DNA of 64,000 nt from Subtercola boreus. Its GTDB lineage: Bacteria; Actinomycetota; Actinomycetes; Actinomycetales; Microbacteriaceae. How positions within the stretch are numbered: the stretch's first letter is position 1; each line of letters starts with the position of its first letter. The notes under the pieces are model-generated. The model did not search any database and was not told the origin of the DNA. It saw nothing but the letters and a program-made list of their open reading frames with translations. A program made the position numbers and the translations under genes. The stretch is taken from positions 1 to 64,000 of the forward strand of contig NZ_NBXD01000020.1 in NCBI RefSeq assembly GCF_003399645.1, written 5' to 3'. This document shows, one piece after another, positions 1 through 64,000 of the stretch.

Positions 1-1099
1 AGAGGAGGGTTTCGATCGTGCTCGCAGGCACGGGTTCGGTGAGACCGTCGATCCAGCCGACACCCCGGCCGGAGATGATGTCGTCGAGGGTGGCGTGCAC
101 GTTGACGGTGGGTGCGGCCCCGTTCAGCCGCGGCATGGTCGGGAGACCTGCTGCGGTGGTGACGAGTTGGAGGAGACCGTCGGCGAGTTTCTGACCCCGA
201 GTGCGGGTGTCGCGGAGCAGCGGGTCGACCTCGCCGCCGTCAGCCGGGTCACCCTCACCGGTGGTGCCGGTCGGGTCGGAGGTGCCGGTGCCGGTGTGGT
301 CGGTGAAGGTGGGGATGCGGGGACTCGTGAACGGCTCCAGGGCTGCCCGCAAATGACCGGCCGCGGTCGGGGGGAGGAGGCCGGTGAGTTTGGTCATCCC
401 GGTCTTCTCCGTGACCAAGGTCAGGTGACGTCTGTCGTGCAGTTGCGCCTCTGTCGGCTCTGTGCCGTCGGGGTCGAGGTGGGCGATCATCCGTACCGCG
501 AAACGGTCGATGACGTCTGCGGAGTAGCACTGGCCCCCCAACGACTCTTGCGCCAGAGACACCAGTTGCGCTTCGGCTTCCAGGAGAGCATCCGTGAACC
601 CGGTACTTTTCGCCACCCGGCCGAGCCTGGTCGTGATCACGGTGGCTACGTCAAGACCGATCGCTCCGAGCCCGACCGCTTCGGCGACGTGGGAGAACGC
701 GGGAAGGTTCGGCAGCCCACACAGCGACATCGTCACACGGAGCTCCCCACCGACCTTCATCAGCTTCTTCGCCGTGTGCTCACTCGTACCCGTATTCGCG
801 GCGAGGAACCCGGCGGGGGTGGTGAAGTTCGACTTCTTCGACATCCCGTCTTCGCCGAGTTCGGGCCTGCACCGCTCAGCCACCTCCCCAGCCAACTGCA
901 GACGCAACGATGTGACCAACCGTTCCAGGTACTCCACCTGCACCACACCAGCCATCAACACACCAGTGGCAAGCCCCGTGGGCGCGGCAGGAACGGCACC
1001 CGAAGACGGATCCAAAACGCCCAGGCTCAAAAGAGCATCCACGCACCCCACAATCGCCGACGCCGTGTCAGCAACAGGAGGTGTGGGCGGTGGTTTCAT
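1..1099 (-). CDS. DUF222 / HNH-endonuclease family protein (5' part, truncated by window edge)
   Basis: The reading frame is open on the minus strand from an ATG at 1099 to the window edge, giving 366 codons with no stop. The protein begins MKPPPTPPVADTASAIVG. It then shows the helical DUF222 body: a section with EYLERLVTSLRLQLAGEVAE, then SEHTAKKLMKVGGELRV, and later ATLDDIISGRGVGWIDG. In the family as I know it, this region precedes a C-terminal HNH nuclease domain. That part, with its catalytic His-Asn-His, would lie to the left of base 1 and is not visible. These proteins are abundant paralogs in Microbacteriaceae and related Actinobacteria. Their role is not established; they are often in variable spots. 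No clear Shine-Dalgarno precedes the ATG. Larger frames on the plus strand over this interval are shadows. Confidence 0.85.
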   Translation of the reverse strand, partial: MKPPPTPPVADTASAIVGCVDALLSLGVLDPSSGAVPAAPTGLATGVLMAGVVQVEYLERLVTSLRLQLAGEVAERCRPELGEDGMSKKSNFTTPAGFLAANTGTSEHTAKKLMKVGGELRVTMSLCGLPNLPAFSHVAEAVGLGAIGLDVATVITTRLGRVAKSTGFTDALLEAEAQLVSLAQESLGGQCYSADVIDRFAVRMIAHLDPDGTEPTEAQLHDRRHLTLVTEKTGMTKLTGLLPPTAAGHLRAALEPFTSPRIPTFTDHTGTGTSDPTGTTGEGDPADGGEVDPLLRDTRTRGQKLADGLLQLVTTAAGLPTMPRLNGAAPTVNVHATLDDIISGRGVGWIDGLTEPVPASTIETLL

Positions 1100-1238
1100 G
1101 ACTCAAGTCAAACACCAACCACTGACATTACCTCAGCAAACACACCACGAGACAGACCAATCCAGAAAATTCTTTCTGAGAGTTTTCGACCCAGCCCATA
1201 CCCGCGGATCTGGTCCCAAGAAACTTACCCACACAACG

Positions 1239-1273
1239 CAGAAGGCCCGGTCTGAATGAGACCGGGCCTTCTG
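1239..1273. terminator. Bidirectional intrinsic terminator
   Basis: A perfect 15-bp stem (CAGAAGGCCCGGTCT at 1239-1253 and its complement at 1259-1273) closes a 5-nt loop, GAATG. It lies just downstream of the tRNA, which is read right to left. The flanking T tract is short on the plus side (TTT) and poor on the minus side. It most likely ends the tRNA transcript and insulates the DUF222 gene. Confidence 0.8.
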
Positions 1274-1287
1274 TTTACTGCCTTTTG

Positions 1288-1361
1288 TTGCGGGGACAGG
1301 ATTTGAACCTGCGACCTCTGGGTTATGAGCCCAGCGAGCTACCGAACTGCTCCACCCCGCG
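1288..1361 (-). tRNA. Initiator tRNA-fMet (anticodon CAU)
   Basis: A complete cloverleaf of 74 nt is read on the minus strand. The acceptor stem is CGCGGGG with CCCCGCA, the anticodon arm is CTGGG-CTCATAA-CCCAG, and the T-loop contains GGTTCAAATCC. The first base pair of the acceptor is a C-A mismatch, and the anticodon stem carries three consecutive G-C pairs next to the loop. Both are identity marks of the initiator rather than the elongator tRNA-Met. The CCA end is not encoded, since AACAAAAGG follows. Confidence 0.95.
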
Positions 1362-1445
1362 GCACAAGATGTAACACTATCACAGCCTCAAGCAGCCGGT
1401 GACCGCGGGGCCCGAAAGCCCCGCGATCACAGTGCCAGCGAGACG

Positions 1446-4343
1446 CTACTGCTGCCCTGAGGCTGCGATGGCCGCAGCCACCGCGTCTTTGAGCTGCTGG
1501 TCGGCTACGCCATAGGCCGTCCAGTCCGCGGCCTGCAGCGCAGCATCCCGAGCCGCCAGCGCGGTCTTGGCGTTGGCCAACGCCTGCGTGAGCGCGGCAT
1601 TGTTGCCCGTGCCGGCTGCGGCGCCCGTGCCGGTTCCTGCGGCCGCTCCGGTGCCCGTGGTGGGCGATGTGACGCCGCCGTCGCCGGCTGTGGCCCCCGA
1701 ATCACCTCCGAAGAGGTCGTCGAGCGCAGCATCCAAGGTGTCTTCGAAGGCGATCTTGTCACCGAAGCCGACGAGGATCTTCTGCAACAGCGGGTAGCTC
1801 GTCTCACCCCTCGATCGCACGTAGACCGGTTGCACGTACAGCAGGCCGCCTCCGACAGGGAGGGTGAGCAGGTTTCCGCTGAGCACCTCGGTCGACCCCT
1901 GTTTCAGCAGGTTGAGCGCCTGAGACACCGTCGGGTCGGAGTTGAACTTGTTCTGCACCTGCCCGGGGCCCGGCACCGTCGCATCCTTGGGCAAAGTCAG
2001 CAACCGCATCTTGCCGAAGTCGGCAGACCTCTGCCCCGCAACATCGCCCGCGTTCGAGTCGACGGCCAGGTAGCCGTTGAGACTCTTCGACGTGTCTTCG
2101 CCCGTGAGCGGGATGAACGTCGAGTACAGCGAGTACTGGGGCGAGTCCTGGCCCGGCACCTTCAGCGTGAGGTAGTACGGCGGTTGCACGGTGGGGTTGG
2201 AGGCAGGCGAGGTCGGATCGTTCGGCGTCGTCCACGCATCTTCACGGGAGTAGAACGATCCCGCATCGGTCACGTGGTACTGCCCCAGGATGGCGCGCTG
2301 CACCTTGAAGAGGTCAGCCGGGTACCGCACGTGGCTCATCAGCTGCGCACCCATGTCACTCATCGGCTTGATGGTCGACGGGAAGATCTTCTGCCAGGTC
2401 TGCAACAGCGGATCCTGGTCGTCCCACGCGTAGAGCGTCACTTTTCCGTCGTAGGCGTCGACCGTGGCCTTCACCGAGTTGCGGATGTAGTTGATGTTGT
2501 TGTCGGGCGCGTATCCCGGCTTCGGTGTGTAGGTGTCGGCGATCGCTGCACTGAGACCCTCGGTGCGCGAGTACGGGTACTCCGACGTCGTCGTGTAGCC
2601 GTCGACGATCCAGACCACCTTGCCGTCGACGACGGATGCGTACGGATCCGAATCGATCGTCAGGTACGGAGCTACCTTCGACACCCGAGTGGCAGGGTCG
2701 CGGTCGTAGAGGATCTGCGAGTCGTTGTTGACGGCCTCCGAGAGGAAGATCTCCTGCGACTGGAACTTGAGCGCGTAGGCGAGCTTGTTGAAGACGTTGT
2801 CGAGCTTCGGGCCACCGTCGCCGTCGAAGGTCGTGTACGTCTGTGACGCGCCATTGGTGCCCGATGGGTAGTCGAGCTCGATCTGCGGTGACCCGGCGGG
2901 AGCGCCGACGATGGAGTAGTCGGGCGAATTCTCACCGAAGTAGATGCGCTGCTCGTAGTCGCCCAGCACACCCGTGCTCGGGATGCCCGACTCGGCGAAC
3001 ACCGGCTGGCCGTCGACCGACCGCTGGTTGCCGTAGGCGGCGACCAGGCCGTACCCGTGCGTGTAGACGACGGTCTGGTTGTACCAGCTGGCAGACGTGC
3101 CCAGCTGGGCCAGGTTGAGGTCACGAACGGTCGACACCGTGTCTTGGCTCTTGCCGTCGATCGTGTACCGGTCGACGTTGAGGTCGGTCGGGAACTGGTA
3201 GTACTGGCGGAACTGCTGTAGCGCCGCGAACGTGCTGCTGACGAGGGCCGGGTCGAGAATACGGATGCTCGACGTCGTCGCCGCGTCGGCCCGCAGTGCC
3301 CCGGGTTCCGCCGTCGTGGTCGCATCGTACGGAATGGTCTCGACATTGCTCACGTCGTAGGCGTCGCGGGTGAGGTCGATGTTGTCCTGGATGTACGGCT
3401 GCTCGAGGCTCCGCTCCGACGGGTCGACCTGGAACCGCTGCACCACCCACGGGTAGAGCGATCCGAGCACGAGGCCGCTCACGATGAGCAGCGCCGTTCC
3501 GATCACCGGCAGGCGCCAGCGCCCGATGAACGCGGCGAGGAGGAAGAGAACGGCGACGATGACGGCGATTCCGGCGAGGATCTGGAGTCCCGGGATGGTG
3601 GCGTTCACGTCGGCGTAGGAGGCACCCGTGATGAGGCCGCCGCTGTTGGTGAGTGTCGCGAACTGGTCGAGCCAGATGCTCACACCCTGCAGCAGGAGGT
3701 AGATGCCCGCCGTGATCGCGATCTGGATGCGGGCCGTCTTCGAGATGCGCACCTCGCGCTGCCCGAACCGGATGGCGCCGTAGAGGTAGCTCGTCGCAAT
3801 GGCCGAGATGCCGGCGATCAGAACGACGGCCGACGCGAAGCCCACCACACTCTGCCAGAACGGCAAGTCGTAGACGTAGAACGAGATGTCGAGATTGAAC
3901 TGCGGGTCGGTCTTGCCGAACGAGGTGCGGTTCAGGTACTGCAGCACGACCTGCCAGCGGGCGGCGGCAGAGACGCCGGCGAACAGGCCGAGCAGGGCCG
4001 GGATGCCGATGGCCGCGAGCCTCCGCAACGGCTCGACGACCTGCTGGTAGCGATCGAGCTGCGAGTTGAGTTTCGCGTAGACCGGGCGGAACCGGAACGC
4101 GATCTCGATGCTGACGAAGACGGGAATGGCCATGGCCAGGAACCCCACGACGAACATCACCGCTCCCGCGATCCACTGGGTGGTCAGCACACTCAGGAAG
4201 CCGAGCTGGTTGAACCAGAGAACCTCGGTGTAGAGGTTGGTGAAGACGAAGAACAGAATCGCGAGAACGGCGATGACCGCTATCGCAACCGCGACGACGG
4301 TTCGCGATCGTCTGGCGGGTTTCTGGGCTGTGGAGGATGTCAC
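1446..4343 (-). CDS. UPF0182 family membrane protein
   Basis: This 965-aa protein of the UPF0182 (COG1615) family is conserved in Actinobacteria; its function is unknown. It starts at a GTG with AGAGG seven bases upstream. The first roughly 320 residues hold about seven hydrophobic segments, beginning with VVAVAIAVIAVLAILFFVF near residue 17. They are followed by a very large extracytoplasmic domain with many Tyr, Asp and Gly residues, and a C-terminal tail rich in GTGAAAGTGTG-type low-complexity sequence (residues about 880-920). The length is usual for the family. It lies downstream of the PDZ/Lon-like protease gene in the same direction with a 75-bp gap, an arrangement I recall also for mycobacteria, so the two may act together at the membrane. 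Confidence 0.93.
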   Translation of the reverse strand: MTSSTAQKPARRSRTVVAVAIAVIAVLAILFFVFTNLYTEVLWFNQLGFLSVLTTQWIAGAVMFVVGFLAMAIPVFVSIEIAFRFRPVYAKLNSQLDRYQQVVEPLRRLAAIGIPALLGLFAGVSAAARWQVVLQYLNRTSFGKTDPQFNLDISFYVYDLPFWQSVVGFASAVVLIAGISAIATSYLYGAIRFGQREVRISKTARIQIAITAGIYLLLQGVSIWLDQFATLTNSGGLITGASYADVNATIPGLQILAGIAVIVAVLFLLAAFIGRWRLPVIGTALLIVSGLVLGSLYPWVVQRFQVDPSERSLEQPYIQDNIDLTRDAYDVSNVETIPYDATTTAEPGALRADAATTSSIRILDPALVSSTFAALQQFRQYYQFPTDLNVDRYTIDGKSQDTVSTVRDLNLAQLGTSASWYNQTVVYTHGYGLVAAYGNQRSVDGQPVFAESGIPSTGVLGDYEQRIYFGENSPDYSIVGAPAGSPQIELDYPSGTNGASQTYTTFDGDGGPKLDNVFNKLAYALKFQSQEIFLSEAVNNDSQILYDRDPATRVSKVAPYLTIDSDPYASVVDGKVVWIVDGYTTTSEYPYSRTEGLSAAIADTYTPKPGYAPDNNINYIRNSVKATVDAYDGKVTLYAWDDQDPLLQTWQKIFPSTIKPMSDMGAQLMSHVRYPADLFKVQRAILGQYHVTDAGSFYSREDAWTTPNDPTSPASNPTVQPPYYLTLKVPGQDSPQYSLYSTFIPLTGEDTSKSLNGYLAVDSNAGDVAGQRSADFGKMRLLTLPKDATVPGPGQVQNKFNSDPTVSQALNLLKQGSTEVLSGNLLTLPVGGGLLYVQPVYVRSRGETSYPLLQKILVGFGDKIAFEDTLDAALDDLFGGDSGATAGDGGVTSPTTGTGAAAGTGTGAAAGTGNNAALTQALANAKTALAARDAALQAADWTAYGVADQQLKDAVAAAIAASGQQ

Positions 4344-4418
4344 GGATAGCCTCTTGTGTTAGCTGTGGGGTTTGGGCCTAATCCTAGACAACCAATACTG
4401 GGAAGCCGCCTCCGAGGC

Positions 4419-5552
4419 TCAGCCGGCCGCCTGAACCGTGTCACAGGTTGGCAACGAATCCGTGTTCGTCCCGGAGGAGATGTCGTTCAGTACGGTCAGC
4501 GAGTCGCTGAGGGTCGTCACGGCGAAAACTTTCAGCCCGTCGGGAACGTGCCCGACCACCTCATCGCAGTTGGTGGACGGCGCAAGAAAGACGGTCGCCC
4601 CGCTCTGCTTGGCACCCGAGAGCTTCTGGCGGATGCCGCCGATCGGCCCGACGGTTCCATCGGCCGTGATCGTGCCGGTTCCAGCGACCTTCTGGCCGCC
4701 GTTGAGCTCTCCCGGCGTGAGCTGGTCGATGATGCCCAGCGCGAACATCATTCCCGCGCTCGGTCCGCCGACGTTGTCGAGCTGGATGTTCACGGTGAAG
4801 GGAAAGTCGTAGTTCGCCGTGGTGGCCGCGCCGATGCCCAGCAGAACCGCACCGCCGTCGCCCGCCTTCGGCGTGACCTGCACGGTACTCTCGGCGCTAT
4901 CACGGGTGATCACGATCGTGGCTGGTGCAGCATCCCCGTTCGCCGTCACCGCCGCCTTCAGCCCGTCGACCGTCGTGACCGCCGTGCCATTGACCGAGTC
5001 GATGAGGTCGCCGGACTGCAGGATGCCCGTGGCCGGCGACCCGTCGGCGACCTGGGCGACACCCACCGTTGCTGTGGTCGTGAACGGGATCTTCAGGTCG
5101 GTGAGCGCTGCGGCGATCGCCTCCTGCTGGGAGTCGACCATCTGCGCCGCGTTCTCCTCGTTCTGCTGGTCGACACTGACCGACGGCGGATAGATCGCCT
5201 CGAGCGGAACGATGGCGCGGGACGTGTCGAACCACGCTCCGACGATCTCGGCCCAGCTGGGGCGGGAGTCGGGCGTACCGACCACAGAGACCGTGAGCAT
5301 GTCGAGCGCTCCCGAGGTGGGGTAGGTCGTCGCTCCCTGAATGGTGATGAGCGGGACAGCGGTGCCGTCGTGATCGCTGGTGCCGAGGGTGTTGAAGACA
5401 GGACCGGGCTGCTCGATCACATAAGGGGAGGGAATGAAGCTCATCCCGAGCGCCAGAACGAGCGCGGCGATGAGGCTGACCCAGCCTGCGGTGCGTCGAC
5501 GGGAACGGGGTTTCGCGGGCTCCGTCGGCTGCGTTTCACCGAAAAGGCTCAC
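4419..5552 (-). CDS. Membrane-anchored PDZ / Lon-like (S16, YlbL-type) serine protease
   Basis: The 377-residue protein starts at a GTG preceded by AAAGGA. A single N-terminal membrane anchor lies at about residues 23-42 (AGWVSLIAALVLALGMSFI). A PDZ-like region with VADGSPATGILQSGDLIDSV follows in the middle. The C-terminal Lon protease domain contains GGPSAGMMFALG, with the nucleophile at Ser265, and GPIGGIRQKLSGAK, where Lys310 fits the Lys of the Ser-Lys dyad. There is no ATPase domain, as expected for this family. The active domain should face the cell exterior. The gene is divergent from the DUF2342 gene and upstream of UPF0182. Its substrate is unknown. Confidence 0.9.
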   Translation of the reverse strand: MSLFGETQPTEPAKPRSRRRTAGWVSLIAALVLALGMSFIPSPYVIEQPGPVFNTLGTSDHDGTAVPLITIQGATTYPTSGALDMLTVSVVGTPDSRPSWAEIVGAWFDTSRAIVPLEAIYPPSVSVDQQNEENAAQMVDSQQEAIAAALTDLKIPFTTTATVGVAQVADGSPATGILQSGDLIDSVNGTAVTTVDGLKAAVTANGDAAPATIVITRDSAESTVQVTPKAGDGGAVLLGIGAATTANYDFPFTVNIQLDNVGGPSAGMMFALGIIDQLTPGELNGGQKVAGTGTITADGTVGPIGGIRQKLSGAKQSGATVFLAPSTNCDEVVGHVPDGLKVFAVTTLSDSLTVLNDISSGTNTDSLPTCDTVQAAG

Positions 5553-5694
5553 GGTGTCCTTTCAAAGGGGTGGTTGGGGTGTTCGCCACAGGCGCACGGC
5601 CGACATCTCAGCTTATGAGAAATCCCAGCTTGGCGATTGGGCCACCGGCTAGCGTAGAAGTCGATGCTGATAGCCGGCACTGAAGGGTTTCACC

Positions 5695-7134
5695 GTGACT
5701 GACGAGCCAGACAAGAACTCCGAAGACGAGTTCACCGAAATGCTTCGCCAATTCCTGTCGGGCAACTCCGAGCTGGATCCGTCGAAGCTGGCGAGCGCTG
5801 CCGGGCTGCCCTCAGACCCCGCCGCCGTCGCAGCACTGATGCAGCAGCTGCAGAACGCGATGCAGAACACCGGCGACGGTGTCGACTGGAAGGTGGCGCT
5901 CGACGCCGCCCAGCAGATCGCGGTCAAGGATGCCGTGACCATTGCTCCCGCTCAGCGTTCCGCTCTCGAACAGGCCCTGCACGTCGCCGCCCTGTGGCTC
6001 GACGAGGTCACCTACGTCACCGAGCTCGCTGCGACACCGAGCCTGCTGACCCGCAAGGAGTGGGCGACCGCGACCATGCCGGTCTGGGCGGAGGTCGCCG
6101 AACCCGTCGCACTGAGTATCGCCGACGCTCTCACCCGGGTACTGAAAGACCAGGCTCCCGAAGAACTCTCCGGCATGATGGCGAGCGCGAGCCAGCTCAT
6201 GCGGAACATCGGCGGGGCACTGTTCGCCATGCAGCTCGGTCAGGTCGTCGGGCAGCTGTCGACCGAGGTCGTCTCCGGCGGCGACGTCGGCATTCCGCTG
6301 ATGGCAGACCAGCAGGCGGCCCTCGTCCCGCAGAACATCGCAGCCTTCGGCGAGGGTCTCGACATCCCCACCGACCAGGTGCAGCTCTATCTCTCCGTTC
6401 GGGAGATCGCGCACGCGCGGCTGTTCCGGCACGCGAAGTGGCTCCGGCTGCACATGATCACCTCGATCACGGAATTCGCCCGGGGCATCTCCATCGACAC
6501 CGATCGCCTCGAAGACCTCGCGTCGAGCTTCGACCCCTCGAACCCCGAAGAACTGCGGCAGGCCATGGTCAGCGGCGCGCTCATCCCGCCGAAGTCGGAG
6601 ACGCAGCTGCAGGCGCTGGCCCGCCTCGAGACGACGCTCGCGCTCGTCGAAGGATGGGTCGACGTGGTGACGGCGGCCGCAACCGTGCGGTTGCCCAAGC
6701 GCGACGCGGTCGCCGAGACCGTGCGCCGCCGCCGGGCCACGGGTGGGCCGGCCGAGTCGGCGTTCTCAACGCTGGTCGGTCTCGAACTGCGGCCGCGCCG
6801 CCTCCGCGAGGCTGCAGTGATGTGGCAGGCGGTGACGGATGCCGTCGGTGCTGAGGCACGGGACGCACTGTGGTCCCACCCCGATGTGGTACCCACGAGC
6901 GAAGACATCGACAACCCGCAAGGGTTGGTGGCGCGGCTGCTCGCGGGAGCCCCGGAGCCCGACGAGATGGATCTGGCGCTGGAGGACTTCTTCCGCGCGG
7001 AGGAGTCGGGCCCGGACGCATCCGGGCAGGCTGAGCCTGTGCAGGCTGAGTCCGGGCCGGCTGAGCCTGGGCAGACCGAGCCTGGGCCGGCTGAGCCTGC
7101 GGATCGCGACCCCGAGGCACCCCCCGTCGTCTGA
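5695..7134 (+). CDS. DUF2342 family protein, putative zinc-dependent metalloprotease fold
   Basis: The 479-aa protein starts at a GTG with GAAGGG seven bases upstream. Residues about 1-440 match the actinobacterial DUF2342 family, annotated as zinc-dependent metalloprotease or coenzyme-F420-biosynthesis-associated. The core contains LMRNIGGALFAMQLGQVVGQ and VREIAHARLF. The latter sits where an HExxH would be expected but reads R-E-I-A-H, so the first His is missing and protease activity is doubtful. The last roughly 45 residues are a run of short repeats on the theme (S/E)GPAEPGQ and look like a recent expansion. The gene is divergent from the PDZ protease gene, with a 142-bp shared promoter region, and is followed by the E1-like gene. 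Confidence 0.85.
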   Translation: MTDEPDKNSEDEFTEMLRQFLSGNSELDPSKLASAAGLPSDPAAVAALMQQLQNAMQNTGDGVDWKVALDAAQQIAVKDAVTIAPAQRSALEQALHVAALWLDEVTYVTELAATPSLLTRKEWATATMPVWAEVAEPVALSIADALTRVLKDQAPEELSGMMASASQLMRNIGGALFAMQLGQVVGQLSTEVVSGGDVGIPLMADQQAALVPQNIAAFGEGLDIPTDQVQLYLSVREIAHARLFRHAKWLRLHMITSITEFARGISIDTDRLEDLASSFDPSNPEELRQAMVSGALIPPKSETQLQALARLETTLALVEGWVDVVTAAATVRLPKRDAVAETVRRRRATGGPAESAFSTLVGLELRPRRLREAAVMWQAVTDAVGAEARDALWSHPDVVPTSEDIDNPQGLVARLLAGAPEPDEMDLALEDFFRAEESGPDASGQAEPVQAESGPAEPGQTEPGPAEPADRDPEAPPVV

Positions 7135-7193
7135 CCCGCTCGACCTGTGGATAACTTCTGACGCCCCCCGCGGCAGAGGTGCATCATGGGCGC

Positions 7194-8084
7194 ATGCACT
7201 CCCCCACCCTTCGTCTGAATCCGCGCTTCCCTCTCGTCTGGCGAACACCGACCTCCCTGCAGCTCGGCATCGACGCGCCCGTCGTGCGCCTCGACGACGT
7301 CACCCTGGCCGAAGAACACCTGCTGCACTCGCTCCTCACCGGGGTCAGCCTCGAGGGGCTCCGGATGATCGGGGCACGCTCAGGCGGAGCACCGGGGTCG
7401 GCCTCACGCCTCCTCCGGCGGGTCGCCCCCGCCCTCCTTCGTGAAGATCATGGCGCCGCAGCCGTGGCGCTCACCCCGACCCCGCTCGCTGGCCGCGCGA
7501 TCGCAGTGGTCGGCGGCTCCGCCGCCCGCCCGGCGGTGCAGGGGCTGCTGCGACAGCTCGGGGCCGTACCCGGGTCACCCGTCGAGCTCGCCGTGATCGT
7601 CTCGTCGTGGTCGACTCCCCCGCCGGAGGCCGCCGCCTGGCTTCGGCGCGACATTCCGCACCTCGACGTGGTCTTCAGCGATACCGGGGCCACGGTCGGG
7701 CCGCTCGTCGTTCCGGGCGGGGGTGCGTGCCTGCACTGCCGGGAGCGGCACCGCATCGAGCGCGAACCGTCATGGCCGGCGATCGCGGGGCAGCTCTACG
7801 GCCGGCCGGCACCCACCGAGGTTCCGCTCCTGATCGCGCGGGTGCTGCCGGTGGTGGCCTCGCTGTGCGTGCTGCACCTGCGCCTGGGCGCGGGTGGGGA
7901 TGCGGGACCGGGTGCCGTCACCCACCTCGATGCGATCACCGGCGAGGTTCGTCTCAGCCGGCAGGCCGTGCATCCGCAGTGCGCGTGCCGAGCTCTGCCA
8001 GAAACCGTGAAGCCGAGCGAACCTGCGAGCGACTCGCCCCCGTCTCGGCCCACGACAGCAGAAGTCTCTGTCTCGCCCGGGTGA
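7194..8084 (+). CDS. E1-like / TOMM cyclodehydratase-type (ThiF-fold) protein, orphan
   Basis: The protein has 296 aa. The middle reads like the E1-related domain of bacteriocin cyclodehydratases and TOMM leader-peptide-binding proteins. It has a nucleotide-binding-like segment AGRAIAVVGGSAARPAVQGL and then VVPGGGACLHCRERHRIERE. A four-Cys zinc site is visible: C179-x2-C182 and C263-x-C265 (QCACR). A Ser/Pro-rich tail follows. No YcaO protein, dehydrogenase or short precursor peptide is nearby, so it is an orphan. Starts at GTG 7179 and ATG 7194 are both possible, and neither has a well-spaced ribosome site. The last 131 bp overlap the 3' end of the helicase gene on the other strand. Confidence 0.7.
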   Translation: MHSPTLRLNPRFPLVWRTPTSLQLGIDAPVVRLDDVTLAEEHLLHSLLTGVSLEGLRMIGARSGGAPGSASRLLRRVAPALLREDHGAAAVALTPTPLAGRAIAVVGGSAARPAVQGLLRQLGAVPGSPVELAVIVSSWSTPPPEAAAWLRRDIPHLDVVFSDTGATVGPLVVPGGGACLHCRERHRIEREPSWPAIAGQLYGRPAPTEVPLLIARVLPVVASLCVLHLRLGAGGDAGPGAVTHLDAITGEVRLSRQAVHPQCACRALPETVKPSEPASDSPPSRPTTAEVSVSPG

Positions 8085-9702
8085 TGCCCACGTAGAGCAG
8101 GCGACGTTCCTCGTCCACCTGGTCGAGAGTGGTCGCGTAACTGATCGGAACGAGCCCCTCGCTCAGTCCGATGATGAAGACCGTCGGCCACTCGAGGCCC
8201 TTGGCCGAATGCAGGGTCGCGAGCGTGACGGCCGAGATGGTCGGTTCGTGCTGCCCCGCCTGGCGTTCCAGCAACTCGTCGGTGAACGTGCGGAACGAGG
8301 TTCGAGCGGGCTGCTGCTCGGCGAGGCTCATGATCGCGTTCAGCGACTCCCACCGGTCGCGAACGGCACCACGGCCCTCCGGAGGGCTCTGCGACCAACC
8401 GAGCGAGCGCAGAACGTCGCTCACCGACTTGAAGAGGGGCTCCCCGCTGATCGAGACCGATGCCGCCCGAAGCGACATCACGGCCTGCTTCACCTCGGGC
8501 AGGTCGAAGAAACGCTGCGATCCACGGATCTGGTACGTGACCCCGGCCTCGGCCAATGCTCCTTCGAGAGCGGCCGCCTGCGCGTTCATGCGGTAGAGAA
8601 TCGCGATGTCCTCCGGCTTCGTTCCCTCCACGATCAGGCGTGCGGCGGCGGCAGCCACGGCTCGGGCCTCGGACGCCTCCGAGGAGTGACCGGTGACAGA
8701 CGGTTCCGGGCCCCGGCCGAGCTGATCGGCGGAGGCCCGCAGGTTGAGCGCGCCCGTGCGCCCGCGCATCAGCCGGTTGGCCGTGTCGACCACCGCGGGT
8801 GTCGAGCGGTAGTTCTGTTCCAGGCGCACCACGGTGGAATTCTCGTAGGCAGAGGCGAACGACAGAAGGAACGCCGACTGGGCCCCGGCGAACGAATAGA
8901 TGGTCTGGCTCGCATCGCCGACCACGCAGAGATCCCGGCGGTCACCGACCCAGAGGGAGAGGAGATGGTGTTGGAGGGGAGAGACATCCTGATACTCGTC
9001 GACGACGAAGAACCGGTACTGCTCACGCACCTGCATCGCAACCGACGGTTCTGACTCGATCATGCCGGCCGTGGCCAGCAGCACGTCTTCGAAGTCGAGC
9101 TGCTTGCGCTCGTCTTTGATGCGCTCGTACCCCGTCTGCAGATCGAGCACCTGCTCCACGCTGAGCGTGCCGGGGAGGGTGCGGCTGCTGCGCGCTGCGA
9201 GACCGTAGGCCTCGATCGACAGGTTCGAGATCTTGCGCCACTCGATCTCGGCCGCGAGATCGCGAAGCGTCGCAGTGTCGACCCGCAGCCTGAGCGTCTC
9301 AGCCACCTGGCCGATCAAGCGGGCCTTGCCCTCGAGCAGCCGCGGAACGTCGCCGCCGACCACCTGCGGCCAGAAGAAGTTGAGCTGGGCGAGCGCTGCA
9401 GAGTGGAAGGTGCGGGCCGAGACTCCGCCGGCGCCGAGGGGTCGCAGGCGCGAACGCAATTCGGCGGCCGATCGCGCGGTGAACGTCAGGGCCATCACCT
9501 TGCCGGGCGGAAAGACCCCCGTCGCCACTCCGTACGCGATGCGGTGGGTGATGGCCCGGGTCTTGCCGGTTCCGGCACCGGCGAGCACCACGACGGGGCC
9601 GAGGAGTGTCTTGGCCACGACTCGCTGCTCGTCGTCGAGACCCGAGAGCAGAGCATCCACCCCCGTCGCCGGGAGGGAACGCTCGTCGGAATCGTTCGTC
9701 AC
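7954..9702 (-). CDS. UvrD2-like superfamily 1A DNA helicase
   Basis: This 582-aa ATP-dependent 3'-5' helicase has Walker A VVLAGAGTGKTRAITHR near residue 40. It also shows TFTARSAAELRSRL (motif Ia), FVVDEYQDVSPLQ (motif II, DEYQ), GDASQTIYSF (III), RLEQNYRST (IV), TLHSAKGLEWPTVFI (V) and LLYVGITRARQRL (VI). The start is GTG 9702, because GTGA overlaps the stop of nudC by 4 bp and implies coupled translation; upstream codons in this frame lie inside nudC. Mycobacterial UvrD2, as I recall, continues into a C-terminal HRDC domain. Here the protein stops soon after motif VI, so that domain is absent. The 3' end runs antisense into the E1-like gene. Confidence 0.9.
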   Translation of the reverse strand: MTNDSDERSLPATGVDALLSGLDDEQRVVAKTLLGPVVVLAGAGTGKTRAITHRIAYGVATGVFPPGKVMALTFTARSAAELRSRLRPLGAGGVSARTFHSAALAQLNFFWPQVVGGDVPRLLEGKARLIGQVAETLRLRVDTATLRDLAAEIEWRKISNLSIEAYGLAARSSRTLPGTLSVEQVLDLQTGYERIKDERKQLDFEDVLLATAGMIESEPSVAMQVREQYRFFVVDEYQDVSPLQHHLLSLWVGDRRDLCVVGDASQTIYSFAGAQSAFLLSFASAYENSTVVRLEQNYRSTPAVVDTANRLMRGRTGALNLRASADQLGRGPEPSVTGHSSEASEARAVAAAAARLIVEGTKPEDIAILYRMNAQAAALEGALAEAGVTYQIRGSQRFFDLPEVKQAVMSLRAASVSISGEPLFKSVSDVLRSLGWSQSPPEGRGAVRDRWESLNAIMSLAEQQPARTSFRTFTDELLERQAGQHEPTISAVTLATLHSAKGLEWPTVFIIGLSEGLVPISYATTLDQVDEERRLLYVGITRARQRLLLSWAETGASRSQVRSASRFLAELGTRTADARPAG

Positions 9703-10727
9703 CACGTCGGCCGAGGCAGCGGCCCGCCGTACCAGTGCTCGATGATGGCGCGGGCGATGGATGAGGAGCCGGGCAGCAGCACGGTCTGGTTCGGGTCTTC
9801 GAGGTCTGCGCGGCTGAACCAGCGCACGTCGAGGATCTCCTCGCCGTCGGGCAGCAGCGGGTCGGCGGCCGAGGCCGGGTCGACGTGGGCCAGAAAGCCG
9901 CACATCAGGGAGGCAGGGAACGGCCAGGGCTGTGAGCCGAGGTACTCGGGCTGCAGGATGCGCACACCCGACTCCTCGAACACCTCACGAACGGTCGCTG
10001 CCTCGAGGGACTCCCCCGGCTCGACGAACCCGGCGAGCAACGAGTACCGGTTGTTCGCCCACAGTGCGTTGGAGCCGAGCAGGATGCGGTCGTCGGCGTC
10101 GACGATGCCCACGATCACGGCCGGGTCGGTGCGGGGGAAGATCTCGATGTTCTGCACCGGGCACCGCCGAACCCAGCCGCCCTTCTCCGGGAGCGTCGCC
10201 GCTCCGCAGCGCGGGCAGTGGGTGTGGGAGTGGTGCCAGTTGAGAATGCCGAGCGCCTCCGTGAACGCGCCCGCGTCACGGTCGCTCAGCTCCGCTGCCA
10301 CCGTGCGGAGGCTGACCCAGCGATTCTCGTCGGGCTCGAGGGTGCGGGCAGCCTCCTCAGAGAGGTCGACGGCCACCAGCCGGGTGCCGACGGGCTCGGG
10401 GGCGTCGGTCGAGAGGGAGGTGCCGAGGTAGACCGCGAGATCGTACTCGGGAACGGCTGCTGTTCGGAGGAAGGCGAGGGTCGGATGCTCGGCGGCGGCC
10501 GCTCGTTCGGGGTCTGTGGCACCGGCCCAGTCCGCCTCGCCCGCGATCGCATTACCGCCTGCGAGCAGGGCCTGCTGGTTCCAGATCGGCAGGACGCGCA
10601 CGGTGTCATCGGCCCAGAGCACCCCGAACAGGTCGGCGGTGTCACGGGAGAGGTGGTCGCGATCGATGTCGAAGCGCGACAACGGAAGGGTGTCGAGGAA
10701 AGTCGTGTGCACGGGTTGACCAATCAT
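9699..10727 (-). CDS. nudC: NAD(+) diphosphatase / NADH pyrophosphatase (Nudix)
   Basis: The 342-aa enzyme hydrolyses NAD(H) to NMN(H) and AMP; the family can also remove NAD caps from RNA. The Nudix box is GFVEPGESLEAATVREVFEE (residues about 233-252). The NudC signature SQPWPFP lies at 265-271. The zinc-ribbon is incomplete: C171-x2-C174 is followed by C189-x2-Q192, so the fourth Cys is replaced by Gln. Whether metal is still bound is open. The gene is first in a minus-strand pair, coupled to the UvrD2-like helicase by a 4-bp overlap, and divergent from the phosphotransferase gene. Confidence 0.92.
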   Translation of the reverse strand: MIGQPVHTTFLDTLPLSRFDIDRDHLSRDTADLFGVLWADDTVRVLPIWNQQALLAGGNAIAGEADWAGATDPERAAAAEHPTLAFLRTAAVPEYDLAVYLGTSLSTDAPEPVGTRLVAVDLSEEAARTLEPDENRWVSLRTVAAELSDRDAGAFTEALGILNWHHSHTHCPRCGAATLPEKGGWVRRCPVQNIEIFPRTDPAVIVGIVDADDRILLGSNALWANNRYSLLAGFVEPGESLEAATVREVFEESGVRILQPEYLGSQPWPFPASLMCGFLAHVDPASAADPLLPDGEEILDVRWFSRADLEDPNQTVLLPGSSSIARAIIEHWYGGPLPRPTW

Positions 10728-10761
10728 GCGTGGCGAAAGCCTGTGAGCGGAGAAGCCGCCC

Positions 10762-10767
10762 TACCCT
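10762..10767 (+). promoter_or_regulatory. -10 hexamer of a probable leaderless promoter (phosphotransferase gene)
   Basis: TACCCT is followed by exactly 6 nt and then the ATG at 10774. This places the expected transcription start on the start codon. Confidence 0.5.
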
Positions 10768-10773
10768 GAAGGT

Positions 10774-11826
10774 ATGGCCAGATCCTCTCTCACTCTAGCC
10801 GCGCTCGCCACTGCTGCCGTCGCCGGGCTCGACGTCGTTTCGACCACCCCGATCTCCACCGGGCTGACGGGTCGCTTCGACTCTGCGCTGCTCACAGCGA
10901 GAGGCGGTGAGCAGCTCATCATCCGGGTACCGACATCTCAGGAAGCCGAGACCGAGCAGTCCGGCGACCTCGTCGCGCTGCGTGCACTCACCACCGGCTC
11001 CCGCGGTCGGCTGCCCTTCCGCGCGCCGGAATTCCGGGGTCAGGCACCCGTCGGGCAGACCCGGGGCCACGTCTACGACTTCATCCCCGGGGCGCCCGCC
11101 AGTTTGGAGAGCCTCGACCACAGCGTCGAACTGGCCGAATCGTTCGGGCTGGCCATCGCCGCCGTCCATTCGCTTCCCACCTCGGTCATCACCGACGCGG
11201 GACTCCCGGTGTTCAGCGCGAGCGAGTCGGTGCGGGCAGCGACCAGCGTGAAGGACCGGGCGGCATCCACCGGCCGGGTGCCCGTCGATCTGCTCACCCG
11301 GTGGTCGCTGGCGCTCGACGACAGTGCGCTCTGGCAGTTCCAGCCGGCGGTCATCCACGGTTCGCTCGGGCCGGAGTCGTTCCTCATCTCCGGCGAACGG
11401 GTCACCGGCATCCTCGACTGGTCGAACCTCAAAGTCGGCGACCCGGCCAGCGACCTCTACTGGTTGAGCTCGGTCACCCGCGAGGAGTCCGCCACCCGGG
11501 TGTTCTCGGGGTACAACGTGGGGCGCGCCGGCCCGGTCGACCGTCAGCTGCGAAAACGCGCCCGGCTCTATGCGGAGCTCGAGATCGCGAAGTGGCTCGT
11601 GCACGGCTCCGACCTCCGCGACGCGGCGATCGTCGACGACGCGGTGGGCATGCTGAACGGGCTCGCGTCGACAGCGCAGGCCGATCTCGTCAATCCGCTC
11701 TCCAGCGACACCGGTCGGGTGCTCGCGGTCGATGAGGTCGAGGCTATGCTCAGCCAGACCCCCCGCCGCGAGCCGGTCAACGCCCGCGACCACGCCAACG
11801 CCGCCCGCATCAGCGACGACGACTGA
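10774..11826 (+). CDS. Aminoglycoside/macrolide phosphotransferase-fold protein, catalytic loop degenerate
   Basis: The 350-aa protein has the overall pattern of the APH/ChoK kinase fold. It has an N-lobe with RFDSALLTARGGEQLIIRV, a hinge-like GHVYDFIPG, and C-lobe VIHGSLGPESFLISGERVTG followed by ILDWSNLKVGDPASDLYW. In active members the catalytic loop is H-G-D-x4-N. Here the Asp is Ser197 and the Asn is Ser202, while the second metal-binding Asp (D215 in LDW) is kept. It may therefore be a pseudokinase or have an altered mechanism. The last 60 or so residues are a non-conserved acidic tail. It sits between nudC and adnB in a conserved actinobacterial order and is convergent with adnB. It should not be called a resistance gene. 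Confidence 0.75.
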   Translation: MARSSLTLAALATAAVAGLDVVSTTPISTGLTGRFDSALLTARGGEQLIIRVPTSQEAETEQSGDLVALRALTTGSRGRLPFRAPEFRGQAPVGQTRGHVYDFIPGAPASLESLDHSVELAESFGLAIAAVHSLPTSVITDAGLPVFSASESVRAATSVKDRAASTGRVPVDLLTRWSLALDDSALWQFQPAVIHGSLGPESFLISGERVTGILDWSNLKVGDPASDLYWLSSVTREESATRVFSGYNVGRAGPVDRQLRKRARLYAELEIAKWLVHGSDLRDAAIVDDAVGMLNGLASTAQADLVNPLSSDTGRVLAVDEVEAMLSQTPRREPVNARDHANAARISDDD

Positions 11827-11858
11827 CCCCGGCTCGCGCGAGGATCGGCGGGGACTGA

Positions 11859-14800
11859 TCAGCCCGCGAGGGCGGGGGCGACGCGCTCCCAGAGGGCCAG
11901 GAGTTCGGCCTCCGAGTAGAGGCGGGCGGGAGCGATGACCTCGTCGGAGGCCACGAAGTAGAAGACGGCGTCGACATCGACCGGGTCGACGTCTCGGTAG
12001 CGCGCGTACGCCAGGCGGTACAGCGCGAGCTGCAACTGCTTCTCGTCGAGGTCGGCGGCGTCTGAGGGTGCGCGGCCCGTCTTCCAGTCGACGATCTGGT
12101 GACGGGTTCCGCGCCGGAACACCGCGTCGATCTTGCAGACCACGATGTTGCCGCCCAGCACGAGGTGGATCTCGAGTTCAACCTCTTCGGGCTGCAACCC
12201 TGCCCACTCCGACGCCTCGAAGGTCGCCTGCAGCCGTTCGAGCTCGGCGTCCCCGGAGGCTCCGGTGCCGGAGCCGGCACCCGCACCCGCACCCGCAGCC
12301 GCAGCCGGGGGGCCGGACGCAGCGAGACCGTCCGCCGACGCGAACCCGGATTCCGCTGAGGCGCCGAACACTGTCTCCGTCCCGAACTCCGTCTCCGTTC
12401 CGAAATCCATCTCCATCCCGAACTCCCCCGACACATCGAGCTGCTCCGACCCGCCGACGAGGCCGAACCGGTTCTCGACCCAGGAGTGGAATCGCGTTCC
12501 GAGCCGCGTCTGCCGGTACGGCCTCTCCGGCATCGGGCGGCGCAGGCGGTTCAGCACCGCCTCCGGGTCGGTCACGTAGTCCTTGAAGCGCGAGGCGGCG
12601 ACGCGGGTCGGAATGACCGGCTTCTCCCCGGCGAGGGCCTCCGCCCGCTCGGCGAGCAGCAGCTCGATGTCGGCCGACCAGGGCGTCTCGGCGCCGGGGT
12701 CGGCGGTGAGCACGGCCTGGGCCGCCGCCGCGACGCGCTCCCCGCGCGATCCGAGCGGTTCGAGCGGCCACGGCACGAGCATCACGGAGTCGGCCAGCGG
12801 ATTCTCGGTGTTCTCGGGCTCATCGGGCAGAGCATCCGGAGCGACCAGGCCGTGCTCGGCAAGTTCGCGAAGGAACAGCCCGGCGCGACGCGGCTTGAGT
12901 TGGGTCGACCAGAACGACCCGCTCAGCAGGAGGCTCTCGCGCGCCCTGGTCACCGCCACGTAGACGAGCCGCCGCTGCTCTTCGGCGTACCGTTCGACGA
13001 TCTCGGAATTATAGGCGTCTTTCGCCTTCGCGAACTCGGCCTGGCTGACGGATGCCCGCCAGGGCAGCATCGGAAGCTGGCCTGCATCGCCACGGAACTC
13101 GTACGGCAGCTCACCGAACGCGAGCCAGCCCTGCTTGCTCTGCGGCTTGCCCGGGAGCTCGTCGTCGACCATGCGCGGCACGGAGACGACGTCCCACTCG
13201 AGGCCCTTCGAGCCGTGGATCGTGAGGATCTGCACGGTGCCGGGCTCCGGCTCCTCGGAGCGCGGGCTCAGCTTGTCGCGCTTCTCCGCCTCGGTGAGCC
13301 AGGAGAGAAAGGCGCCGAGGCCGGCAGTGCGGTCGGCGGCGACGAAGCCCGCGATCTGCTCCGAGAAGGCATCGAGGCTGGCGCGCCCGAGGTAGGAGCT
13401 CTCGTTGGCCGCCACCTCGATGTCGAGCAGCAGCTCCTGGGTCACGAGGTTGACGAGGTCGGGGAGGTCGAGCCCGGTGCGGGTGCGGAGGAACGTGAGC
13501 TGGCGACCGGCGGAACGCAGGCGCTCCAGCCCGACGGGTGAGAAGTTCTCGAGCATCCGGTGCCCGTCTGGGCAGTCGGACACGAAATCGAGGGCGTCGA
13601 CGAGCGACCGGCCCTCGTCGACGACGACCGACTCCCGGAGGCGCTGTTTCAGCGCCGGATCCAGCTTCGCGAAGTGGTGGTCGCGCTCGGCGAGCCACGA
13701 ACCGACCCGGCTGAGCTCGAACACGTCGCGGAGGCCGACCCGCCAGCGGGCCCCGGTGAGCAGGCGCACGAGTTCGGACTCGGCGTTCGGATAGTAGATG
13801 ACCCGCAGGGCAGACACGAGGTCGGCGACCGCAGGCTCCTCGAGCAGGCCGCCGAGGCCCAGCACGTGGAAGCGAACACCCCGCTCGCTGAGCGCCGTCG
13901 TGAAGGCATCGATCTTCTTGATCGAGCGGCAGAGCATGGCCGCCGACCTCGGGGCGCCGCCCGGGCCGGGCTGTGCGAGCTGGGCCTCGAACCAGCCGGC
14001 GATGGCCCGGGCCTCGTCGTCGACGGTCTCGCCGAAGAAAGCGTCGAGGGTTCCGGTCGGTGCCTGTGGCCGCGGATCGAGGCGTGCCACCGGAACGGCC
14101 GAGACGGCGGTCAGCGGTTCGACGAGGCGGTTGGCCGCATCCAGCACCCGCAACGGATTGCGCCAGCTCGTCGAGAGTGGAAAGGCCAGCGCGCCGGCAG
14201 GGTCGCCCGTGAAGTCGACGGCGAAGGTGCCGAGGTTCGCGGCGCTCGCCCCGCGCCAGCCGTAGATCGACTGGTGCGGGTCGCCGACCGCCATCACGGG
14301 CCGGTCGGCGAAGAGGGTCGCCAGGAGGCGGGTCTGCACGACGCTCGTGTCCTGGTACTCGTCGAGCAGCACGACCCTGAAGCGCTGGCGGTACTCGCTG
14401 ACGACCCGCGGCACCCGTTCCGCGATCGCAAGGGCGAGCGCGACCTGGTCGGAGTACTCGACGAAGCCGCGCCGAATCTTCTCGCGGGCGAACTGGTCGG
14501 CGAGGTCGACGAGCACCGGCAACGCCTGCACCGCGGTCAGCGAATCGCGCAGCTTGGCGTTCAGAACGGTGACCTTCGTCGAACCGGTCGGCAGCTCGGC
14601 GAGTTCGCCGAATCGGCCGGCCATCTGCGTGACCTCGGCGGACGTGACGACGTTCTCGCTCATCGCCCGGCTGAGCGACAGCACGGCCGCGGTGATCGTG
14701 TCGATGGACTTGTCGAGGGTGATGAGCCGATCATCCGTGCTGGTCGTCACCAGTCGACGGGCGATCTGCCACGCGGATGCCTCACTGAGGATGCTCGAAT

Positions 14801-15182
14801 CGCCCTCCCGCCCCACCAGCAGGGCGTTGTCGCGAAAGATGCTGTTGGCGAACGAGTTGTAAGTGGCGATCGTGGGCGAGTCGAACGGATCGAAGACCAC
14901 CGACGTGAGCCGTGCTGCCGCCAGCTGGTCGATGCGCGACCGCACGCGCTGGGCGAGCTCACCGGCGGCCTTGCGCGTGAAGGTGAGCCCCAGCACCTCG
15001 GGGACAGCGACGAGGTCGTTCGCCAAGAGCCAGACCACGCGGTTCGCCATCGTCTCTGTCTTGCCGCTGCCGGCTCCCGCGATGACGATGCTGGGCGACA
15101 GGGGCGCCTCGATGACCGCCTGCTGCTGGGGCGTGGGCGGTGGCAGCTGCAGGGCCCGGGCGATGGTGAGGGCGCTGATCAT
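11859..15182 (-). CDS. adnB: AdnB: UvrD-like helicase plus RecB-type nuclease subunit
   Basis: The 1107-aa subunit belongs to the AdnAB end-resecting motor-nuclease, the actinobacterial counterpart of RecBCD/AddAB. The helicase part has Walker A IVIAGAGSGKTETMANRVVW (residue about 32 onward), VLLDEYQDTSVVQTRL, GDPHQSIYGWRG, ILTIHGSKGLEWDVVSV and LVYVAVTRARESLLL. The C-terminal PD-(D/E)XK nuclease shows LGTRFHSWVENRFG, KIDAVFRRG and IVDWKTGRAP. About 70 low-complexity residues (about 910-978, with FGTETEFGTETVFG and a Gly/Ala run) interrupt the nuclease domain between its His motif and its Asp-bearing strand. It follows adnA with a 4-bp ATGA overlap and is convergent with the phosphotransferase gene. 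Confidence 0.94.
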   Translation of the reverse strand: MISALTIARALQLPPPTPQQQAVIEAPLSPSIVIAGAGSGKTETMANRVVWLLANDLVAVPEVLGLTFTRKAAGELAQRVRSRIDQLAAARLTSVVFDPFDSPTIATYNSFANSIFRDNALLVGREGDSSILSEASAWQIARRLVTTSTDDRLITLDKSIDTITAAVLSLSRAMSENVVTSAEVTQMAGRFGELAELPTGSTKVTVLNAKLRDSLTAVQALPVLVDLADQFAREKIRRGFVEYSDQVALALAIAERVPRVVSEYRQRFRVVLLDEYQDTSVVQTRLLATLFADRPVMAVGDPHQSIYGWRGASAANLGTFAVDFTGDPAGALAFPLSTSWRNPLRVLDAANRLVEPLTAVSAVPVARLDPRPQAPTGTLDAFFGETVDDEARAIAGWFEAQLAQPGPGGAPRSAAMLCRSIKKIDAFTTALSERGVRFHVLGLGGLLEEPAVADLVSALRVIYYPNAESELVRLLTGARWRVGLRDVFELSRVGSWLAERDHHFAKLDPALKQRLRESVVVDEGRSLVDALDFVSDCPDGHRMLENFSPVGLERLRSAGRQLTFLRTRTGLDLPDLVNLVTQELLLDIEVAANESSYLGRASLDAFSEQIAGFVAADRTAGLGAFLSWLTEAEKRDKLSPRSEEPEPGTVQILTIHGSKGLEWDVVSVPRMVDDELPGKPQSKQGWLAFGELPYEFRGDAGQLPMLPWRASVSQAEFAKAKDAYNSEIVERYAEEQRRLVYVAVTRARESLLLSGSFWSTQLKPRRAGLFLRELAEHGLVAPDALPDEPENTENPLADSVMLVPWPLEPLGSRGERVAAAAQAVLTADPGAETPWSADIELLLAERAEALAGEKPVIPTRVAASRFKDYVTDPEAVLNRLRRPMPERPYRQTRLGTRFHSWVENRFGLVGGSEQLDVSGEFGMEMDFGTETEFGTETVFGASAESGFASADGLAASGPPAAAAGAGAGAGSGTGASGDAELERLQATFEASEWAGLQPEEVELEIHLVLGGNIVVCKIDAVFRRGTRHQIVDWKTGRAPSDAADLDEKQLQLALYRLAYARYRDVDPVDVDAVFYFVASDEVIAPARLYSEAELLALWERVAPALAG

Positions 15183-18100
15183 CGCGAGCTCACCGCCTTC
15201 ACCAGGTGGATGCGATAGGGCCAGCTGCCGTGCGGGTCATGTTCGTCGAGACCCTCACGCCCGGGGAAGGTCGTACCGGCCATACCGAGGGCGGCCGTCT
15301 CGATGCGGTCGCGGAAGAACGCGACGGACTCCTCGTCGAGGGGCGCCTGGCTGAGGAGTTTGTAGAGCGCCCTGTTCGCACCGGCGCCGGAGGCCAGGGC
15401 GACGTAGAGCAGCACTGCGCCGCCGTTCACCCGGGGCTGGTGCGGGTACCCCGCGGAGCCGATGGCGGCGTCCACCGCACCCACCGCCGCTCCCACCGCC
15501 GCCTCCACCGCAGCCTGCTCGACGACGGCCTGCGCCTCGGCGCCGATCGCTCCCGACTGCAGCGCGAGCTGGTAGCTGCCGAGCTGGGCGTGCCTGGCGA
15601 CGGCAGCGGCAGCTGGCGCAGAGGCGCCGGTCTTCAGATCGACCACCGAGACCCGCCCGTCGGGGCGGAGTTCGACCCGATCGACGGTTCCGCGGAGCCG
15701 CGCACGCCCGACATCGAGGGCGAAACTCGCTTCGCCGCCCAACAGTGCGCCGCCATCGCGCTCGAAGTCGAGCAGGTACTCCGACAGGCCCCTGACCTTC
15801 TGCGCAGTCTTGCAGCGCTCGCGCTCCCCAAGCCAGGGTGACTCGAACTGCAGTTCGTTCCAGCGCTCGTCGAGCGCGCCCCAGAGGGCCTCCTCGCTGA
15901 GATCTGCCCCGCTCTCTGCGGTGACCTCCTCCATGACGGAGTGCAGGAGCGTGCCGATACCGGCCGACAGCCCGAAGGTCGACCCCGACACCTTGTCGAT
16001 GAACCACGCCAGCGGCGACTTCTCGAAGGTCTCGAGTTTCGACGGCGAGACCTCGACCACGTTCTCGGGCACCTCGAGGTCGACGAGGGGTTCGAGCGTG
16101 GAGGGTTCGAGCAACCCGTACCACGACGCCGGGTCGGCCCCGGCAACCTGTTCGCGGGCGAGCCGCGCAAGCGCATCCGCCGCCGCGGGGTCGCCGGTCT
16201 CGGCGAGGCGCCTTCGCAGGGTGCCGGTGAGTGCACGGAGGGAGAGTGGATGCTCGGCGGCGGTGCGCGCGGGCGGCGCGGTTGCGGCGGGGCGGGCCGG
16301 CGGCGCCGGTGCGGGCCGCTCAGGCCGCTCGGCCGGTGCGGGCCGATCCGATACGGGCGGCTCCGGCGCGAGGCGGATGAAGGGCGACGGCTGCTCGTCG
16401 TCGTCGGCCACGCAGGTCAGCACGACCTGGGTTCTGGCACGCGAGACGGCGAGCACGAACATCCGCAGCTCGTCGCCGAGCACTTCGGCACGTTCGTCGA
16501 CGTCGGCGCGCCGGGCCCCGGCCACGATCGCGCTCAGGCGGTCGGGGTGCAACAGCGAACCGCGGAGCCGCAGATTGGGCCAGACCGACTCCTGCAGGCC
16601 TGCGACGACCACCACCTCGAACTGCGCTCCGATCACCCCGTTCGGCGTCGACACGACCACCGCGTCGCTCGCCGAGCGCGCCGAGAGGGAGTCCTCCGGA
16701 ACTTCGGCGGTCAGCATGTCGACGAGAAAGTCGACCGCCGGCCGATGCGGCGTTCGCTCGACGAAACGCGTGGCCGAGCTGAACAGCCCCACGACCCCGT
16801 CGAGGTTGCGGTCGGCCTCGGCGGCGAGGATCCCCGAGCCCTGCGACTGCTTCAGCCATTCGGTGGCGAGCCCGCTGCGACTCCAGAGCTCCCAGAGCAG
16901 TTCTTCGATGCTCGCTCCCGCAGCGCCCTGTGACCGCACGGCGGCGAGTGCGTCGGCGAACCGGCGTGCGCGCCTGGCCGGGGCGGAGTCGAGGGTCACG
17001 AGGCGCCCGGAGTCTTCGAGGCACTCTCTGACGAGGGCCTCGGCCGGGCGGTTGCCACCGCCGGCCAGCTCCTCCTGGCGGAGTGCCAGCCGCAGGCGCC
17101 GGAGGGCGACGGCGTCGAGACCTCCGAAGGGGCCGAGCAACAGCTCCGTGGCGCGGTCGTCGTCGAGCGGCTCGGAGCCGATTGCGACCGCGACGGCGAG
17201 CGCGAGGTGCCGCGCCGCGTAGTCGTCGCGAAGGGCCCGCCCACCGGTCTGGGTCGCGGTGGGCACCTCGGCCAGGGCGAGGGAGCGAACCAGCGACGAG
17301 ATGAGTGCGCCGGAGCGCACCACCACGGCCATGTCGCGCCACGCGACGCCGCGCAGAAGGTGGTGTTCGCGAAGCAGCTGGGCAATGGCGGCAGTCTCGG
17401 CCGAGGGCGACACCGCCTCGATGCGCCGAACGGCCGGCACCCCGCCCAGGTCTTCCGCCCCCTCCGCACTGCCCCCACTGTCCGCACTGTCCGCACCGGC
17501 GACCCCACCAGCACCAACCGCGGCCGCACTGGCACCGACCGCACGCGCGGCGCGCTGCTGCCCCGCCGCCGCCGCCCCGATGCGCGAGGTCGCACGCTCG
17601 ACGAGACTCCGGATGACCGCACCGTGCCGGTAGACCGTGGAGAGGTAGAGCGGCCCCACGGTCCGGGCCCGCGGTCCGAATACCGCGCCCAGGCGTCCGA
17701 GCGTGTCTTTCTCACCACCGCGGAACGTCGTGGTCGCCACATCGGGGTCTCCGAACGCGATCACCGCCACGCCACGGCGCGCGAGGGTCGCGAGGAAGTT
17801 GAGCGCGCCGCGGCTCAGTTCTTGCGTGTCGTCGACCACGATCATCCGCACGCCCGTGAGCACCTGGCTGCCGAACAGCGGATTGCCCGTGGCGAGCTCC
17901 AGCCGCGCCGCGGCGATGAGCTCGGCGGCGTCGAGCGAGGCGTCTCGAAAGCTCGCCACCACGTCTTGGTACTCCCGGGCGAACTGCCCCGCCGAGACCC
18001 ACTCCGGCACCCCGTGCTCCCGCCCGAGCCGCTGCAGGGCCTCGGGTGAGATCCCGTCTTCGGTGGCCCGCATGAGGAGCTCGCGCAGTTCGGTTCGAAA

Positions 18101-18646
18101 GCCGCGCAACGCTCGCACATCGGCTGTGAGCGGATCGGGCCACTCGGGGCCGAGGCCCTCCGCGAGGTGGCCGTCGAGCAGGTCGGCGATGATGCGATCG
18201 TGTTCGGAACCCGTGAGCAGCACCGGCGGCTCGGCACCGGAGGCGGCCCGGGCACCCTGCACGATCTGGAATGCCAGGGAGTTCACCGTGCGGGCGAGCG
18301 GCCCGTTGGTCGGGAGACCGAGACGCAGGGCGAGCCTGTCGCGGAGCCGCGTCGCGCTCTGCCTCGTGGGGGTGAGGGCGAGCACCTCCGAGGCCGCGTA
18401 CCCGCGCACGAGCACCCGCTCGGCCACGACCTCGACCAGCGTGCCGGTCTTGCCGGAGCCCGGTGCCCCGATCACCGACGCGCTCACACCGTCGGCGAGC
18501 GCCAGTACGGCGGACTGCGACGCATCGAGCGAGAGCCCGCCCCGGGCCCCGGCGTCGGTTCCGGTTCCTGTTCCGGTTTCAGAAGGCGACGCATCTGCGG
18601 GCGCCGTCGAACCCGACAGGTGTTCGAGGGTCTGCGGAGTACTCAC
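15179..18646 (-). CDS. adnA: AdnA: UvrD-like motor plus RecB-type nuclease subunit
   Basis: The 1155-aa partner of AdnB starts at a GTG. It has Walker A SVIGAPGSGKTGTLVEV (residue about 58 onward). Its motif II is VDDTQELSRGAL, which departs from DExQ, so this motor may be weak. That would agree with my recollection that AdnB is the main ATPase in the mycobacterial complex. The C-terminal nuclease shows GTVDRVELRPDG and VVDLKTGASAP. Two Ala/Gly-rich low-complexity insertions are visible: one near residues 350-390 (VGASAAAVGAGGVAGADSAD) and one near 1040-1065 (VEQAAVEAAVGAAVGAVDA). The gene is the head of the adnA-adnB unit. Confidence 0.93.
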   Translation of the reverse strand: MSTPQTLEHLSGSTAPADASPSETGTGTGTDAGARGGLSLDASQSAVLALADGVSASVIGAPGSGKTGTLVEVVAERVLVRGYAASEVLALTPTRQSATRLRDRLALRLGLPTNGPLARTVNSLAFQIVQGARAASGAEPPVLLTGSEHDRIIADLLDGHLAEGLGPEWPDPLTADVRALRGFRTELRELLMRATEDGISPEALQRLGREHGVPEWVSAGQFAREYQDVVASFRDASLDAAELIAAARLELATGNPLFGSQVLTGVRMIVVDDTQELSRGALNFLATLARRGVAVIAFGDPDVATTTFRGGEKDTLGRLGAVFGPRARTVGPLYLSTVYRHGAVIRSLVERATSRIGAAAAGQQRAARAVGASAAAVGAGGVAGADSADSGGSAEGAEDLGGVPAVRRIEAVSPSAETAAIAQLLREHHLLRGVAWRDMAVVVRSGALISSLVRSLALAEVPTATQTGGRALRDDYAARHLALAVAVAIGSEPLDDDRATELLLGPFGGLDAVALRRLRLALRQEELAGGGNRPAEALVRECLEDSGRLVTLDSAPARRARRFADALAAVRSQGAAGASIEELLWELWSRSGLATEWLKQSQGSGILAAEADRNLDGVVGLFSSATRFVERTPHRPAVDFLVDMLTAEVPEDSLSARSASDAVVVSTPNGVIGAQFEVVVVAGLQESVWPNLRLRGSLLHPDRLSAIVAGARRADVDERAEVLGDELRMFVLAVSRARTQVVLTCVADDDEQPSPFIRLAPEPPVSDRPAPAERPERPAPAPPARPAATAPPARTAAEHPLSLRALTGTLRRRLAETGDPAAADALARLAREQVAGADPASWYGLLEPSTLEPLVDLEVPENVVEVSPSKLETFEKSPLAWFIDKVSGSTFGLSAGIGTLLHSVMEEVTAESGADLSEEALWGALDERWNELQFESPWLGERERCKTAQKVRGLSEYLLDFERDGGALLGGEASFALDVGRARLRGTVDRVELRPDGRVSVVDLKTGASAPAAAAVARHAQLGSYQLALQSGAIGAEAQAVVEQAAVEAAVGAAVGAVDAAIGSAGYPHQPRVNGGAVLLYVALASGAGANRALYKLLSQAPLDEESVAFFRDRIETAALGMAGTTFPGREGLDEHDPHGSWPYRIHLVKAVSSR

Positions 18647-18652
18647 ACGACG

Positions 18653-18658
18653 ACGCTA
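18653..18658 (-). promoter_or_regulatory. -10 hexamer of a probable leaderless promoter (adnA)
   Basis: On the minus strand TAGCGT is followed by 6 nt and then the GTG start of adnA at 18646. The spacing leaves no room for a ribosome-binding site. Confidence 0.5.
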
Positions 18659-18800
18659 ACCCGCACCTCCGACATCGCCGGTGTTCGCTCTCGGCGAGTG
18701 ACGCAACGGGCCCGGGCGGCAGGACGGGCATCCGTTCTGCCGTACTCTGAACGGGTGGTTCTGTTCACAGGCCACGACAACTTTTCGAAAGGCGCACCTG

Positions 18801-19025
18801 GTGGAAATTCGTATCGGCATTGCACACTCTCCTCGCGAACTGAGCTTCGAGACCAACGAGTCCCCCGATGCCATCGAGCAGACAGTCTCGGCCGCCCTCA
18901 CCACGGGCACCGGCCACCTCGCCCTGAAGGACAACAAGGGCAAGCTCTACCTCGTGCCCGTCGCCGGCCTCAGCTACGTCGAGATCGGCACCGAAGAGTA
19001 CCGCCGCATCGGCTTCGTCGGCTAG
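18801..19025 (+). CDS. DUF3107 family small protein
   Basis: The 74-aa protein starts MEIRIGIAHSPRELSFETN at a GTG with AAAGG eight bases upstream. It ends KLYLVPVAGLSYVEIGTEEY-type sequence followed by RRIGFVG. It matches the actinobacterial DUF3107 family (the TB9.4-like proteins of mycobacteria, as I recall). It is cytosolic, probably beta-rich, and of unknown function. It is the first gene of a plus-strand run with the small membrane protein (26-bp gap) and kynU. Confidence 0.88.
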   Translation: MEIRIGIAHSPRELSFETNESPDAIEQTVSAALTTGTGHLALKDNKGKLYLVPVAGLSYVEIGTEEYRRIGFVG

Positions 19026-19051
19026 TCGCCGACCCAGCCCCGGCCACGCAC

Positions 19052-19357
19052 ATGGAACTCCTCTTCGTCATTCTCGGCGGCATCATCATCGGTCTGCTGG
19101 GTCGCTACCTGTTGCCGCTTCGCGAGATGCACGGTGCGCTCCTCGTTCCGGCGATCGGTGCCCTGACCGCGGCCATCGTGTGGGAGGCGCTGACCTGGCT
19201 CGGCCTGCCCTACGACGGCGGGTGGATCTGGGTGATCACCTTCGTCGGCACCGCCGTCGTGGTGGCCATCGCGACCACGTTCCTCGGTCGATCACGGCGT
19301 TCGCACGACCGCGCTGAGCTGAGCCGCCTGCTGGCCCCGAAGGCCCGCGTCAGCTGA
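19052..19357 (+). CDS. Small integral membrane protein
   Basis: The 101-aa protein begins MELLFVILGGIIIGLLGRYL. Three hydrophobic segments are visible: residues 3-22, about 32-52 (LLVPAIGALTAAIVWEALTW), and about 62-83 (IWVITFVGTAVVVAIATTFL). They end in a basic cytoplasmic tail, RSRRSHDRAELSRLL. The start was chosen as the first Met after the DUF3107 stop; the same frame extends far upstream only as a shadow of adnA. No function is recognised. The 9-bp gap to kynU suggests a shared transcript. Confidence 0.75.
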   Translation: MELLFVILGGIIIGLLGRYLLPLREMHGALLVPAIGALTAAIVWEALTWLGLPYDGGWIWVITFVGTAVVVAIATTFLGRSRRSHDRAELSRLLAPKARVS

Positions 19358-19366
19358 CGCCCCGAC

Positions 19367-20611
19367 ATGCAGTTCGACCGCGCTGACTCCCTCGACGCCG
19401 CTGATCCCCTCGCCGGGTTGCGCTCGCTCTTCGTCGAACCGGCCGCACGAACCGAGAACGCACCGTCCGACTCCGTCGTGGCCTACCTCGACGGCAATTC
19501 CCTCGGTCGACCTCTGCTCTCAACAGCCAGGGTCCTCAGCTCGTTCGTCGACGACTCCTGGGGCACCCGCCTCATCCGCGGCTGGGACGAAGAATGGATG
19601 TCGCTGCCGACCGTCATCGGCGACGAGCTCGCCGGGGCCGCACTCGGCGCAGCTGCGGGGCAGACCCTCATCGGCGACTCCACGACCGTGCTGCTGTACA
19701 AGGCCATCCGCGCCGCTGTGGCTGCGCGCCCGGGCCGCACCGAGATCGTGGTCGACAGCGACAACTTCCCCACCGACCGCTACCTGGTCGAGGGCATCGC
19801 GGCCGAGTGCGCTCTCTCGGTGCGGTGGGTCGAGACCTCGCGCACCTCGGGCCTGACCGAAGCCCTGCTCGCGCCGGTGCTCGGCCCGCAGACCGCCGTG
19901 GTGGTGGCCAGCCAGGTCGCCTACCGGTCGGGTCACCTCGCCGATGTCGCGTCACTCACCCGCCTCGCCCACGACGCCGGCGCCCTCGTGGTGTGGGATC
20001 TCTGCCACTCGGTGGGCAGCGTGCCCATCCTGCTCGACGACTGGCAGGTCGACATCGCTGTGGGCTGCACCTACAAGTACCTGAACGGCGGTCCGGGCTC
20101 CCCCGCCTTCCTGTACGTGCGGTCGGAGCTGCAGCCCGAGCTGCAGCAGCCCATCTGGGGCTGGTTGGGCCACGCCGCCCCGTTCGACATGGGCCCGGGC
20201 TACACGCCCGCCCCCGGCATCCGGAGCTTCCAGAGCGGCACACCCCCGGTGATCGGGATGCTTGCGATGCGCGACATGATCGCCCTCATCGCTCAGGTGG
20301 GCATCGACCGAATCCGCGCCAAATCGGTCGCGTTGACGGAGTTCACCATCGCGCTCGCCGACGACTGGCTCGAGCCGCTGGGAGTTCAGGTCGCCTCACC
20401 CCGGCACAGTGCGGAGCGCGGGAGCCACGTCACCCTCGACCATCCGCGGTTCAGGGAGGTCGTCGCGTCACTCTGGAAAGACGGCGTCATTCCCGACTTC
20501 CGGGCGCCCGAAGGGCTGCGGGTGGGGCTGTCGCCGCTCACCACGAGCTTTCGCGAGGTGGCGGAGGGGCTCCAGGCGGTTCGCTCCGAGCTCGAGAAGC
20601 TCAGGCCGTGA
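19367..20611 (+). CDS. kynU: Kynureninase (PLP-dependent, fold type I)
   Basis: The 414-aa enzyme cleaves kynurenine or 3-hydroxykynurenine to anthranilate or 3-hydroxyanthranilate plus alanine. Diagnostic stretches are VAYLDGNSLGRP near the N terminus, VVDSDNFPTDRYLVEG, VVWDLCHSVGSVPI (the cofactor Asp) and GCTYKYLNGGPGSPAFLYV, whose Lys near residue 237 should carry PLP. PGIRSFQSGTPPVIGM follows. No tryptophan dioxygenase, formamidase or other catabolic gene is in the window. The enzyme is therefore isolated from its pathway here. It overlaps the ferritin-like gene tail to tail by 11 bp. Confidence 0.93.
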   Translation: MQFDRADSLDAADPLAGLRSLFVEPAARTENAPSDSVVAYLDGNSLGRPLLSTARVLSSFVDDSWGTRLIRGWDEEWMSLPTVIGDELAGAALGAAAGQTLIGDSTTVLLYKAIRAAVAARPGRTEIVVDSDNFPTDRYLVEGIAAECALSVRWVETSRTSGLTEALLAPVLGPQTAVVVASQVAYRSGHLADVASLTRLAHDAGALVVWDLCHSVGSVPILLDDWQVDIAVGCTYKYLNGGPGSPAFLYVRSELQPELQQPIWGWLGHAAPFDMGPGYTPAPGIRSFQSGTPPVIGMLAMRDMIALIAQVGIDRIRAKSVALTEFTIALADDWLEPLGVQVASPRHSAERGSHVTLDHPRFREVVASLWKDGVIPDFRAPEGLRVGLSPLTTSFREVAEGLQAVRSELEKLRP

Positions 20612-21317
20612 GACCCAGCCCGTCCATCCGGCGACTGTGCTTGGCGATGAGCTCGGTGAACACCGGCTCGATGCGCTCCTCATCGGTTCGCGCATTGTCG
20701 GTGTGGTGGATGGCCGACCGGGCGACGAGCAGCGTGTCACCGACCAGGCGGCGGCCCCAGAGCGCCAGGCGCGAGCCGAGAGAGGCGTCGGAGCCGATGG
20801 CGTCGTTCAGCAGCACGACGATGGCGTCGCGGTGGGACGCGGCGTCGACGATCTGCGAGGCGCGCGGCCCGATCTCGCCCTCGAGCCCGGTGGCGAGCAG
20901 CACGAAGAAATCGTCGAGGATGCCCGCCGTGAGGTAGATGCTCGCGAGCGACTCGAACCAGTCCGATCCGCGCACGACCGCCTGGTAGCGGTCGATGGCC
21001 GGAGCGAAGACGGCCATCACGGCCGCCGGGTCGTCGTCGCGGCGACGGAGTTCGGCGACGAGCTTCACGTGCTTGTCGAGGGCAACGCCGGCAGCGGGCG
21101 CCAGGGCCTCTTTGGCGCGCACCGTGGGTGAGAGCATGACGGCCCGGGCGATGGACTCGAAGATGGCGAGCTGGATGTACGCCGCCTGCCCGAGGTAGGG
21201 CAGAACCTCGGGCGTGAGTTCGGCCAGGTTCACTTTCGGCAGGGCGTTCGGTGCCCGGCGCGGCCTCAGCCGCGGAACATCGATGCGCACCGCCTGGCGC
21301 CTGAAGTTGTCGAACAC
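20601..21317 (-). CDS. Ferritin-like fold protein
   Basis: The 238-aa all-helical protein belongs to the actinobacterial ferritin-like or MiaE-like group, found beside the RhlE-type helicase also in mycobacteria (Rv3210c, as I recall). The body starts LTPEVLPYLGQAAYIQLAIF with an in-helix Glu (FESIARAV). It continues DKHVKLVAELRRRDDD, YLTAGILDDFFVLLATGLEG and ends ELIAKHSRRMDGLGL. Glu and His residues that could form a di-iron site are present, but I cannot confirm a complete set. It starts at a GTG directly downstream of a -10 hexamer and is divergent from the DEAD-box helicase gene. Confidence 0.78.
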   Translation of the reverse strand: MFDNFRRQAVRIDVPRLRPRRAPNALPKVNLAELTPEVLPYLGQAAYIQLAIFESIARAVMLSPTVRAKEALAPAAGVALDKHVKLVAELRRRDDDPAAVMAVFAPAIDRYQAVVRGSDWFESLASIYLTAGILDDFFVLLATGLEGEIGPRASQIVDAASHRDAIVVLLNDAIGSDASLGSRLALWGRRLVGDTLLVARSAIHHTDNARTDEERIEPVFTELIAKHSRRMDGLGLTA

Positions 21318-21323
21318 TCCGCC

Positions 21324-21329
21324 ACTCTA
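21324..21329 (-). promoter_or_regulatory. -10 hexamer of a probable leaderless promoter (ferritin-like gene)
   Basis: TAGAGT on the minus strand is followed by 6 nt and the GTG start at 21317. Confidence 0.5.
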
Positions 21330-21385
21330 CCGACCCGTTCACACCGCGATGCGCGGCGTACGGCGGGTGCACACACACCAGGCAC

Positions 21386-21391
21386 TAAACT
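21386..21391 (+). promoter_or_regulatory. -10 hexamer upstream of the DEAD-box helicase gene
   Basis: TAAACT predicts transcription starting near 21397-21399. The first in-frame GTG (21396) is only 4 nt beyond the hexamer and probably lies at or before the start point. A transcript from here would carry a leader of about 140 nt before the preferred GTG at 21537. Confidence 0.45.
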
Positions 21392-21536
21392 AGGGGTGAC
21401 CCTGACACGAATCGGGGCCTCCACGCTGCCGCCAGGCGCCATCGCCTGCCACCAACACGCACAGGTTCGCGTCGTGCATCCGCACCGCTCGCCCACTGCC
21501 CGCAGCGTACCCATTGACCTGACAGGGCCCCTCACT

Positions 21537-23660
21537 GTGACTACAGATCCGTCCACACCCGAACCGTCCACACCCGATCCCACCGCTGATCCCGCAGCCG
21601 AGAACCGCACCGCCGCCGAGGTGCTCGCCGCGGTCGACCTCAGCGTTCCCGAAGATCTCAACGCGCCGGTCGCCGTCATCGACGTCGTCGCTCCCGACCC
21701 GCTGGTCGGGGATGCCTTCCTCACCGACACCACGTTCGCCGACCTCAAGATCGAGCCCGACCTCGTTCAGGCGCTGGCCTCGAAGGGCATCCTGCACCCG
21801 TTCCCGATCCAGACACAGACGATCCCCCTCGGCCTCGAGGGCCAGGACATCATCGGCCAGGCCAAGACGGGCACCGGCAAGACCTTCGGATTCGGCCTCC
21901 CCCTGCTGCAGCGCCTCGGCGCGAACCCCGAGCCCGGCGTGCAGGCGCTCGTCGTGGTGCCGACGCGCGAGCTCGCCGTGCAGGTCACCGAAGACCTCCA
22001 GCTCGCGGCCTCCAACCGCCCCACCACCGTCATCGCGATCTACGGCGGCAAGTCGTACGAGGGCCAGATCGAGCAGCTGAAGGCCGGCGCGCAGGTCGTC
22101 GTCGGAACCCCCGGCCGCCTTCTCGACCTCGCCGGCCAGCGCCTGCTCTCGCTGGCGAACGTCAAGGTGATGGTGCTCGACGAGGCCGACAAGATGCTCG
22201 ACCTCGGCTTTCTCGCCGACGTCGAGAAGCTCTTCTCCCAGACCCCGGCCGGCCGCCACACCATGCTCTTCTCGGCCACCATGCCCGGCCCGGTCGTCGC
22301 GCTGGCACGTCGCTTCATGTCGCGGCCCATCCACATCCGCGCGACCGATCCCGATGAGGGCCTGACGCAGGCGAACATCAAGCACGTCGTCTACCGCGCG
22401 CACAACCTCGACAAAGACGAGGTCATCGCGCGCATCCTGCAGGCCGAGGGCCGCGGCAAGACCGTCATCTTCACTCGCACCAAGCGCGCGGCCGCACGCC
22501 TCGTCGAAGAGCTCGGCGACCGCGGGTTCAACGCCGCCGCCGTGCACGGCGACCTCAACCAGGAGCAGCGCGAGCGTGCCATGGCCGCGTTCAAGGCCGG
22601 CAAGCGCGACGTGCTGATCGCCACGGATGTCGCGGCTCGCGGCATCGACGTGAACGACGTCACGCATGTGATCAACCACACCATCCCCGAAGACGAGAAG
22701 ACCTACCTGCACCGCGCCGGTCGCACCGGCCGCGCCGGCAAGACCGGAATCGCGGTGACCTTCGTCGACTGGGACGACCTCCACAAGTGGGCGCTCATCA
22801 ACCGCGCTCTCGACATGGGCCAGCCCGAACCGGTCGAGACCTACTCCTCGTCGCCGCACCTCTACACCGACCTCGACATCCCCGCGGGCGTGAAGGGTCG
22901 CCTGAAGCCGACCCCCGCTGCGAAGGGCCCGGAGGGCGCCGCAAGCCGCCCGCCGCGCGAAGGCGGATCGGGATCGCGCGGCCCGCGTGAGGGTGGCCGC
23001 GAGGGCGGTCGCGACGGCGGTCGCGGGGGCAGCAGCCGCGGCGACAGCAGCCGCGGCGACAGCGGGCGTGGCGACAGCCGGGGTGCGGGCAACGGCCGCA
23101 CCGGCGAGAGCCGCGGCACCGCAACCGCCGAGGCGGGAAACTTGGACAGCAGCCGCAGCACCGGCGGCACCGCCGGCGCCGGCACCACCGAGGCAGCCCG
23201 CGACAACCGTGGCAGCCAGGGTACCGGCCGCGGCACGCGTGACAGTTCGCGCGTCTATGCCGACAGCGACACCACCACTGCGTTCGAGGGCGCCCAGCGG
23301 CCCCCTCGCCTCCCCCGGGAGACAGCCGAGCCGCGCGACGGCGATGACCGCCCCCAGCGCGCGCGCAACCGCAGCCGCAACCGCTCCGGCGCATCCGGTG
23401 CCGCAGCCGGGAACGGGCAGGCCGGCACCCAGCAGGGCGGCAACCAGCAGGGCGGCTCCGCGTCGAGCTCCGAGGCCGTGGCCAGCGCGATGCACGGTGA
23501 GACCACGGCGGTGAGCTTCTCGGGTTCGGGCGAAGCGCAGGCCGCCGGCCGCAGTGAGGGCGCAGCATCCGGATCGCACGCCGGCCACGAGCACCACGAC
23601 GGCAACAGCGCGCCGCGTCGCCGCAGCCGCTCACGGGGCCGTGCGCCCCGCGCCGAGTAG
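21537..23660 (+). CDS. DEAD-box RNA helicase (RhlE/CsdA type)
   Basis: The 707-aa ATP-dependent RNA helicase shows, in order, the Q-motif region FADLKIEPDLVQALASKGI, QAKTGTGKTFGFGLPLLQR (motif I), VVVPTRELAVQV (Ia), GTPGRLLDL (Ib), MVLDEADKMLDLGF (II), LFSATMP (III), VIFTRTKRAAARL (IV), LIATDVAARGIDV (V) and HRAGRTGRAGKTG (VI). The C-terminal 250 or so residues are disordered and Arg/Gly/Ser-rich (DGGRGGSSRGDSSRGDSGRG), ending RRRSRSRGRAPRAE. Such tails bind RNA. GTG 21537 (VTTDPSTPEP) is preferred because the 47 residues before it look like translated leader. GTG 21396 is the alternative. A role in ribosome assembly or cold adaptation is inferred from the family. Confidence 0.92.
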   Translation: MTTDPSTPEPSTPDPTADPAAENRTAAEVLAAVDLSVPEDLNAPVAVIDVVAPDPLVGDAFLTDTTFADLKIEPDLVQALASKGILHPFPIQTQTIPLGLEGQDIIGQAKTGTGKTFGFGLPLLQRLGANPEPGVQALVVVPTRELAVQVTEDLQLAASNRPTTVIAIYGGKSYEGQIEQLKAGAQVVVGTPGRLLDLAGQRLLSLANVKVMVLDEADKMLDLGFLADVEKLFSQTPAGRHTMLFSATMPGPVVALARRFMSRPIHIRATDPDEGLTQANIKHVVYRAHNLDKDEVIARILQAEGRGKTVIFTRTKRAAARLVEELGDRGFNAAAVHGDLNQEQRERAMAAFKAGKRDVLIATDVAARGIDVNDVTHVINHTIPEDEKTYLHRAGRTGRAGKTGIAVTFVDWDDLHKWALINRALDMGQPEPVETYSSSPHLYTDLDIPAGVKGRLKPTPAAKGPEGAASRPPREGGSGSRGPREGGREGGRDGGRGGSSRGDSSRGDSGRGDSRGAGNGRTGESRGTATAEAGNLDSSRSTGGTAGAGTTEAARDNRGSQGTGRGTRDSSRVYADSDTTTAFEGAQRPPRLPRETAEPRDGDDRPQRARNRSRNRSGASGAAAGNGQAGTQQGGNQQGGSASSSEAVASAMHGETTAVSFSGSGEAQAAGRSEGAASGSHAGHEHHDGNSAPRRRSRSRGRAPRAE

Positions 23661-23742
23661 AACGACCGGCAGTCCACCCGTGTCGACCGGGCGTTCCGGT
23701 ACCCGTCGGGCGACCCGGGCGCGCCGGGCGACCCTTGTCTCG

Positions 23743-24999
23743 ATGACACCCGCCGACGCGGCAAAACTGCAGGCGCTCTCGCGCATGAAGCTTCTGGCGA
23801 CCGGCCTGTTGATCGTCATGGCGCTGATCTTCGCGGTGTCGTTCGCGCTGCAGGGCCGCTTTCCGTGGCTCGAGTACGTGCGCGCGGCGAGTGAGGGCGG
23901 AATGGTCGGCGCCCTGGCGGACTGGTTCGCGGTCACGGCGCTGTTCCGGCATCCGCTCGGCCTGAAGATCCCGCACACCGCGATCATTCCGACGCGCAAG
24001 AACGAAATCGGGGCGACCCTCGGCGACTTCGTCGAAGAGAACTTCCTCTCGGCAGAGGTCGTTCGCGACAAGCTCGCCTCGGTCGGCATCTCCCGCGTCG
24101 TCGGCGGCTGGCTGGCGAAGCCCGCGAATGCCGGTCGTCTGACGGCCGAGGTCTCGGCCGGACTCACCGGGGCGATGGCCTTCCTCGACGACGACGACAT
24201 CCGGGCCGTCATCGAGAGCCTCGCCCGCACCCACCTCGTGGGCCGGGACTGGTCGCCCCAGCTCGGCGTCCTCGCCGCGAAGGTCCTCGACTCGGGCCAG
24301 CACCACCACGCAGTCGACCTGCTCGTCGACAAGACCGAGGAGTGGCTGGTCGCGAATCCCGACTCGTTCAGCGACGCGGTCTCGAAGCGCCTGCCCACCT
24401 GGGTACCGTCGTTCGTCGACCGGGTCGTGGATGACCGGGCCTACCGCGAAGCGCTCAAGTTCGTTCAGGCGGTACAGGCCGATCCCGATCACCGCGTGCG
24501 CGTCGCCCTCGATGACTACCTGCGCCAGCTCGCCGAGGATCTGCAGCACAATCCGGTCATGCGCCTGCGCGTGGAGGGCGTCAAGGAGCAGCTGCTCGAC
24601 GACCCGCGCATCCGCGACCTCGCGGCAACAGCCTGGCAGTCGATCAAGGATGCCCTGCTGGCCTCGCTCGCCGACCCCGCGAGCGCCCTGCGCGTGACCC
24701 TCGAGTCGACGGTCACCGACATCGGGGTACGGCTCGGCAGCGACGACGTTCTCGCCCAGAAGGTCGACACCTGGGTGGAGGGAGCGGCGACGCACCTGCT
24801 CTCGAGCTACCGACACGATATCGCCGCAGTGATCGCAGAGACAGTCGAGCGCTGGGACGGCGACGAGACCAGCCAGAAGATCGAACTGCAGGTGGGCAAA
24901 GACCTACAGTTCATCCGCATCAACGGCACGGTGGTCGGCTCACTCGCCGGGCTGGCGATCTTCACCGTGGCGCAGGGCCTCGTCTCCCTCGCCGGCTGA
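23743..24999 (+). CDS. DUF445 family membrane protein
   Basis: The 418-aa protein starts MTPADAAKLQALSRMKLLAT. A transmembrane segment follows (LLIVMALIFAVSFAL), then the family signature EGGMVGALADWFAVTALFRHPLGLKIPHTAIIP. A long, mostly helical central region follows, and a second membrane segment sits at the C terminus (VVGSLAGLAIFTVAQGLVSL). Its role is unknown; members are inner-membrane proteins. The ATG has no obvious ribosome site, and GTG 23680 in the same frame is an alternative. It may be read through from the helicase gene 82 bp upstream. Confidence 0.87.
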   Translation: MTPADAAKLQALSRMKLLATGLLIVMALIFAVSFALQGRFPWLEYVRAASEGGMVGALADWFAVTALFRHPLGLKIPHTAIIPTRKNEIGATLGDFVEENFLSAEVVRDKLASVGISRVVGGWLAKPANAGRLTAEVSAGLTGAMAFLDDDDIRAVIESLARTHLVGRDWSPQLGVLAAKVLDSGQHHHAVDLLVDKTEEWLVANPDSFSDAVSKRLPTWVPSFVDRVVDDRAYREALKFVQAVQADPDHRVRVALDDYLRQLAEDLQHNPVMRLRVEGVKEQLLDDPRIRDLAATAWQSIKDALLASLADPASALRVTLESTVTDIGVRLGSDDVLAQKVDTWVEGAATHLLSSYRHDIAAVIAETVERWDGDETSQKIELQVGKDLQFIRINGTVVGSLAGLAIFTVAQGLVSLAG

Positions 25000-25018
25000 G
25001 GGCAGGCTCAGCCGCAGT

Positions 25019-25909
25019 TCACAGCGAGCGTGTGACGGCCCCGTAGACCGGGGCCCAGCCGCTCGCCCGGTCGATCAGTCGCTCGAGTACGGCGGGGCTC
25101 GTGGTGTTCTCACCGAGCCGGTTGGGCTTGCCCTCTCCGTGGTAGTCGCTCGACCCGGTGATGGCCAAGCCGAACTTCGCCGCGAGTTCGTGCAGCCGCT
25201 CCTTGCCCTCGACGGTGTTCTGGCGGTGCTCGATCTCGAGTCCGAACAGGCCCGCGTCGACCAGCTCGGCGAGCCGTCGCTCCGGCATGACCCGCTCGCG
25301 GCTCCCGGTTCCCGGGTGGGCCAGTACCGGCACTCCCCCGGCCGCGACCACCAGCTCCACGCCCCTCAGCGGAGTGGGCGCGTAGTGCGGCTGGAAGTAA
25401 CCCGCGCGCCAGTGCAGGATGCCCTGGAACGCGTCGCTGCGGGTGGGCGTGAACCCCTTCGCCACGAGGGCGTCGGCGATGTGCGGCCGACCCACGGTCG
25501 CGCCGGGCCGGGTCTGGGCGACCACGTCGGCCCAGGTCAGGTCGTAGTCGACCCCGATGCGCTCGACGATCTGGCGCGCGCGCGTGAGCCGGGCATCCCG
25601 GATCGTCTCGGTTTCAGCGAGCAGCGCGGCGTTGGTGGGGTCGAAGAGGTACGACAGCAGGTGCACGCTCACGTGGTCCAGGCGCGTACTGAGTTCCATG
25701 CCGGGAATGAGCGTCAGCTCGTAGTCGCGCGCCGCCTCCGACGCGGTCGGCCAGCCCGCGGTCGAGTCGTGGTCGGTGATCGCCAGCGTTCCGAGGCCCG
25801 CCTCGCTTGCCGAACGCACGACGTTGTAGGGCGTCTCCGTCCCGTCGGAGGCGCTCGAGTGCGTGTGCAGATCGATGGATCCGCGAAAGAGAGGAGCGGC
25901 TTCGGACAT
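25019..25909 (-). CDS. PHP-domain phosphoesterase
   Basis: The 296-aa protein has a complete PHP metal site: DLHTHSSASDGTETP near the N terminus, AITDHDSTAGW, LIPGMELST, VPVLAHPG and ITGSSDYHG. This is the form found in 3',5'-nucleoside bisphosphate phosphatases (RnaseAM/TrpH-like). It should be a cytosolic, metal-dependent phosphatase, but the exact substrate cannot be read from sequence. The start is the ATG at 25909, which is directly downstream of a TACGAT hexamer. It is divergent from the EEP gene across only 54 bp. Confidence 0.88.
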   Translation of the reverse strand: MSEAAPLFRGSIDLHTHSSASDGTETPYNVVRSASEAGLGTLAITDHDSTAGWPTASEAARDYELTLIPGMELSTRLDHVSVHLLSYLFDPTNAALLAETETIRDARLTRARQIVERIGVDYDLTWADVVAQTRPGATVGRPHIADALVAKGFTPTRSDAFQGILHWRAGYFQPHYAPTPLRGVELVVAAGGVPVLAHPGTGSRERVMPERRLAELVDAGLFGLEIEHRQNTVEGKERLHELAAKFGLAITGSSDYHGEGKPNRLGENTTSPAVLERLIDRASGWAPVYGAVTRSL

Positions 25910-25915
25910 ACCTCC

Positions 25916-25957
25916 ATCGTAGGCTTGCCCGGGCGCCCCCTTGCCCTGCCCTAGAGT
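25916..25957. promoter_or_regulatory. Back-to-back leaderless promoters (PHP gene and EEP gene)
   Basis: On the minus strand TACGAT (25916-25921) lies 6 nt before the ATG at 25909. On the plus strand TAGAGT (25952-25957) lies 6 nt before the ATG at 25964. The two -10 hexamers are 30 bp apart. The -35 regions must therefore cross, and both promoters can hardly be occupied at once. Confidence 0.55.
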
Positions 25958-25963
25958 GGGCGG

Positions 25964-26962
25964 ATGCTCGTGCGCATCATCACCGCCATGATCTCCCTCG
26001 CCGTGCTCGCCGCCCTCGCGGTTCTGGCGTGGCCGCAGGCCCTCGGGCTCGAGCACACGCTCGGGGTGGCCCAGCTCGTCGCCTTCCGCCCGGCGCTGGC
26101 GGTGGCGGCCGTCGTTGTCGCCGTGCTGCTGCTGTTCGGGATGCTGGTCGCCCGCCGTACCCGGGCGTTCTTGGGTTTTCTCGCCGTGGTGCTGCTGCTG
26201 TTCGCCGGCGGCAACGTCGCCATTCTCGCCTCACGCGGCTGGACCCCGGGTGCCGGTCACGCCGGAACCACGGCTCCCGCACAAGCCGATGCCGTCACCG
26301 TGCTGTCGTGGAACACCCTCGGCGGCCAGGCCGACGCCCAGACCATCGCCGACCTGGCGCTGCGGCTCGGAGCCGACGTGGTGACGCTGCCCGAGACGAC
26401 GGAGGCCACGGCCACGGCGGTGGCGGCGCTGCTGTCGGCGGGCGGAACACCGTTCTGGTCCCACACCGTCAGCCACGGCGATTTCCCCGGCCAGTCGACG
26501 TCTATCCTCGTCTCCTCCGCCCTGGGCGAGTACGCGGTGAACGACTCCTTCGGCGACACCGGCAACCTGCCGAGCATCGTGGCCTCACCGGTGAACGGAA
26601 CCGGTCCCACTCTCGCCGCCGTGCATCCGGTCGCCCCCGTGCCCGACGATCTCAACGACTGGGCGAGCGATCTGGACTGGGTCGCACGGCTCTGCGCCAC
26701 CCCGAACACGATCGTGGCCGGTGACTTCAATGCCACGCTCGATCACCTCACCGATCTCGCCGACTGCCACGACGCCGCCCTCAGCGAAAACACGGCAGCG
26801 ATCGGCACCTGGCCGACCTGGCTGCCCGCTCTCATCGGCACCCCGATCGATCATGTTCTCGCAACCAGCGGCTGGCATGTGGTCTCGACGGAGGTCATCC
26901 AGAGCGAGAACGAGGCCGGCAGCGACCACCGGCCCATCACCGCGACTCTTGAGCGACAATAG
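25964..26962 (+). CDS. Membrane-anchored endonuclease/exonuclease/phosphatase (EEP) family protein
   Basis: The 332-aa protein has three N-terminal membrane segments (residues 2-26, about 40-62 and 68-88). The EEP domain follows on the outside: VTVLSWNTLGGQADAQTIAD, VVTLPETTEATA, TIVAGDFNATLDHLTDL, TPIDHVLATSGW and SDHRPITATLE. The usual metal Glu in LQE is represented by LPE. The general group includes DNase I-like nucleases and phosphodiesterases; substrate and biological role are not known. It is followed by the aminopeptidase gene with a 4-bp gap, so both are probably on one transcript. Confidence 0.87.
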   Translation: MLVRIITAMISLAVLAALAVLAWPQALGLEHTLGVAQLVAFRPALAVAAVVVAVLLLFGMLVARRTRAFLGFLAVVLLLFAGGNVAILASRGWTPGAGHAGTTAPAQADAVTVLSWNTLGGQADAQTIADLALRLGADVVTLPETTEATATAVAALLSAGGTPFWSHTVSHGDFPGQSTSILVSSALGEYAVNDSFGDTGNLPSIVASPVNGTGPTLAAVHPVAPVPDDLNDWASDLDWVARLCATPNTIVAGDFNATLDHLTDLADCHDAALSENTAAIGTWPTWLPALIGTPIDHVLATSGWHVVSTEVIQSENEAGSDHRPITATLERQ

Positions 26963-26966
26963 AGCC

Positions 26967-28445
26967 ATGGCTGACCAGACCGACACCGCCCCCCGCGCCA
27001 CCTCGAACCGCTCGACCACGCCGAACTCCGACACGTTCAAGCAATACATCGGCAGCGGCTGGGCCGAGCGCACCGACATCCTTCCTCCCGAGCGGGAGGA
27101 GGCCGCCTACGCAGCGGCCCGTCGCGAGCGCCTCTCCAAACGGTACCCGGGCAAGCGCCTGCTCGTGCCTGCCGGCCCCGCCAAGCAGCGCTCGAACGAC
27201 ACCGACTACCCGTATCGTGCCCACAGCGCCTTCACGTACCTCACGGGGTGGGGAAGCGACTCCGAGCCGGGCTCCGTACTCGTCTTCGACCCACAGGCGG
27301 GCGGCGGTCACACCGTCACGCTCTACTTCCGCGAGCGGGCGGGCCGCGACTCCGACGAGTTCTACGCGAACCCCGAGATCGGCGAGTTCTGGATCGGGCC
27401 GCGCCCCTCGCTTTCACAGGTCGCCGCAGACCTCGGCCTGCCGACGGAGCACATCGCCTCGTTCAGTGTCGCCGGCGAGCTCGACATCGACGACACCCTG
27501 CTGGTGCCCGAATCCGACGAGGGAATCTTCGACGCGCTCCTGGCGCTCGAAGCGTCGCACACGGGCGAGGCCCGGCCGATCGACGACGCGCCCCCGCTCG
27601 AGCAGACGTTGGCTGAGATGCGGCTCGTGAAAGACGACTACGAGATCGGCCAGATGCGACTCGCCGTGGCGGCCACCGCCCGCGGGTTCGACGACATCGT
27701 GGCCGACCTGCCGCGCATTACCGAGCACGAGCGCGGCGAGCGGATGGTCGAGGGCATCTTCAACGGGCGCGCTCGCCTCGACGGCAACGCCGTGGGGTAC
27801 GACACGATCGCTGCATCGGGGCCGCACGCCTGCATCCTGCACTGGACGCGCAACGACGGCCCGGTCGTCCCGGGCGACCTCATGCTCGTCGACGCCGGGG
27901 TCGAGCTCGACTCCTACTACACCGCCGACATCACGCGCACGCTGCCGGTGAACGGCCGGTTCAACGTCGAACAGCGGATGATCTACGAAGCGGTTCGCGA
28001 GGCGGCCGACGCTGCCCTCGCCATCGTGCGGCCGGGCATCCGGTTCCGCGAGATCCACCAGACGGCGATGGGCGTGATCGCCCGGAAGACCGCGGAGTGG
28101 GGCCTTTTGCCGGTGACGGCCGAGCAGGCTGTGGAACCCGAGAACCAGCAGCACCGCCGCTACATGGTGCACGGCACGAGCCACCACCTGGGGCTCGACG
28201 TGCACGACTGCGCCAAGGCCCGGCGCGAGATGTACCTCGACGGGGTGCTCGAGGCGGGCATGGTGTTCACGATCGAACCCGGGCTGTACTTCCAGCCCGA
28301 CGACCTGACGGTGCCGGAGTCGTTCCGTGGCATCGGCGTGCGCATCGAGGACGACATCCTCGTCACCGAGACGGGCGCCGAGAACCTGTCGGCCGGCATC
28401 CCGCGCACGGCCGACGAGGTCGAGCGCTGGCTCGCCCGAGGTTGA
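26967..28445 (+). CDS. pepP: Xaa-Pro aminopeptidase (M24B)
   Basis: The 492-aa cytosolic peptidase removes N-terminal residues preceding proline. An N-terminal AMP_N-type domain (YRAHSAFTYLTGWGSDSEPG) precedes the pita-bread catalytic domain. The two metal-binding Asp lie in LVDAGVELDSYYTADITR. The His lies in HGTSHHLGLDVHD, and the Glu pair in FTIEPGLYF and GVRIEDDILV. The length suits bacterial PepP with a short N-terminal extension. The ATG 26967 was chosen because it follows the EEP stop and aligns with the family. The stop codon is part of the palindromic repeat downstream. Confidence 0.93.
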   Translation: MADQTDTAPRATSNRSTTPNSDTFKQYIGSGWAERTDILPPEREEAAYAAARRERLSKRYPGKRLLVPAGPAKQRSNDTDYPYRAHSAFTYLTGWGSDSEPGSVLVFDPQAGGGHTVTLYFRERAGRDSDEFYANPEIGEFWIGPRPSLSQVAADLGLPTEHIASFSVAGELDIDDTLLVPESDEGIFDALLALEASHTGEARPIDDAPPLEQTLAEMRLVKDDYEIGQMRLAVAATARGFDDIVADLPRITEHERGERMVEGIFNGRARLDGNAVGYDTIAASGPHACILHWTRNDGPVVPGDLMLVDAGVELDSYYTADITRTLPVNGRFNVEQRMIYEAVREAADAALAIVRPGIRFREIHQTAMGVIARKTAEWGLLPVTAEQAVEPENQQHRRYMVHGTSHHLGLDVHDCAKARREMYLDGVLEAGMVFTIEPGLYFQPDDLTVPESFRGIGVRIEDDILVTETGAENLSAGIPRTADEVERWLARG

Positions 28446-28503
28446 GACACCTGCGGACGATTGAGACCCGCGGCCGGGTCGCAATTGTCCGTAAGTGTCT
28501 CAC
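28442..28503. repeat. Dispersed palindromic element, copy A (29-bp arms)
   Basis: Left arm 28442-28470 begins TTGAGACACCTGCGGACGAT. Right arm 28475-28503 is its complement at 24 of 29 positions. The loop is CGGC. It shares TGAGACA-x-CT-x-CGGAC with the element at 38782-38843. It can act as a terminator for pepP, but its sequence kinship to the second copy suggests a repeat family. Confidence 0.75.
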
Positions 28504-28560
28504 TTAGCGACACGCGCGGGAGCGGGCAAGTGACCGGGCGCGCGCGCGGACGCGCGGGCG

Positions 28561-29148
28561 TCAGGGGGTCGGCTGCTCGGGCGCCAGGGGCGGGTCGGAG
28601 GGGTGTGCGGGCTCGGCCGGGGGCGTGTAGCCGGGGGCGGCGCCCCAGGTGGCGCCGGGGGCGACCAGGTTGCGGGCACGGTTCGCGACCTCGGGGTCGG
28701 CCACCACGTCGTAGCGGGAGGCGATCACCTGCATCGTCGAGGTGTAGTCCCGCTGGCGACGGGTGAGCGTGTACGAGACGATGCGGAAGAGCATCCCGAA
28801 ACCAGCACCGATCAGCACGGCGGCACCGAGGAACAGCAGCGACGAGGCGGCCGGCTGGAAGATGATGAGCAGCAGCCCGAGGAAGAGGCCGAGCCACGCC
28901 CCGCTGACGGCGCCCGCGGCGGCCGCCTTGCCGTAGCTCAGCTTGCCGGTGACGTTCTCGACGCTCTTCAGCTCGCTGCCGACGATCGAGAGCTGTCGCA
29001 CGGGAAAATCGGCCCGCGCGAGCAGGTCGACGGCCTGCTGCGCCTCGTCGTAGGTCTCGTACGTCGCGATCGACTCGCCCCGCGGAATGCGCGGAGTCAG
29101 AGGAGTGGCACGGCCTGGTCTCTGCAGAGGGTTGGTCACGGCATCCAT
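28561..29148 (-). CDS. General stress protein 17M-like membrane protein
   Basis: The 195-aa protein has an N-terminal GSP17M-type domain: GESIATYETYDEAQQAVDLL, FPVRQLSIVGSELKSVENV and TGKLSYGKAAAAGAVSGAWL. Two membrane segments follow (LGLFLGLLLIIFQP and LLFLGAAVLIGAGFGMLF). The cytoplasmic tail is Pro-rich. Similar proteins lie beside MgtE_N/CBS, DUF1003 and Mrp genes in mycobacteria, as I recall, which matches this locus. It is divergent from the MgtE_N gene. The Met at 29148 was chosen because the domain starts soon after it; upstream codons are shadow. Confidence 0.85.
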   Translation of the reverse strand: MDAVTNPLQRPGRATPLTPRIPRGESIATYETYDEAQQAVDLLARADFPVRQLSIVGSELKSVENVTGKLSYGKAAAAGAVSGAWLGLFLGLLLIIFQPAASSLLFLGAAVLIGAGFGMLFRIVSYTLTRRQRDYTSTMQVIASRYDVVADPEVANRARNLVAPGATWGAAPGYTPPAEPAHPSDPPLAPEQPTP

Positions 29149-29220
29149 TCTCCCACGGCCGCCCGTCACGATGCTGGGGGAACGCCCCCGGACGAGGCGC
29201 CCGGCCTCCGACAGACGGTC

Positions 29221-29226
29221 TAAGTT
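29221..29226 (+). promoter_or_regulatory. -10 hexamer of a probable leaderless promoter (MgtE_N/CBS gene)
   Basis: TAAGTT is followed by AGGACT and then the GTG start at 29233. Confidence 0.5.
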
Positions 29227-29232
29227 AGGACT

Positions 29233-30609
29233 GTGAGTGCGACCAGAGTCTTCGTCGCCCGATTGGCCGGGTGCACCGTCTTCGACCCCGCCGGCGACCG
29301 CCTCGGCCGGGTGCGCGACGTTCTGGTGGTCTACCGCAACGGGCAGTCCCCGCGGCTGGTCGGCCTGATCGTCGAGATTCCCGGCAAACGCCGCGTCTTC
29401 GTGAGCATCGGCCGCGTCACGAGCATCGGCAGCGGCCAGATCATCACGACCGGCCTGATGAACGTGCGCCGATTCGAGCAGCGCGGGGGCGAGGTGCGGG
29501 TGATTGCCGAGATCCTCGGCCGTCGGGTGCGCTTCAGCGACGGCTCGGGTCTCGGAACGATCGAAGACGTCGCGATCGAGCAGTCGGGCCCCGGTGAGTG
29601 GAGCGTGTCGCAGCTGTTCCTGCGCCGCCCGAAGACCACCGCGAGTCCGTTCGGCAAGGGCCCCACCGTCTTCGCGGCGTGGAGCGAGGTCGTCGAGGTC
29701 GGGCAGACCACCGAGTCGCAGTCGGCCGAGCAGCTCATCGCCACCTACGCCGACATGAAGCCGGCAGACCTGGCCACCACCCTGATGGACCTTCCCCAGC
29801 TGCGCATGCTCGAGGTCGCCGGCGAGCTGCCGGACGCCCGCCTCGCCGACGTTCTCGAAGAGATGCCCGAGAGCGAGCAGGTCGAGATCCTGAACCGGCT
29901 CGACGACACGCGCGCAGCCGACGTTCTCGACCAGATGCAGCCGGATGACGCGGCTGACCTCATCGCACAACTCTCCGAGGCCCGGGGTGAAGAGCTGCTG
30001 AAGCTCATGCAGCCCGAGGAGGCCGACGACGTGCGCATGCTGCTCGCCTACGCCCCCGACACCGCGGGCGGGCTGATGACCACCGAGCCCATCATCGTGT
30101 CGGCCGACGCGACCGTCGCCGAGGGGCTGGCGCTCATCCGACGGCACGAGCTGGCGCCCGCGCTGGGGGCCGCGATCTGCGTCACACTGCCGCCCTACGA
30201 GCCGCCCACCGGGCGCTTCCTCGGCATGGTGCACTTCCAGCGGATGCTGCGCTACCCGCCGCACGAGCGGCTCGGTTCGCTCGTCGACGACGGTCTCGAC
30301 GCGGTCACCGCGGAGACCAGTGCGGCCGAGGTCTCGCGCATCCTCGCGAGTTACAACCTCGTCTCCGTCCCGGTGATCGATGAGAACCACCGACTGGTCG
30401 GGGTGGTGACAATTGACGATGTTCTCGACTACCTGCTTCCCGACGACTGGCGAAGTCACGAGGGCGACGACCGCAACAGCGCTCGCACCACGCCCTCCCT
30501 GCAGTCCCGACCCGCAGCGGGCCCCGGCCTGGTCAGGGCCCCTTCGGCCGGCTACGGCCAGCTGAAGCCAGAATCCACCCGTGAGAGGAGAACCGGCAAT
30601 GGCTCGTAA
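29233..30609 (+). CDS. PRC-barrel / MgtE-N / CBS domain protein without a transporter domain
   Basis: The 458-aa soluble protein has a PRC-barrel-like N terminus (VFDPAGDRLGRVRDVLVVYR, repeated at RVRFSDGSGLGTIEDVAIE). An MgtE N-terminal superhelix follows (residues about 165-275: MKPADLATTLMDLPQLRML, DVLEEMPESEQVEILNRL, MQPDDAADLIAQLSEARGEE). Then come two CBS motifs (TAGGLMTTEPIIVSADATVA and LVSVPVIDENHRLVGVVTID). In true MgtE channels a membrane domain follows; here the chain ends in a Pro/Ser-rich tail. It could be a magnesium or nucleotide sensor, but this is inference. It overlaps the DUF1003 gene by 11 bp. Confidence 0.86.
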   Translation: MSATRVFVARLAGCTVFDPAGDRLGRVRDVLVVYRNGQSPRLVGLIVEIPGKRRVFVSIGRVTSIGSGQIITTGLMNVRRFEQRGGEVRVIAEILGRRVRFSDGSGLGTIEDVAIEQSGPGEWSVSQLFLRRPKTTASPFGKGPTVFAAWSEVVEVGQTTESQSAEQLIATYADMKPADLATTLMDLPQLRMLEVAGELPDARLADVLEEMPESEQVEILNRLDDTRAADVLDQMQPDDAADLIAQLSEARGEELLKLMQPEEADDVRMLLAYAPDTAGGLMTTEPIIVSADATVAEGLALIRRHELAPALGAAICVTLPPYEPPTGRFLGMVHFQRMLRYPPHERLGSLVDDGLDAVTAETSAAEVSRILASYNLVSVPVIDENHRLVGVVTIDDVLDYLLPDDWRSHEGDDRNSARTTPSLQSRPAAGPGLVRAPSAGYGQLKPESTRERRTGNGS

Positions 30610-31153
30610 CTCCCCCACCCGTTCCACCGTGCGGCTGGATGCCCCGAAAGGCCTCCGAAGCGGCGTGCTCCCCACCCGCAACCGACCGGGCCGCACAAGC
30701 CGCGACCGCTTCGGCCGGGGCACCGAGGCCATCGCCCGGGGCATGGGCACGCCCTGGTTCCTCGTCATCCTCTCCGTCTTCGTTCTGCTCTGGATCGGGT
30801 TCAACACCTACGGACCGCCGGACTACCGTTTCGACTCCGCGGCCATCGGCTTCACGGCCCTCACGCTCATCCTGAGCCTCCAGGCGTCGTACGCGGCACC
30901 CCTCATCCTGCTCGCGCAGAACCGGCAGGACGACCGCGACCGGGTGCAGATCGAGCAGGACAGACAGCGCGCCGAGCGCAACCTCGCCGACACCGAGTAC
31001 CTCGCCCGCGAGGTCGTTGCGCTGCGCCTCGCGATGCAGGACCTGGCGAGCAAGGATTTCATCCGCGCCGAACTGCGGGCGCTGCTCGAGGAGCTCTCGG
31101 CAGCCGACGAGCCGGTCGAGGGGTCGGGAGCGAGACTCGCCGATCGTGCCTGA
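30599..31153 (+). CDS. DUF1003 membrane protein
   Basis: The 184-aa protein starts at the ATG with GAGAGGAG nine bases upstream. A basic N-terminal tail precedes two membrane segments (PWFLVILSVFVLLWIGFNTY and IGFTALTLILSLQASYAAPL). The family motif SLQASYAAPLILLAQNRQDD-RDR follows, then a charged coiled-coil-like region to the end. Function is unknown. It is the middle gene of an overlapping set with MgtE_N/CBS and Mrp. Confidence 0.88.
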   Translation: MARNSPTRSTVRLDAPKGLRSGVLPTRNRPGRTSRDRFGRGTEAIARGMGTPWFLVILSVFVLLWIGFNTYGPPDYRFDSAAIGFTALTLILSLQASYAAPLILLAQNRQDDRDRVQIEQDRQRAERNLADTEYLAREVVALRLAMQDLASKDFIRAELRALLEELSAADEPVEGSGARLADRA

Positions 31154-32324
31154 GCAGGGCGCGGGTACGGGCTCGGCCGGGCCTGACGCCTCCGGGCTCG
31201 CGGCGGCCGTACGCACGGCGCTCGGCCGCGTGCTCGATCCCGAGATCAGGAAGCCCCTCACCGAACTCGACATGGTGGGCGAGGTGTCGGTCGACTCCTT
31301 CGGCGCCGCCGCGGTCGACGTGCGCCTGACGATCGTCGGATGCCCGGCGTCGGCCACAATCGAACGAGACGTCAGAGCGGCCACCCTCGGTGTGCCGGGA
31401 GTGTCGAGTGCCGACATCCGGCTCAGCGTGATGACCCGCGAGCAGCGGAACGCTCTCACCGAGCGGCTGAGAGGCCCCGGCGGAGCGCGGGTCATGCCGT
31501 TCGGGCCCGACTCGCTCACCCGGGTGATCGCGGTCACCTCCGGCAAGGGCGGGGTGGGGAAGTCGACGCTGACGGCCAATCTCGGGGTGGCACTGGCGGC
31601 CGACGGGCTCAGGGTGGGGATCGTCGACGCCGACGTGTACGGGTTCTCCATTCCGGGCATCCTGGGCCTGACCGTCGACGGCGTCGCCGTCAAACCGACC
31701 CGGGTCGACGACATGATCCTGCCGCCGGTCGGTTTCGGGGTGAAGGTCATCTCGATCGGCATGTTCGTCGACGACAACGCGGCCGTTGCCTGGCGCGGGC
31801 CGATGCTGCACCGCACGATCCAGCAGTTCCTGACCGACGTGTACTTCGGCGACCTCGACGTGCTGCTGCTTGACCTGCCGCCCGGAACCGGCGACGTCGC
31901 CATCTCGGTCGGGCAGCTGCTGCCGCACGCCGAAGTGCTCGTCGTGACGACCCCGCAGCCGGCGGCAGCGGACGTCGCCGAACGTTCGGGCGTCGTCGCC
32001 CGCCAGACGGGGCAGACGATCGTGGGGGTCATCGAGAACATGGCGGGCCTGGTCGCGCCCGACGGCTCGCTGCTGGAGGTGTTCGGCACGGGCGGCGGCG
32101 AGGAGGTCGCGCGTCGCCTCTCAGCGGTCCAGGATGCCCGGGTGCCCCTGCTGGCGTCGATTCCGTTGAGCGTCGCCCTCCGCGCCGGCGGCGACGTGGG
32201 TGCGCCGATCGTGCTGACCGACCCCGACGATCCCGCCGCCGCCGCCATCCTCCGCGTCGCGGCCGCCCTCGCGGCCCGGGGCCGCGGCCTGGCCGGCCGC
32301 CGCCTCGGCGTCACCCCGACCTGA
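31146..32324 (+). CDS. mrp: Mrp/NBP35-family iron-sulfur carrier ATPase
   Basis: The 392-aa P-loop ATPase starts at a GTG 8 bp inside the DUF1003 gene. An N-terminal MIP18/DUF59 domain (ALGRVLDPEIRKPLTELDMV) precedes the deviant Walker A VTSGKGGVGKSTLTANLGVA. DADVYGFSIPGILG, LDVLLLDLPPGTGDVAISVG and VVGVIENMAG-type motifs follow. The CxxC that binds a cluster in many Mrp proteins is absent (GLVAPDGSLLEVFGTGGG), as I recall for actinobacterial Mrp. A role in Fe-S cluster loading is known for the family. Confidence 0.92.
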   Translation: MPEQGAGTGSAGPDASGLAAAVRTALGRVLDPEIRKPLTELDMVGEVSVDSFGAAAVDVRLTIVGCPASATIERDVRAATLGVPGVSSADIRLSVMTREQRNALTERLRGPGGARVMPFGPDSLTRVIAVTSGKGGVGKSTLTANLGVALAADGLRVGIVDADVYGFSIPGILGLTVDGVAVKPTRVDDMILPPVGFGVKVISIGMFVDDNAAVAWRGPMLHRTIQQFLTDVYFGDLDVLLLDLPPGTGDVAISVGQLLPHAEVLVVTTPQPAAADVAERSGVVARQTGQTIVGVIENMAGLVAPDGSLLEVFGTGGGEEVARRLSAVQDARVPLLASIPLSVALRAGGDVGAPIVLTDPDDPAAAAILRVAAALAARGRGLAGRRLGVTPT

Positions 32325-32346
32325 CGCCCCGCGCCGACGCCGGCCT

Positions 32347-32409
32347 GCGTTGTGCGTTTGGCGCAAAAGCACCCAAACCTGCGGTTTGAGGTGCTTTTGC
32401 GCACAACGC
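32347..32409. repeat. Long intergenic hairpin between mrp and the aldo/keto reductase gene
   Basis: The inner arms are GCGCAAAAGCACCCAAACC (32361-32379) and its near complement GGTTTGAGGTGCTTTTGCGC (32383-32402). The outer arms are GCGTTGTGC (32347-32355) and GCACAACGC (32401-32409). The left arm carries about 6 extra bases. It may terminate the upstream transcript, though there is no T tract, or it may be a mobile palindrome. Confidence 0.65.
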
Positions 32410-32454
32410 GGGACGGGCGGGCCGAGCGGGGGCCGGGGGCTCCGGGGACAGACG

Positions 32455-32460
32455 TAGGCT
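32455..32460 (+). promoter_or_regulatory. -10 hexamer of a probable leaderless promoter (aldo/keto reductase)
   Basis: TAGGCT is followed by TGAGGC and then the ATG at 32467. Confidence 0.5.
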
Positions 32461-32466
32461 TGAGGC

Positions 32467-33444
<978 letters not shown>

Positions 33445-33470
33445 AGCGCTCCGGCGCCTCCGGGGCGAAG

Positions 33471-33578
33471 CGTGCGGCTCGGTCGCCCCGGAGCCGTCGT
33501 GCGGCTAGGTTGCCCCGTAGTCACCCCGCGGCTAGGTCGCCCGCGAGTCATCGTGCGGCTAGGTCGCCTCGGAGTCAT
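33471..33578. repeat. 27-bp tandem repeat, 4 copies, at the 3' end of tatB
   Basis: Four 27-bp units run from 33471, 33498, 33525 and 33552, with the core GCGGCTAGGTCGCC(C/T). Read on the minus strand in the tatB frame, three of the units contain a TAG at the same place. The first met (33559-33561) ends TatB. The unit furthest from tatB has GAG at that position. Each unit equals nine codons. Confidence 0.85.
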
Positions 33579-34110
33579 ACGGCGAGGCCAGCGCGGGCGC
33601 CTCTGCGGCCTCGCGGTCGAGGGTCTTGCGACCGGAGAGGTAGTCGGGGGTGGCCGCGGTGCTGACCGGGGAGTTCTCGGTGGGCGCGTTCTTCTCGAGC
33701 GAGACGGCCTGGTCGGTGGCGGCCGCGTCGGCCATCGCCGATGCGGGGCCGGGAGCCCCGACGCCGCTCGCCGAAGCCGCGCCAGCCGCAGCAGTACCTG
33801 CCGCAGCCCCTGCCGCCATGGGCGACGACGGCTTCACCGGGGCGGCCGCCTCGACGGGGTCTTCGAGCAGGGCATCACGGATGATGCGGCGCGGGTCGTA
33901 CTGCCGGGGGTCGAGCTTCTTCCACTCGACCTCGTCGAACTCCGGGCCCATCTCCTCCTTCATGCGCGTCTTCGCGCCGTTGGTGAAGTCGCGCAGCTGG
34001 CGCACGAACTTGGCCAGCACTGAGGCGTAGTGGGGCAGGCGTTCGGGGCCGATCACGAAAGCCGCAACGACGCCCAGAATGATCAGTTTTTCGAAGGTCA
34101 ACCCGAACAT
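33559..34110 (-). CDS. tatB: Sec-independent (Tat) protein translocase subunit TatB
   Basis: The 183-aa protein has the typical TatB start: MFGLTFEKLIILGVVAAFVI, then GPERLPHYASVLAKFVRQLR, with the Gly-Pro hinge after the single membrane helix and a following amphipathic helix. RMKEEMGPEFDEVEWKKLDP matches actinobacterial TatB. The rest is an Ala/Pro-rich tail. It works with TatA and TatC, which are not in this window; EfeB here carries a Tat signal. The stop lies inside a tandem repeat unit, so the C terminus (YDSEAT) is repeat-derived. Confidence 0.93.
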   Translation of the reverse strand: MFGLTFEKLIILGVVAAFVIGPERLPHYASVLAKFVRQLRDFTNGAKTRMKEEMGPEFDEVEWKKLDPRQYDPRRIIRDALLEDPVEAAAPVKPSSPMAAGAAAGTAAAGAASASGVGAPGPASAMADAAATDQAVSLEKNAPTENSPVSTAATPDYLSGRKTLDREAAEAPALASPYDSEAT

Positions 34111-34116
34111 GTGTCC

Positions 34117-34122
34117 ACCCTA
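34117..34122 (-). promoter_or_regulatory. -10 hexamer of a probable leaderless promoter (tatB)
   Basis: On the minus strand TAGGGT is followed by GGACAC and then the ATG at 34110. Confidence 0.5.
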
Positions 34123-34213
34123 CGCGACGAAACGGGCTGCAAACCCAATTGCCGCCGAGCTTGCCAGCCAGCCCCCGGCACGGCCCCTAAGCTGAGGGCG
34201 GAGGTCGATACCT

Positions 34214-34843
34214 GTGTCGAAAGAGACCAACTGGAAGTACGCCGAAGACATCGTCACGGAGCCGGCGGTCATTGCCGACGCCCGCGCCCACGCGGCCGAG
34301 CTCGGGGTCGAATCGGTGAGCCCCGGGATCGGTGCGCAGCTCGCCGTGCTGGCCGGCGCGGCATCGGCGCAGTCGATCGTCGAGATCGGCACCGGCCTCG
34401 GCGTCTCCGGGCTCTGGATGTTCGCCGGAGCCCCGAAGGCCACGCTCACCTCGATCGACACCGAGGTCGACAGGCAGCAGTCCGCCCGCGCCGCCTTCAC
34501 CGCCTCGGGTGTCGCGGCCAACCGCATCCGGCTCATCACCGGCCGCGCAAAAGATGTCCTGCCGCGCATGAACGAGGGCTCGTACGATCTCGTGCTCGTC
34601 GACGCCGATCCCGAGTCCGTCATCGAGTACGTAGAACACGGCCTCCGCCTGGTGCGGGTGGGCGGTACCGTCGCCGTGCCGCACGCCCTCTGGCGCGACC
34701 GTGTCGCCGACCCGGTGCAGCGTGACGACACCGTCGCCGACTTTCGTTCCCTGCTCAGCGAACTCTCGCAGTCGAACGCCGTCATCGCGGCACTTTCACC
34801 GGTCGGTGACGGTCTGCTCCAGATCTCGAAAGTGCTCGGCTGA
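34214..34843 (+). CDS. SAM-dependent O-methyltransferase (class I, COMT-like)
   Basis: The 209-aa protein starts at a GTG with GGAGG ten bases upstream. The SAM site is SIVEIGTGLGVSGLWMFAGA, followed by LTSIDTEVDRQQSARAAF and the post-II motif YDLVLVDADPESVIEYVEHG, with GLRLVRVGGTVAVPH after it. It belongs to the methyltransferase_3 family. In mycobacteria a similar gene lies close to tatB, with sigE and its regulators between them (my recollection). Those genes are not present here. The substrate is unknown. Confidence 0.88.
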   Translation: MSKETNWKYAEDIVTEPAVIADARAHAAELGVESVSPGIGAQLAVLAGAASAQSIVEIGTGLGVSGLWMFAGAPKATLTSIDTEVDRQQSARAAFTASGVAANRIRLITGRAKDVLPRMNEGSYDLVLVDADPESVIEYVEHGLRLVRVGGTVAVPHALWRDRVADPVQRDDTVADFRSLLSELSQSNAVIAALSPVGDGLLQISKVLG

Positions 34844-34929
34844 GCATCCTGAACCGGCGGGAGCCGCACCCGGCACAGCTGCCCCTTGCGCAGCCGCACC
34901 CAATACAGACACCCCCGACACAGAAGAGA

Positions 34930-34973
34930 GCCCTCGCCACGCTTCCCGGAGGAACTGTGGCGGGGGCCCTTTT
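34930..34973. terminator. Intrinsic terminator between the methyltransferase and DUF3117 genes
   Basis: An 11-bp stem, GCCCTCGCCAC (34930-34940) with GTGGCGGGGGC (34957-34967) including one G-T pair, is followed by CC and TTTT on the plus strand. The two genes converge on it, and the complement carries a purine-rich mirror, so it can serve both directions. Confidence 0.8.
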
Positions 34974-34988
34974 CGGCTGATGAATCGC

Positions 34989-35162
34989 CTAGGCGGGAGC
35001 TACGACCCCTGCAAGCGCGTCGTGCAGTTCCCGTGCTTCAGCGTCGTTGACGGAGACAACAAGTCTGCCTCCTCCTTCAAGCGGCACTCGCACAATGATG
35101 AGGCGTCCTTCTTTGACAGCCTCCATCGGGCCGTCTCCGGTCCTGGGTTTCATGGCGGCCAT
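34989..35162 (-). CDS. DUF3117 family small protein
   Basis: This 57-aa open frame is read on the minus strand: MAAMKPRTGDGPMEAVKEGR, then LIIVRVPLEGGGRLVVSVND, then AEARELHDALAGVVAPA. It matches the DUF3117 family, a very small conserved actinobacterial protein of unknown function. A ribosome site (GGAAGGGG) lies 7 nt before the ATG, and a promoter-like GATAAT lies further upstream. Codon use is less GC-biased than its neighbours (GAA, GGA, CTT), perhaps reflecting high expression. It is easily missed because of its length. Confidence 0.92.
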   Translation of the reverse strand: MAAMKPRTGDGPMEAVKEGRLIIVRVPLEGGGRLVVSVNDAEARELHDALAGVVAPA

Positions 35163-35193
35163 GCGGCATCCCCTTCCGTGGTGTCGTATCTCT

Positions 35194-35199
35194 ATTATC
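35194..35199 (-). promoter_or_regulatory. -10 hexamer of the DUF3117 promoter
   Basis: GATAAT on the minus strand is 31 nt upstream of the ATG, with weak TTCGAA 18 bp further upstream as a possible -35. Unlike many promoters in the window this one gives a leader with a ribosome site. Confidence 0.45.
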
Positions 35200-35257
35200 G
35201 TTCATCGGCGCGGGGCTTTCGAACCTCGACGGTCGTACCGCCATGCCCCTGCGCCTC

Positions 35258-36541
35258 TTACGGCGGAGTCCAGTCAGACCCGTCGACTCCCCAGCAGATC
35301 AGCAACCAGCCCCATTGCGCGGCCAGGAAGACAATGACGATCGCCACGCGGTAGACGCGCGACTTCGGCAGCGCGACGACCCCGAGCAGCGGGAACAGCG
35401 GCATCAGCAACCGGAAGATGCTCGACTGCGGGAAGAACACCGCGAGCAGGTAGATCGCGTAGGCGATGACCCAGAACCGCAGGTCGAGAGGGATGCGCCG
35501 CACCCCGCGCGTCGCCATCACCAGCGCGAAGATCACCACCAGCAGCACCACCAGAACGGCGCCGATGCCCACCCCGACGGGCACCCCCAGCCACCAGTCC
35601 AGCCACCAGTTGCCCCCCTGGAGCCAGGAGGTGAAAGGCACGAGGTGGCTGTAGCCGATGTAGGTCGCCCGCCAGGCCAACTCGGTCTCGGTGTAGGCGG
35701 TGAAGTACCCCGTCGCGGCCCAGGCAATGACCGTCCAGAGCAGTCCGCTGAGCACACTGAAGGCGGCGACGCCGGTCGCGAGCACCCGCTCCCGCACCGG
35801 GAACGGATCGCGCGCCCGCACCCACCAGCGGTGCGCGATGTGCAACCCGAGCGCCAGCGCGAACGCGAGCCCGCTCGGCCGGGTGAACGACATGACCAGC
35901 ACCACGGGGAAGAGCCACGCGTACTTTCGCCTGACCAGCAGATACAGCGCCACGGTCAGCAGGAACAGATACATCGATTCGGCGTACGCGACCTGGAACA
36001 TCGGCGACACGGGAGCTATGCAGAACAGCAGCACAGCGAACATCGAGGTGCCGTGCGGCAGTGTGAGCCGCATCAGCCGGTAGAACATGACGGCCGCGCC
36101 GGCGCCGAAGAGCAGCGACACGATGACCGACAGGTACTCCCACGGCACACCGGTCACGGTTGTCAGGGCGCGTACGAGGAATGGATACCCCGGCAGGAAC
36201 GCCCACGAGTTTTGTTCGACGTGCCCTGAGGTCGAGAGCGGCAACTGCGACGGATAGCCCCAGTAGGCGACGATCTTGTACCAGGTACCGTCCCAGATCG
36301 ACGCGTAGTCGAAGTACGACGGTTTCGCGCCCGTCCACGGGTTCTGGCCCTGCACGCTGGCGAGCACGAGCAGCATCACGGTGGTGACGACGCGGGCACC
36401 GGCATAGACCAGCAGAACGTCGACCACCGCCGAGGCCCAGAGGCGCTGCCACCACGCGCCCGAGGTGCGGCTCCGGATGCCCGGGGCAGCGCCCCCGGGC
36501 GGAACCGGTTCGGCGTGCCGGTCGTCTACGGCCTGCGTCAT
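35258..36541 (-). CDS. Polytopic membrane mannosyltransferase (PIG-V-like glycosyltransferase)
   Basis: The 427-aa protein has about nine or ten hydrophobic segments. After the first membrane helix (VVDVLLVYAGARVVTTVMLL) comes the acidic motif SIWDGTWYKIVAYWGYP, typical of the PIG-V-like and GT-C glycosyltransferases that use lipid-linked sugars on the outer face. A later loop reads NSWAFLPGYPFLVRAL. The acceptor is unknown; cell-wall glycans or glycoproteins are plausible. It follows dapE by 29 bp and probably shares its transcript. GTG 36553 is an alternative start four codons earlier. Confidence 0.82.
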   Translation of the reverse strand: MTQAVDDRHAEPVPPGGAAPGIRSRTSGAWWQRLWASAVVDVLLVYAGARVVTTVMLLVLASVQGQNPWTGAKPSYFDYASIWDGTWYKIVAYWGYPSQLPLSTSGHVEQNSWAFLPGYPFLVRALTTVTGVPWEYLSVIVSLLFGAGAAVMFYRLMRLTLPHGTSMFAVLLFCIAPVSPMFQVAYAESMYLFLLTVALYLLVRRKYAWLFPVVLVMSFTRPSGLAFALALGLHIAHRWWVRARDPFPVRERVLATGVAAFSVLSGLLWTVIAWAATGYFTAYTETELAWRATYIGYSHLVPFTSWLQGGNWWLDWWLGVPVGVGIGAVLVVLLVVIFALVMATRGVRRIPLDLRFWVIAYAIYLLAVFFPQSSIFRLLMPLFPLLGVVALPKSRVYRVAIVIVFLAAQWGWLLICWGVDGSDWTPP

Positions 36542-36570
36542 GCCAGCCTGCACGGGTCGGAGATCACGGC

Positions 36571-37668
36571 TCAGCTCTTCGACAGCCAGACCCGGAGGGC
36601 CTCTTCGCAGGAGGTGATCTGTGACAGCAGCACCCGCTCATCGTCGGCGTGCGCCTTCATCGGGTCGCCGGGGCCGAAGTTCACCGACGGAATGCCGAGT
36701 GCCGAGAAGCGGGCCACATCGGTCCAGCCGTACTTGGGCTTCGCCTCCCCGCCGACCGCAGCCAGGAACTCCTTCGCCAGCGGAGCGTCGAGCCCGGGCC
36801 GTGCGCCCTCGGCGAGGTCGACCACCGTGACCTCGTAGTCGCCGAAGAGTTCGTTCATGTGGGCGATGGCCTCGTCGCCCGACCGGCTCGGCGCGAAGCG
36901 GTAGTTGATGTGCACCATCGCCTCATCGGGGATGATGTTGCCTGCGATTCCGCCGCTGATACCCACGGCGTTCAGACCCTCGCGGTAGACCAGACCGTCG
37001 ACCTCCACCTCGCGGGCCTCGTAGGCGGCGAGCGTGTTCAGCACAGGGGCCAGCTTGTGCACAGCGTTCGAACCCACCCAGCCGCGTGCCGAGTGGGAGC
37101 GTTTGCCGAAGGCACGCACCTCGATGCGGAGGTTGCCGTTGCAGCCGCCCTCGATCTGGCTGTTCGACGGTTCGCCGAGAATCGAGAAGTCACCGACGAA
37201 CAGGTCGGGACGGTTCGCTGCCAGCCTGCCGAGGCCGTTCAGCGCCGCCGAGACCTCTTCGTGGTCGTACCACATCCACGTCACATCGACGCGGGGGTCG
37301 GTGAGCTCGGCCGCGAGCTTCAGCTGCACCGCGACGCCGGCCTTCATGTCGACCGTTCCGCGGCCCCAGAGGTAGTCGAGGCCGTCGATCGTCTCGTACC
37401 GCGTCGGCACGTTACCGTTCTCGGGCACCACATCGATGTGGCCGGCGATCACGACCCGCTGTTCGCGCCCGAAGTTCGTGCGGGCCACGACCGTGTCACC
37501 GTCCCGGATGATCTCGAGGTGCTCCGCTCCGGCCAGGCTGGCGACGATCGCGTCGGCGAGCGGCCCCTCATCGCCCGACACCGAGTGGATGTCGCAGAGC
37601 TGCCGGGTGAGATCGATCGAGCTGGCCGCGAGGTCGAGCGGGATGATCGGGGCGAGAGTCTCCGGCAT
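36571..37668 (-). CDS. dapE: Succinyl-diaminopimelate desuccinylase
   Basis: The 365-aa M20 metallohydrolase releases succinate from N-succinyl-LL-diaminopimelate. Metal ligands are visible in VVIAGHIDVVPENGNVP (His, Asp), YLWGRGTVDMKAGVAVQL (Asp), MWYDHEEVSAALNGLG (Glu pair), FSILGEPSN and NFGPGDPMKAHADDERV (His). The actinobacterial form is shorter than the enterobacterial one at the N terminus. The start ATG 37668 is placed 7 nt after a TAAACT hexamer. It is divergent from dapD across 74 bp. Confidence 0.94.
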   Translation of the reverse strand: MPETLAPIIPLDLAASSIDLTRQLCDIHSVSGDEGPLADAIVASLAGAEHLEIIRDGDTVVARTNFGREQRVVIAGHIDVVPENGNVPTRYETIDGLDYLWGRGTVDMKAGVAVQLKLAAELTDPRVDVTWMWYDHEEVSAALNGLGRLAANRPDLFVGDFSILGEPSNSQIEGGCNGNLRIEVRAFGKRSHSARGWVGSNAVHKLAPVLNTLAAYEAREVEVDGLVYREGLNAVGISGGIAGNIIPDEAMVHINYRFAPSRSGDEAIAHMNELFGDYEVTVVDLAEGARPGLDAPLAKEFLAAVGGEAKPKYGWTDVARFSALGIPSVNFGPGDPMKAHADDERVLLSQITSCEEALRVWLSKS

Positions 37669-37675
37669 GCAGCCC

Positions 37676-37736
37676 AGTTTAGGCGAGCCCGCCGACATCC
37701 GCTGCGGCCGCCCGCCACGCCCCCCGCCGGTACCCT
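37676..37736. promoter_or_regulatory. Divergent leaderless promoters of dapE and dapD
   Basis: TAAACT on the minus strand (37676-37681) is 7 nt before the dapE ATG. TACCCT on the plus strand (37731-37736) is 6 nt before the dapD ATG. The intergenic space holds little besides the two promoters, so a single regulator bound between them could act on both. Confidence 0.55.
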
Positions 37737-37742
37737 TGGGGA

Positions 37743-38720
37743 ATGACGATCGACCTCTCCGTGCCCGTATCCGCCTGGGGCCACGGCCTCGCCACCGTCG
37801 CCGGCGACGGCACCGTTCTCGATACGTGGTACCCGGCACCCCGGCTCGGCGAACGCGACCCTGAACGGGGTGGTGCCGACGCAGCATCCGTTCTCGACGA
37901 CCTCATTGCACAGGCTGTTCCGGATGATCGGCGGAACGTGCGCGTCGAAGTGGTCACGACCGAGATCACCCTGGCCGACCCGCCCGCCTCGACGCCAGAC
38001 GCCTACCTTCGGCTACACCTCCTCTCGCACCTGCTCGTGCGGCCGAACACCATCAACCTCGACGGCATCTTCGGGCACCTCCCCATCACGGTGTGGACCA
38101 ACGCGGGCCCGGTACTCCCCGCCGACTTCGACCGTCTTCGCCCGTCCCTGCAGCGGCACGGCATCGCGGCGCACGGCATCGACAAGTTCCCGCGTCTGCT
38201 CGACTACGTCAGCCCCGACCGGGTGCGCATCGCCGACGCGTCCCGGGTGCGGCTCGGCGCCCACCTCTCGCCCGGTACGACGGTGATGCACGAGGGGTTC
38301 GTCAACTTCAACGCCGGAACGCTCGGCACCTCCATGGTGGAGGGTCGCATCTCGCAGGGGGTCGTGGTCGGTGACGGGTCGGATGTCGGCGGCGGGGCAT
38401 CCATCATGGGCACCCTCTCCGGCGGCGGCACCGAGCGCGTATCGATCGGCGAGCGCGCCCTGCTCGGGGCGAACTCGGGCATCGGCATCTCGATCGGCGA
38501 CGACTCCGTGGTGGAGGCGGGGCTCTACGTCACCGCGGGCACCAAGGTGTACCTCGTGGGCGCCCCGCGCCGGAACGACGGCAGCACACCGAGCGTGAAG
38601 GCCATCGAACTCTCGGGCCGCCCGAACCTGCTCTTCCGTCGCAACTCCCTGACGGGCGCCGTAGAGGCCCTGAGCCGCACCGGCGCCGGCGTGACCCTCA
38701 ACGAGACCCTGCACGCCTGA
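37743..38720 (+). CDS. dapD: 2,3,4,5-tetrahydropyridine-2,6-dicarboxylate N-succinyltransferase
   Basis: The 325-aa enzyme commits tetrahydrodipicolinate to the succinylase branch of lysine and peptidoglycan precursor synthesis. The left-handed beta-helix hexapeptide region runs through [40 protein letters not shown] and [20 protein letters not shown], then [21 protein letters not shown] trimer is expected. This is the long actinobacterial DapD type. The following step (DapC) is encoded at 40238-41362 and the next (DapE) directly opposite. Confidence 0.94.
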
Positions 38721-38781
38721 CCCCGCCCCGCCCCACCTCCCCCGCTCCGCTCCCCCGCTCCGCTCCGATCGGCTCGGCCCA

Positions 38782-38843
38782 GTGAGACAGCTACGGACAC
38801 GTAAGAGGCGCACGCCTGTCTCACCTGTCCGGAGCTGTCTCAA
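38782..38843. repeat. Dispersed palindromic element, copy B (25-bp arms)
   Basis: Left arm 38782-38806 begins GTGAGACAGCTACGGACACG. Right arm 38819-38843 is its complement at 21 of 25 positions. The loop is 12 nt and itself contains GGCG/CGCC. It shares the arm core with the element at 28442-28503. It lies between the convergent dapD and gltA genes and could terminate both. Confidence 0.75.
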
Positions 38844-38897
38844 TTACGAGGAGGAGCCGGCGCGCGGCGGCGCGGCGGGCGCGGGGCGCGGCGCGGG

Positions 38898-40205
38898 TCA
38901 GCGGTCGGTGGGCCACTCGCGCTCGGGGCTGCCCAGGTAGAGCTGCTGCGGGCGGCCGATCTTGGTGGCGGGGTCGATCTGCATCTCGCGCCAGTGCGCG
39001 ATCCAGCCGGGAAGCCGCCCGATCGCGAAGAGCACCGTGAACATGCGCGTCGGAAAGCCCATCGCCTTGTAGATGACGCCGGTGTAGAAGTCGACATTGG
39101 GGTACAGGCGCCTCGAGATGAAGTAGTCGTCCGCCAGCGCGATCGCCTCGAGCTCCTTGGCGATGTCGAGGAGGTCATCCTGAACACCGAGGGCCGCGAG
39201 AACCTCGTCGGCGGCCTCCTTCACGAGCTTCGCGCGCGGGTCGTAGTTCTTGTACACGCGGTGACCGAAGCCCATGAGACGGATGCCCGCCTCCTTGTTC
39301 TTCACCCGCTCGACGAACTTCTCCACACCCTCACCAGAGTCGCGGATCTGCGCCAGCATCGTCAGCACGGCCTCGTTCGCCCCGCCGTGAAGCGGGCCGT
39401 AGAGCGCGTTGATACCGGCCGAGATCGAGGCAAACATGTTCGCCTCGGTCGAACCGACGAGCCGCACCGTCGACGTCGACGCGTTCTGCTCGTGGTCTTC
39501 ATGCAGGATGAGCAGTCGCTCCAGCGCCTTCGACAGCACCGGGTTGATCTTGTACGGTTCTGCCATCGTGCCGAAGTTCAGCCGCAGGAAGTTGTCGATG
39601 AAGCTCAGCGAGTTGTCGGGGTACAGAAACGCCTGCCCGAGGCTCTTCTTGTGCGCGTACGCCGCCATCACCGGCAGCTTCGCCAGCAGGCGGATCGTCG
39701 AGATCTCGACGTGCTCGGGGTTACGCGGGTCGAGCGAGTCCTGGTAGTAGGTCGACAGCGCCGAGATGCCGGCCGAGAGCACCGACATCGGGTGCGCGTT
39801 GTGCGGCAGGGCGTCGAAGAAGCGCTTCAGGTCTTCGTGCAGCAGAGTGTGGTGACGGATCTCATCGTCGAACTTCGACAGCTGCTCAGCCGTCGGCAGC
39901 TCGCCATAGATCAGCAGCCAGGCCGTCTCCAGATAGGTCGAGTTCTCGGCGATCTGGTCGATGGGGTAGCCGCGATAGCGCAGGATGCCCTTGTCGCCGT
40001 CGATGTACGTGATTGTCGAGCGTGTCGCCGAGGTGTTGACGAACCCGTAGTCGAGCGTCGTCAGGCCGGTCTGCTTCGTGAACGTCGAGATGTCGACCGA
40101 CGACGCCCCGTCGACGCTCGTCAGGATGGGGAACTCCGCCGTGCCCCCCGGAAAGGTCAGTGTGGCCTTCTGCTCGATGTCTGCAGCGTGATCGGTGTCG
40201 CCCAC
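38898..40205 (-). CDS. gltA: Citrate synthase (type II)
   Basis: The 435-aa enzyme condenses oxaloacetate and acetyl-CoA. Key sites are NALYGPLHGGANEAVL and GFGHRVYKNYDPRAKL, with the two catalytic His, plus RLYPNVDFYTGVIYKAMGF (active-site Asp). An N-terminal region of about 60 residues before GILRYRGYPIDQ is typical of the hexameric NADH-sensitive-type chain. GTG 40205 was chosen because GAGGAGG sits 4 nt before it; the ATG nine codons further upstream lacks a site. It is the last gene of a probable fdxA-dapC-gltA unit, 32 bp after dapC. Confidence 0.95.
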   Translation of the reverse strand: MGDTDHAADIEQKATLTFPGGTAEFPILTSVDGASSVDISTFTKQTGLTTLDYGFVNTSATRSTITYIDGDKGILRYRGYPIDQIAENSTYLETAWLLIYGELPTAEQLSKFDDEIRHHTLLHEDLKRFFDALPHNAHPMSVLSAGISALSTYYQDSLDPRNPEHVEISTIRLLAKLPVMAAYAHKKSLGQAFLYPDNSLSFIDNFLRLNFGTMAEPYKINPVLSKALERLLILHEDHEQNASTSTVRLVGSTEANMFASISAGINALYGPLHGGANEAVLTMLAQIRDSGEGVEKFVERVKNKEAGIRLMGFGHRVYKNYDPRAKLVKEAADEVLAALGVQDDLLDIAKELEAIALADDYFISRRLYPNVDFYTGVIYKAMGFPTRMFTVLFAIGRLPGWIAHWREMQIDPATKIGRPQQLYLGSPEREWPTDR

Positions 40206-40237
40206 GGCGCCTCCTCGAGATTCGTGTTGCACAGCAC

Positions 40238-41362
40238 TCAGCCTAAAGCACGGTCGGCACCCAGCCGTTCGGCCGCGGCCCGGATGCGCTCGTCGGTCGC
40301 CGTGAGCGAGAACCGCACGTGCTCGGGAAAGTGGTCGCCGTAGAACGGGCCCGGGCCCGGGCCCGCCAGAATACCCAGCTCGGCCAGTTCGGCGATGCTC
40401 TGCCAGGCATCCTGGCGCCGGGTCGCCCAGAGGTAGAGCCCGGCCTCGCTGCGATCGATGTGGAAGCCAGCGGTCTCGAGGGCAGGCTTCAGGATGTCGC
40501 GGCGAGCCCGGTAGAGCTCCTTCTGCCGATCGACGTGCGCGCTGTCGCCGAGCGCCGCGATCATCGCCGTCTGCACGGGTGCGGGCGGCATCATGCCGGC
40601 ATGCTTGCGCACGGTCAGCAACCGCTCGACGATCGTCTCGTCACCGGCGACGAAGGCCGCACGGTAGCCGGCGAGGTTCGACTGCTTGCTCAGCGAGTAC
40701 ACCGCGAGGATGCCCGTCAGGTCACCACCGGTCACGCGGGGATCGAGGATGCTCGGTACCGGTTCGCTCGCCCACCGGCCGTCCCAGCCGAGGTCGGCGT
40801 AACACTCGTCGTTCGCGATCACGGCGCCCAACTCCCGGGCCCGCACGACCGCACGGGAGAGCTGCACGCTGTCGAGCACCGCGCCATCCGGGTTGCCGGG
40901 GGAGTTCAGCCAGACCAGCTTCGTCTCGGCGGGCCACTCGTCGGGGTCGTCGGCAGCGAGCGAGCGAGCGCCCGCGATCGTCGCGCCGATCTCGTAGGTC
41001 GGATAGGCGGCCCGTGGATGCACGACCACGTCACCCTCGCCGAGCCCCAGCATGAACGGCAGCCAGGCCACGAGCTCCTTCGAGCCGATCGTCGGCAGTA
41101 CCCGCGCCGATGTCAGCCCGGTCACGCCGCGACGACGCTCGAACCAGGACACGATCGCGTTCTGCAGCTCTGGGCTGCCGGCCGTCGCCGGGTAGGAATG
41201 GGCATCCGTCGCCGCCGCGAGCGCGTCACGCACCACCTGCGGGGTGGGATCGACCGGGGAGCCGATCGAGAGGTCGACGATGCCTCCCGGATGCGCCCCC
41301 GCCACCCGGGCGAACGGCTTCATCGCGTCCCACGGGTAGTCGGGCAGAGAGCCGAGCGCCAC
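40238..41362 (-). CDS. dapC: N-succinyldiaminopimelate aminotransferase
   Basis: The 374-aa fold type I PLP enzyme is of the actinobacterial DapC type. It starts LPDYPWDAMKPFARVAGAHP, has WLNSPGNPDGAVLD, the cofactor-binding AVIANDECYADLGW, and SLSKQSNLAGYRAAFVAG, whose Lys should form the internal aldimine. The C terminus shows FPEHVRFSLTATDERI. It transfers an amino group from glutamate to N-succinyl-2-amino-6-ketopimelate. It lies 3 bp after fdxA. The fdxA-dapC pairing is, as I recall, common in Actinobacteria. Confidence 0.93.
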   Translation of the reverse strand: MALGSLPDYPWDAMKPFARVAGAHPGGIVDLSIGSPVDPTPQVVRDALAAATDAHSYPATAGSPELQNAIVSWFERRRGVTGLTSARVLPTIGSKELVAWLPFMLGLGEGDVVVHPRAAYPTYEIGATIAGARSLAADDPDEWPAETKLVWLNSPGNPDGAVLDSVQLSRAVVRARELGAVIANDECYADLGWDGRWASEPVPSILDPRVTGGDLTGILAVYSLSKQSNLAGYRAAFVAGDETIVERLLTVRKHAGMMPPAPVQTAMIAALGDSAHVDRQKELYRARRDILKPALETAGFHIDRSEAGLYLWATRRQDAWQSIAELAELGILAGPGPGPFYGDHFPEHVRFSLTATDERIRAAAERLGADRALG

Positions 41363-41365
41363 CGG

Positions 41366-41692
41366 TTACTGGTGCGTCTCTTGCGGGGGAAGCACCGAGA
41401 TGACGGGGTGGTCCTTCGGAATCACGCCGATCTTGGCGGCGCCGCCCGGCGATCCGATGTCGGTGAAGAACTCGACGTTCGCCTTGTAGTAGTCGGCCCA
41501 CTCTTCGGGGAGGTCGTCTTCGTAGTAGATCGCCTCGACGGGGCAGACGGGCTCGCACGCACCGCAGTCGACACACTCGTCGGGGTGGATGTAGAGCGAG
41601 CGTTCACCCTCGTAGATGCAGTCGACCGGGCATTCGTCGATGCAGGCGCGATCCTTGACGTCGACACACGGCAGAGCGATGACATAGGTCAC
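41366..41692 (-). CDS. fdxA: 7Fe-8S type ferredoxin
   Basis: The 108-aa electron carrier starts at a GTG with GGAAGGA about ten bases upstream. The cluster-binding Cys are in PCVDVKDRACIDECPVDCIY and DECVDCGACEPVCPVEAIYY. These are spaced for one [3Fe-4S] and one [4Fe-4S] cluster, as in FdxA/FdxC. The remaining C-terminal third (ADYYKANVEFFTDIGSPGGA) is typical of the family. A fragment upstream in the same frame is not part of the gene. It leads the fdxA-dapC-gltA run. Confidence 0.94.
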   Translation of the reverse strand: MTYVIALPCVDVKDRACIDECPVDCIYEGERSLYIHPDECVDCGACEPVCPVEAIYYEDDLPEEWADYYKANVEFFTDIGSPGGAAKIGVIPKDHPVISVLPPQETHQ

Positions 41693-41727
41693 TGTGGTGA
41701 GATCCTTCCGAACAGACAGGTTCCATT

Positions 41728-42201
41728 CTAAACGCGGCGGCGGCCGAGCTTCGGCCACGCGATCACCACGAGGGCGATGACGGTCGGAGCGAACGTCCAC
41801 ACGTATCCGGCGGTGTTCGCCGGAACGAGCACCGATCCCCCGGGACTCGGCAGCGTGAGAACGGCCACGATGCCGACCAGTCCGAGGGCCGCGAGGAAGG
41901 CGATCAGCCTCGACGGCAACACGAGCCGGAGGCCCACGAGCAGCAGGGTGACAGCCGCGATCGCGAGCACGAGCCCGATCGGTGCGTCGAACAGGCCGAA
42001 GAAACTGATGCTCGCCTGGTTCACGACGGTGCCGAGCATGCCGAAGACCACGCCGAGCAGCAGGCCGACGGCCCAGCTGGCGGCTCGCACGACGCCCGAC
42101 TCGCCGACGGGCTCCACGGGATGCGGTACCGCGGCCTGAGCGGCCTGCCCGTCGCCCGGGGCGGCGGTCGGCCCTGAGACGGGAGCAGGGAACTGCGACA
42201 T
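41728..42201 (-). CDS. Small membrane protein (DUF6113-like)
   Basis: The 157-aa protein has a Pro/Ala-rich cytoplasmic N terminus and four hydrophobic segments (ASWAVGLLLGVVFGMLGTVV, then about residues 72-91, 98-115 and 130-148). It lies 35 bp upstream of fdxA in the same direction. Members next to fdxA in other Actinobacteria are annotated DUF6113, an assignment I make from memory of context and shape. ATG 42201 was preferred over a start 14 codons upstream because it begins the domain. Function unknown. Confidence 0.7.
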   Translation of the reverse strand: MSQFPAPVSGPTAAPGDGQAAQAAVPHPVEPVGESGVVRAASWAVGLLLGVVFGMLGTVVNQASISFFGLFDAPIGLVLAIAAVTLLLVGLRLVLPSRLIAFLAALGLVGIVAVLTLPSPGGSVLVPANTAGYVWTFAPTVIALVVIAWPKLGRRRV

Positions 42202-42315
42202 CACGATTGCCTTTCGGTTGGTGCCCCCAATGTACCGAGCCAAGCTGGGCGCTGTTAGCGTTGAGGTGACAACGGCGTCGCCCCAGCCCTGTCACACCAT
42301 CCACGGAGACCGTTC

Positions 42316-43206
42316 GTGCCCCAGCATCCAGCCCCACCGCGGGCCCGTCTCGCCCTGATCGGCGCGGGCGCGGCGCTGCTTCTCCTGCTGAGCGGCTGCG
42401 CAACGAACTCCCCCGGCGAGGCGGCCGCGGCGGCTGCGGCGAAACCGCTGAGCCAGGCCGCTTTCATCACGCGCCAGCTCTCTGTGTCGAGCACCGACTT
42501 CGGGGAGTACCTCGGGCAGCAGGCGCAGAAGCTCAGCGCGGGCACCACGGAGTTCACCGCAGCCTACGAGTCGGGCGACGACGATCTTGCCCGTGCGCTG
42601 TACGCACCCACCCGCTCGTTCTACAACCGGATGCTCGGCGCAGCCGGCTCGTTCCCCGAACTCGATGCGTCGCTCGACGGACCGTCGGCCGGCTGGCACA
42701 CCATCGAGCAGGCTCTCTATGCCCCCGCTCCGGCAACGGCTCCCTCGGGGCGGATGTCGTCACCCGAGCAGCGGTCGGGCCCGGCCCGGCAGCTCGACGC
42801 CGACACGGCAGCCCTCGTCGCCGCTGTCGAGAGCATCCGCCCCACCGTCGCCGAACAGGCAGACGGGGTGGCCACCCTGCTCTCCGGTCGCGCGACCGCT
42901 GCGGCAGCCGGCACGGAGCAACCGCTCTCGCACACCGACCTCTCCGATCTGCAGGGCTACGTCGACGGGTCGCGCGAGGCGTTCTCGGGCCTCCGCCCCA
43001 TTCTCGTGACGCAGAACGCGGCACTCGCGACGACCCTCGACCACCGCTTCGAGGCCGTCGAAAACGAGCTGAACGCTCTCCGCACGGGAGTTACCTTCCC
43101 CGGCTACGACACCCTCACCGATACCCAGCGCACCTCGCTGAGGAGCGCCGTCGCCGACCTCACCGACTCGTTCGGCATCGTGCCCGACACGATGGACCAG
43201 CCCTAG
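42316..43206 (+). CDS. EfeO/EfeM-like imelysin-domain lipoprotein
   Basis: The 296-aa lipoprotein starts at a GTG. The signal peptide ends in the lipobox LLLLSGC, so the mature protein is anchored outside the membrane. The rest is helical and resembles the M75/imelysin domain of EfeO, including GWHTIEQAL, which carries the H-x-x-E motif, and LSHTDLSDLQGYVDGSREAF, a counterpart of the EfeO stretch YSHIDLVDFVANVEG. The cupredoxin domain of full EfeO is missing, as in EfeM proteins. It lies near the efeUOB operon but on the other strand. A part in iron binding is likely but unproven. Confidence 0.8.
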   Translation: MPQHPAPPRARLALIGAGAALLLLLSGCATNSPGEAAAAAAAKPLSQAAFITRQLSVSSTDFGEYLGQQAQKLSAGTTEFTAAYESGDDDLARALYAPTRSFYNRMLGAAGSFPELDASLDGPSAGWHTIEQALYAPAPATAPSGRMSSPEQRSGPARQLDADTAALVAAVESIRPTVAEQADGVATLLSGRATAAAAGTEQPLSHTDLSDLQGYVDGSREAFSGLRPILVTQNAALATTLDHRFEAVENELNALRTGVTFPGYDTLTDTQRTSLRSAVADLTDSFGIVPDTMDQP

Positions 43207-43217
43207 ACGAAAGAAAT

Positions 43218-43235
43218 CTCGCCCTGAAAGGCGAG
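43218..43235. terminator. Hairpin after the EfeO-like lipoprotein gene
   Basis: The hairpin CTCGCC-CTGAAA-GGCGAG begins 12 bp after the stop. It is a short stem without a T tract. It may mark the end of the transcript and the border of the low-GC cassette that follows. Confidence 0.4.
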
Positions 43236-43336
43236 TGCGCGCACCGGCCTGGACGGCTGCCCGCCCTGAAGCTGCCCAGAAGTCGCTCGCCGGGTCGCGG
43301 GGTCACCCGCCTGCTTCCCCGCCGGTCTGACTGTGT

Positions 43337-43888
43337 TCAGTTCGACGTGATGAATAACTCCGCGTGGAGGTCTTCGAACCAGAGATTCGACGGCTGTGTC
43401 GCGATGGTAATGGCAGCGCCACGCCCAGACCATAGTTCGCACCGAATATCGCCGACCACGAGCACGGCGGGACTCCCAGGACTCGCGATCTCACCTTCGA
43501 TCGCAGTCTCGATAAGCCCGCGCGCCACTGTGAGCGGCACTGAAGACACTGAATGGAGAAAGTCCATCGCGTGAACGGCAACACGGGAATCGAACCCGAA
43601 GGATCTTTCGCGCGAGCGAGCCCCCATAGAGTCAGACCAGCTGCGAACGCTAACCTCCACGACGCGCCCCCCGTGGTGCACACCATAGATTGCGTCCACC
43701 ATGTGCTGCCTGATCGGGAACCCGGGAGCGCTCCCTCCCCGCCAGCTGTAACCCCGAAATTCAACTTCGTCATTCAATCGAAGGTGACCAACCGGACTCT
43801 CGAGCTTTCGAGCCGCCTCAGGCTCGTTCTGTGTTGTGAGCATCGCACCGGTCTCGCCCCCAGCGCCAGGTGGACCGCCAGAGAACAT
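43337..43888 (-). CDS. Hypothetical protein of the accessory cassette
   Basis: The 183-aa protein is not recognised. It has a soluble look, no signal peptide and no membrane segment. Visible features are RLNDEVEFRGYSWRGGSAPG, HMVDAIYGVHHGGRVVEVSV, MDFLHSVSSVPLTVARGLIE and a Trp-containing C terminus, NLWFEDLHAELFITSN. The interval is less GC-rich than the neighbourhood and codon use is less biased, suggesting recent arrival. It starts 14 bp after the stop of the secreted-protein gene, with GGAG eight bases before its ATG, so the two form a unit. A later start at 43843 is possible. Confidence 0.6.
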   Translation of the reverse strand: MFSGGPPGAGGETGAMLTTQNEPEAARKLESPVGHLRLNDEVEFRGYSWRGGSAPGFPIRQHMVDAIYGVHHGGRVVEVSVRSWSDSMGARSRERSFGFDSRVAVHAMDFLHSVSSVPLTVARGLIETAIEGEIASPGSPAVLVVGDIRCELWSGRGAAITIATQPSNLWFEDLHAELFITSN

Positions 43889-43902
43889 CGTGTGTGCTCC
43901 GG

Positions 43903-44484
43903 TCAGGTGCCGGCCGTTGGGGAGTTCGAATAGCAGAACGCCCCGTTGGTCAGCACCGCAAACGATCCCGGTCGCACATTGCCGTGTGTTCCGAAGCTGC
44001 TACCGACGTTGATCGTCCAGCCGTCATCCCACACCGGCGGGGTCGGGCCTCCATCAAGACCGACCGAGTAGCCGCCGCGGCTGCTGAACATGTCTACGGC
44101 CCAGCTATGCCAGAGCGTGGGCAGATAGACTTTGAAGCCCGTATTGAAGTAGACACTCGTCGAACCGGCCCTCGTCATGGTCAGCCAGGACGACCCACAC
44201 GAGTACGTGAGCGTGCCGGTGTTCTGATGACCTTCTTGAGCAGCTGCAACAACCAGGGCCTTTGCCGAATCGCTGACAGGAATCGATTCTTGGATACCTT
44301 CTGCGTTCGTGATGATGGTGAATCCATTCTCGGCGGCAACGTCTGCGTCGAAGCCATGAATGGTCATCGTCGTTGAATCGGAATCAGTCCAGCTCGGTAC
44401 TGATGCTTGAGCGCCAAGTGGCTGAGCCATCAGCGCGACGATCACTCCCACGACTACCGTCATCCCGGCAATGTTTTTCCTCAT
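43903..44484 (-). CDS. Secreted hypothetical protein of the accessory cassette
   Basis: The 193-aa protein begins MRKNIAGMTVVVGVIVALMA with a probable signal-peptide cleavage after AQA near residue 27. The mature part is rich in Thr, Ser, Gly and Trp. It has two Cys (YSCGSSWLTM and NGAFCYSNS) that could pair, and aromatic stretches such as LPTLWHSWAVDMF and PPVWDDGWTINVG. No family is recognised; a small secreted effector, bacteriocin-like or surface protein is possible. AGAGGAAG precedes ATG 44484 at a good distance, which decides this start over one nine codons upstream. GC content is below that of the flanks. Confidence 0.65.
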   Translation of the reverse strand: MRKNIAGMTVVVGVIVALMAQPLGAQASVPSWTDSDSTTMTIHGFDADVAAENGFTIITNAEGIQESIPVSDSAKALVVAAAQEGHQNTGTLTYSCGSSWLTMTRAGSTSVYFNTGFKVYLPTLWHSWAVDMFSSRGGYSVGLDGGPTPPVWDDGWTINVGSSFGTHGNVRPGSFAVLTNGAFCYSNSPTAGT

Positions 44485-44633
44485 CAGAGACTTCCTCTCG
44501 CAGTGCAGCACAGGTGCTTAATCGAGTGAAGCTCATTAATGAGAAGGCGGTCAAGCGCCGTCGCGCTACTTCTCTTCTCACTGCCCCAACTGCCGGTCAG
44601 CCAAGCGCGGTGCGAAGAAGAACGACGCCGGTC

Positions 44634-46025
44634 TCAGGCGAACAGGGCCTTGCCGAAGTAGTCGCCCGCGGCGCTGAGGCCAGGGGGAACCGCGTACACA
44701 CCTGAGCCGACGTGGCGGATGTACTCGTTCAGGCGATCCATCGAGCCGAGCTTCTGCTGAAGGGTGATGAACTGCTGCGGGTCGCGCTGGTACGAGATGA
44801 ACATGAGTCCCGCATCCAATCGGCCCACGCTGTCGATACCGTCGGTGAAGTTGTAGCCCCGCCGGAGGATCTTGGTGCCGTTGTTGTTCTCGTGCGCCGC
44901 CAGCGCCACGTGGGCGTTCGCCGGAATGACCGGCTTGCCGTCGGCACCGGTCGCCTGGAAGTCGGGGGTGTCGAACTCCTTCGTGCCCGTCAGCGGGGCA
45001 CCTTCGAGCTTCGTACGGCCGAAGACGGCGTGCTGGTCGGCGATGTAGTCGGTGTCCCAGGTCTCGATCAGCATGTGGATCTTGCGGGCCACGAGGTAGC
45101 TGCCACCGGTCATCCACGGCTGGTCGCTGCCGTCACCCACCCACACCTGCTGGGCGAAATCGTCATCGGTCTCGATGTTGCGGGTGCCGTCTTTGAACCC
45201 CATCAGGTTGCGCGGCGTCGCCCGGTCGCCGCTTCGGGATGCCCGGCCGAAACCCTGCACCGTCCACCGTGTGGTCGCGGTGGTGCGGGCCATTCGCGCA
45301 AGATTGCGGATGGCGTGGTAGGCGACCAGGGGATCGCTCGCGCAGGCCTGCACGCAGATGTCGCCGCCGGTGAACTCGGGCGTCAGGGCGTCGCTGGCGA
45401 ACGCAGGCAGGTCGTTCAGTGCGGCGGGCCTGTACTTCTTCCAGCCGAACCGGTCGTCGAACATCGACGGGGCGAACCCGACGGTGACGGTCAGCTGGTT
45501 CGCGCCCATGCCCGCGGCCTCGCCGGTGTCGCCCGGCACCGCGAGCTCCCGCTCGGGTTCGACCGCACCGACCGCGAGCCCCGCGGTGTATTGGGCGATC
45601 GCCGCAGACCATTTGGCGAGCATGACCTGCAGCTCGCTGGCCGACGTGGTGGTGACGTCGAAGACCATGAACACGAGATGATCCTGCGGCGGGGTGCGGA
45701 TGCCCGCCTGGTGCTCCCCATAGAACGGGTACGTCTCGTCGGCTTGGGCTGTGAGTTCGACCTGACCGGCCGAGGCGGCCTGGCCCGCGATTCCCGTGGC
45801 GGTGACGCCGATGGCCGCGCCGGCGGCGGCGCTCGATGCCGCGGCGGCGAAGAAGGCGCGGCGGCTGAGACCCGCGTGCGGGTCTCTCGGCCCAGCGCTG
45901 AGACCCGCGTGCGGGTCTCTCGGCCCAGCGCTGAGACCCGCGTGCTGGTCTCTCGGCTCAGCGCTGGGACCGGGCGCTACGGGGTCGCCCTGCCGGTCAT
46001 CCCGTTCGATCCTGTTGCGTCTCAC
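44634..46025 (-). CDS. efeB: EfeB: Tat-exported DyP-type peroxidase of the iron-uptake system
   Basis: The 463-aa haem peroxidase has a twin-arginine signal (GLSRRAFFAAAASSAAAGAA) near residue 53. The DyP domain shows the hallmark MGFKDGTRNIETDD with the catalytic Asp, and LDAGLMFISYQRDPQQFITL near the C terminus. It is exported folded and works with EfeU and EfeO in ferrous iron import or haem-iron release. The Tat signal is preceded by an unusual n-region of about 50 residues containing three copies of AGPRDPHAGLS-type repeats. The gene is directly adjacent to efeO and is the last of the efeUOB set. Confidence 0.93.
   Translation of the reverse strand: MRRNRIERDDRQGDPVAPGPSAEPRDQHAGLSAGPRDPHAGLSAGPRDPHAGLSRRAFFAAAASSAAAGAAIGVTATGIAGQAASAGQVELTAQADETYPFYGEHQAGIRTPPQDHLVFMVFDVTTTSASELQVMLAKWSAAIAQYTAGLAVGAVEPERELAVPGDTGEAAGMGANQLTVTVGFAPSMFDDRFGWKKYRPAALNDLPAFASDALTPEFTGGDICVQACASDPLVAYHAIRNLARMARTTATTRWTVQGFGRASRSGDRATPRNLMGFKDGTRNIETDDDFAQQVWVGDGSDQPWMTGGSYLVARKIHMLIETWDTDYIADQHAVFGRTKLEGAPLTGTKEFDTPDFQATGADGKPVIPANAHVALAAHENNNGTKILRRGYNFTDGIDSVGRLDAGLMFISYQRDPQQFITLQQKLGSMDRLNEYIRHVGSGVYAVPPGLSAAGDYFGKALFA
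45865..45963. repeat. 33-bp tandem repeat, 3 copies, each containing a palindrome, inside efeB
   Basis: Units start at 45865, 45898 and 45931. Units 1 and 2 are identical; unit 3 has two changes. Each of the first two contains the perfect 20-bp palindrome GAGACCCGCGTGCGGGTCTC. The array encodes 11-residue repeats in the n-region before the twin arginines. Confidence 0.9.
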
Positions 46026-47249
46026 CTACGCCGTCGCCACCTTCTCGCTGAGCTGCGCGAGCGGTGACTGCAGAGCCTGGATCGACTGGGTCAGCTTCGG
46101 CGCATCGGAGGTGCGGAGCGCCTCGGTGTAGAGCGCGTAGCCGCCGGGAGAGGCCGCGTCTTTGTAGGTCGCGAGCATGGCGTCGACCGACGTGAACTGT
46201 GCGCTGATCGAAGCGGTCAGATCGGGGTCGATCGTGGTGAGGGCCGGCTTGAGGTACTCGAAGGCCTGCTCCGAGCCCTCGACATTCGCGACGAAGTCGA
46301 CGAGGTCGATGTGACTGTACGCCTCCTCTTCGCCGGTGATCTTCGACGACTGCACCTCTTCGAGCAAGCTCGAGGCGCCGTTGGCGAGCTCCTCGGGCTT
46401 GTAGGTGAGACCGGTGGTGAGGGTCTGCAGCTGGGCGATGTCGGCCACGAGCTTCGTGCTCAGCGCCTTCGTCGCGTCGGTGATCGCGCCGGTCTCGAAG
46501 AGGTCCTTCTCGATCGGGTGGAAGCCCGTCCACTCCGCACCGGGCTCGACATCGGCGACGCGGGCGTCGATCTCGGGGTCGAGGTCGGCGAAGCTCTCGG
46601 CGACCGGCTCGATGCGCTCGTAGAACGGGCGGGCGGTGGCGTAGGCGGTCTGCGCGGCGGCCACGTCGCCCGACTGCACGGCGGCGTCGAGCACTCCCAC
46701 GGCCTCGACGAGGTTCGCAGCCTGTCCCTCGACATAGGTTCCGTAGCCGGAGGTGCCTTCGGTGAGCTGGCCCTGCACGTCACTGGCTTCGGCCGTGGCC
46801 TCACCCGTCACCGTGAAGTCGGTGTTCTCGGTCGTCGCCCCCGGGCAGTTCAGCTGGTAGGTGCCGCCCGTGAGCGTCACCGAGAACGACGCGGACTTGA
46901 GCCCCGCGACGATGTTCTCACGCTCACCCAGGATGCGCTTGTCGCTCATCAGCTCGACCTCACTGAGCCCGGCGGCGTCGGTGTTGGTGATCTCGAAGGT
47001 GACCGGGCCCGCAGGGGCGCTGGCGTAGTCCATCGCGCAGTCGTTGCCCGACAGGGTGACCTTCACCTGCGCGGCGCCGTTCGTCACGGGAGCCGCACCG
47101 TCGGCCGACGCGGTGCTGCCGGCGGTCGCGGTGGTCGAGCTCGAGCAGCCGGCGAGCAGGAGGCTGCCGGCGGCGAGGCCGGCGAGCAGCGCATACGTGG
47201 CGCGGGTGGCCGGGCGCTTTCGGGCCGAGCGGGTGCGTGACGGTGTCAT
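46026..47249 (-). CDS. efeO: EfeO: iron-binding lipoprotein of the EfeUOB system
   Basis: The 407-aa lipoprotein has lipobox LLLAGC near residue 35. An N-terminal cupredoxin-like domain follows (residues about 55-140: KVTLSGNDCAMDYASAPAGP to GTYQLNCPGATTENTDFTV). Then comes the M75/imelysin domain with GFHPIEKDLFETG, which carries the H-x-x-E metal motif, and YSHIDLVDFVANVEGSEQAF. It captures iron outside the membrane for EfeU. GAGGAG lies eight bases before ATG 47249, which fixes the start. It is 23 bp after efeU and abuts efeB. Confidence 0.94.
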   Translation of the reverse strand: MTPSRTRSARKRPATRATYALLAGLAAGSLLLAGCSSSTTATAGSTASADGAAPVTNGAAQVKVTLSGNDCAMDYASAPAGPVTFEITNTDAAGLSEVELMSDKRILGERENIVAGLKSASFSVTLTGGTYQLNCPGATTENTDFTVTGEATAEASDVQGQLTEGTSGYGTYVEGQAANLVEAVGVLDAAVQSGDVAAAQTAYATARPFYERIEPVAESFADLDPEIDARVADVEPGAEWTGFHPIEKDLFETGAITDATKALSTKLVADIAQLQTLTTGLTYKPEELANGASSLLEEVQSSKITGEEEAYSHIDLVDFVANVEGSEQAFEYLKPALTTIDPDLTASISAQFTSVDAMLATYKDAASPGGYALYTEALRTSDAPKLTQSIQALQSPLAQLSEKVATA

Positions 47250-47272
47250 GGAAGAGGCTCCTCGGGGGTGGG

Positions 47273-48997
47273 TCAGCTGCGGGCGGAAACAGGTGTGGGG
47301 GCGCCCTCTGCGGGTGCGGCGGGGTTCAGGATGCCCGGGGGCGAAGCCTTGGCCGCATCCCGTTCGGCGGCGGTGCGATCGCCGGCCTGCGCGCCACCGT
47401 TCGGGCCGGCCACGGTCTGGCCACCCGCCGGCCCGGCCGCCACGTCGCGGGCACCGCGCCGGGTCGCCCGGAGGCCGCGCAGCCCGAAGACCGCGAGCAC
47501 CAGCGCCGTGATCGCGAGCACAGCGGGCAGGTAGAACCTGAACAGAGCAACCTCGTCGGTCTCGGACTGCTGCGCCGCGAGGGCACCGGAGACGAGTTCG
47601 GTCTGGGAGGCGGCCACCGCCCAGGAGAGCGACTCTGGGGCGGTGTCTCCCCCGCTGACGGTGAGGGTGCGGGGCGCCGTCAGGCCGCCGCCCGAGATCG
47701 TGAGCGTGGTGACCGACGCGCTGGTCGCGTCGAGCAGGGTGTCGCCCACCGCCCAGACGTGCTGGTTCAGCGTCACCTGCCAGACCGCGTCGAACGGCCC
47801 GGGGTTCTGGGCGCGGTTCACCCCGACGGGAGTGCGGCCGCCGTTCAGCACGCCGATCTGGTCGAGCGTGACCACGGCAGGAAGGCCCGTCGGGTCGGTT
47901 TCGGTCGTGACGGCCCAGGCACGGGCATCCTGGCCCAGGTGCGACTCCGTCGTCGAGGCGGATGCATCGAGCGCGGTGGTGGTCGACAGCGTGAGCACGG
48001 TCGAGCGCAGCTCGAAACCGGTGGGCGTCGGGGCGAGCTCGGTCGTTCCGATCTGGCGGCCGTCGGCGGCCGTGAGGGCGCTCGGGCCCGCCGCAACCTG
48101 AGCGGTCGCGCCAGCGGGCACGGCGATCAACAGCAGCACGGCGGCGACAGCGGCGGCCGCGGCGAGGCCGAACTGCACCCGGTGGGCGCGCGCTCCGGGG
48201 CGGAGCGACCGCGGCCAGAGCACGAAGAGCAGAACGGGTACGAGGTACAGCAGGTACCCGAGCACCTCGACCACTCGGGGGTCGGCCGGCACACCGAGCA
48301 CGCCCGTGACGAGCGCAGCCTGCACGGAGCCGGCCGGCGCGAGCCAGGAGAGGTCGACCGTGGCGCCTTGGCCGATCACGATCCACCCTGCCTCGTGGGC
48401 GGTTCGGAGGGCGCTCATCACCAGACCCGCGGCGACGAAGACGAGGAAGACACCCGTGACGGTGAAGAACCTACCGAGGTTCAGCGTGATGCCGCCCCGG
48501 TAGATGGCGTAGCCGATCGCGACGGAGACGAGGAGGCCGAGAACGGCGCCGGCGCCGGCGATGACCGGGCTGACCGAGGACTGGAACGCCGCCAGCAGGA
48601 ACACGCTGGTCTCGAAGCCTTCGCGCAGCACTGCGAGGAAGGCCATGACGGCCAACGCGAGAACAGAACCCTGTGCGAGGGCATCGCCTGCCTCGGACTC
48701 GAGCTCCGAGCGCATGTTGCGTGCGTGCTTCGACATCCACACGATCATGACCGTGACCATCACGACGGCGACGGCCCCGATGATCGACTCCATGCCCTCC
48801 TGTTCAGCCTGCGGCAGGCCGACGGAGATGACCTCGAGCAGCACACCGACACCGATGCTGAGGGCGATGGCTGCGACGACACCGACCCACATCGACTTGA
48901 GCGAGTGCCCGTTGCGCTTCAGGAAGGCTGCGATGATACCGACGATCAGCGCGGCTTCGAGCCCTTCGCGAAGGCCGATGACGAACGTGGCAAGCAA
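47273..48997 (-). CDS. efeU: EfeU: FTR1-type ferrous/ferric iron permease with C-terminal extension
   Basis: The 574-aa membrane protein uses a TTG start (48997) with GGAG eight bases upstream, giving MLATFVIGLREGLEAALIVG, the standard EfeU beginning. The two R-E-G-L/F-E iron motifs are LREGLEAAL and LREGFETSVF. Seven membrane helices occupy the first 290 or so residues. An extra extracytoplasmic domain of about 220 residues and a final helix (YLPAVLAITALVLAVFGLRG) are then added, so the protein is about twice the size of the enterobacterial one. A Pro/Ala-rich tail ends it. The longer frame upstream would begin before the iron box and is rejected. Confidence 0.9.
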   Translation of the reverse strand: MLATFVIGLREGLEAALIVGIIAAFLKRNGHSLKSMWVGVVAAIALSIGVGVLLEVISVGLPQAEQEGMESIIGAVAVVMVTVMIVWMSKHARNMRSELESEAGDALAQGSVLALAVMAFLAVLREGFETSVFLLAAFQSSVSPVIAGAGAVLGLLVSVAIGYAIYRGGITLNLGRFFTVTGVFLVFVAAGLVMSALRTAHEAGWIVIGQGATVDLSWLAPAGSVQAALVTGVLGVPADPRVVEVLGYLLYLVPVLLFVLWPRSLRPGARAHRVQFGLAAAAAVAAVLLLIAVPAGATAQVAAGPSALTAADGRQIGTTELAPTPTGFELRSTVLTLSTTTALDASASTTESHLGQDARAWAVTTETDPTGLPAVVTLDQIGVLNGGRTPVGVNRAQNPGPFDAVWQVTLNQHVWAVGDTLLDATSASVTTLTISGGGLTAPRTLTVSGGDTAPESLSWAVAASQTELVSGALAAQQSETDEVALFRFYLPAVLAITALVLAVFGLRGLRATRRGARDVAAGPAGGQTVAGPNGGAQAGDRTAAERDAAKASPPGILNPAAPAEGAPTPVSARS

Positions 48998-49060
48998 GTG
49001 GGGGATCTCCAGCTCGAGGGCGCTGTGCGCAGGATCGAAATGCTCGCCGGTCGACGGAAC

Positions 49061-49080
49061 ATAGGTAAGCCTACACTTAG
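49061..49080. promoter_or_regulatory. DtxR/IdeR-type iron box upstream of efeU
   Basis: TAGGTAAGCCTACACTTA within this interval matches the iron-box consensus TTAGGTTAGGCTAACCTAA in most positions. A further half-site-like AAGGGTTACCT follows at 49082-49092. A -10-like TATGTT on the minus strand (49058-49063) overlaps the box edge. Binding of an iron-loaded repressor would block efeU transcription. The box is 64 bp before the TTG start and 78 bp from the polymerase -10 on the other side. Confidence 0.82.
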
Positions 49081-49157
49081 TAAGGGTTACCTGCATTGGG
49101 AATGTGGCGATGTTCCCAGCCCCCCGCGAGGCGACAGCCGCCACCGCCTCGAGCGAC

Positions 49158-49163
49158 CACAAT
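49158..49163 (+). promoter_or_regulatory. -10 hexamer of a probable leaderless promoter (polymerase-like gene)
   Basis: CACAAT is followed by GGAAGC and then the GTG at 49170. This supports that start over the GTG at 49104. Confidence 0.4.
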
Positions 49164-49169
49164 GGAAGC

Positions 49170-51818
49170 GTGTACGTCGTCATCTCCGGTGCCCCAACGG
49201 GCAGCGCCACCCTCACGCCGCTCGACGACTCCGGTCTGCCGGGCCCCGATGAGCCTGCCCAACAGCTCGCCGGCGACGACCTCGCGGAGGCCGTCGAAGC
49301 GTTGGAGCTCGAGAATCCACGGTGGGTGTGGGCCGACACGGCCAGCCGATACGGCTGGCTGCTGGCGCACGGGGTCCGTGTCGACCGGTGCCACGACCTT
49401 CGGCTGACGCGGGCGATCCTTCGATCATCCGCTCTCTCTGCGGGCAGTCGGCTCGCCCTGTCGACCCGTGGCGAGTGGGATGCGACAGCGCCGCCCACCG
49501 GTCCGGGGGCTGCCGCCGACGACGGTGAACGGGATGCCGCGGGCTCGGCGGTGGCGTTCGATTTCGACGGCGCCGTCGAACCCGGCGGCCCCGACGATGA
49601 GGAGGTGCTGGCGAATGAGGCCGTCGCAGAGCTCGTGCTGCAGCTCGACGCCATCCGCACCGCCACCGAGCCGAACCGGCTGCGGCTGCTCATTGCGGCG
49701 GAGTCGGCGGGCGCACTCGTCGCCGCAGAGATGACGCATGCCGGGCTGCCCTGGCACGAAGGCGTGCACGACGAACTGCTCACCGAGCTCCTGGGGCCTG
49801 AGGCACCGGCCGGGCAGCGCCCGGCCCGCCTCGAAGCGCTCGCCCAGGCCGTGCGGCGGGCGCTCGACGCACCCCAGCTGAACCCGGATTCGCCGCAGGA
49901 GCTGCTGCGCGCGCTCCGCGCCGCCGGGCTCAGTGTCACAACGACGCGCTCCTGGGAGTTGCAGGCAATCGAGCATCCGGTGATCCCGCCCCTGCTCGAA
50001 TACAAGAAGCTGTCGCGTCTCTTCACGGCAAATGGATGGTCGTGGATGGCGTCGTGGGTCAGAGACGGCCGCTTCCACCCCGACTACCTGCCGGGCGGGG
50101 TGGTGTCGGGGCGCTGGGCCGCGCGCGGCGGGGGCGCGCTGCAGTTGCCGAAACAGGTGCGTCGTGCGGTCACAGCGGATGACGGCTGGAAGCTCGTCGT
50201 CGCCGATGCGGCGCAGCTCGAACCGCGCATCCTCGCCGGCATCTCGGCCGACACCGTGATGGCGGCGGCCGGCCGGGGCTCCGACCTGTACGCCGGGATC
50301 GTCGAGAGCGGTGCGGTGAAGACGCGGGCCGAGGCGAAGGTGGCGATGCTCGGGGCGATGTACGGTGCCACCAGCGGTGAGAGCGGGCGGTTGCTGCCGC
50401 GGCTGGCGCGCGCGTTCCCCACCGCGCTGGACTACGTCGAGACCGCCGCGCGGGCCGGCGAGCGGGGCGAGATCGTCACCTCACGCCTCGGCCGCAGCGC
50501 CCCGCGCCCCGCCGAGACCTGGTGGGAGACGCAGGCGCTCGCGCGGGAGGGCGCCCCCGACGAGCGTGTGCAGCAGCTGGCGCGGCGGGAAGCCCGCGAC
50601 TGGGGTCGCTTCACGCGCAACTTCGTGGTTCAGGCGAGCGCGGCGGACTGGGCGCTGTGCTGGCTGGCCGACCTCCGCCGCCGCCTGGCGGCCCTTGCAC
50701 CCGAGCCGGAGCCCGAGCTCGAGCCCGAGCTCGAGCCGGCCGCGCCGGACCCCTCTGCGACCACACTCGCCGCGCCCGAGCCCTCGGCGCCCGGCGCCGG
50801 CTCCCCCGCCGCCACCGCCGCCGTCGCGCCAGCCGCCGTCGCGCCAGCCGCCGTCGCGTCCGGATCACCGGCTGCGCCCGGCCCTGCAACCGCACACCCC
50901 GCACACGACGGTCTCGCCGGCGGTGCCGCTGGCGTCGCCACCGACGCGGATGCCTCGGCCGACGCCACGGCGGCCGCGGAACTGTCACCGGTCGAACGGG
51001 AGGCCGCGCGGATCGCCGCCATCGAGGCGGAGATCGCCGAGCGCGAACGCCGCAAGGCCGCGGACTCCCCCTTCAAGGCCGCCGACCCCGTCGCCGCCAT
51101 GGCCGCCCGCCTCGCCGAGCTCAGGTCCGCCGGCCGCAGCGTCCGTCCCACCGCCGCTCCCGCGGCCGCTCCCGCCGCAGCTCACGCCGCCGTGAGCACG
51201 ACCACCACCGGCCCGGCCCCCGGAAACCCCGCCACTGCACCCGCCACCACCGCGGCGACTCCTCCCACCGCGCCCGCGACGTCCGCTCGCCCCGGCACCA
51301 CGCAGCCACCGACCGTAGCCGCGGGTGGGCCGGGCACCGCCGCCCTCCAGGGCGGGGCGAGCACCACTGCCCTCCCGGGTCAGGCGGTCACCGCAGCCCT
51401 CCAGGGCGGGGCGGGCACCACTGCCCTCCAGGGTCAGGCGGGCACCACTGCCCTCCAGAGTAGGGCGGTCACCACTGCCCTCCAGGGTCAGGCGGGCACC
51501 ACTGCCCTCCAGGGTCAGGCGGGCACTGCTGCCCTGCAGGGCGGGGCGAGCACCGCCGCCCTCCAGGGTGGAGCGGGCGTCGGGGGCGGCGCAGCGGTGG
51601 TCGCGGGGCGGGCGGCAGCGCCGTTCGCGCGGGCGCCGCACCTCGTGTTCTTCCTGCACGACGAGGTCATCGTGCACGCCCCGGCGGCGCTGGCCGAGGA
51701 GGTCGCGGAGGCCATCCGTGCCTCCGCAGCATCCGCCACCCGCCTGCTCTTCGGCCAGTTTCCGCTCGACGTGCCGCTCGACATCAGCATCGTCGACTCC
51801 TACGCCGACGCCGACTGA
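49170..51818 (+). CDS. DNA polymerase I-like protein (bifunctional 3'-5' exonuclease/DNA polymerase type) with a large insertion
   Basis: The 882-aa family A polymerase homolog lacks a 5' nuclease. The N-terminal part resembles a degenerate exonuclease. The polymerase motifs are VVADAAQLEPRILAGISAD (motif A), AKVAMLGAMYGATSGESGRL (motif B side) and VFFLHDEVIVHAPAALAEEV (motif C). Relatives I know are about 560-620 aa. Here about 310 residues (about 510-820) of Ala/Pro/Thr-rich sequence are inserted between LADLRRRLAAL and motif C. They include nine 9-residue repeats of the type TTALQGQAG and one predicted helix, AARIAAIEAEIAERERRKAA. The function of such proteins is not settled; repair synthesis is a guess. 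It is divergent from efeU. Confidence 0.85.
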   Translation: MYVVISGAPTGSATLTPLDDSGLPGPDEPAQQLAGDDLAEAVEALELENPRWVWADTASRYGWLLAHGVRVDRCHDLRLTRAILRSSALSAGSRLALSTRGEWDATAPPTGPGAAADDGERDAAGSAVAFDFDGAVEPGGPDDEEVLANEAVAELVLQLDAIRTATEPNRLRLLIAAESAGALVAAEMTHAGLPWHEGVHDELLTELLGPEAPAGQRPARLEALAQAVRRALDAPQLNPDSPQELLRALRAAGLSVTTTRSWELQAIEHPVIPPLLEYKKLSRLFTANGWSWMASWVRDGRFHPDYLPGGVVSGRWAARGGGALQLPKQVRRAVTADDGWKLVVADAAQLEPRILAGISADTVMAAAGRGSDLYAGIVESGAVKTRAEAKVAMLGAMYGATSGESGRLLPRLARAFPTALDYVETAARAGERGEIVTSRLGRSAPRPAETWWETQALAREGAPDERVQQLARREARDWGRFTRNFVVQASAADWALCWLADLRRRLAALAPEPEPELEPELEPAAPDPSATTLAAPEPSAPGAGSPAATAAVAPAAVAPAAVASGSPAAPGPATAHPAHDGLAGGAAGVATDADASADATAAAELSPVEREAARIAAIEAEIAERERRKAADSPFKAADPVAAMAARLAELRSAGRSVRPTAAPAAAPAAAHAAVSTTTTGPAPGNPATAPATTAATPPTAPATSARPGTTQPPTVAAGGPGTAALQGGASTTALPGQAVTAALQGGAGTTALQGQAGTTALQSRAVTTALQGQAGTTALQGQAGTAALQGGASTAALQGGAGVGGGAAVVAGRAAAPFARAPHLVFFLHDEVIVHAPAALAEEVAEAIRASAASATRLLFGQFPLDVPLDISIVDSYADAD
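51336..51578. repeat. 27-bp coding tandem repeat, 9 copies
   Basis: Nine in-frame units of 27 bp encode T(T/A)AL(Q/P)-G/S-(Q/G/R)A(G/S/V). The DNA core is CTGCCCTCCAGGG. Units are 80-100% alike, implying recent expansion by slippage or unequal exchange. The array is wholly within the polymerase-like gene. Confidence 0.92.
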
Positions 51819-52223
51819 CCCCACCCGACCCCACCCCTGTCTCCCACGCCACCCCTGTCTCCCACCCCACCCCTGTCTGCCCGCCCGCCTAGCTACCTGC
51901 CAGCAGCCGAGCGCAGAACCGACACGTTCGTGGGGGCCCGCGCCCAATGGTGCGGCGGAGGATCGAAATGGCGTCCATTCCCGCGATAAGTGGCGCTAAC
52001 ACCCCGGCCGTCGCACCAGAAGGCGCGCTTCCCGCTCGGACGGAGCCGGGAAGACCCGACCCGAATACACCGGAGGATCGACTGGGCTCAGTCCGGGTGG
52101 GTTCCCGTGACGCGAGACGGCCTGGGCCGGAAACGACGGAGCCCCCGCCGGCGAGTCGAGGACTCGGCCGGCGAGGGCTTCGGGAGCGGGCGCGAACCGC
52201 GCCGCTCAGTGGTTCAGCAGAAC
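51819..52223. other. Gene-free spacer between the polymerase-like gene and typA
   Basis: These 405 bp contain no convincing gene. Three direct copies of a CCCCTGTCTCCCA-like motif lie at about 51835-51880. An imperfect inverted repeat spans about 52048-52118 (CGGGAAGACCCGACCCG against CGGGTGGGTTCCCG). The typA terminator hairpin is at 52140-52179. The small frames across it have no ribosome site and a composition typical of chance. Confidence 0.6.
52140..52179 (-). terminator. Hairpin terminator of typA
   Basis: The stem AGCCCCCGCCGGCGAGTC pairs with GACTCGGCCGGCGAGGGCT apart from one mismatch and one bulge, around the loop GAG. It lies 45 bp after the typA stop. There is no strong T tract. 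Confidence 0.6.
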
Positions 52224-54137
52224 CTAGGCGTTCGCGTTCTGGCTCTTGACGCGCGAGGCGCTGCGCTGGCGCGCCTGCGCCGAGAGCTCGACCTTGCGGA
52301 TGCGCACCCACTCGGGGGTCACCTCGACGCACTCGTCTTCGCGGGCGAACTCGAGGGACTCCTCGAGCGTGAGCTTGCGGGACGGCGTCATGCGCTCGAA
52401 CGTGTCAGACGTCGACTGGCGCATGTTGGTGAGCTGCTTCTCCTTGGTGATGTTGACGTCCATGTCGTCGGCGCGCGAGTTCTCGCCGATGACCATGCCC
52501 TCGTACACCTCCTGCGTCGGTTCGACGAAGAACGACATGCGCTCCTGCAGGTTGACGATGGCGAACGGCGTCACGACGCCCGAACGGTCGGCCACGATGG
52601 AGCCGTTGTTGCGGGTGACGATGGGGCCGGCCCACGCGTCGTAGCCGTGCGAGATCGCGTTCGCGATGCCGGTGCCACGCGTGGTGGTGAGGAACTCGGT
52701 GCGGAACCCGATGAGCCCACGCGACGGAACGATGAACTCCATGCGGACCCAGCCGGTGCCGTGGTTCTGCATGGTCGTCATCATGCCCTTCCGAGACGCG
52801 AGCAGCTGGGTGATCGCGCCGAGGAACTCCTCGGGCGCATCCACCGTCAGGTGCTCGAACGGCTCATGCGTCTTTCCGTTGACCTGCTTGGTGACCACCT
52901 GCGGCTTGCCCACGGTGAGCTCGAAGCCCTCGCGTCGCATCTGCTCGACGAGGATGGCGAGAGCCAGTTCTCCACGGCCCTGCACCTCCCACGCATCGGG
53001 GCGGCCGATGTCGACGACCTTCAGCGAGACGTTACCGACGAGCTCGCGGTCGAGGCGGTCCTTCACCATGCGGGCGGTGACCTTGGAGCCCTTGGTGCGA
53101 CCGATCATCGGCGACGTGTTCGTGCCGATGGTCATCGAGATGGCGGGGTCGTCGACCGTGATGATCGGCAGCGGCCGAACATCCTCGGGGTCGCTGATCG
53201 TGTCGCCGATGGTGATCTCTTCGATTCCGGCGATGGCGACGATGTCGCCGGGGCCGGCCGTCTCGGTCGGGAAGCGGGTGAGGGCCTTGGTGATCAGAAG
53301 CTCGGTGAGCTTGACGGTCTGTACCGAACCGTCGTGGCGCACCCAGGCGACCTGCTGGCCCTTCTTGATGTGGCCGTTGAAGATGCGGAGCAGGGCGAGG
53401 CGGCCGAGGAACGGTGAGGCGTCGAGGTTGGTGACGTGCGCCTGCAGCGGGTGCTCGTCGTCGTAGACCGGTGCCGGAACGTGCTTCAGGATGGCCTCGA
53501 ACAACGGCTCGAGGTCATCGTTGTCGGGCAGGGTGCCGTTCTCGGGCTTGTTGTTCGAGGCGGCGCCGTTACGGCCAGAGGCGTAGACGATCGGCACGTC
53601 GAGCACAGCGTCGAGGTCGAGGTCGGGGTGGTCGTCCGACATGTCCGAGGCGAGGCCGAGCAGGAGGTCCTGGCTCTCGGCGATGACCTCGTCGATACGG
53701 GCATCCGGGCGGTCGGTCTTGTTGACCAGCAGGATGACCGGGAGGTTCGCCTCGAGCGCCTTGCGGAGCACGAAGCGGGTCTGCGGCAGGGGGCCCTCTG
53801 ACGCGTCGACGAGCAGCACGACGCCATCCACCATGGAGAGGCCGCGCTCGACCTCACCACCGAAGTCGGCGTGGCCCGGGGTGTCGATGACGTTGATGAC
53901 GATGTTCTTGCCATCTGCGTGCTTGCCGCTGTAGAGCACCGAGGTGTTCTTGGCCAGGATGGTGATGCCCTTTTCGCGCTCGAGGTCGTTCGAGTCCATC
54001 ATGCGGTCTTCGCCCTCGAAGTGGGCGTCGAACGAGTTGGTCTGCTTGAGCATCGCGTCGACGAGCGTGGTCTTACCGTGGTCGACGTGGGCAACGATCG
54101 CTACGTTACGTAGGTCATCGCGGGTGGCTGACGCCAT
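52224..54137 (-). CDS. typA: Ribosome-associated GTPase TypA/BipA
   Basis: The 637-aa translational GTPase has G1 [15 protein letters not shown], switch [13 protein letters not shown]-type sequence (here [10 protein letters not shown]), G3 [20 protein letters not shown] and G4 [17 protein letters not shown]-like domains III and V and the TypA-specific C-terminal domain ([19 protein letters not shown]) follow. It acts on 50S assembly and stress growth. GAGG lies nine bases before the ATG. It is transcribed alone, with 169 bp of spacer to the ABC operon, which is read in the same direction and ends upstream of it. Confidence 0.96.
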
Positions 54138-54306
54138 GGATGATAGTCCTCAAAGTTGTGCGGACTCATACTGGTGGCGAGCCCGCGAATGAACGGGTTG
54201 GGGCTGCGACGCCCGGGGGTTTTCTTCCCTCCGGGGCCAGACCTGACGGCCCAGACCTGACGGCCCAGACCCAGCAGGAGAATACACGCAGGAAGTGAAC
54301 GCGGAG

Positions 54307-56046
54307 TTAGACTCCGAGGGCAATTCCAGCCCCGGGGATCGCATTCAGCAACTCTTTAGTGTATTCCATCTGCGGGCGGTCGAAGACCTCGTCGGTACTC
54401 GCCTTCTCCACAATGCGCCCGCGCTGCATGACGCAGACGTTGTCGGCGATCACCCGCACCACCGCCAGGTCGTGCGTGATGAAGAGGTACGTCAGCCCCA
54501 GCTCGCCCTGCAGGTCGGAGAGCAGCTGCAGAATCTGTGCCTGCACCAGCACGTCGAGTGCCGAGACGGCCTCGTCGAGGATGACGATGTCGGGCTTCAG
54601 CGCCAGAGCCCGAGCGATGGCGACGCGCTGCCGCTGCCCGCCCGAGAGCTCGTTCGGGTACCGGGTCGACAGCGTGGCCGGCAGCGACACCTGCTCGAGC
54701 AGCTCGAGCACGCGCTCACGGCGTGAGGTTCGGTCGCCGATGTTGTGGGTTACCAGGGGCTCGCCGATGGTGTTGCCGATGTTGCGAAGTGGATCGAGCG
54801 ACCCGTAGGGGTCCTGGAAGACGGGCTGCATGCGACGCCGCAGCGCCAGCAGCTCCTTGCCCCTCAGCGGAGCCGTGTCGGTGCCGTTGATGAGGATCTT
54901 GCCGTCGGTGGCGTCTTCGAGGCGCAGGAGCATCTTGGCCACGGTCGACTTGCCCGAGCCAGACTCGCCCACCAGCGCGGTGGTGGTTCCGCGCTCGATG
55001 GCGAAAGACACGTCGTCGACGGCCTTGAAATCACCCTTGGCGCCGCGGATCTTGTAGACCTTGGTGAGGTTCTCGACCACGATCGAGTCCTCGCGCTGGG
55101 GCGCCTCTGCCTGCAGTTCGGCGCGATGTTCGGCAGCCGCGATGAGGTCGAGACCCTCGACCGATCTCGGAGCCGAGTAGTCGAGATCGCCGAGCGAGTG
55201 CGACGACGACTGGATGCGACGCGACGCCAGGCTCGGAGCCGCGGCAACGAGACGCTGGGTGTAGGGGTGCAGCGGGTTCTGGAGGATCTCGCGCGACGGG
55301 CCCGACTCGACGACCTGCCCCTTGTACATCACCACGAGGTGCTCGGCCCGCTCGGCGGCGAGGCCCAGGTCGTGGGTGATGAACAGCAGGGCCGTTCCGA
55401 TCTCGCGGGTGAGCTTGTCGAGGTTGTCGAGAATGGTTCGCTGAACCGTGACGTCGAGAGCAGAGGTCGGCTCGTCGGCGATCAGCAGCTTCGGCCGGGA
55501 CGACAGCCCCATACCGATCAGCACGCGCTGGCGCATTCCGCCCGAGAACTGGTGCGGGAACTGGCGGAGCCGCTTGTCGGCGTCGCCGAGACCGGCCTCC
55601 TTCAGCACCTCGATCGCGTGCTTCTTGATCTCCCGCTTGCCCGTGGCGATTCCGTTGGCCTTGATGGCCTCCTCGACCTGGAAGCCGATGCTCCACACCG
55701 GGTTGAGGTTCGACATCGGGTCCTGCGGCACGAAGCCGATCAGCTTGCCCCGAACGTCTTCCATCTCCTTCTGCGAGAGCTTCGCGAGGTCGCGGCCCTC
55801 GAACAGGATCTCGCCGCCGGTGATGCGACCGGAGCCGGGAAGCAGGTTGATGATCGCGTGCGCGGTGGTGGACTTGCCCGATCCTGATTCGCCCACGATG
55901 GCGAGGGTCTCCCCGGCGCGGAGCGAGAGCGAGGCGCCGCGGACGGCCTGCACGGTGCCGTTCTGGGTCTGGAACCCGACCTGGAGGTTCTTGATCTCGA
56001 GGAGGGGGGCGCCGGCATCCCGGCGCGGGTTGGAAACTGAGCTCAT
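54307..56046 (-). CDS. Fused peptide ABC transporter ATPase (DppD-DppF type)
   Basis: The 579-aa protein carries two complete nucleotide-binding domains. NBD1 has IVGESGSGKSTTAHAII, FVPQDPMSNLNPVWSIGFQV, QFSGGMRQRVLIGMGL and LLIADEPTSALDVTVQ. A oligopeptide-type linker (NPLHPYTQRLVAAAPSL) and a spacer lead to NBD2, with LVGESGSGKSTVAKMLL, PVFQDPYGSLDPLRNIG, ELSGGQRQRVAIARALA and VILDEAVSALDVLVQ. It energises import through the DppB/DppC-type permeases encoded upstream. The ATG overlaps the permease stop as ATGA. Confidence 0.93.
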   Translation of the reverse strand: MSSVSNPRRDAGAPLLEIKNLQVGFQTQNGTVQAVRGASLSLRAGETLAIVGESGSGKSTTAHAIINLLPGSGRITGGEILFEGRDLAKLSQKEMEDVRGKLIGFVPQDPMSNLNPVWSIGFQVEEAIKANGIATGKREIKKHAIEVLKEAGLGDADKRLRQFPHQFSGGMRQRVLIGMGLSSRPKLLIADEPTSALDVTVQRTILDNLDKLTREIGTALLFITHDLGLAAERAEHLVVMYKGQVVESGPSREILQNPLHPYTQRLVAAAPSLASRRIQSSSHSLGDLDYSAPRSVEGLDLIAAAEHRAELQAEAPQREDSIVVENLTKVYKIRGAKGDFKAVDDVSFAIERGTTTALVGESGSGKSTVAKMLLRLEDATDGKILINGTDTAPLRGKELLALRRRMQPVFQDPYGSLDPLRNIGNTIGEPLVTHNIGDRTSRRERVLELLEQVSLPATLSTRYPNELSGGQRQRVAIARALALKPDIVILDEAVSALDVLVQAQILQLLSDLQGELGLTYLFITHDLAVVRVIADNVCVMQRGRIVEKASTDEVFDRPQMEYTKELLNAIPGAGIALGV

Positions 56047-57029
56047 CGGAGTGCTCTCGCTTTCGGGTCGAGTGCTTCTCGAATGACTTCGCCCATCAGA
56101 ATGAAGGCGAACACGGTCACCGACAGTGCAACCGACGGGTAGATCAGGGTCTGCGGATGGGTCCGGATGTCGCGCTGGGCCTGGTTGATCTCGTTGCCCC
56201 ACGACATGATGTCGCTGCCGAGACCCACGCCGAGGAACGACAGCGTCGCTTCGGCCACGATCGCGGCGGCGAGCGAGATGGTCGTGATCGCGATCACCGG
56301 GGCGATCGAGTTGGGCAGCACGTGCCGGAAGAGGATGCGGAGCTTCGACACCCCGAGCGCCTCCGACGCCATGACGTAGTCGCTCTGCTTCACCGACAGG
56401 ATCTCGGCCCTCAGCACGCGCGCCGTCGAGGGCCACGCGAAGATGCCGATGGCGAGCGAGATCGTCCAGACGCTTCGGTACTGGGCGAGAACCGACATGA
56501 TGACCACGGCGGCCAGGATGTAGGGGATGGAGAAGAAGATGTCGCCGATGCGCGACAGCACGGAGTCGATCCAGCCGCCGTAGAAACCGGCGAAGGCACC
56601 GAACACGACACCGAGCACGGTCGTCAGCAGGATGACGATGATGCCGACCGTCAGCGAAGTCGACGTTCCGTTGATGATGCGCGAGTAGACGTCGCAGCCC
56701 TGCTTGGTGAAGCCGAGGGGATGACCGGCGGTGGGCCCACCGTTCGACAGCGCCAGCTGGCAGTCGTTGTTCGGCGCCACGCTGGTGAAGAGCCCGGGGA
56801 AGACGGCGACGACGAGCACCAGCAGGATGAGCACACCCGAGATCCAGAAGATCGGGCGGCGGCGCGCGTCACGCCAGGCATCGATCCAGAGGTTGCTGGG
56901 CTTCTCGGCGACCTTGACGACGTCGATGGCGACGAGCGGGGTCTCCTCGAGGGGCGCGACGAAATGGTTTCGCGAGCGTTCCTGCGTGGCCGGACCGGTG
57001 GAGGGCACCGGAGTGAATTCATTTGACAT
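56043..57029 (-). CDS. Peptide ABC transporter permease (DppC type)
   Basis: The 328-aa inner-membrane protein has an N-terminal cytosolic tail and about six membrane segments. The first is PIFWISGVLILLVLVVAVFP. The OppC_N region is followed by the permease EAA loop SEALGVSKLRILFRHVLPN. It forms the channel with the DppB-type subunit. ATG 57029 was chosen because it starts the family N terminus and overlaps the dppB-type gene by 11 bp; the longer frame is not needed. Confidence 0.93.
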   Translation of the reverse strand: MSNEFTPVPSTGPATQERSRNHFVAPLEETPLVAIDVVKVAEKPSNLWIDAWRDARRRPIFWISGVLILLVLVVAVFPGLFTSVAPNNDCQLALSNGGPTAGHPLGFTKQGCDVYSRIINGTSTSLTVGIIVILLTTVLGVVFGAFAGFYGGWIDSVLSRIGDIFFSIPYILAAVVIMSVLAQYRSVWTISLAIGIFAWPSTARVLRAEILSVKQSDYVMASEALGVSKLRILFRHVLPNSIAPVIAITTISLAAAIVAEATLSFLGVGLGSDIMSWGNEINQAQRDIRTHPQTLIYPSVALSVTVFAFILMGEVIREALDPKARALR

Positions 57030-57948
57030 AGCGGATCCTTGGGTCGAGCAGACCATAGAGCAGGTCGACAGCGAGGTTCACGAGCAGATAGATCAGAACC
57101 ATCACGGTGACGAACGAGACCACCGTGGGCCCTTCACCGCGAATGATCGCCTGGTAGAGAGTATTGCCGACGCCGGGAACGTTGAAGATGCCCTCCGTCA
57201 CGGTCGCGCCGACCAGCAGCACTCCGAAGTCGGTGGCGAGGTAGGTGACCACGGGGATGAGCGAGTTGCGCAGGATGTGCACGGGGATGATGCGGCCGCG
57301 GCCGAGACCCTTGCTGTAGGCCGTTCGCACGAAGTCGAGGCTCGACGTTTCGATCACCGATGACCGGGTGAGCCTGACGATCTGCGCGAAGCTGATGCTC
57401 GCCAGCACGATGGCGGGCAGGATCAGGTCGATGGTGGGTGCGCCCTCCCCCACCGTGGTGCGCGCCCAGCCCAGCTGCACGCCGAAGACGAACTGCGCCA
57501 CGAAGGCGATCACGAAGACCGGAAGCGAGATCAGGATGAGGCTGATGGCGAGCGTCGTTCCGTCGAACAGCTTTCCCTTGCGAAGGCCCGCGACCATTCC
57601 GACGAGGATGCCGGCGATGGTCTCGATGAGCAGGGCGATGACCGCGAGGCGGAGCGTCACCGGGAAGGTGCGTGCGAGGATCTCGGTCACGGGCTGGCCG
57701 GAGAACGAGATGCCGAAGTCACCGCGGAAGATGCCGCCCATGTAGATGAGGTATTGCACGACGAACGGCTGGTCGAGGTGGTACTGGGCCCGGAGCTGGG
57801 CGACGACCGCGGGGTTGGGGGTCTTGTCGCCGAAGAGAGCGATGATCGGGTCGCCCGGCAGGGCGAAGACCATGAAGTAGATGAGGAACGTGGTTCCGAT
57901 GAAGACGGGGATCGCCTGCAGGAGGCGGCGCAGAATATATCCTGCCAT
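57019..57948 (-). CDS. Peptide ABC transporter permease (DppB type)
   Basis: The 309-aa protein starts MAGYILRRLLQAIPVFIGTT with the typical first helix and FALPGDPIIALFGDKTPNP. Six membrane segments are present. The EAA-like loop reads YSKGLGRGRIIPVHILRNSL. It dimerises with the DppC-type permease. It is separated from the binding-protein gene by a strong hairpin. Confidence 0.93.
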   Translation of the reverse strand: MAGYILRRLLQAIPVFIGTTFLIYFMVFALPGDPIIALFGDKTPNPAVVAQLRAQYHLDQPFVVQYLIYMGGIFRGDFGISFSGQPVTEILARTFPVTLRLAVIALLIETIAGILVGMVAGLRKGKLFDGTTLAISLILISLPVFVIAFVAQFVFGVQLGWARTTVGEGAPTIDLILPAIVLASISFAQIVRLTRSSVIETSSLDFVRTAYSKGLGRGRIIPVHILRNSLIPVVTYLATDFGVLLVGATVTEGIFNVPGVGNTLYQAIIRGEGPTVVSFVTVMVLIYLLVNLAVDLLYGLLDPRIRYVK

Positions 57949-57994
57949 CGTGGATCAGCCTTTGATTTGTGGTGGGAAGACACTGGCGTGAAAA

Positions 57995-58020
57995 GGGGCG
58001 GCAGCCTAGGCTGCCGCCCC
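57995..58020 (-). terminator. Intercistronic terminator between the binding-protein and permease genes
   Basis: A perfect 26-bp palindrome (13-bp arms, GGGGCGGCAGCCT and its complement) is followed by TTTT on the minus strand. It lies 17 bp after the stop of the binding-protein gene. Partial termination here would give more binding protein than permease, a common arrangement in ABC importers. Confidence 0.85.
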
Positions 58021-58037
58021 TCGATTCTATGGGCTGA

Positions 58038-59654
58038 CTAGTTCTTGGTGATCTCGTAGTACAGCGGCACGGAGTTCCACCCGAAGTGCACGTTGGAGAC
58101 GGAGGTTCCGTATCCACCGGTCACGTTCGAGTACCAGAGCGGGATGGCCGGGAGGTCCTTGAACAGGATCGCCTGGGCATCCTGGTAGTCCTTGTTGGCC
58201 GCCGCGGTGTCGGACTCGCTGGAGCCCTTGGTGAGCAGAGCGTCGAACGCGGGGTTCGAGTAGTCTCCGTCGTTCGAGCCGGCGTTGGTCGCGTAGATCG
58301 GTCCGAGGAAGTTGAACAGACCGGGGTAGTCGGCCTGCCATCCGGTACGGAACGCGGTCTGGATCGTACGGTCGGTGATCGCGGTGCGAACCTGGGCGAA
58401 CGTCGGTGACGGGGCGCCTGAGGCGTCGATACCGAGGTTGTTCTTCAGGTTGTTCACCACAGCGTCGACCCAGCCCTGGTGGCCGCCGTCAGCGTTGTAC
58501 GCGATCTGGAAAGTACCGGTCCACGGCGAGATGGCGTCGGCCTTGGCCCACAGTGCCTTCGCGTCGTCGGCGTTGTACTTCAGCACGTCGGAGCCTTCGA
58601 TGGAATCGCTCCAGCCGTCGATCACCGGGGAGGTGAAGTCGGAGGCCGGGGTGCGGGTTCCCTCGAAGATCACCTTGGTGATCGTGTCGCGGTCGATGGC
58701 CTCGGAGATGGCCTGGCGACGCAGCTGGCCTTCCTCGCCGCTGAAGTGCGGGAGGCGGCCCGGGATGGTGAACGACTGGAAGATCGCCGCAGGCTGGTTG
58801 ACCGCACGGTCACCGAGGTCGGTGGTGTACGTCTGGTAGGCGCTGTCGGGAATCTGGTCGATCACGTCGACGGCGTTCGACTGCAGGTCGGCGTACGAAG
58901 CGTCTGCGCTGGCGTAGAACTTGATCGTGAGACCACCGTTCTGGGCCTTGCGACCACCGGTGTAGTCGGGGTTCGAGACGAGGTCGATCTGCACGTTGTG
59001 CTGCCACGCGCCGGTCTTGGCCAGCATGTACGGGCCGTTACCGATCGGGTTCTCGCCGAAGGCGGCGACATCCGTCAGTGCGACGGCGGGCAGCGGCATG
59101 AAGGCCGTGTAGCCGAGGCGCAGCGGGAAGTCGGCGTGAGGCGCGGTCAGCGTCACGGTGAACGTGAGGTCGTCGACCTTCTTGAGCCCGGTGAGGGGTG
59201 AGTCGGCGTCGTAGCTGAAGCCCTCGATGTCTTCGAAGAAGTAGCTGTTCAGCTGGGCGTTGCTGAGCAGCGCACCGTACTGCCAGGCGTTGATGAACGA
59301 ATCGGCGTTGACCTCTTCGCCGTTCGTGAACTTCTCGCCCGACTTGATCTTGATCGTGAAGGTCGTGGAGTCGGTCGTCGTGATCGAGTCGGCCATGTCG
59401 TTGACGGCCGCACCCTTCTCGTCGTAGTAGACGAGGCCGGCGAAGACGTTGTCTGTGATCTTTCCGCCACCGGTCTCATTGGTGTTGGTGGGGATCAGCG
59501 GGTTCTGCGGCTCGGAGCCGTTCGTCGTGATGATCGCCGTCGTGTTGGCGCTCGTCGTCGGTGTGCTGGCACCGCCGCCTGAACATCCCGTGAGCACGAG
59601 GGCACTGGCGACAGCCAGAGCCGCAAAGCCCACTCCGTAACGTTTGATTCTCAA
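58038..59654 (-). CDS. Peptide-binding lipoprotein of the ABC transporter (SBP family 5)
   Basis: The 538-aa protein uses a TTG start at 59654 (MRIKRYGVGFAALAVASALV) with AGGAGG five bases before. It has lipobox VLTGC near residue 25. The SBP_bac_5 features are YDEKGAAVNDMADSITTTDS, FTIKIKSGEKFTNGEEVNAD (the classic K-x-x-F-x-(N/D)G-x-x motif), GNGPYMLAKTGAW and a C-terminal AILFKDLPAIPLWYSN. It captures di- or oligopeptides outside the membrane. Codon start choice rules out the upstream ATG 35 codons earlier, which has no lipoprotein signal. Confidence 0.93.
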   Translation of the reverse strand: MRIKRYGVGFAALAVASALVLTGCSGGGASTPTTSANTTAIITTNGSEPQNPLIPTNTNETGGGKITDNVFAGLVYYDEKGAAVNDMADSITTTDSTTFTIKIKSGEKFTNGEEVNADSFINAWQYGALLSNAQLNSYFFEDIEGFSYDADSPLTGLKKVDDLTFTVTLTAPHADFPLRLGYTAFMPLPAVALTDVAAFGENPIGNGPYMLAKTGAWQHNVQIDLVSNPDYTGGRKAQNGGLTIKFYASADASYADLQSNAVDVIDQIPDSAYQTYTTDLGDRAVNQPAAIFQSFTIPGRLPHFSGEEGQLRRQAISEAIDRDTITKVIFEGTRTPASDFTSPVIDGWSDSIEGSDVLKYNADDAKALWAKADAISPWTGTFQIAYNADGGHQGWVDAVVNNLKNNLGIDASGAPSPTFAQVRTAITDRTIQTAFRTGWQADYPGLFNFLGPIYATNAGSNDGDYSNPAFDALLTKGSSESDTAAANKDYQDAQAILFKDLPAIPLWYSNVTGGYGTSVSNVHFGWNSVPLYYEITKN

Positions 59655-59794
59655 AGTTCCTCCTGTGCAAACTGGGCTGATCAGCGTCACGGCTTGTGGC
59701 CGCGCCGCCGAACCGAATGTGTCGCTCGCGATGCGTGTGAGACCCCGCAAAATGCCCACGACCAGCTCTCAGTCGTGCGCGTTGACTACCGAGT

Positions 59795-59823
59795 ACCCTA
59801 AAAGGGGTGGGGGCCAGAGGCAA
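59795..59823 (-). promoter_or_regulatory. Promoter of the peptide ABC transporter operon
   Basis: On the minus strand TTGCCT (59818-59823) and TAGGGT (59795-59800) are separated by 17 bp, a good match for a housekeeping sigma promoter. The leader to the TTG start is about 130 nt. It includes an AT-rich stretch upstream of the -35. Confidence 0.6.
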
Positions 59824-59880
59824 ATGCGCGTGCAAAAAGTTACATACTAGAAACTAAAATCACCGTTTTATTGTGCTCTT

Positions 59881-59897
59881 TGCACATTCTTTGTGCA
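59881..59897. promoter_or_regulatory. Inverted repeat, possible operator of the CPBP gene
   Basis: TGCAC-ATTCTTT-GTGCA lies in the most AT-rich stretch of the window (59845-59915), 30 bp before the CPBP start. The same bases read as two near-identical direct copies, TTTGCACATTC and TTTGTGCATTC. A regulator site is plausible; no factor can be named. Confidence 0.4.
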
Positions 59898-59927
59898 TTC
59901 TTACAAAAAACGCAAGAAAGTGGCGGC

Positions 59928-60698
59928 ATGATGGATCCTCACTCGGTCGGTGACAGTCGCCGGATGCTCGGGCTCGAGGTGCTCGTCGTGCTGGGCCTCT
60001 CGCTCGGTGCTTCGGCCGTCTATTCCGTCGTCTCCCTGCTCAACAAGCTGACCATCGGCGAGACCCTGGCCTCCCAGTCCACGAGCCTGAACGGCGCGTT
60101 GAGCGACCGCCCCACCTTCGACCTGATCTACCAGCTGCTCGCGATCTTCTTCGCCCTGGTTCCGGTCGTCCTCGCGTTCTACCTGCTCGCCCGCTCCGGC
60201 GTGAACCCGTTCCGCCGACTCGGATTCGATGCGCGGCACCCGGGCAGCGACATCCTGCGCGGGGTGTTCCTGGTGCTGGTGATCGGGGTGCCGGGCATCG
60301 CGCTGTACTTCGTCGGACGGGCGCTGGGCATCACCGTGGATGTCTCGGCGGCGCCGGCGAGCACCTACTGGTGGAGCATCCCGGTACTGATCCTGTCGGC
60401 GCTGCGCGCAGCGCTGACCGAGGAGCTCATCGTGGTGGGGTACCTCTACGACCGGCTGGAACGGATGGGCTGGCGGAAGTGGTCCATCATCCTGGCCGCC
60501 GCCGTGCTTCGCGGCAGCTATCACCTCTACCAGGGCTTCGGGCCGTTCATCGGCAATGTCGTGATGGGGGTCGTGTTCGGCTGGCTGTACCTGCGCTGGG
60601 GCAGGGTGGTGCCGCTGGTGATCGCGCACTGGATCATCGACATCGCTTCGTTCGTCGGGTACGCCTGGGCGCTGGCGACCTTTCCGCAGTTCTTCTAG
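59928..60698 (+). CDS. CPBP family intramembrane glutamic protease
   Basis: The 256-aa polytopic protein has about seven membrane segments. The Abi/CPBP motifs are present: LTEELIVVGYLYDRLE (Glu-Glu), SYHLYQGFGPFIGNVVMG (His) and VIAHWIIDIASFVGY (His). Family members process prenylated or other membrane proteins or act in bacteriocin self-immunity. Which applies here is unknown. ATG 59928 was chosen over a start 19 codons earlier because the domain begins here. It is divergent from the peptide transporter operon. Confidence 0.9.
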   Translation: MMDPHSVGDSRRMLGLEVLVVLGLSLGASAVYSVVSLLNKLTIGETLASQSTSLNGALSDRPTFDLIYQLLAIFFALVPVVLAFYLLARSGVNPFRRLGFDARHPGSDILRGVFLVLVIGVPGIALYFVGRALGITVDVSAAPASTYWWSIPVLILSALRAALTEELIVVGYLYDRLERMGWRKWSIILAAAVLRGSYHLYQGFGPFIGNVVMGVVFGWLYLRWGRVVPLVIAHWIIDIASFVGYAWALATFPQFF

Positions 60699-60735
60699 GG
60701 GCGGAGGGCCGGAGGGGGCGGCTCTCGGAGGTGCC

Positions 60736-60752
60736 GGCCGCTGTCAGCGGCC
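60736..60752. terminator. Hairpin between convergent CPBP and pentapeptide genes
   Basis: The hairpin GGCCGCT-GTC-AGCGGCC has a 7-bp stem and no T tract. It may separate the two convergent transcripts. Confidence 0.35.
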
Positions 60753-60781
60753 GTGTAGGCGGCACGGGGATGCCCGCCCTG

Positions 60782-61618
60782 TCAGTAGCCGCCCGGCCCG
60801 TCGCCGTGGCGACCGCCCCCGCGCGAACCGCGGGCACCCCGGACGACCAGCCCCACCACCCCGAGGAGCAGAACCGCGCCCCCACCGATCAGCAGCAGCG
60901 TCAGCGTCTCCCGAGGCAGCCCCTGGCTGGTGCTACCCGAAGCCGCAGCGCCCGTGGTCGCCGGGGCGTCGGTGAACACCGGAACCGGCGGCGCCGTGGT
61001 GGCCGGTGTCGTGACGGAGATCTTCACGAGGGCGGTCGCCGTCTCGTTGGGGCGTGACGACGCAAACGAGCAGACGATGCCCGACATACCGAGCGGGAAG
61101 ATCGCCCCTGACTCGACAGCCTCGCCCGCGATGGTGCAGCCGACCAGGCTGAGCCCCGTCGGAAGCGCCGGCGTGAAGGTGACCGGCGCCCCGTCGGCGG
61201 AGTCGGCGGTCACGTCGACCGTGGCCGGCACGATGCCCGCCCCCGTGAAGTCGGCGCTGACGATGCGCGTGGCGCTGAAGTCGGCGCCCGACAGGTTCGC
61301 GCCGGTGAAGTTCGAGTCTTGAACATCGGCCTTCGCCAGGTCGGCACCCGACAGGTCAGCGCCCTGGAAGGCCGACTGCGCCAGCTTCTCGCCGCTCAGG
61401 TCGGCCCCGGCGCACTGGCTGCCGCCGGCAACCGGGCCGTCGACCGCCCGGTTGATGTCGCAGCCGCCCGACGAGTACACGGGGTCGGCGAGGGCCGGGG
61501 CGGCCGACGCCGCATCGAGCCCGATCAGACCCAGCAGCAGGCCGAGCACCACCCCGCCGCGGGCAGCGAACGAGCGGATGCGCCGGACTCGCCGGACGGG
61601 TTCAGTGTCAAGGGCCAT
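60782..61618 (-). CDS. Exported pentapeptide-repeat protein with C-terminal membrane anchor
   Basis: The 278-aa protein has an N-terminal signal or anchor (GVVLGLLLGLIGLDAASAAP). A short pentapeptide block follows (residues about 70-112: CAGADLSGEKLAQSAFQGAD, LSGADLAKADVQDSNFTGAN, LSGADFSATRIVSADFTGAG). Then come a beta-rich domain with two Cys, a Pro/Thr stalk, and a final helix (LTLLLIGGGAVLLLGVVGLV) before a basic Gly-rich tail. It looks surface-exposed and wall-spanning. Its role is unknown. It is immediately downstream of a -10 hexamer. Confidence 0.82.
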   Translation of the reverse strand: MALDTEPVRRVRRIRSFAARGGVVLGLLLGLIGLDAASAAPALADPVYSSGGCDINRAVDGPVAGGSQCAGADLSGEKLAQSAFQGADLSGADLAKADVQDSNFTGANLSGADFSATRIVSADFTGAGIVPATVDVTADSADGAPVTFTPALPTGLSLVGCTIAGEAVESGAIFPLGMSGIVCSFASSRPNETATALVKISVTTPATTAPPVPVFTDAPATTGAAASGSTSQGLPRETLTLLLIGGGAVLLLGVVGLVVRGARGSRGGGRHGDGPGGY

Positions 61619-61625
61619 CCCTCAC

Positions 61626-61631
61626 ATGCTA
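61626..61631 (-). promoter_or_regulatory. -10 hexamer of a probable leaderless promoter (pentapeptide protein)
   Basis: On the minus strand TAGCAT is followed by 7 nt and then the ATG at 61618. Confidence 0.45.
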
Positions 61632-61654
61632 CCCGACTGAGGAAGGCTCACGGA

Positions 61655-64000
<2,346 letters not shown>

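Follow-up and report, generated by a model that had tools for sequence, protein, structure and literature searches.

A second family-A DNA polymerase of Subtercola boreus carries, in the loop that precedes motif C of its palm, a 56-residue block that is predicted to be helical and that evolves under purifying selection, set between two long arms for which mostly disorder is predicted. The gene lies on the forward strand of the stretch of 64,000 nucleotides of contig NZ_NBXD01000020.1 that was analyzed here (the window). The position of the block, its restriction to one clade and one gene in what was searched, its purifying selection and its predicted helices are regarded as established. The whole, i.e., a PolA2/APEX-type enzyme with a selected docking block on slippage-grown spacer arms, is a reading that we consider rather probable.

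According to this reading, the polymerase would be a family-A enzyme devoid of a 5'-3' exonuclease and with a dead-looking 3'-5' exonuclease domain, whose palm loop would hang off the far end of the motif C strand, where its length need not disrupt the fold. In a G+C-rich, repeat-prone gene, the loop would grow by slippage, and one Subtercola lineage would have kept in it a helical block on two mostly disordered arms. This block would serve as a docking module on a tether, delivering a partner protein or DNA to the enzyme, and the arms with their nine repeats would be a spacer whose exact sequence is of little importance; the block might even, although we propose this more tentatively, partly replace the contact with the sliding clamp. 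If true, a selected and probably folded module resides within the palm of a polymerase, in a loop that is hypervariable and filled with repeats. Short-loop relatives in the same genus are available for comparison, so that both the origin of such a module and a possible partner change in a poorly understood actinobacterial polymerase can be tested directly.

The polymerase and its class

The gene is a single open frame from a GTG codon at 49104 to the stop codon ending at 51818 (+ strand, 904 aa), with a GTG at 49170, the start used in an earlier note on this DNA, as a possible alternative. Its product matched NF011538 (PRK14975.1-1) with 730.7 bits, well above the curated cut-off of 389, and Pfam DNA_pol_A, the sole Pfam domain found in the protein, with 62.4 bits (cut-off 34.3). 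In Foldseek, the model of the window protein resembled Bst and other Pol I structures, Bst Pol I being the best match (E 3.8e-13). Based on the sequence and the AF2 model, thumb, palm and fingers extend over 49671..50696 (+ strand), closing with the long helix that precedes the loop. This part includes motif A (D368-R375, 50205-50228) and motif B (R408, K412 and Y420, 50325-50363), and motif C (H852-D853-E854) is encoded at 51657..51665, all on the + strand; the set of family-A catalytic motifs is hence complete, as the earlier note had read it.

No 5'-3' exonuclease domain was found by Pfam in the window polymerase, and a complete PolA is encoded elsewhere in the same genome (contig C14), where a 347-aa frame on contig C25 also gives a 5'-3' exonuclease-like match. 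The combination that marks PolA2/APEX enzymes, i.e., absence of this domain plus a separate PolA1 in the genome, is thus found here. The AF2 secondary structure further delimits an apparently vestigial 3'-5' exonuclease-like domain at about residues 24-110 (49173..49433, + strand). Its first strand lacks DxE, the Klenow 3'-5' exonuclease motif, and the same was read by eye in all 12 Subtercola proteins, two of which (L004 and L005) show a DxE further on, within the first 42 residues; the domain of the window polymerase is described as dead-looking.

The actinobacterial PolA2/APEX group is characterized in a 2026 survey by an inactivated 3'-5' exonuclease with a beta-clamp motif QxxLF in a loop of that domain (PMC12926913). 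As far as the group is described there, the window protein is like it in accompanying PolA1 as an additional family-A enzyme that has no 5'-3' exonuclease domain, and in its apparently vestigial 3'-5' exonuclease domain with a loop at the clamp-motif site. It is unlike the usual members in that its clamp motif has no LF core and in that its palm loop is about 300 residues longer and harbors the helical block; the main text of the survey nowhere uses the word 'insertion'. By its layout, the window protein appears to fit PolA2/APEX, the group of S. coelicolor PolA2 (CAD55317), an assignment that, because QxxLF itself is absent, rests on the other features.

Length and position of the palm loop

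From W516, the conserved tryptophan of the palm helix (QASAADW segment), to HDE there are 335 residues in the window protein, versus 24-69 (median 31) in 90 family loci from other genera, which amounts to an excess of about 300 residues over the family median. The same distance did not exceed 70 in the 78 named loci from outside Subtercola, or 63 in 20 order-level loci. Both the large insert before motif C and the short link of homologs, which the earlier note had described, are therefore real. Within Subtercola, where 11 of the 12 genomes could be measured and the twelfth ends at a contig end, the values were 38, 51, 63, 73, 82, 89, 246, 247, 255, 281 and 335. A conserved length of the insertion among orthologs, which would have refuted the observation of the earlier note, was thus not found across the genus, and even the five long loops that could be measured differ from one another. 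The reading frame is open through the loop in those 11 genomes and, in the twelfth, as far as the contig extends. Two of the loci compared showed peculiarities of their own: L240 (order-level genome G270) has, downstream of its polymerase, a second region that matches the profile at its C-terminal end only (494-555), possibly a duplicated fragment, and in Glaciihabitans sp. dw_435 (L138:4001-5671) the matched polymerase range contains one stop codon, pointing to either a broken gene or joined frames.

The loop begins where the long helix ends, at about residue 531, and reaches as far as the strand leading to HDE (846-851 in the AF2 model); it is composed of an acidic, mostly disordered arm, the 56-residue block and a low-complexity arm holding nine repeats. 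The insert adjoins motif C, as had been claimed, in sequence only, and the proximity to the active site that was also suggested need not hold in space, since both ends of the insert lie at the far end of the motif C strand in the model.

Conservation and selection in the helical block

The 'charged helix' noticed previously is real and corresponds to the part of the insert that matters, namely the block at residues 627-682 (50982..51149, + strand), which is supported by dN/dS, codon positions and the AF2 helices. It is present in 6 of the 12 Subtercola genomes, in frame and without stops in all six carriers. Among five of them (10 pairs), dN/dS was 0.02-0.11 for the block versus 0.06-0.15 for the polymerase core, and third codon positions held 73-96% of the block differences. 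In pairs with L004, the most distant carrier, dN/dS was 0.23-0.37 versus 0.12-0.19, and third positions held 51-56% of the differences. Because the differences concentrate at third codon positions, the frame of the block is translated and selected. In line with this, nonsynonymous differences per site were rarer than synonymous ones in 15 of 15 pairs (p 1.3e-4 to 9.5e-14, from a simple count over pairs that are not independent).

Whether the block is more conserved than the core was also tested, and this idea was dropped: invariant positions among the five carriers numbered 48/56 in the block versus 274/339 in the core (p = 0.46), and with L004 added (37/56 versus 261/339) the block was the less conserved of the two. 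Judging from these alignments, it appears about as conserved as the core among five carriers, with the sixth (L004) more diverged; the six carriers are a small sample that includes two close S. boreus strains.

Predicted structure and possible function of the block

In the AF2 model of the window protein (43 sequences), the block forms helices at 629-653 and 662-675 with ten-residue mean pLDDT values of about 74-88. A similar profile was predicted for S. boreus L111 (23 sequences; helices 639-663 and 672-685; about 71-85), although the two models are not independent because their alignments overlap. By contrast to the block, pLDDT was under 50 over most of both arms, at residues 555-619 and 680-834 in the window protein and at 559-625 and 691-793 in L111, such that the large disordered loop envisaged in the earlier note agrees with the prediction for most of the insert. 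Its proposal that the loop recruits partners is favored for the helical block alone, which is under purifying selection, and not for the repeats and arms. Selection on the block could also stem from folding or solubility instead of docking.

Inserts in family-A polymerases offer several points of comparison. Insert 3 of Pol theta lies just before motif C, and the thioredoxin-binding domain of T7 DNA polymerase is located in the thumb. Pol theta, a family-A enzyme whose exonuclease domain is dead, contains disordered inserts (PMC9962433, PMC9841435); one of these papers assigns insert 3 (33 residues) to the palm, and the other assigns loop 3 to the fingers. Compared by their descriptions, the Pol theta inserts are much shorter than the loop of the window protein and are described as conserved loops. 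Insert 3 of Pol nu is placed elsewhere (PMC5472330). The thioredoxin-binding domain of the T7 enzyme, which is reported as flexible, docks a host protein and confers processivity, provides a functional model for the block; it occurs, however, around residue 300 and has a known partner (PMC5984650), whereas the block is in the palm loop and its partner is hypothetical. Plant organellar polymerases are like the window protein in having lineage-specific inserts in the polymerase domain, which have been tied to lesion bypass and end joining, and unlike it in that these inserts are in thumb and fingers, insertion 1 being lysine-rich (PMC7699545). Functional family-A inserts are hence already known from Pol theta, plant organellar polymerases and T7 with thioredoxin, as far as these sources describe them. 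None of the known systems compared has, in these descriptions, a similarly large hypervariable loop that holds a distinct block under selection at the corresponding site, and no insert at this PolA2 site was found among the titles and abstract openings of the literature search results that were listed.

These systems also suggest that the block may act within the polymerase itself by folding back on the palm, the thumb or bound DNA, and so alter processivity or lesion bypass in the manner of the Pol theta inserts. This is a possibility to which we assign a minor share, and it overlaps with the docking reading where the target is DNA. Effects of family-A inserts on bypass and end joining have been reported (PMC9962433, PMC7699545), and the block is slightly basic (10-11 K/R versus 8-9 D/E) and sits beside an acidic arm. 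However, the models show two long arms with disorder over most of their length, as one would expect of a tether rather than of a part packed onto the enzyme, and a docking module on a spacer is the reading that we retain.

Sliding-clamp motif and exonuclease-polymerase linker

In the linker between the exonuclease and polymerase domains, where relatives carry xxxLF, the window polymerase shows a degenerate sliding-clamp motif site that reads SAVAF (residues 148-152; 49545..49559, + strand; motif according to PMC12926913), and QxxLF is not present at it. Within the usable region only, taken as about 210 residues, [LM]F was found at or near this site in 67/68 family, 72/74 named and 15/16 order loci, and strict QxxLF in 2, 11 and 7 of the same sets; pooled, these sets, which share species, gave 154/158 and 20/158, respectively. 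Where the linker proper could be cut out, 55 of 56 family loci had [LM]F. Within Subtercola, by contrast, [LM]F is kept in only 5 of 12 proteins (L004, L009, L010, L011 and L012) and strict QxxLF in 2 of 12, and we read the absence in the window protein as a loss within the PolA2 group.

Among the six block carriers, L004 alone keeps the LF core, which is missing in the other five, including the window protein. Since L005 and L006 also lack LF and have no block, LF would have been lost at least two times on the tree, provided that it was not regained. The loss of the clamp motif and the presence of the block are not tightly linked, given that L004 has both and L005 and L006 lack both, and their association is suggestive only. 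When whole proteins of the genus were scanned for a replacement clamp-like motif, none was found; the matches were confined to the motifs that L004 and L010 have in their linkers.

Because the LF core is missing in five of the six carriers, the block may replace clamp tethering. A stronger form of this idea would be a recruitment switch in progress, in which the PolA2 of one Subtercola lineage loses its clamp motif and gains, in the repeat-prone palm loop and on long disordered tethers, a new, orphan helical module recruiting a different partner, with L004 as an intermediate; this we advance as a somewhat doubtful extension of the docking reading.

The linker itself measures 80-153 residues in Subtercola, compared with a median of 71 (range 58-189) in 50 measurable family loci, so long linkers are not confined to the genus. 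In L007, L008, L011 and L012, it holds tandem repeats of its own, recognized by eye (for example GGGTR/GGGTE, ARPGE and SSPTTP), and is thus a second repeat-prone site in the polymerase gene of congeners.

Arms and repeat array

The left arm (50697..50981, + strand) is acidic, with 0 K/R and 13 D/E, and its residues 555-619 are predicted to be disordered. On the other side of the block, an A/P/T-rich, almost uncharged right arm with predicted disorder (51150..51332, + strand) is followed by nine in-frame 27-bp units encoding GTTALQGGA-like nonapeptides, also predicted to be disordered (51333..51575, + strand), and by the glycine/alanine tail of the loop (51576..51626, + strand). The units share a mean pairwise identity of 0.83 and gave the top score (309) among the 31 TRF rows of the window, in agreement with the nine near-identical repeats reported before; the count of nine is as assembled in an 86-contig draft. 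NCBIfam matches of the array to RTX-toxin and calcium-repeat models (21.4 bits versus a cut-off of 1000, and 19.4 versus 625) were attributed to composition and discarded.

Relative to the majority unit, codons of the array differ by 6 synonymous and 15 nonsynonymous changes, a split expected without selection at 29% synonymous sites. The repeats consequently show no sign of purifying selection, and their amino acids vary freely. The arms could be aligned among five carriers only with many gaps (29-61% identity). The left arm is acidic in every carrier, its net charge ranging from -9 to -21, and the right arm is at net +2 to +5 in the five where it is complete. In congeners, this loop contains short repeats of other kinds, i.e., 45 bp in 2.2 copies in L002 and, by eye, GTAAL-like units in L006 and PGANHVAAPA-like units in L011. 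This surface loop, which joins the long palm helix to the motif C strand, thus appears to be a repeat-prone site. The amino-acid tandem repeats of Borgs are comparable in that independent in-frame repeats make new disordered regions, with a hotspot, but they reportedly are perfect copies on which selection is very strong (PMC9879509), whereas the repeats of the window protein differ freely in amino acids.

The behavior of the array and the poor alignment of the arms, together with repeats that differ between genomes, a full PolA in the same genome and a modest loop growth in other genera too, up to 70 residues, would be compatible with a neutral expansion, in which the entire insert is a functionless surface loop grown by slippage in a dispensable enzyme. 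For the insert as a whole we judge this unlikely, as it is contradicted for the block, which shows purifying selection and has kept its frame in each of the six carriers. The earlier suggestion that the insert is tolerated because the enzyme is not essential likewise suits the repeats and arms and does not suit the block.

Distribution and origin of the block

In a tree of the polymerase core for which 18 family sequences served as the outgroup, all six carriers fell on one branch (support 96/92), which fits a single gain of the block; their grouping with L005 and L006 was weaker (89/82). A profile of the block retrieved the six Subtercola genes from 398 family genomes with E values of 1e-34 to 3e-29, the next match being at 6.1e-4, and 114 of the 398 genomes gave some match with E no higher than 0.1. 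The 296 class genomes yielded one match besides the window (E 5.5e-4), and in its own genome the profile had one match. These searches scored limited candidates per genome (e.g., 16) after a loose prefilter, so that a very diverged copy could escape. Eleven weak family matches were read in translation. A 20-residue likeness (AAMAxRxAExxSxG) in a 173-aa frame common to L208, L211 and L214 was taken as chance, as this frame seems to be antisense.

The phage collection, searched at E 10, and the viral contigs contained nothing that matched the block; plasmids gave only one half-length match (E 5) and PDB nothing convincing (best E 0.37), and the best values of the block in Pfam (E 0.01) and NCBIfam (E 0.017) were below cut-off; Pfam ABC_tran_CTD (E 0.01, 16.5 bits versus a cut-off of 32) was not accepted. 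In the collections searched, no convincing relative thus emerged outside the Subtercola clade. The presence of the block on one branch and its absence from the rest of the tree could also be explained by capture of a domain from a phage, a plasmid or another gene, but the outcome of the phage, plasmid and viral searches, the weak matches at most in family and class genomes and the sub-threshold domain hits make such an origin quite improbable. An assembly or frame artefact, which the repeat array in an 86-contig draft might bring to mind and against which the earlier note had advised a check, is hardly credible as the cause of the insert, given that the same 56-aa block occurs without stops in the same loop of six genomes, one of them assembled in 2 contigs (G001).

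Genomic surroundings

Between the polymerase gene and a divergent efeU-like gene, at 49061-49079, the window contains a putative DtxR/IdeR-type iron box, ATAGGTAAGCCTACACTTA, with 3 mismatches to the DtxR/IdeR consensus, compared with a mean of 0.00 in 100 shuffles. GGTWAGCCTACACTTA is found upstream of the polymerase in 12 of 12 Subtercola genomes, and the polymerase may share an iron-regulated promoter region.

Further short repeats were observed in other parts of the window. At 45864-45971, a 33-bp repeat in 3.3 copies encodes 11-residue repeats just before the Tat-like SRRAFF motif of an EfeB-like protein. Short repeats at 22989-23078 provide a DEAD-box-helicase-like protein with RGG/RGDS-like segments in its C-terminal tail, and a further 15-bp repeat is located at 23417-23456. 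Finally, an 18-bp tandem repeat of 2.8 copies (51828-51878) begins about ten bases past the stop codon of the polymerase gene.
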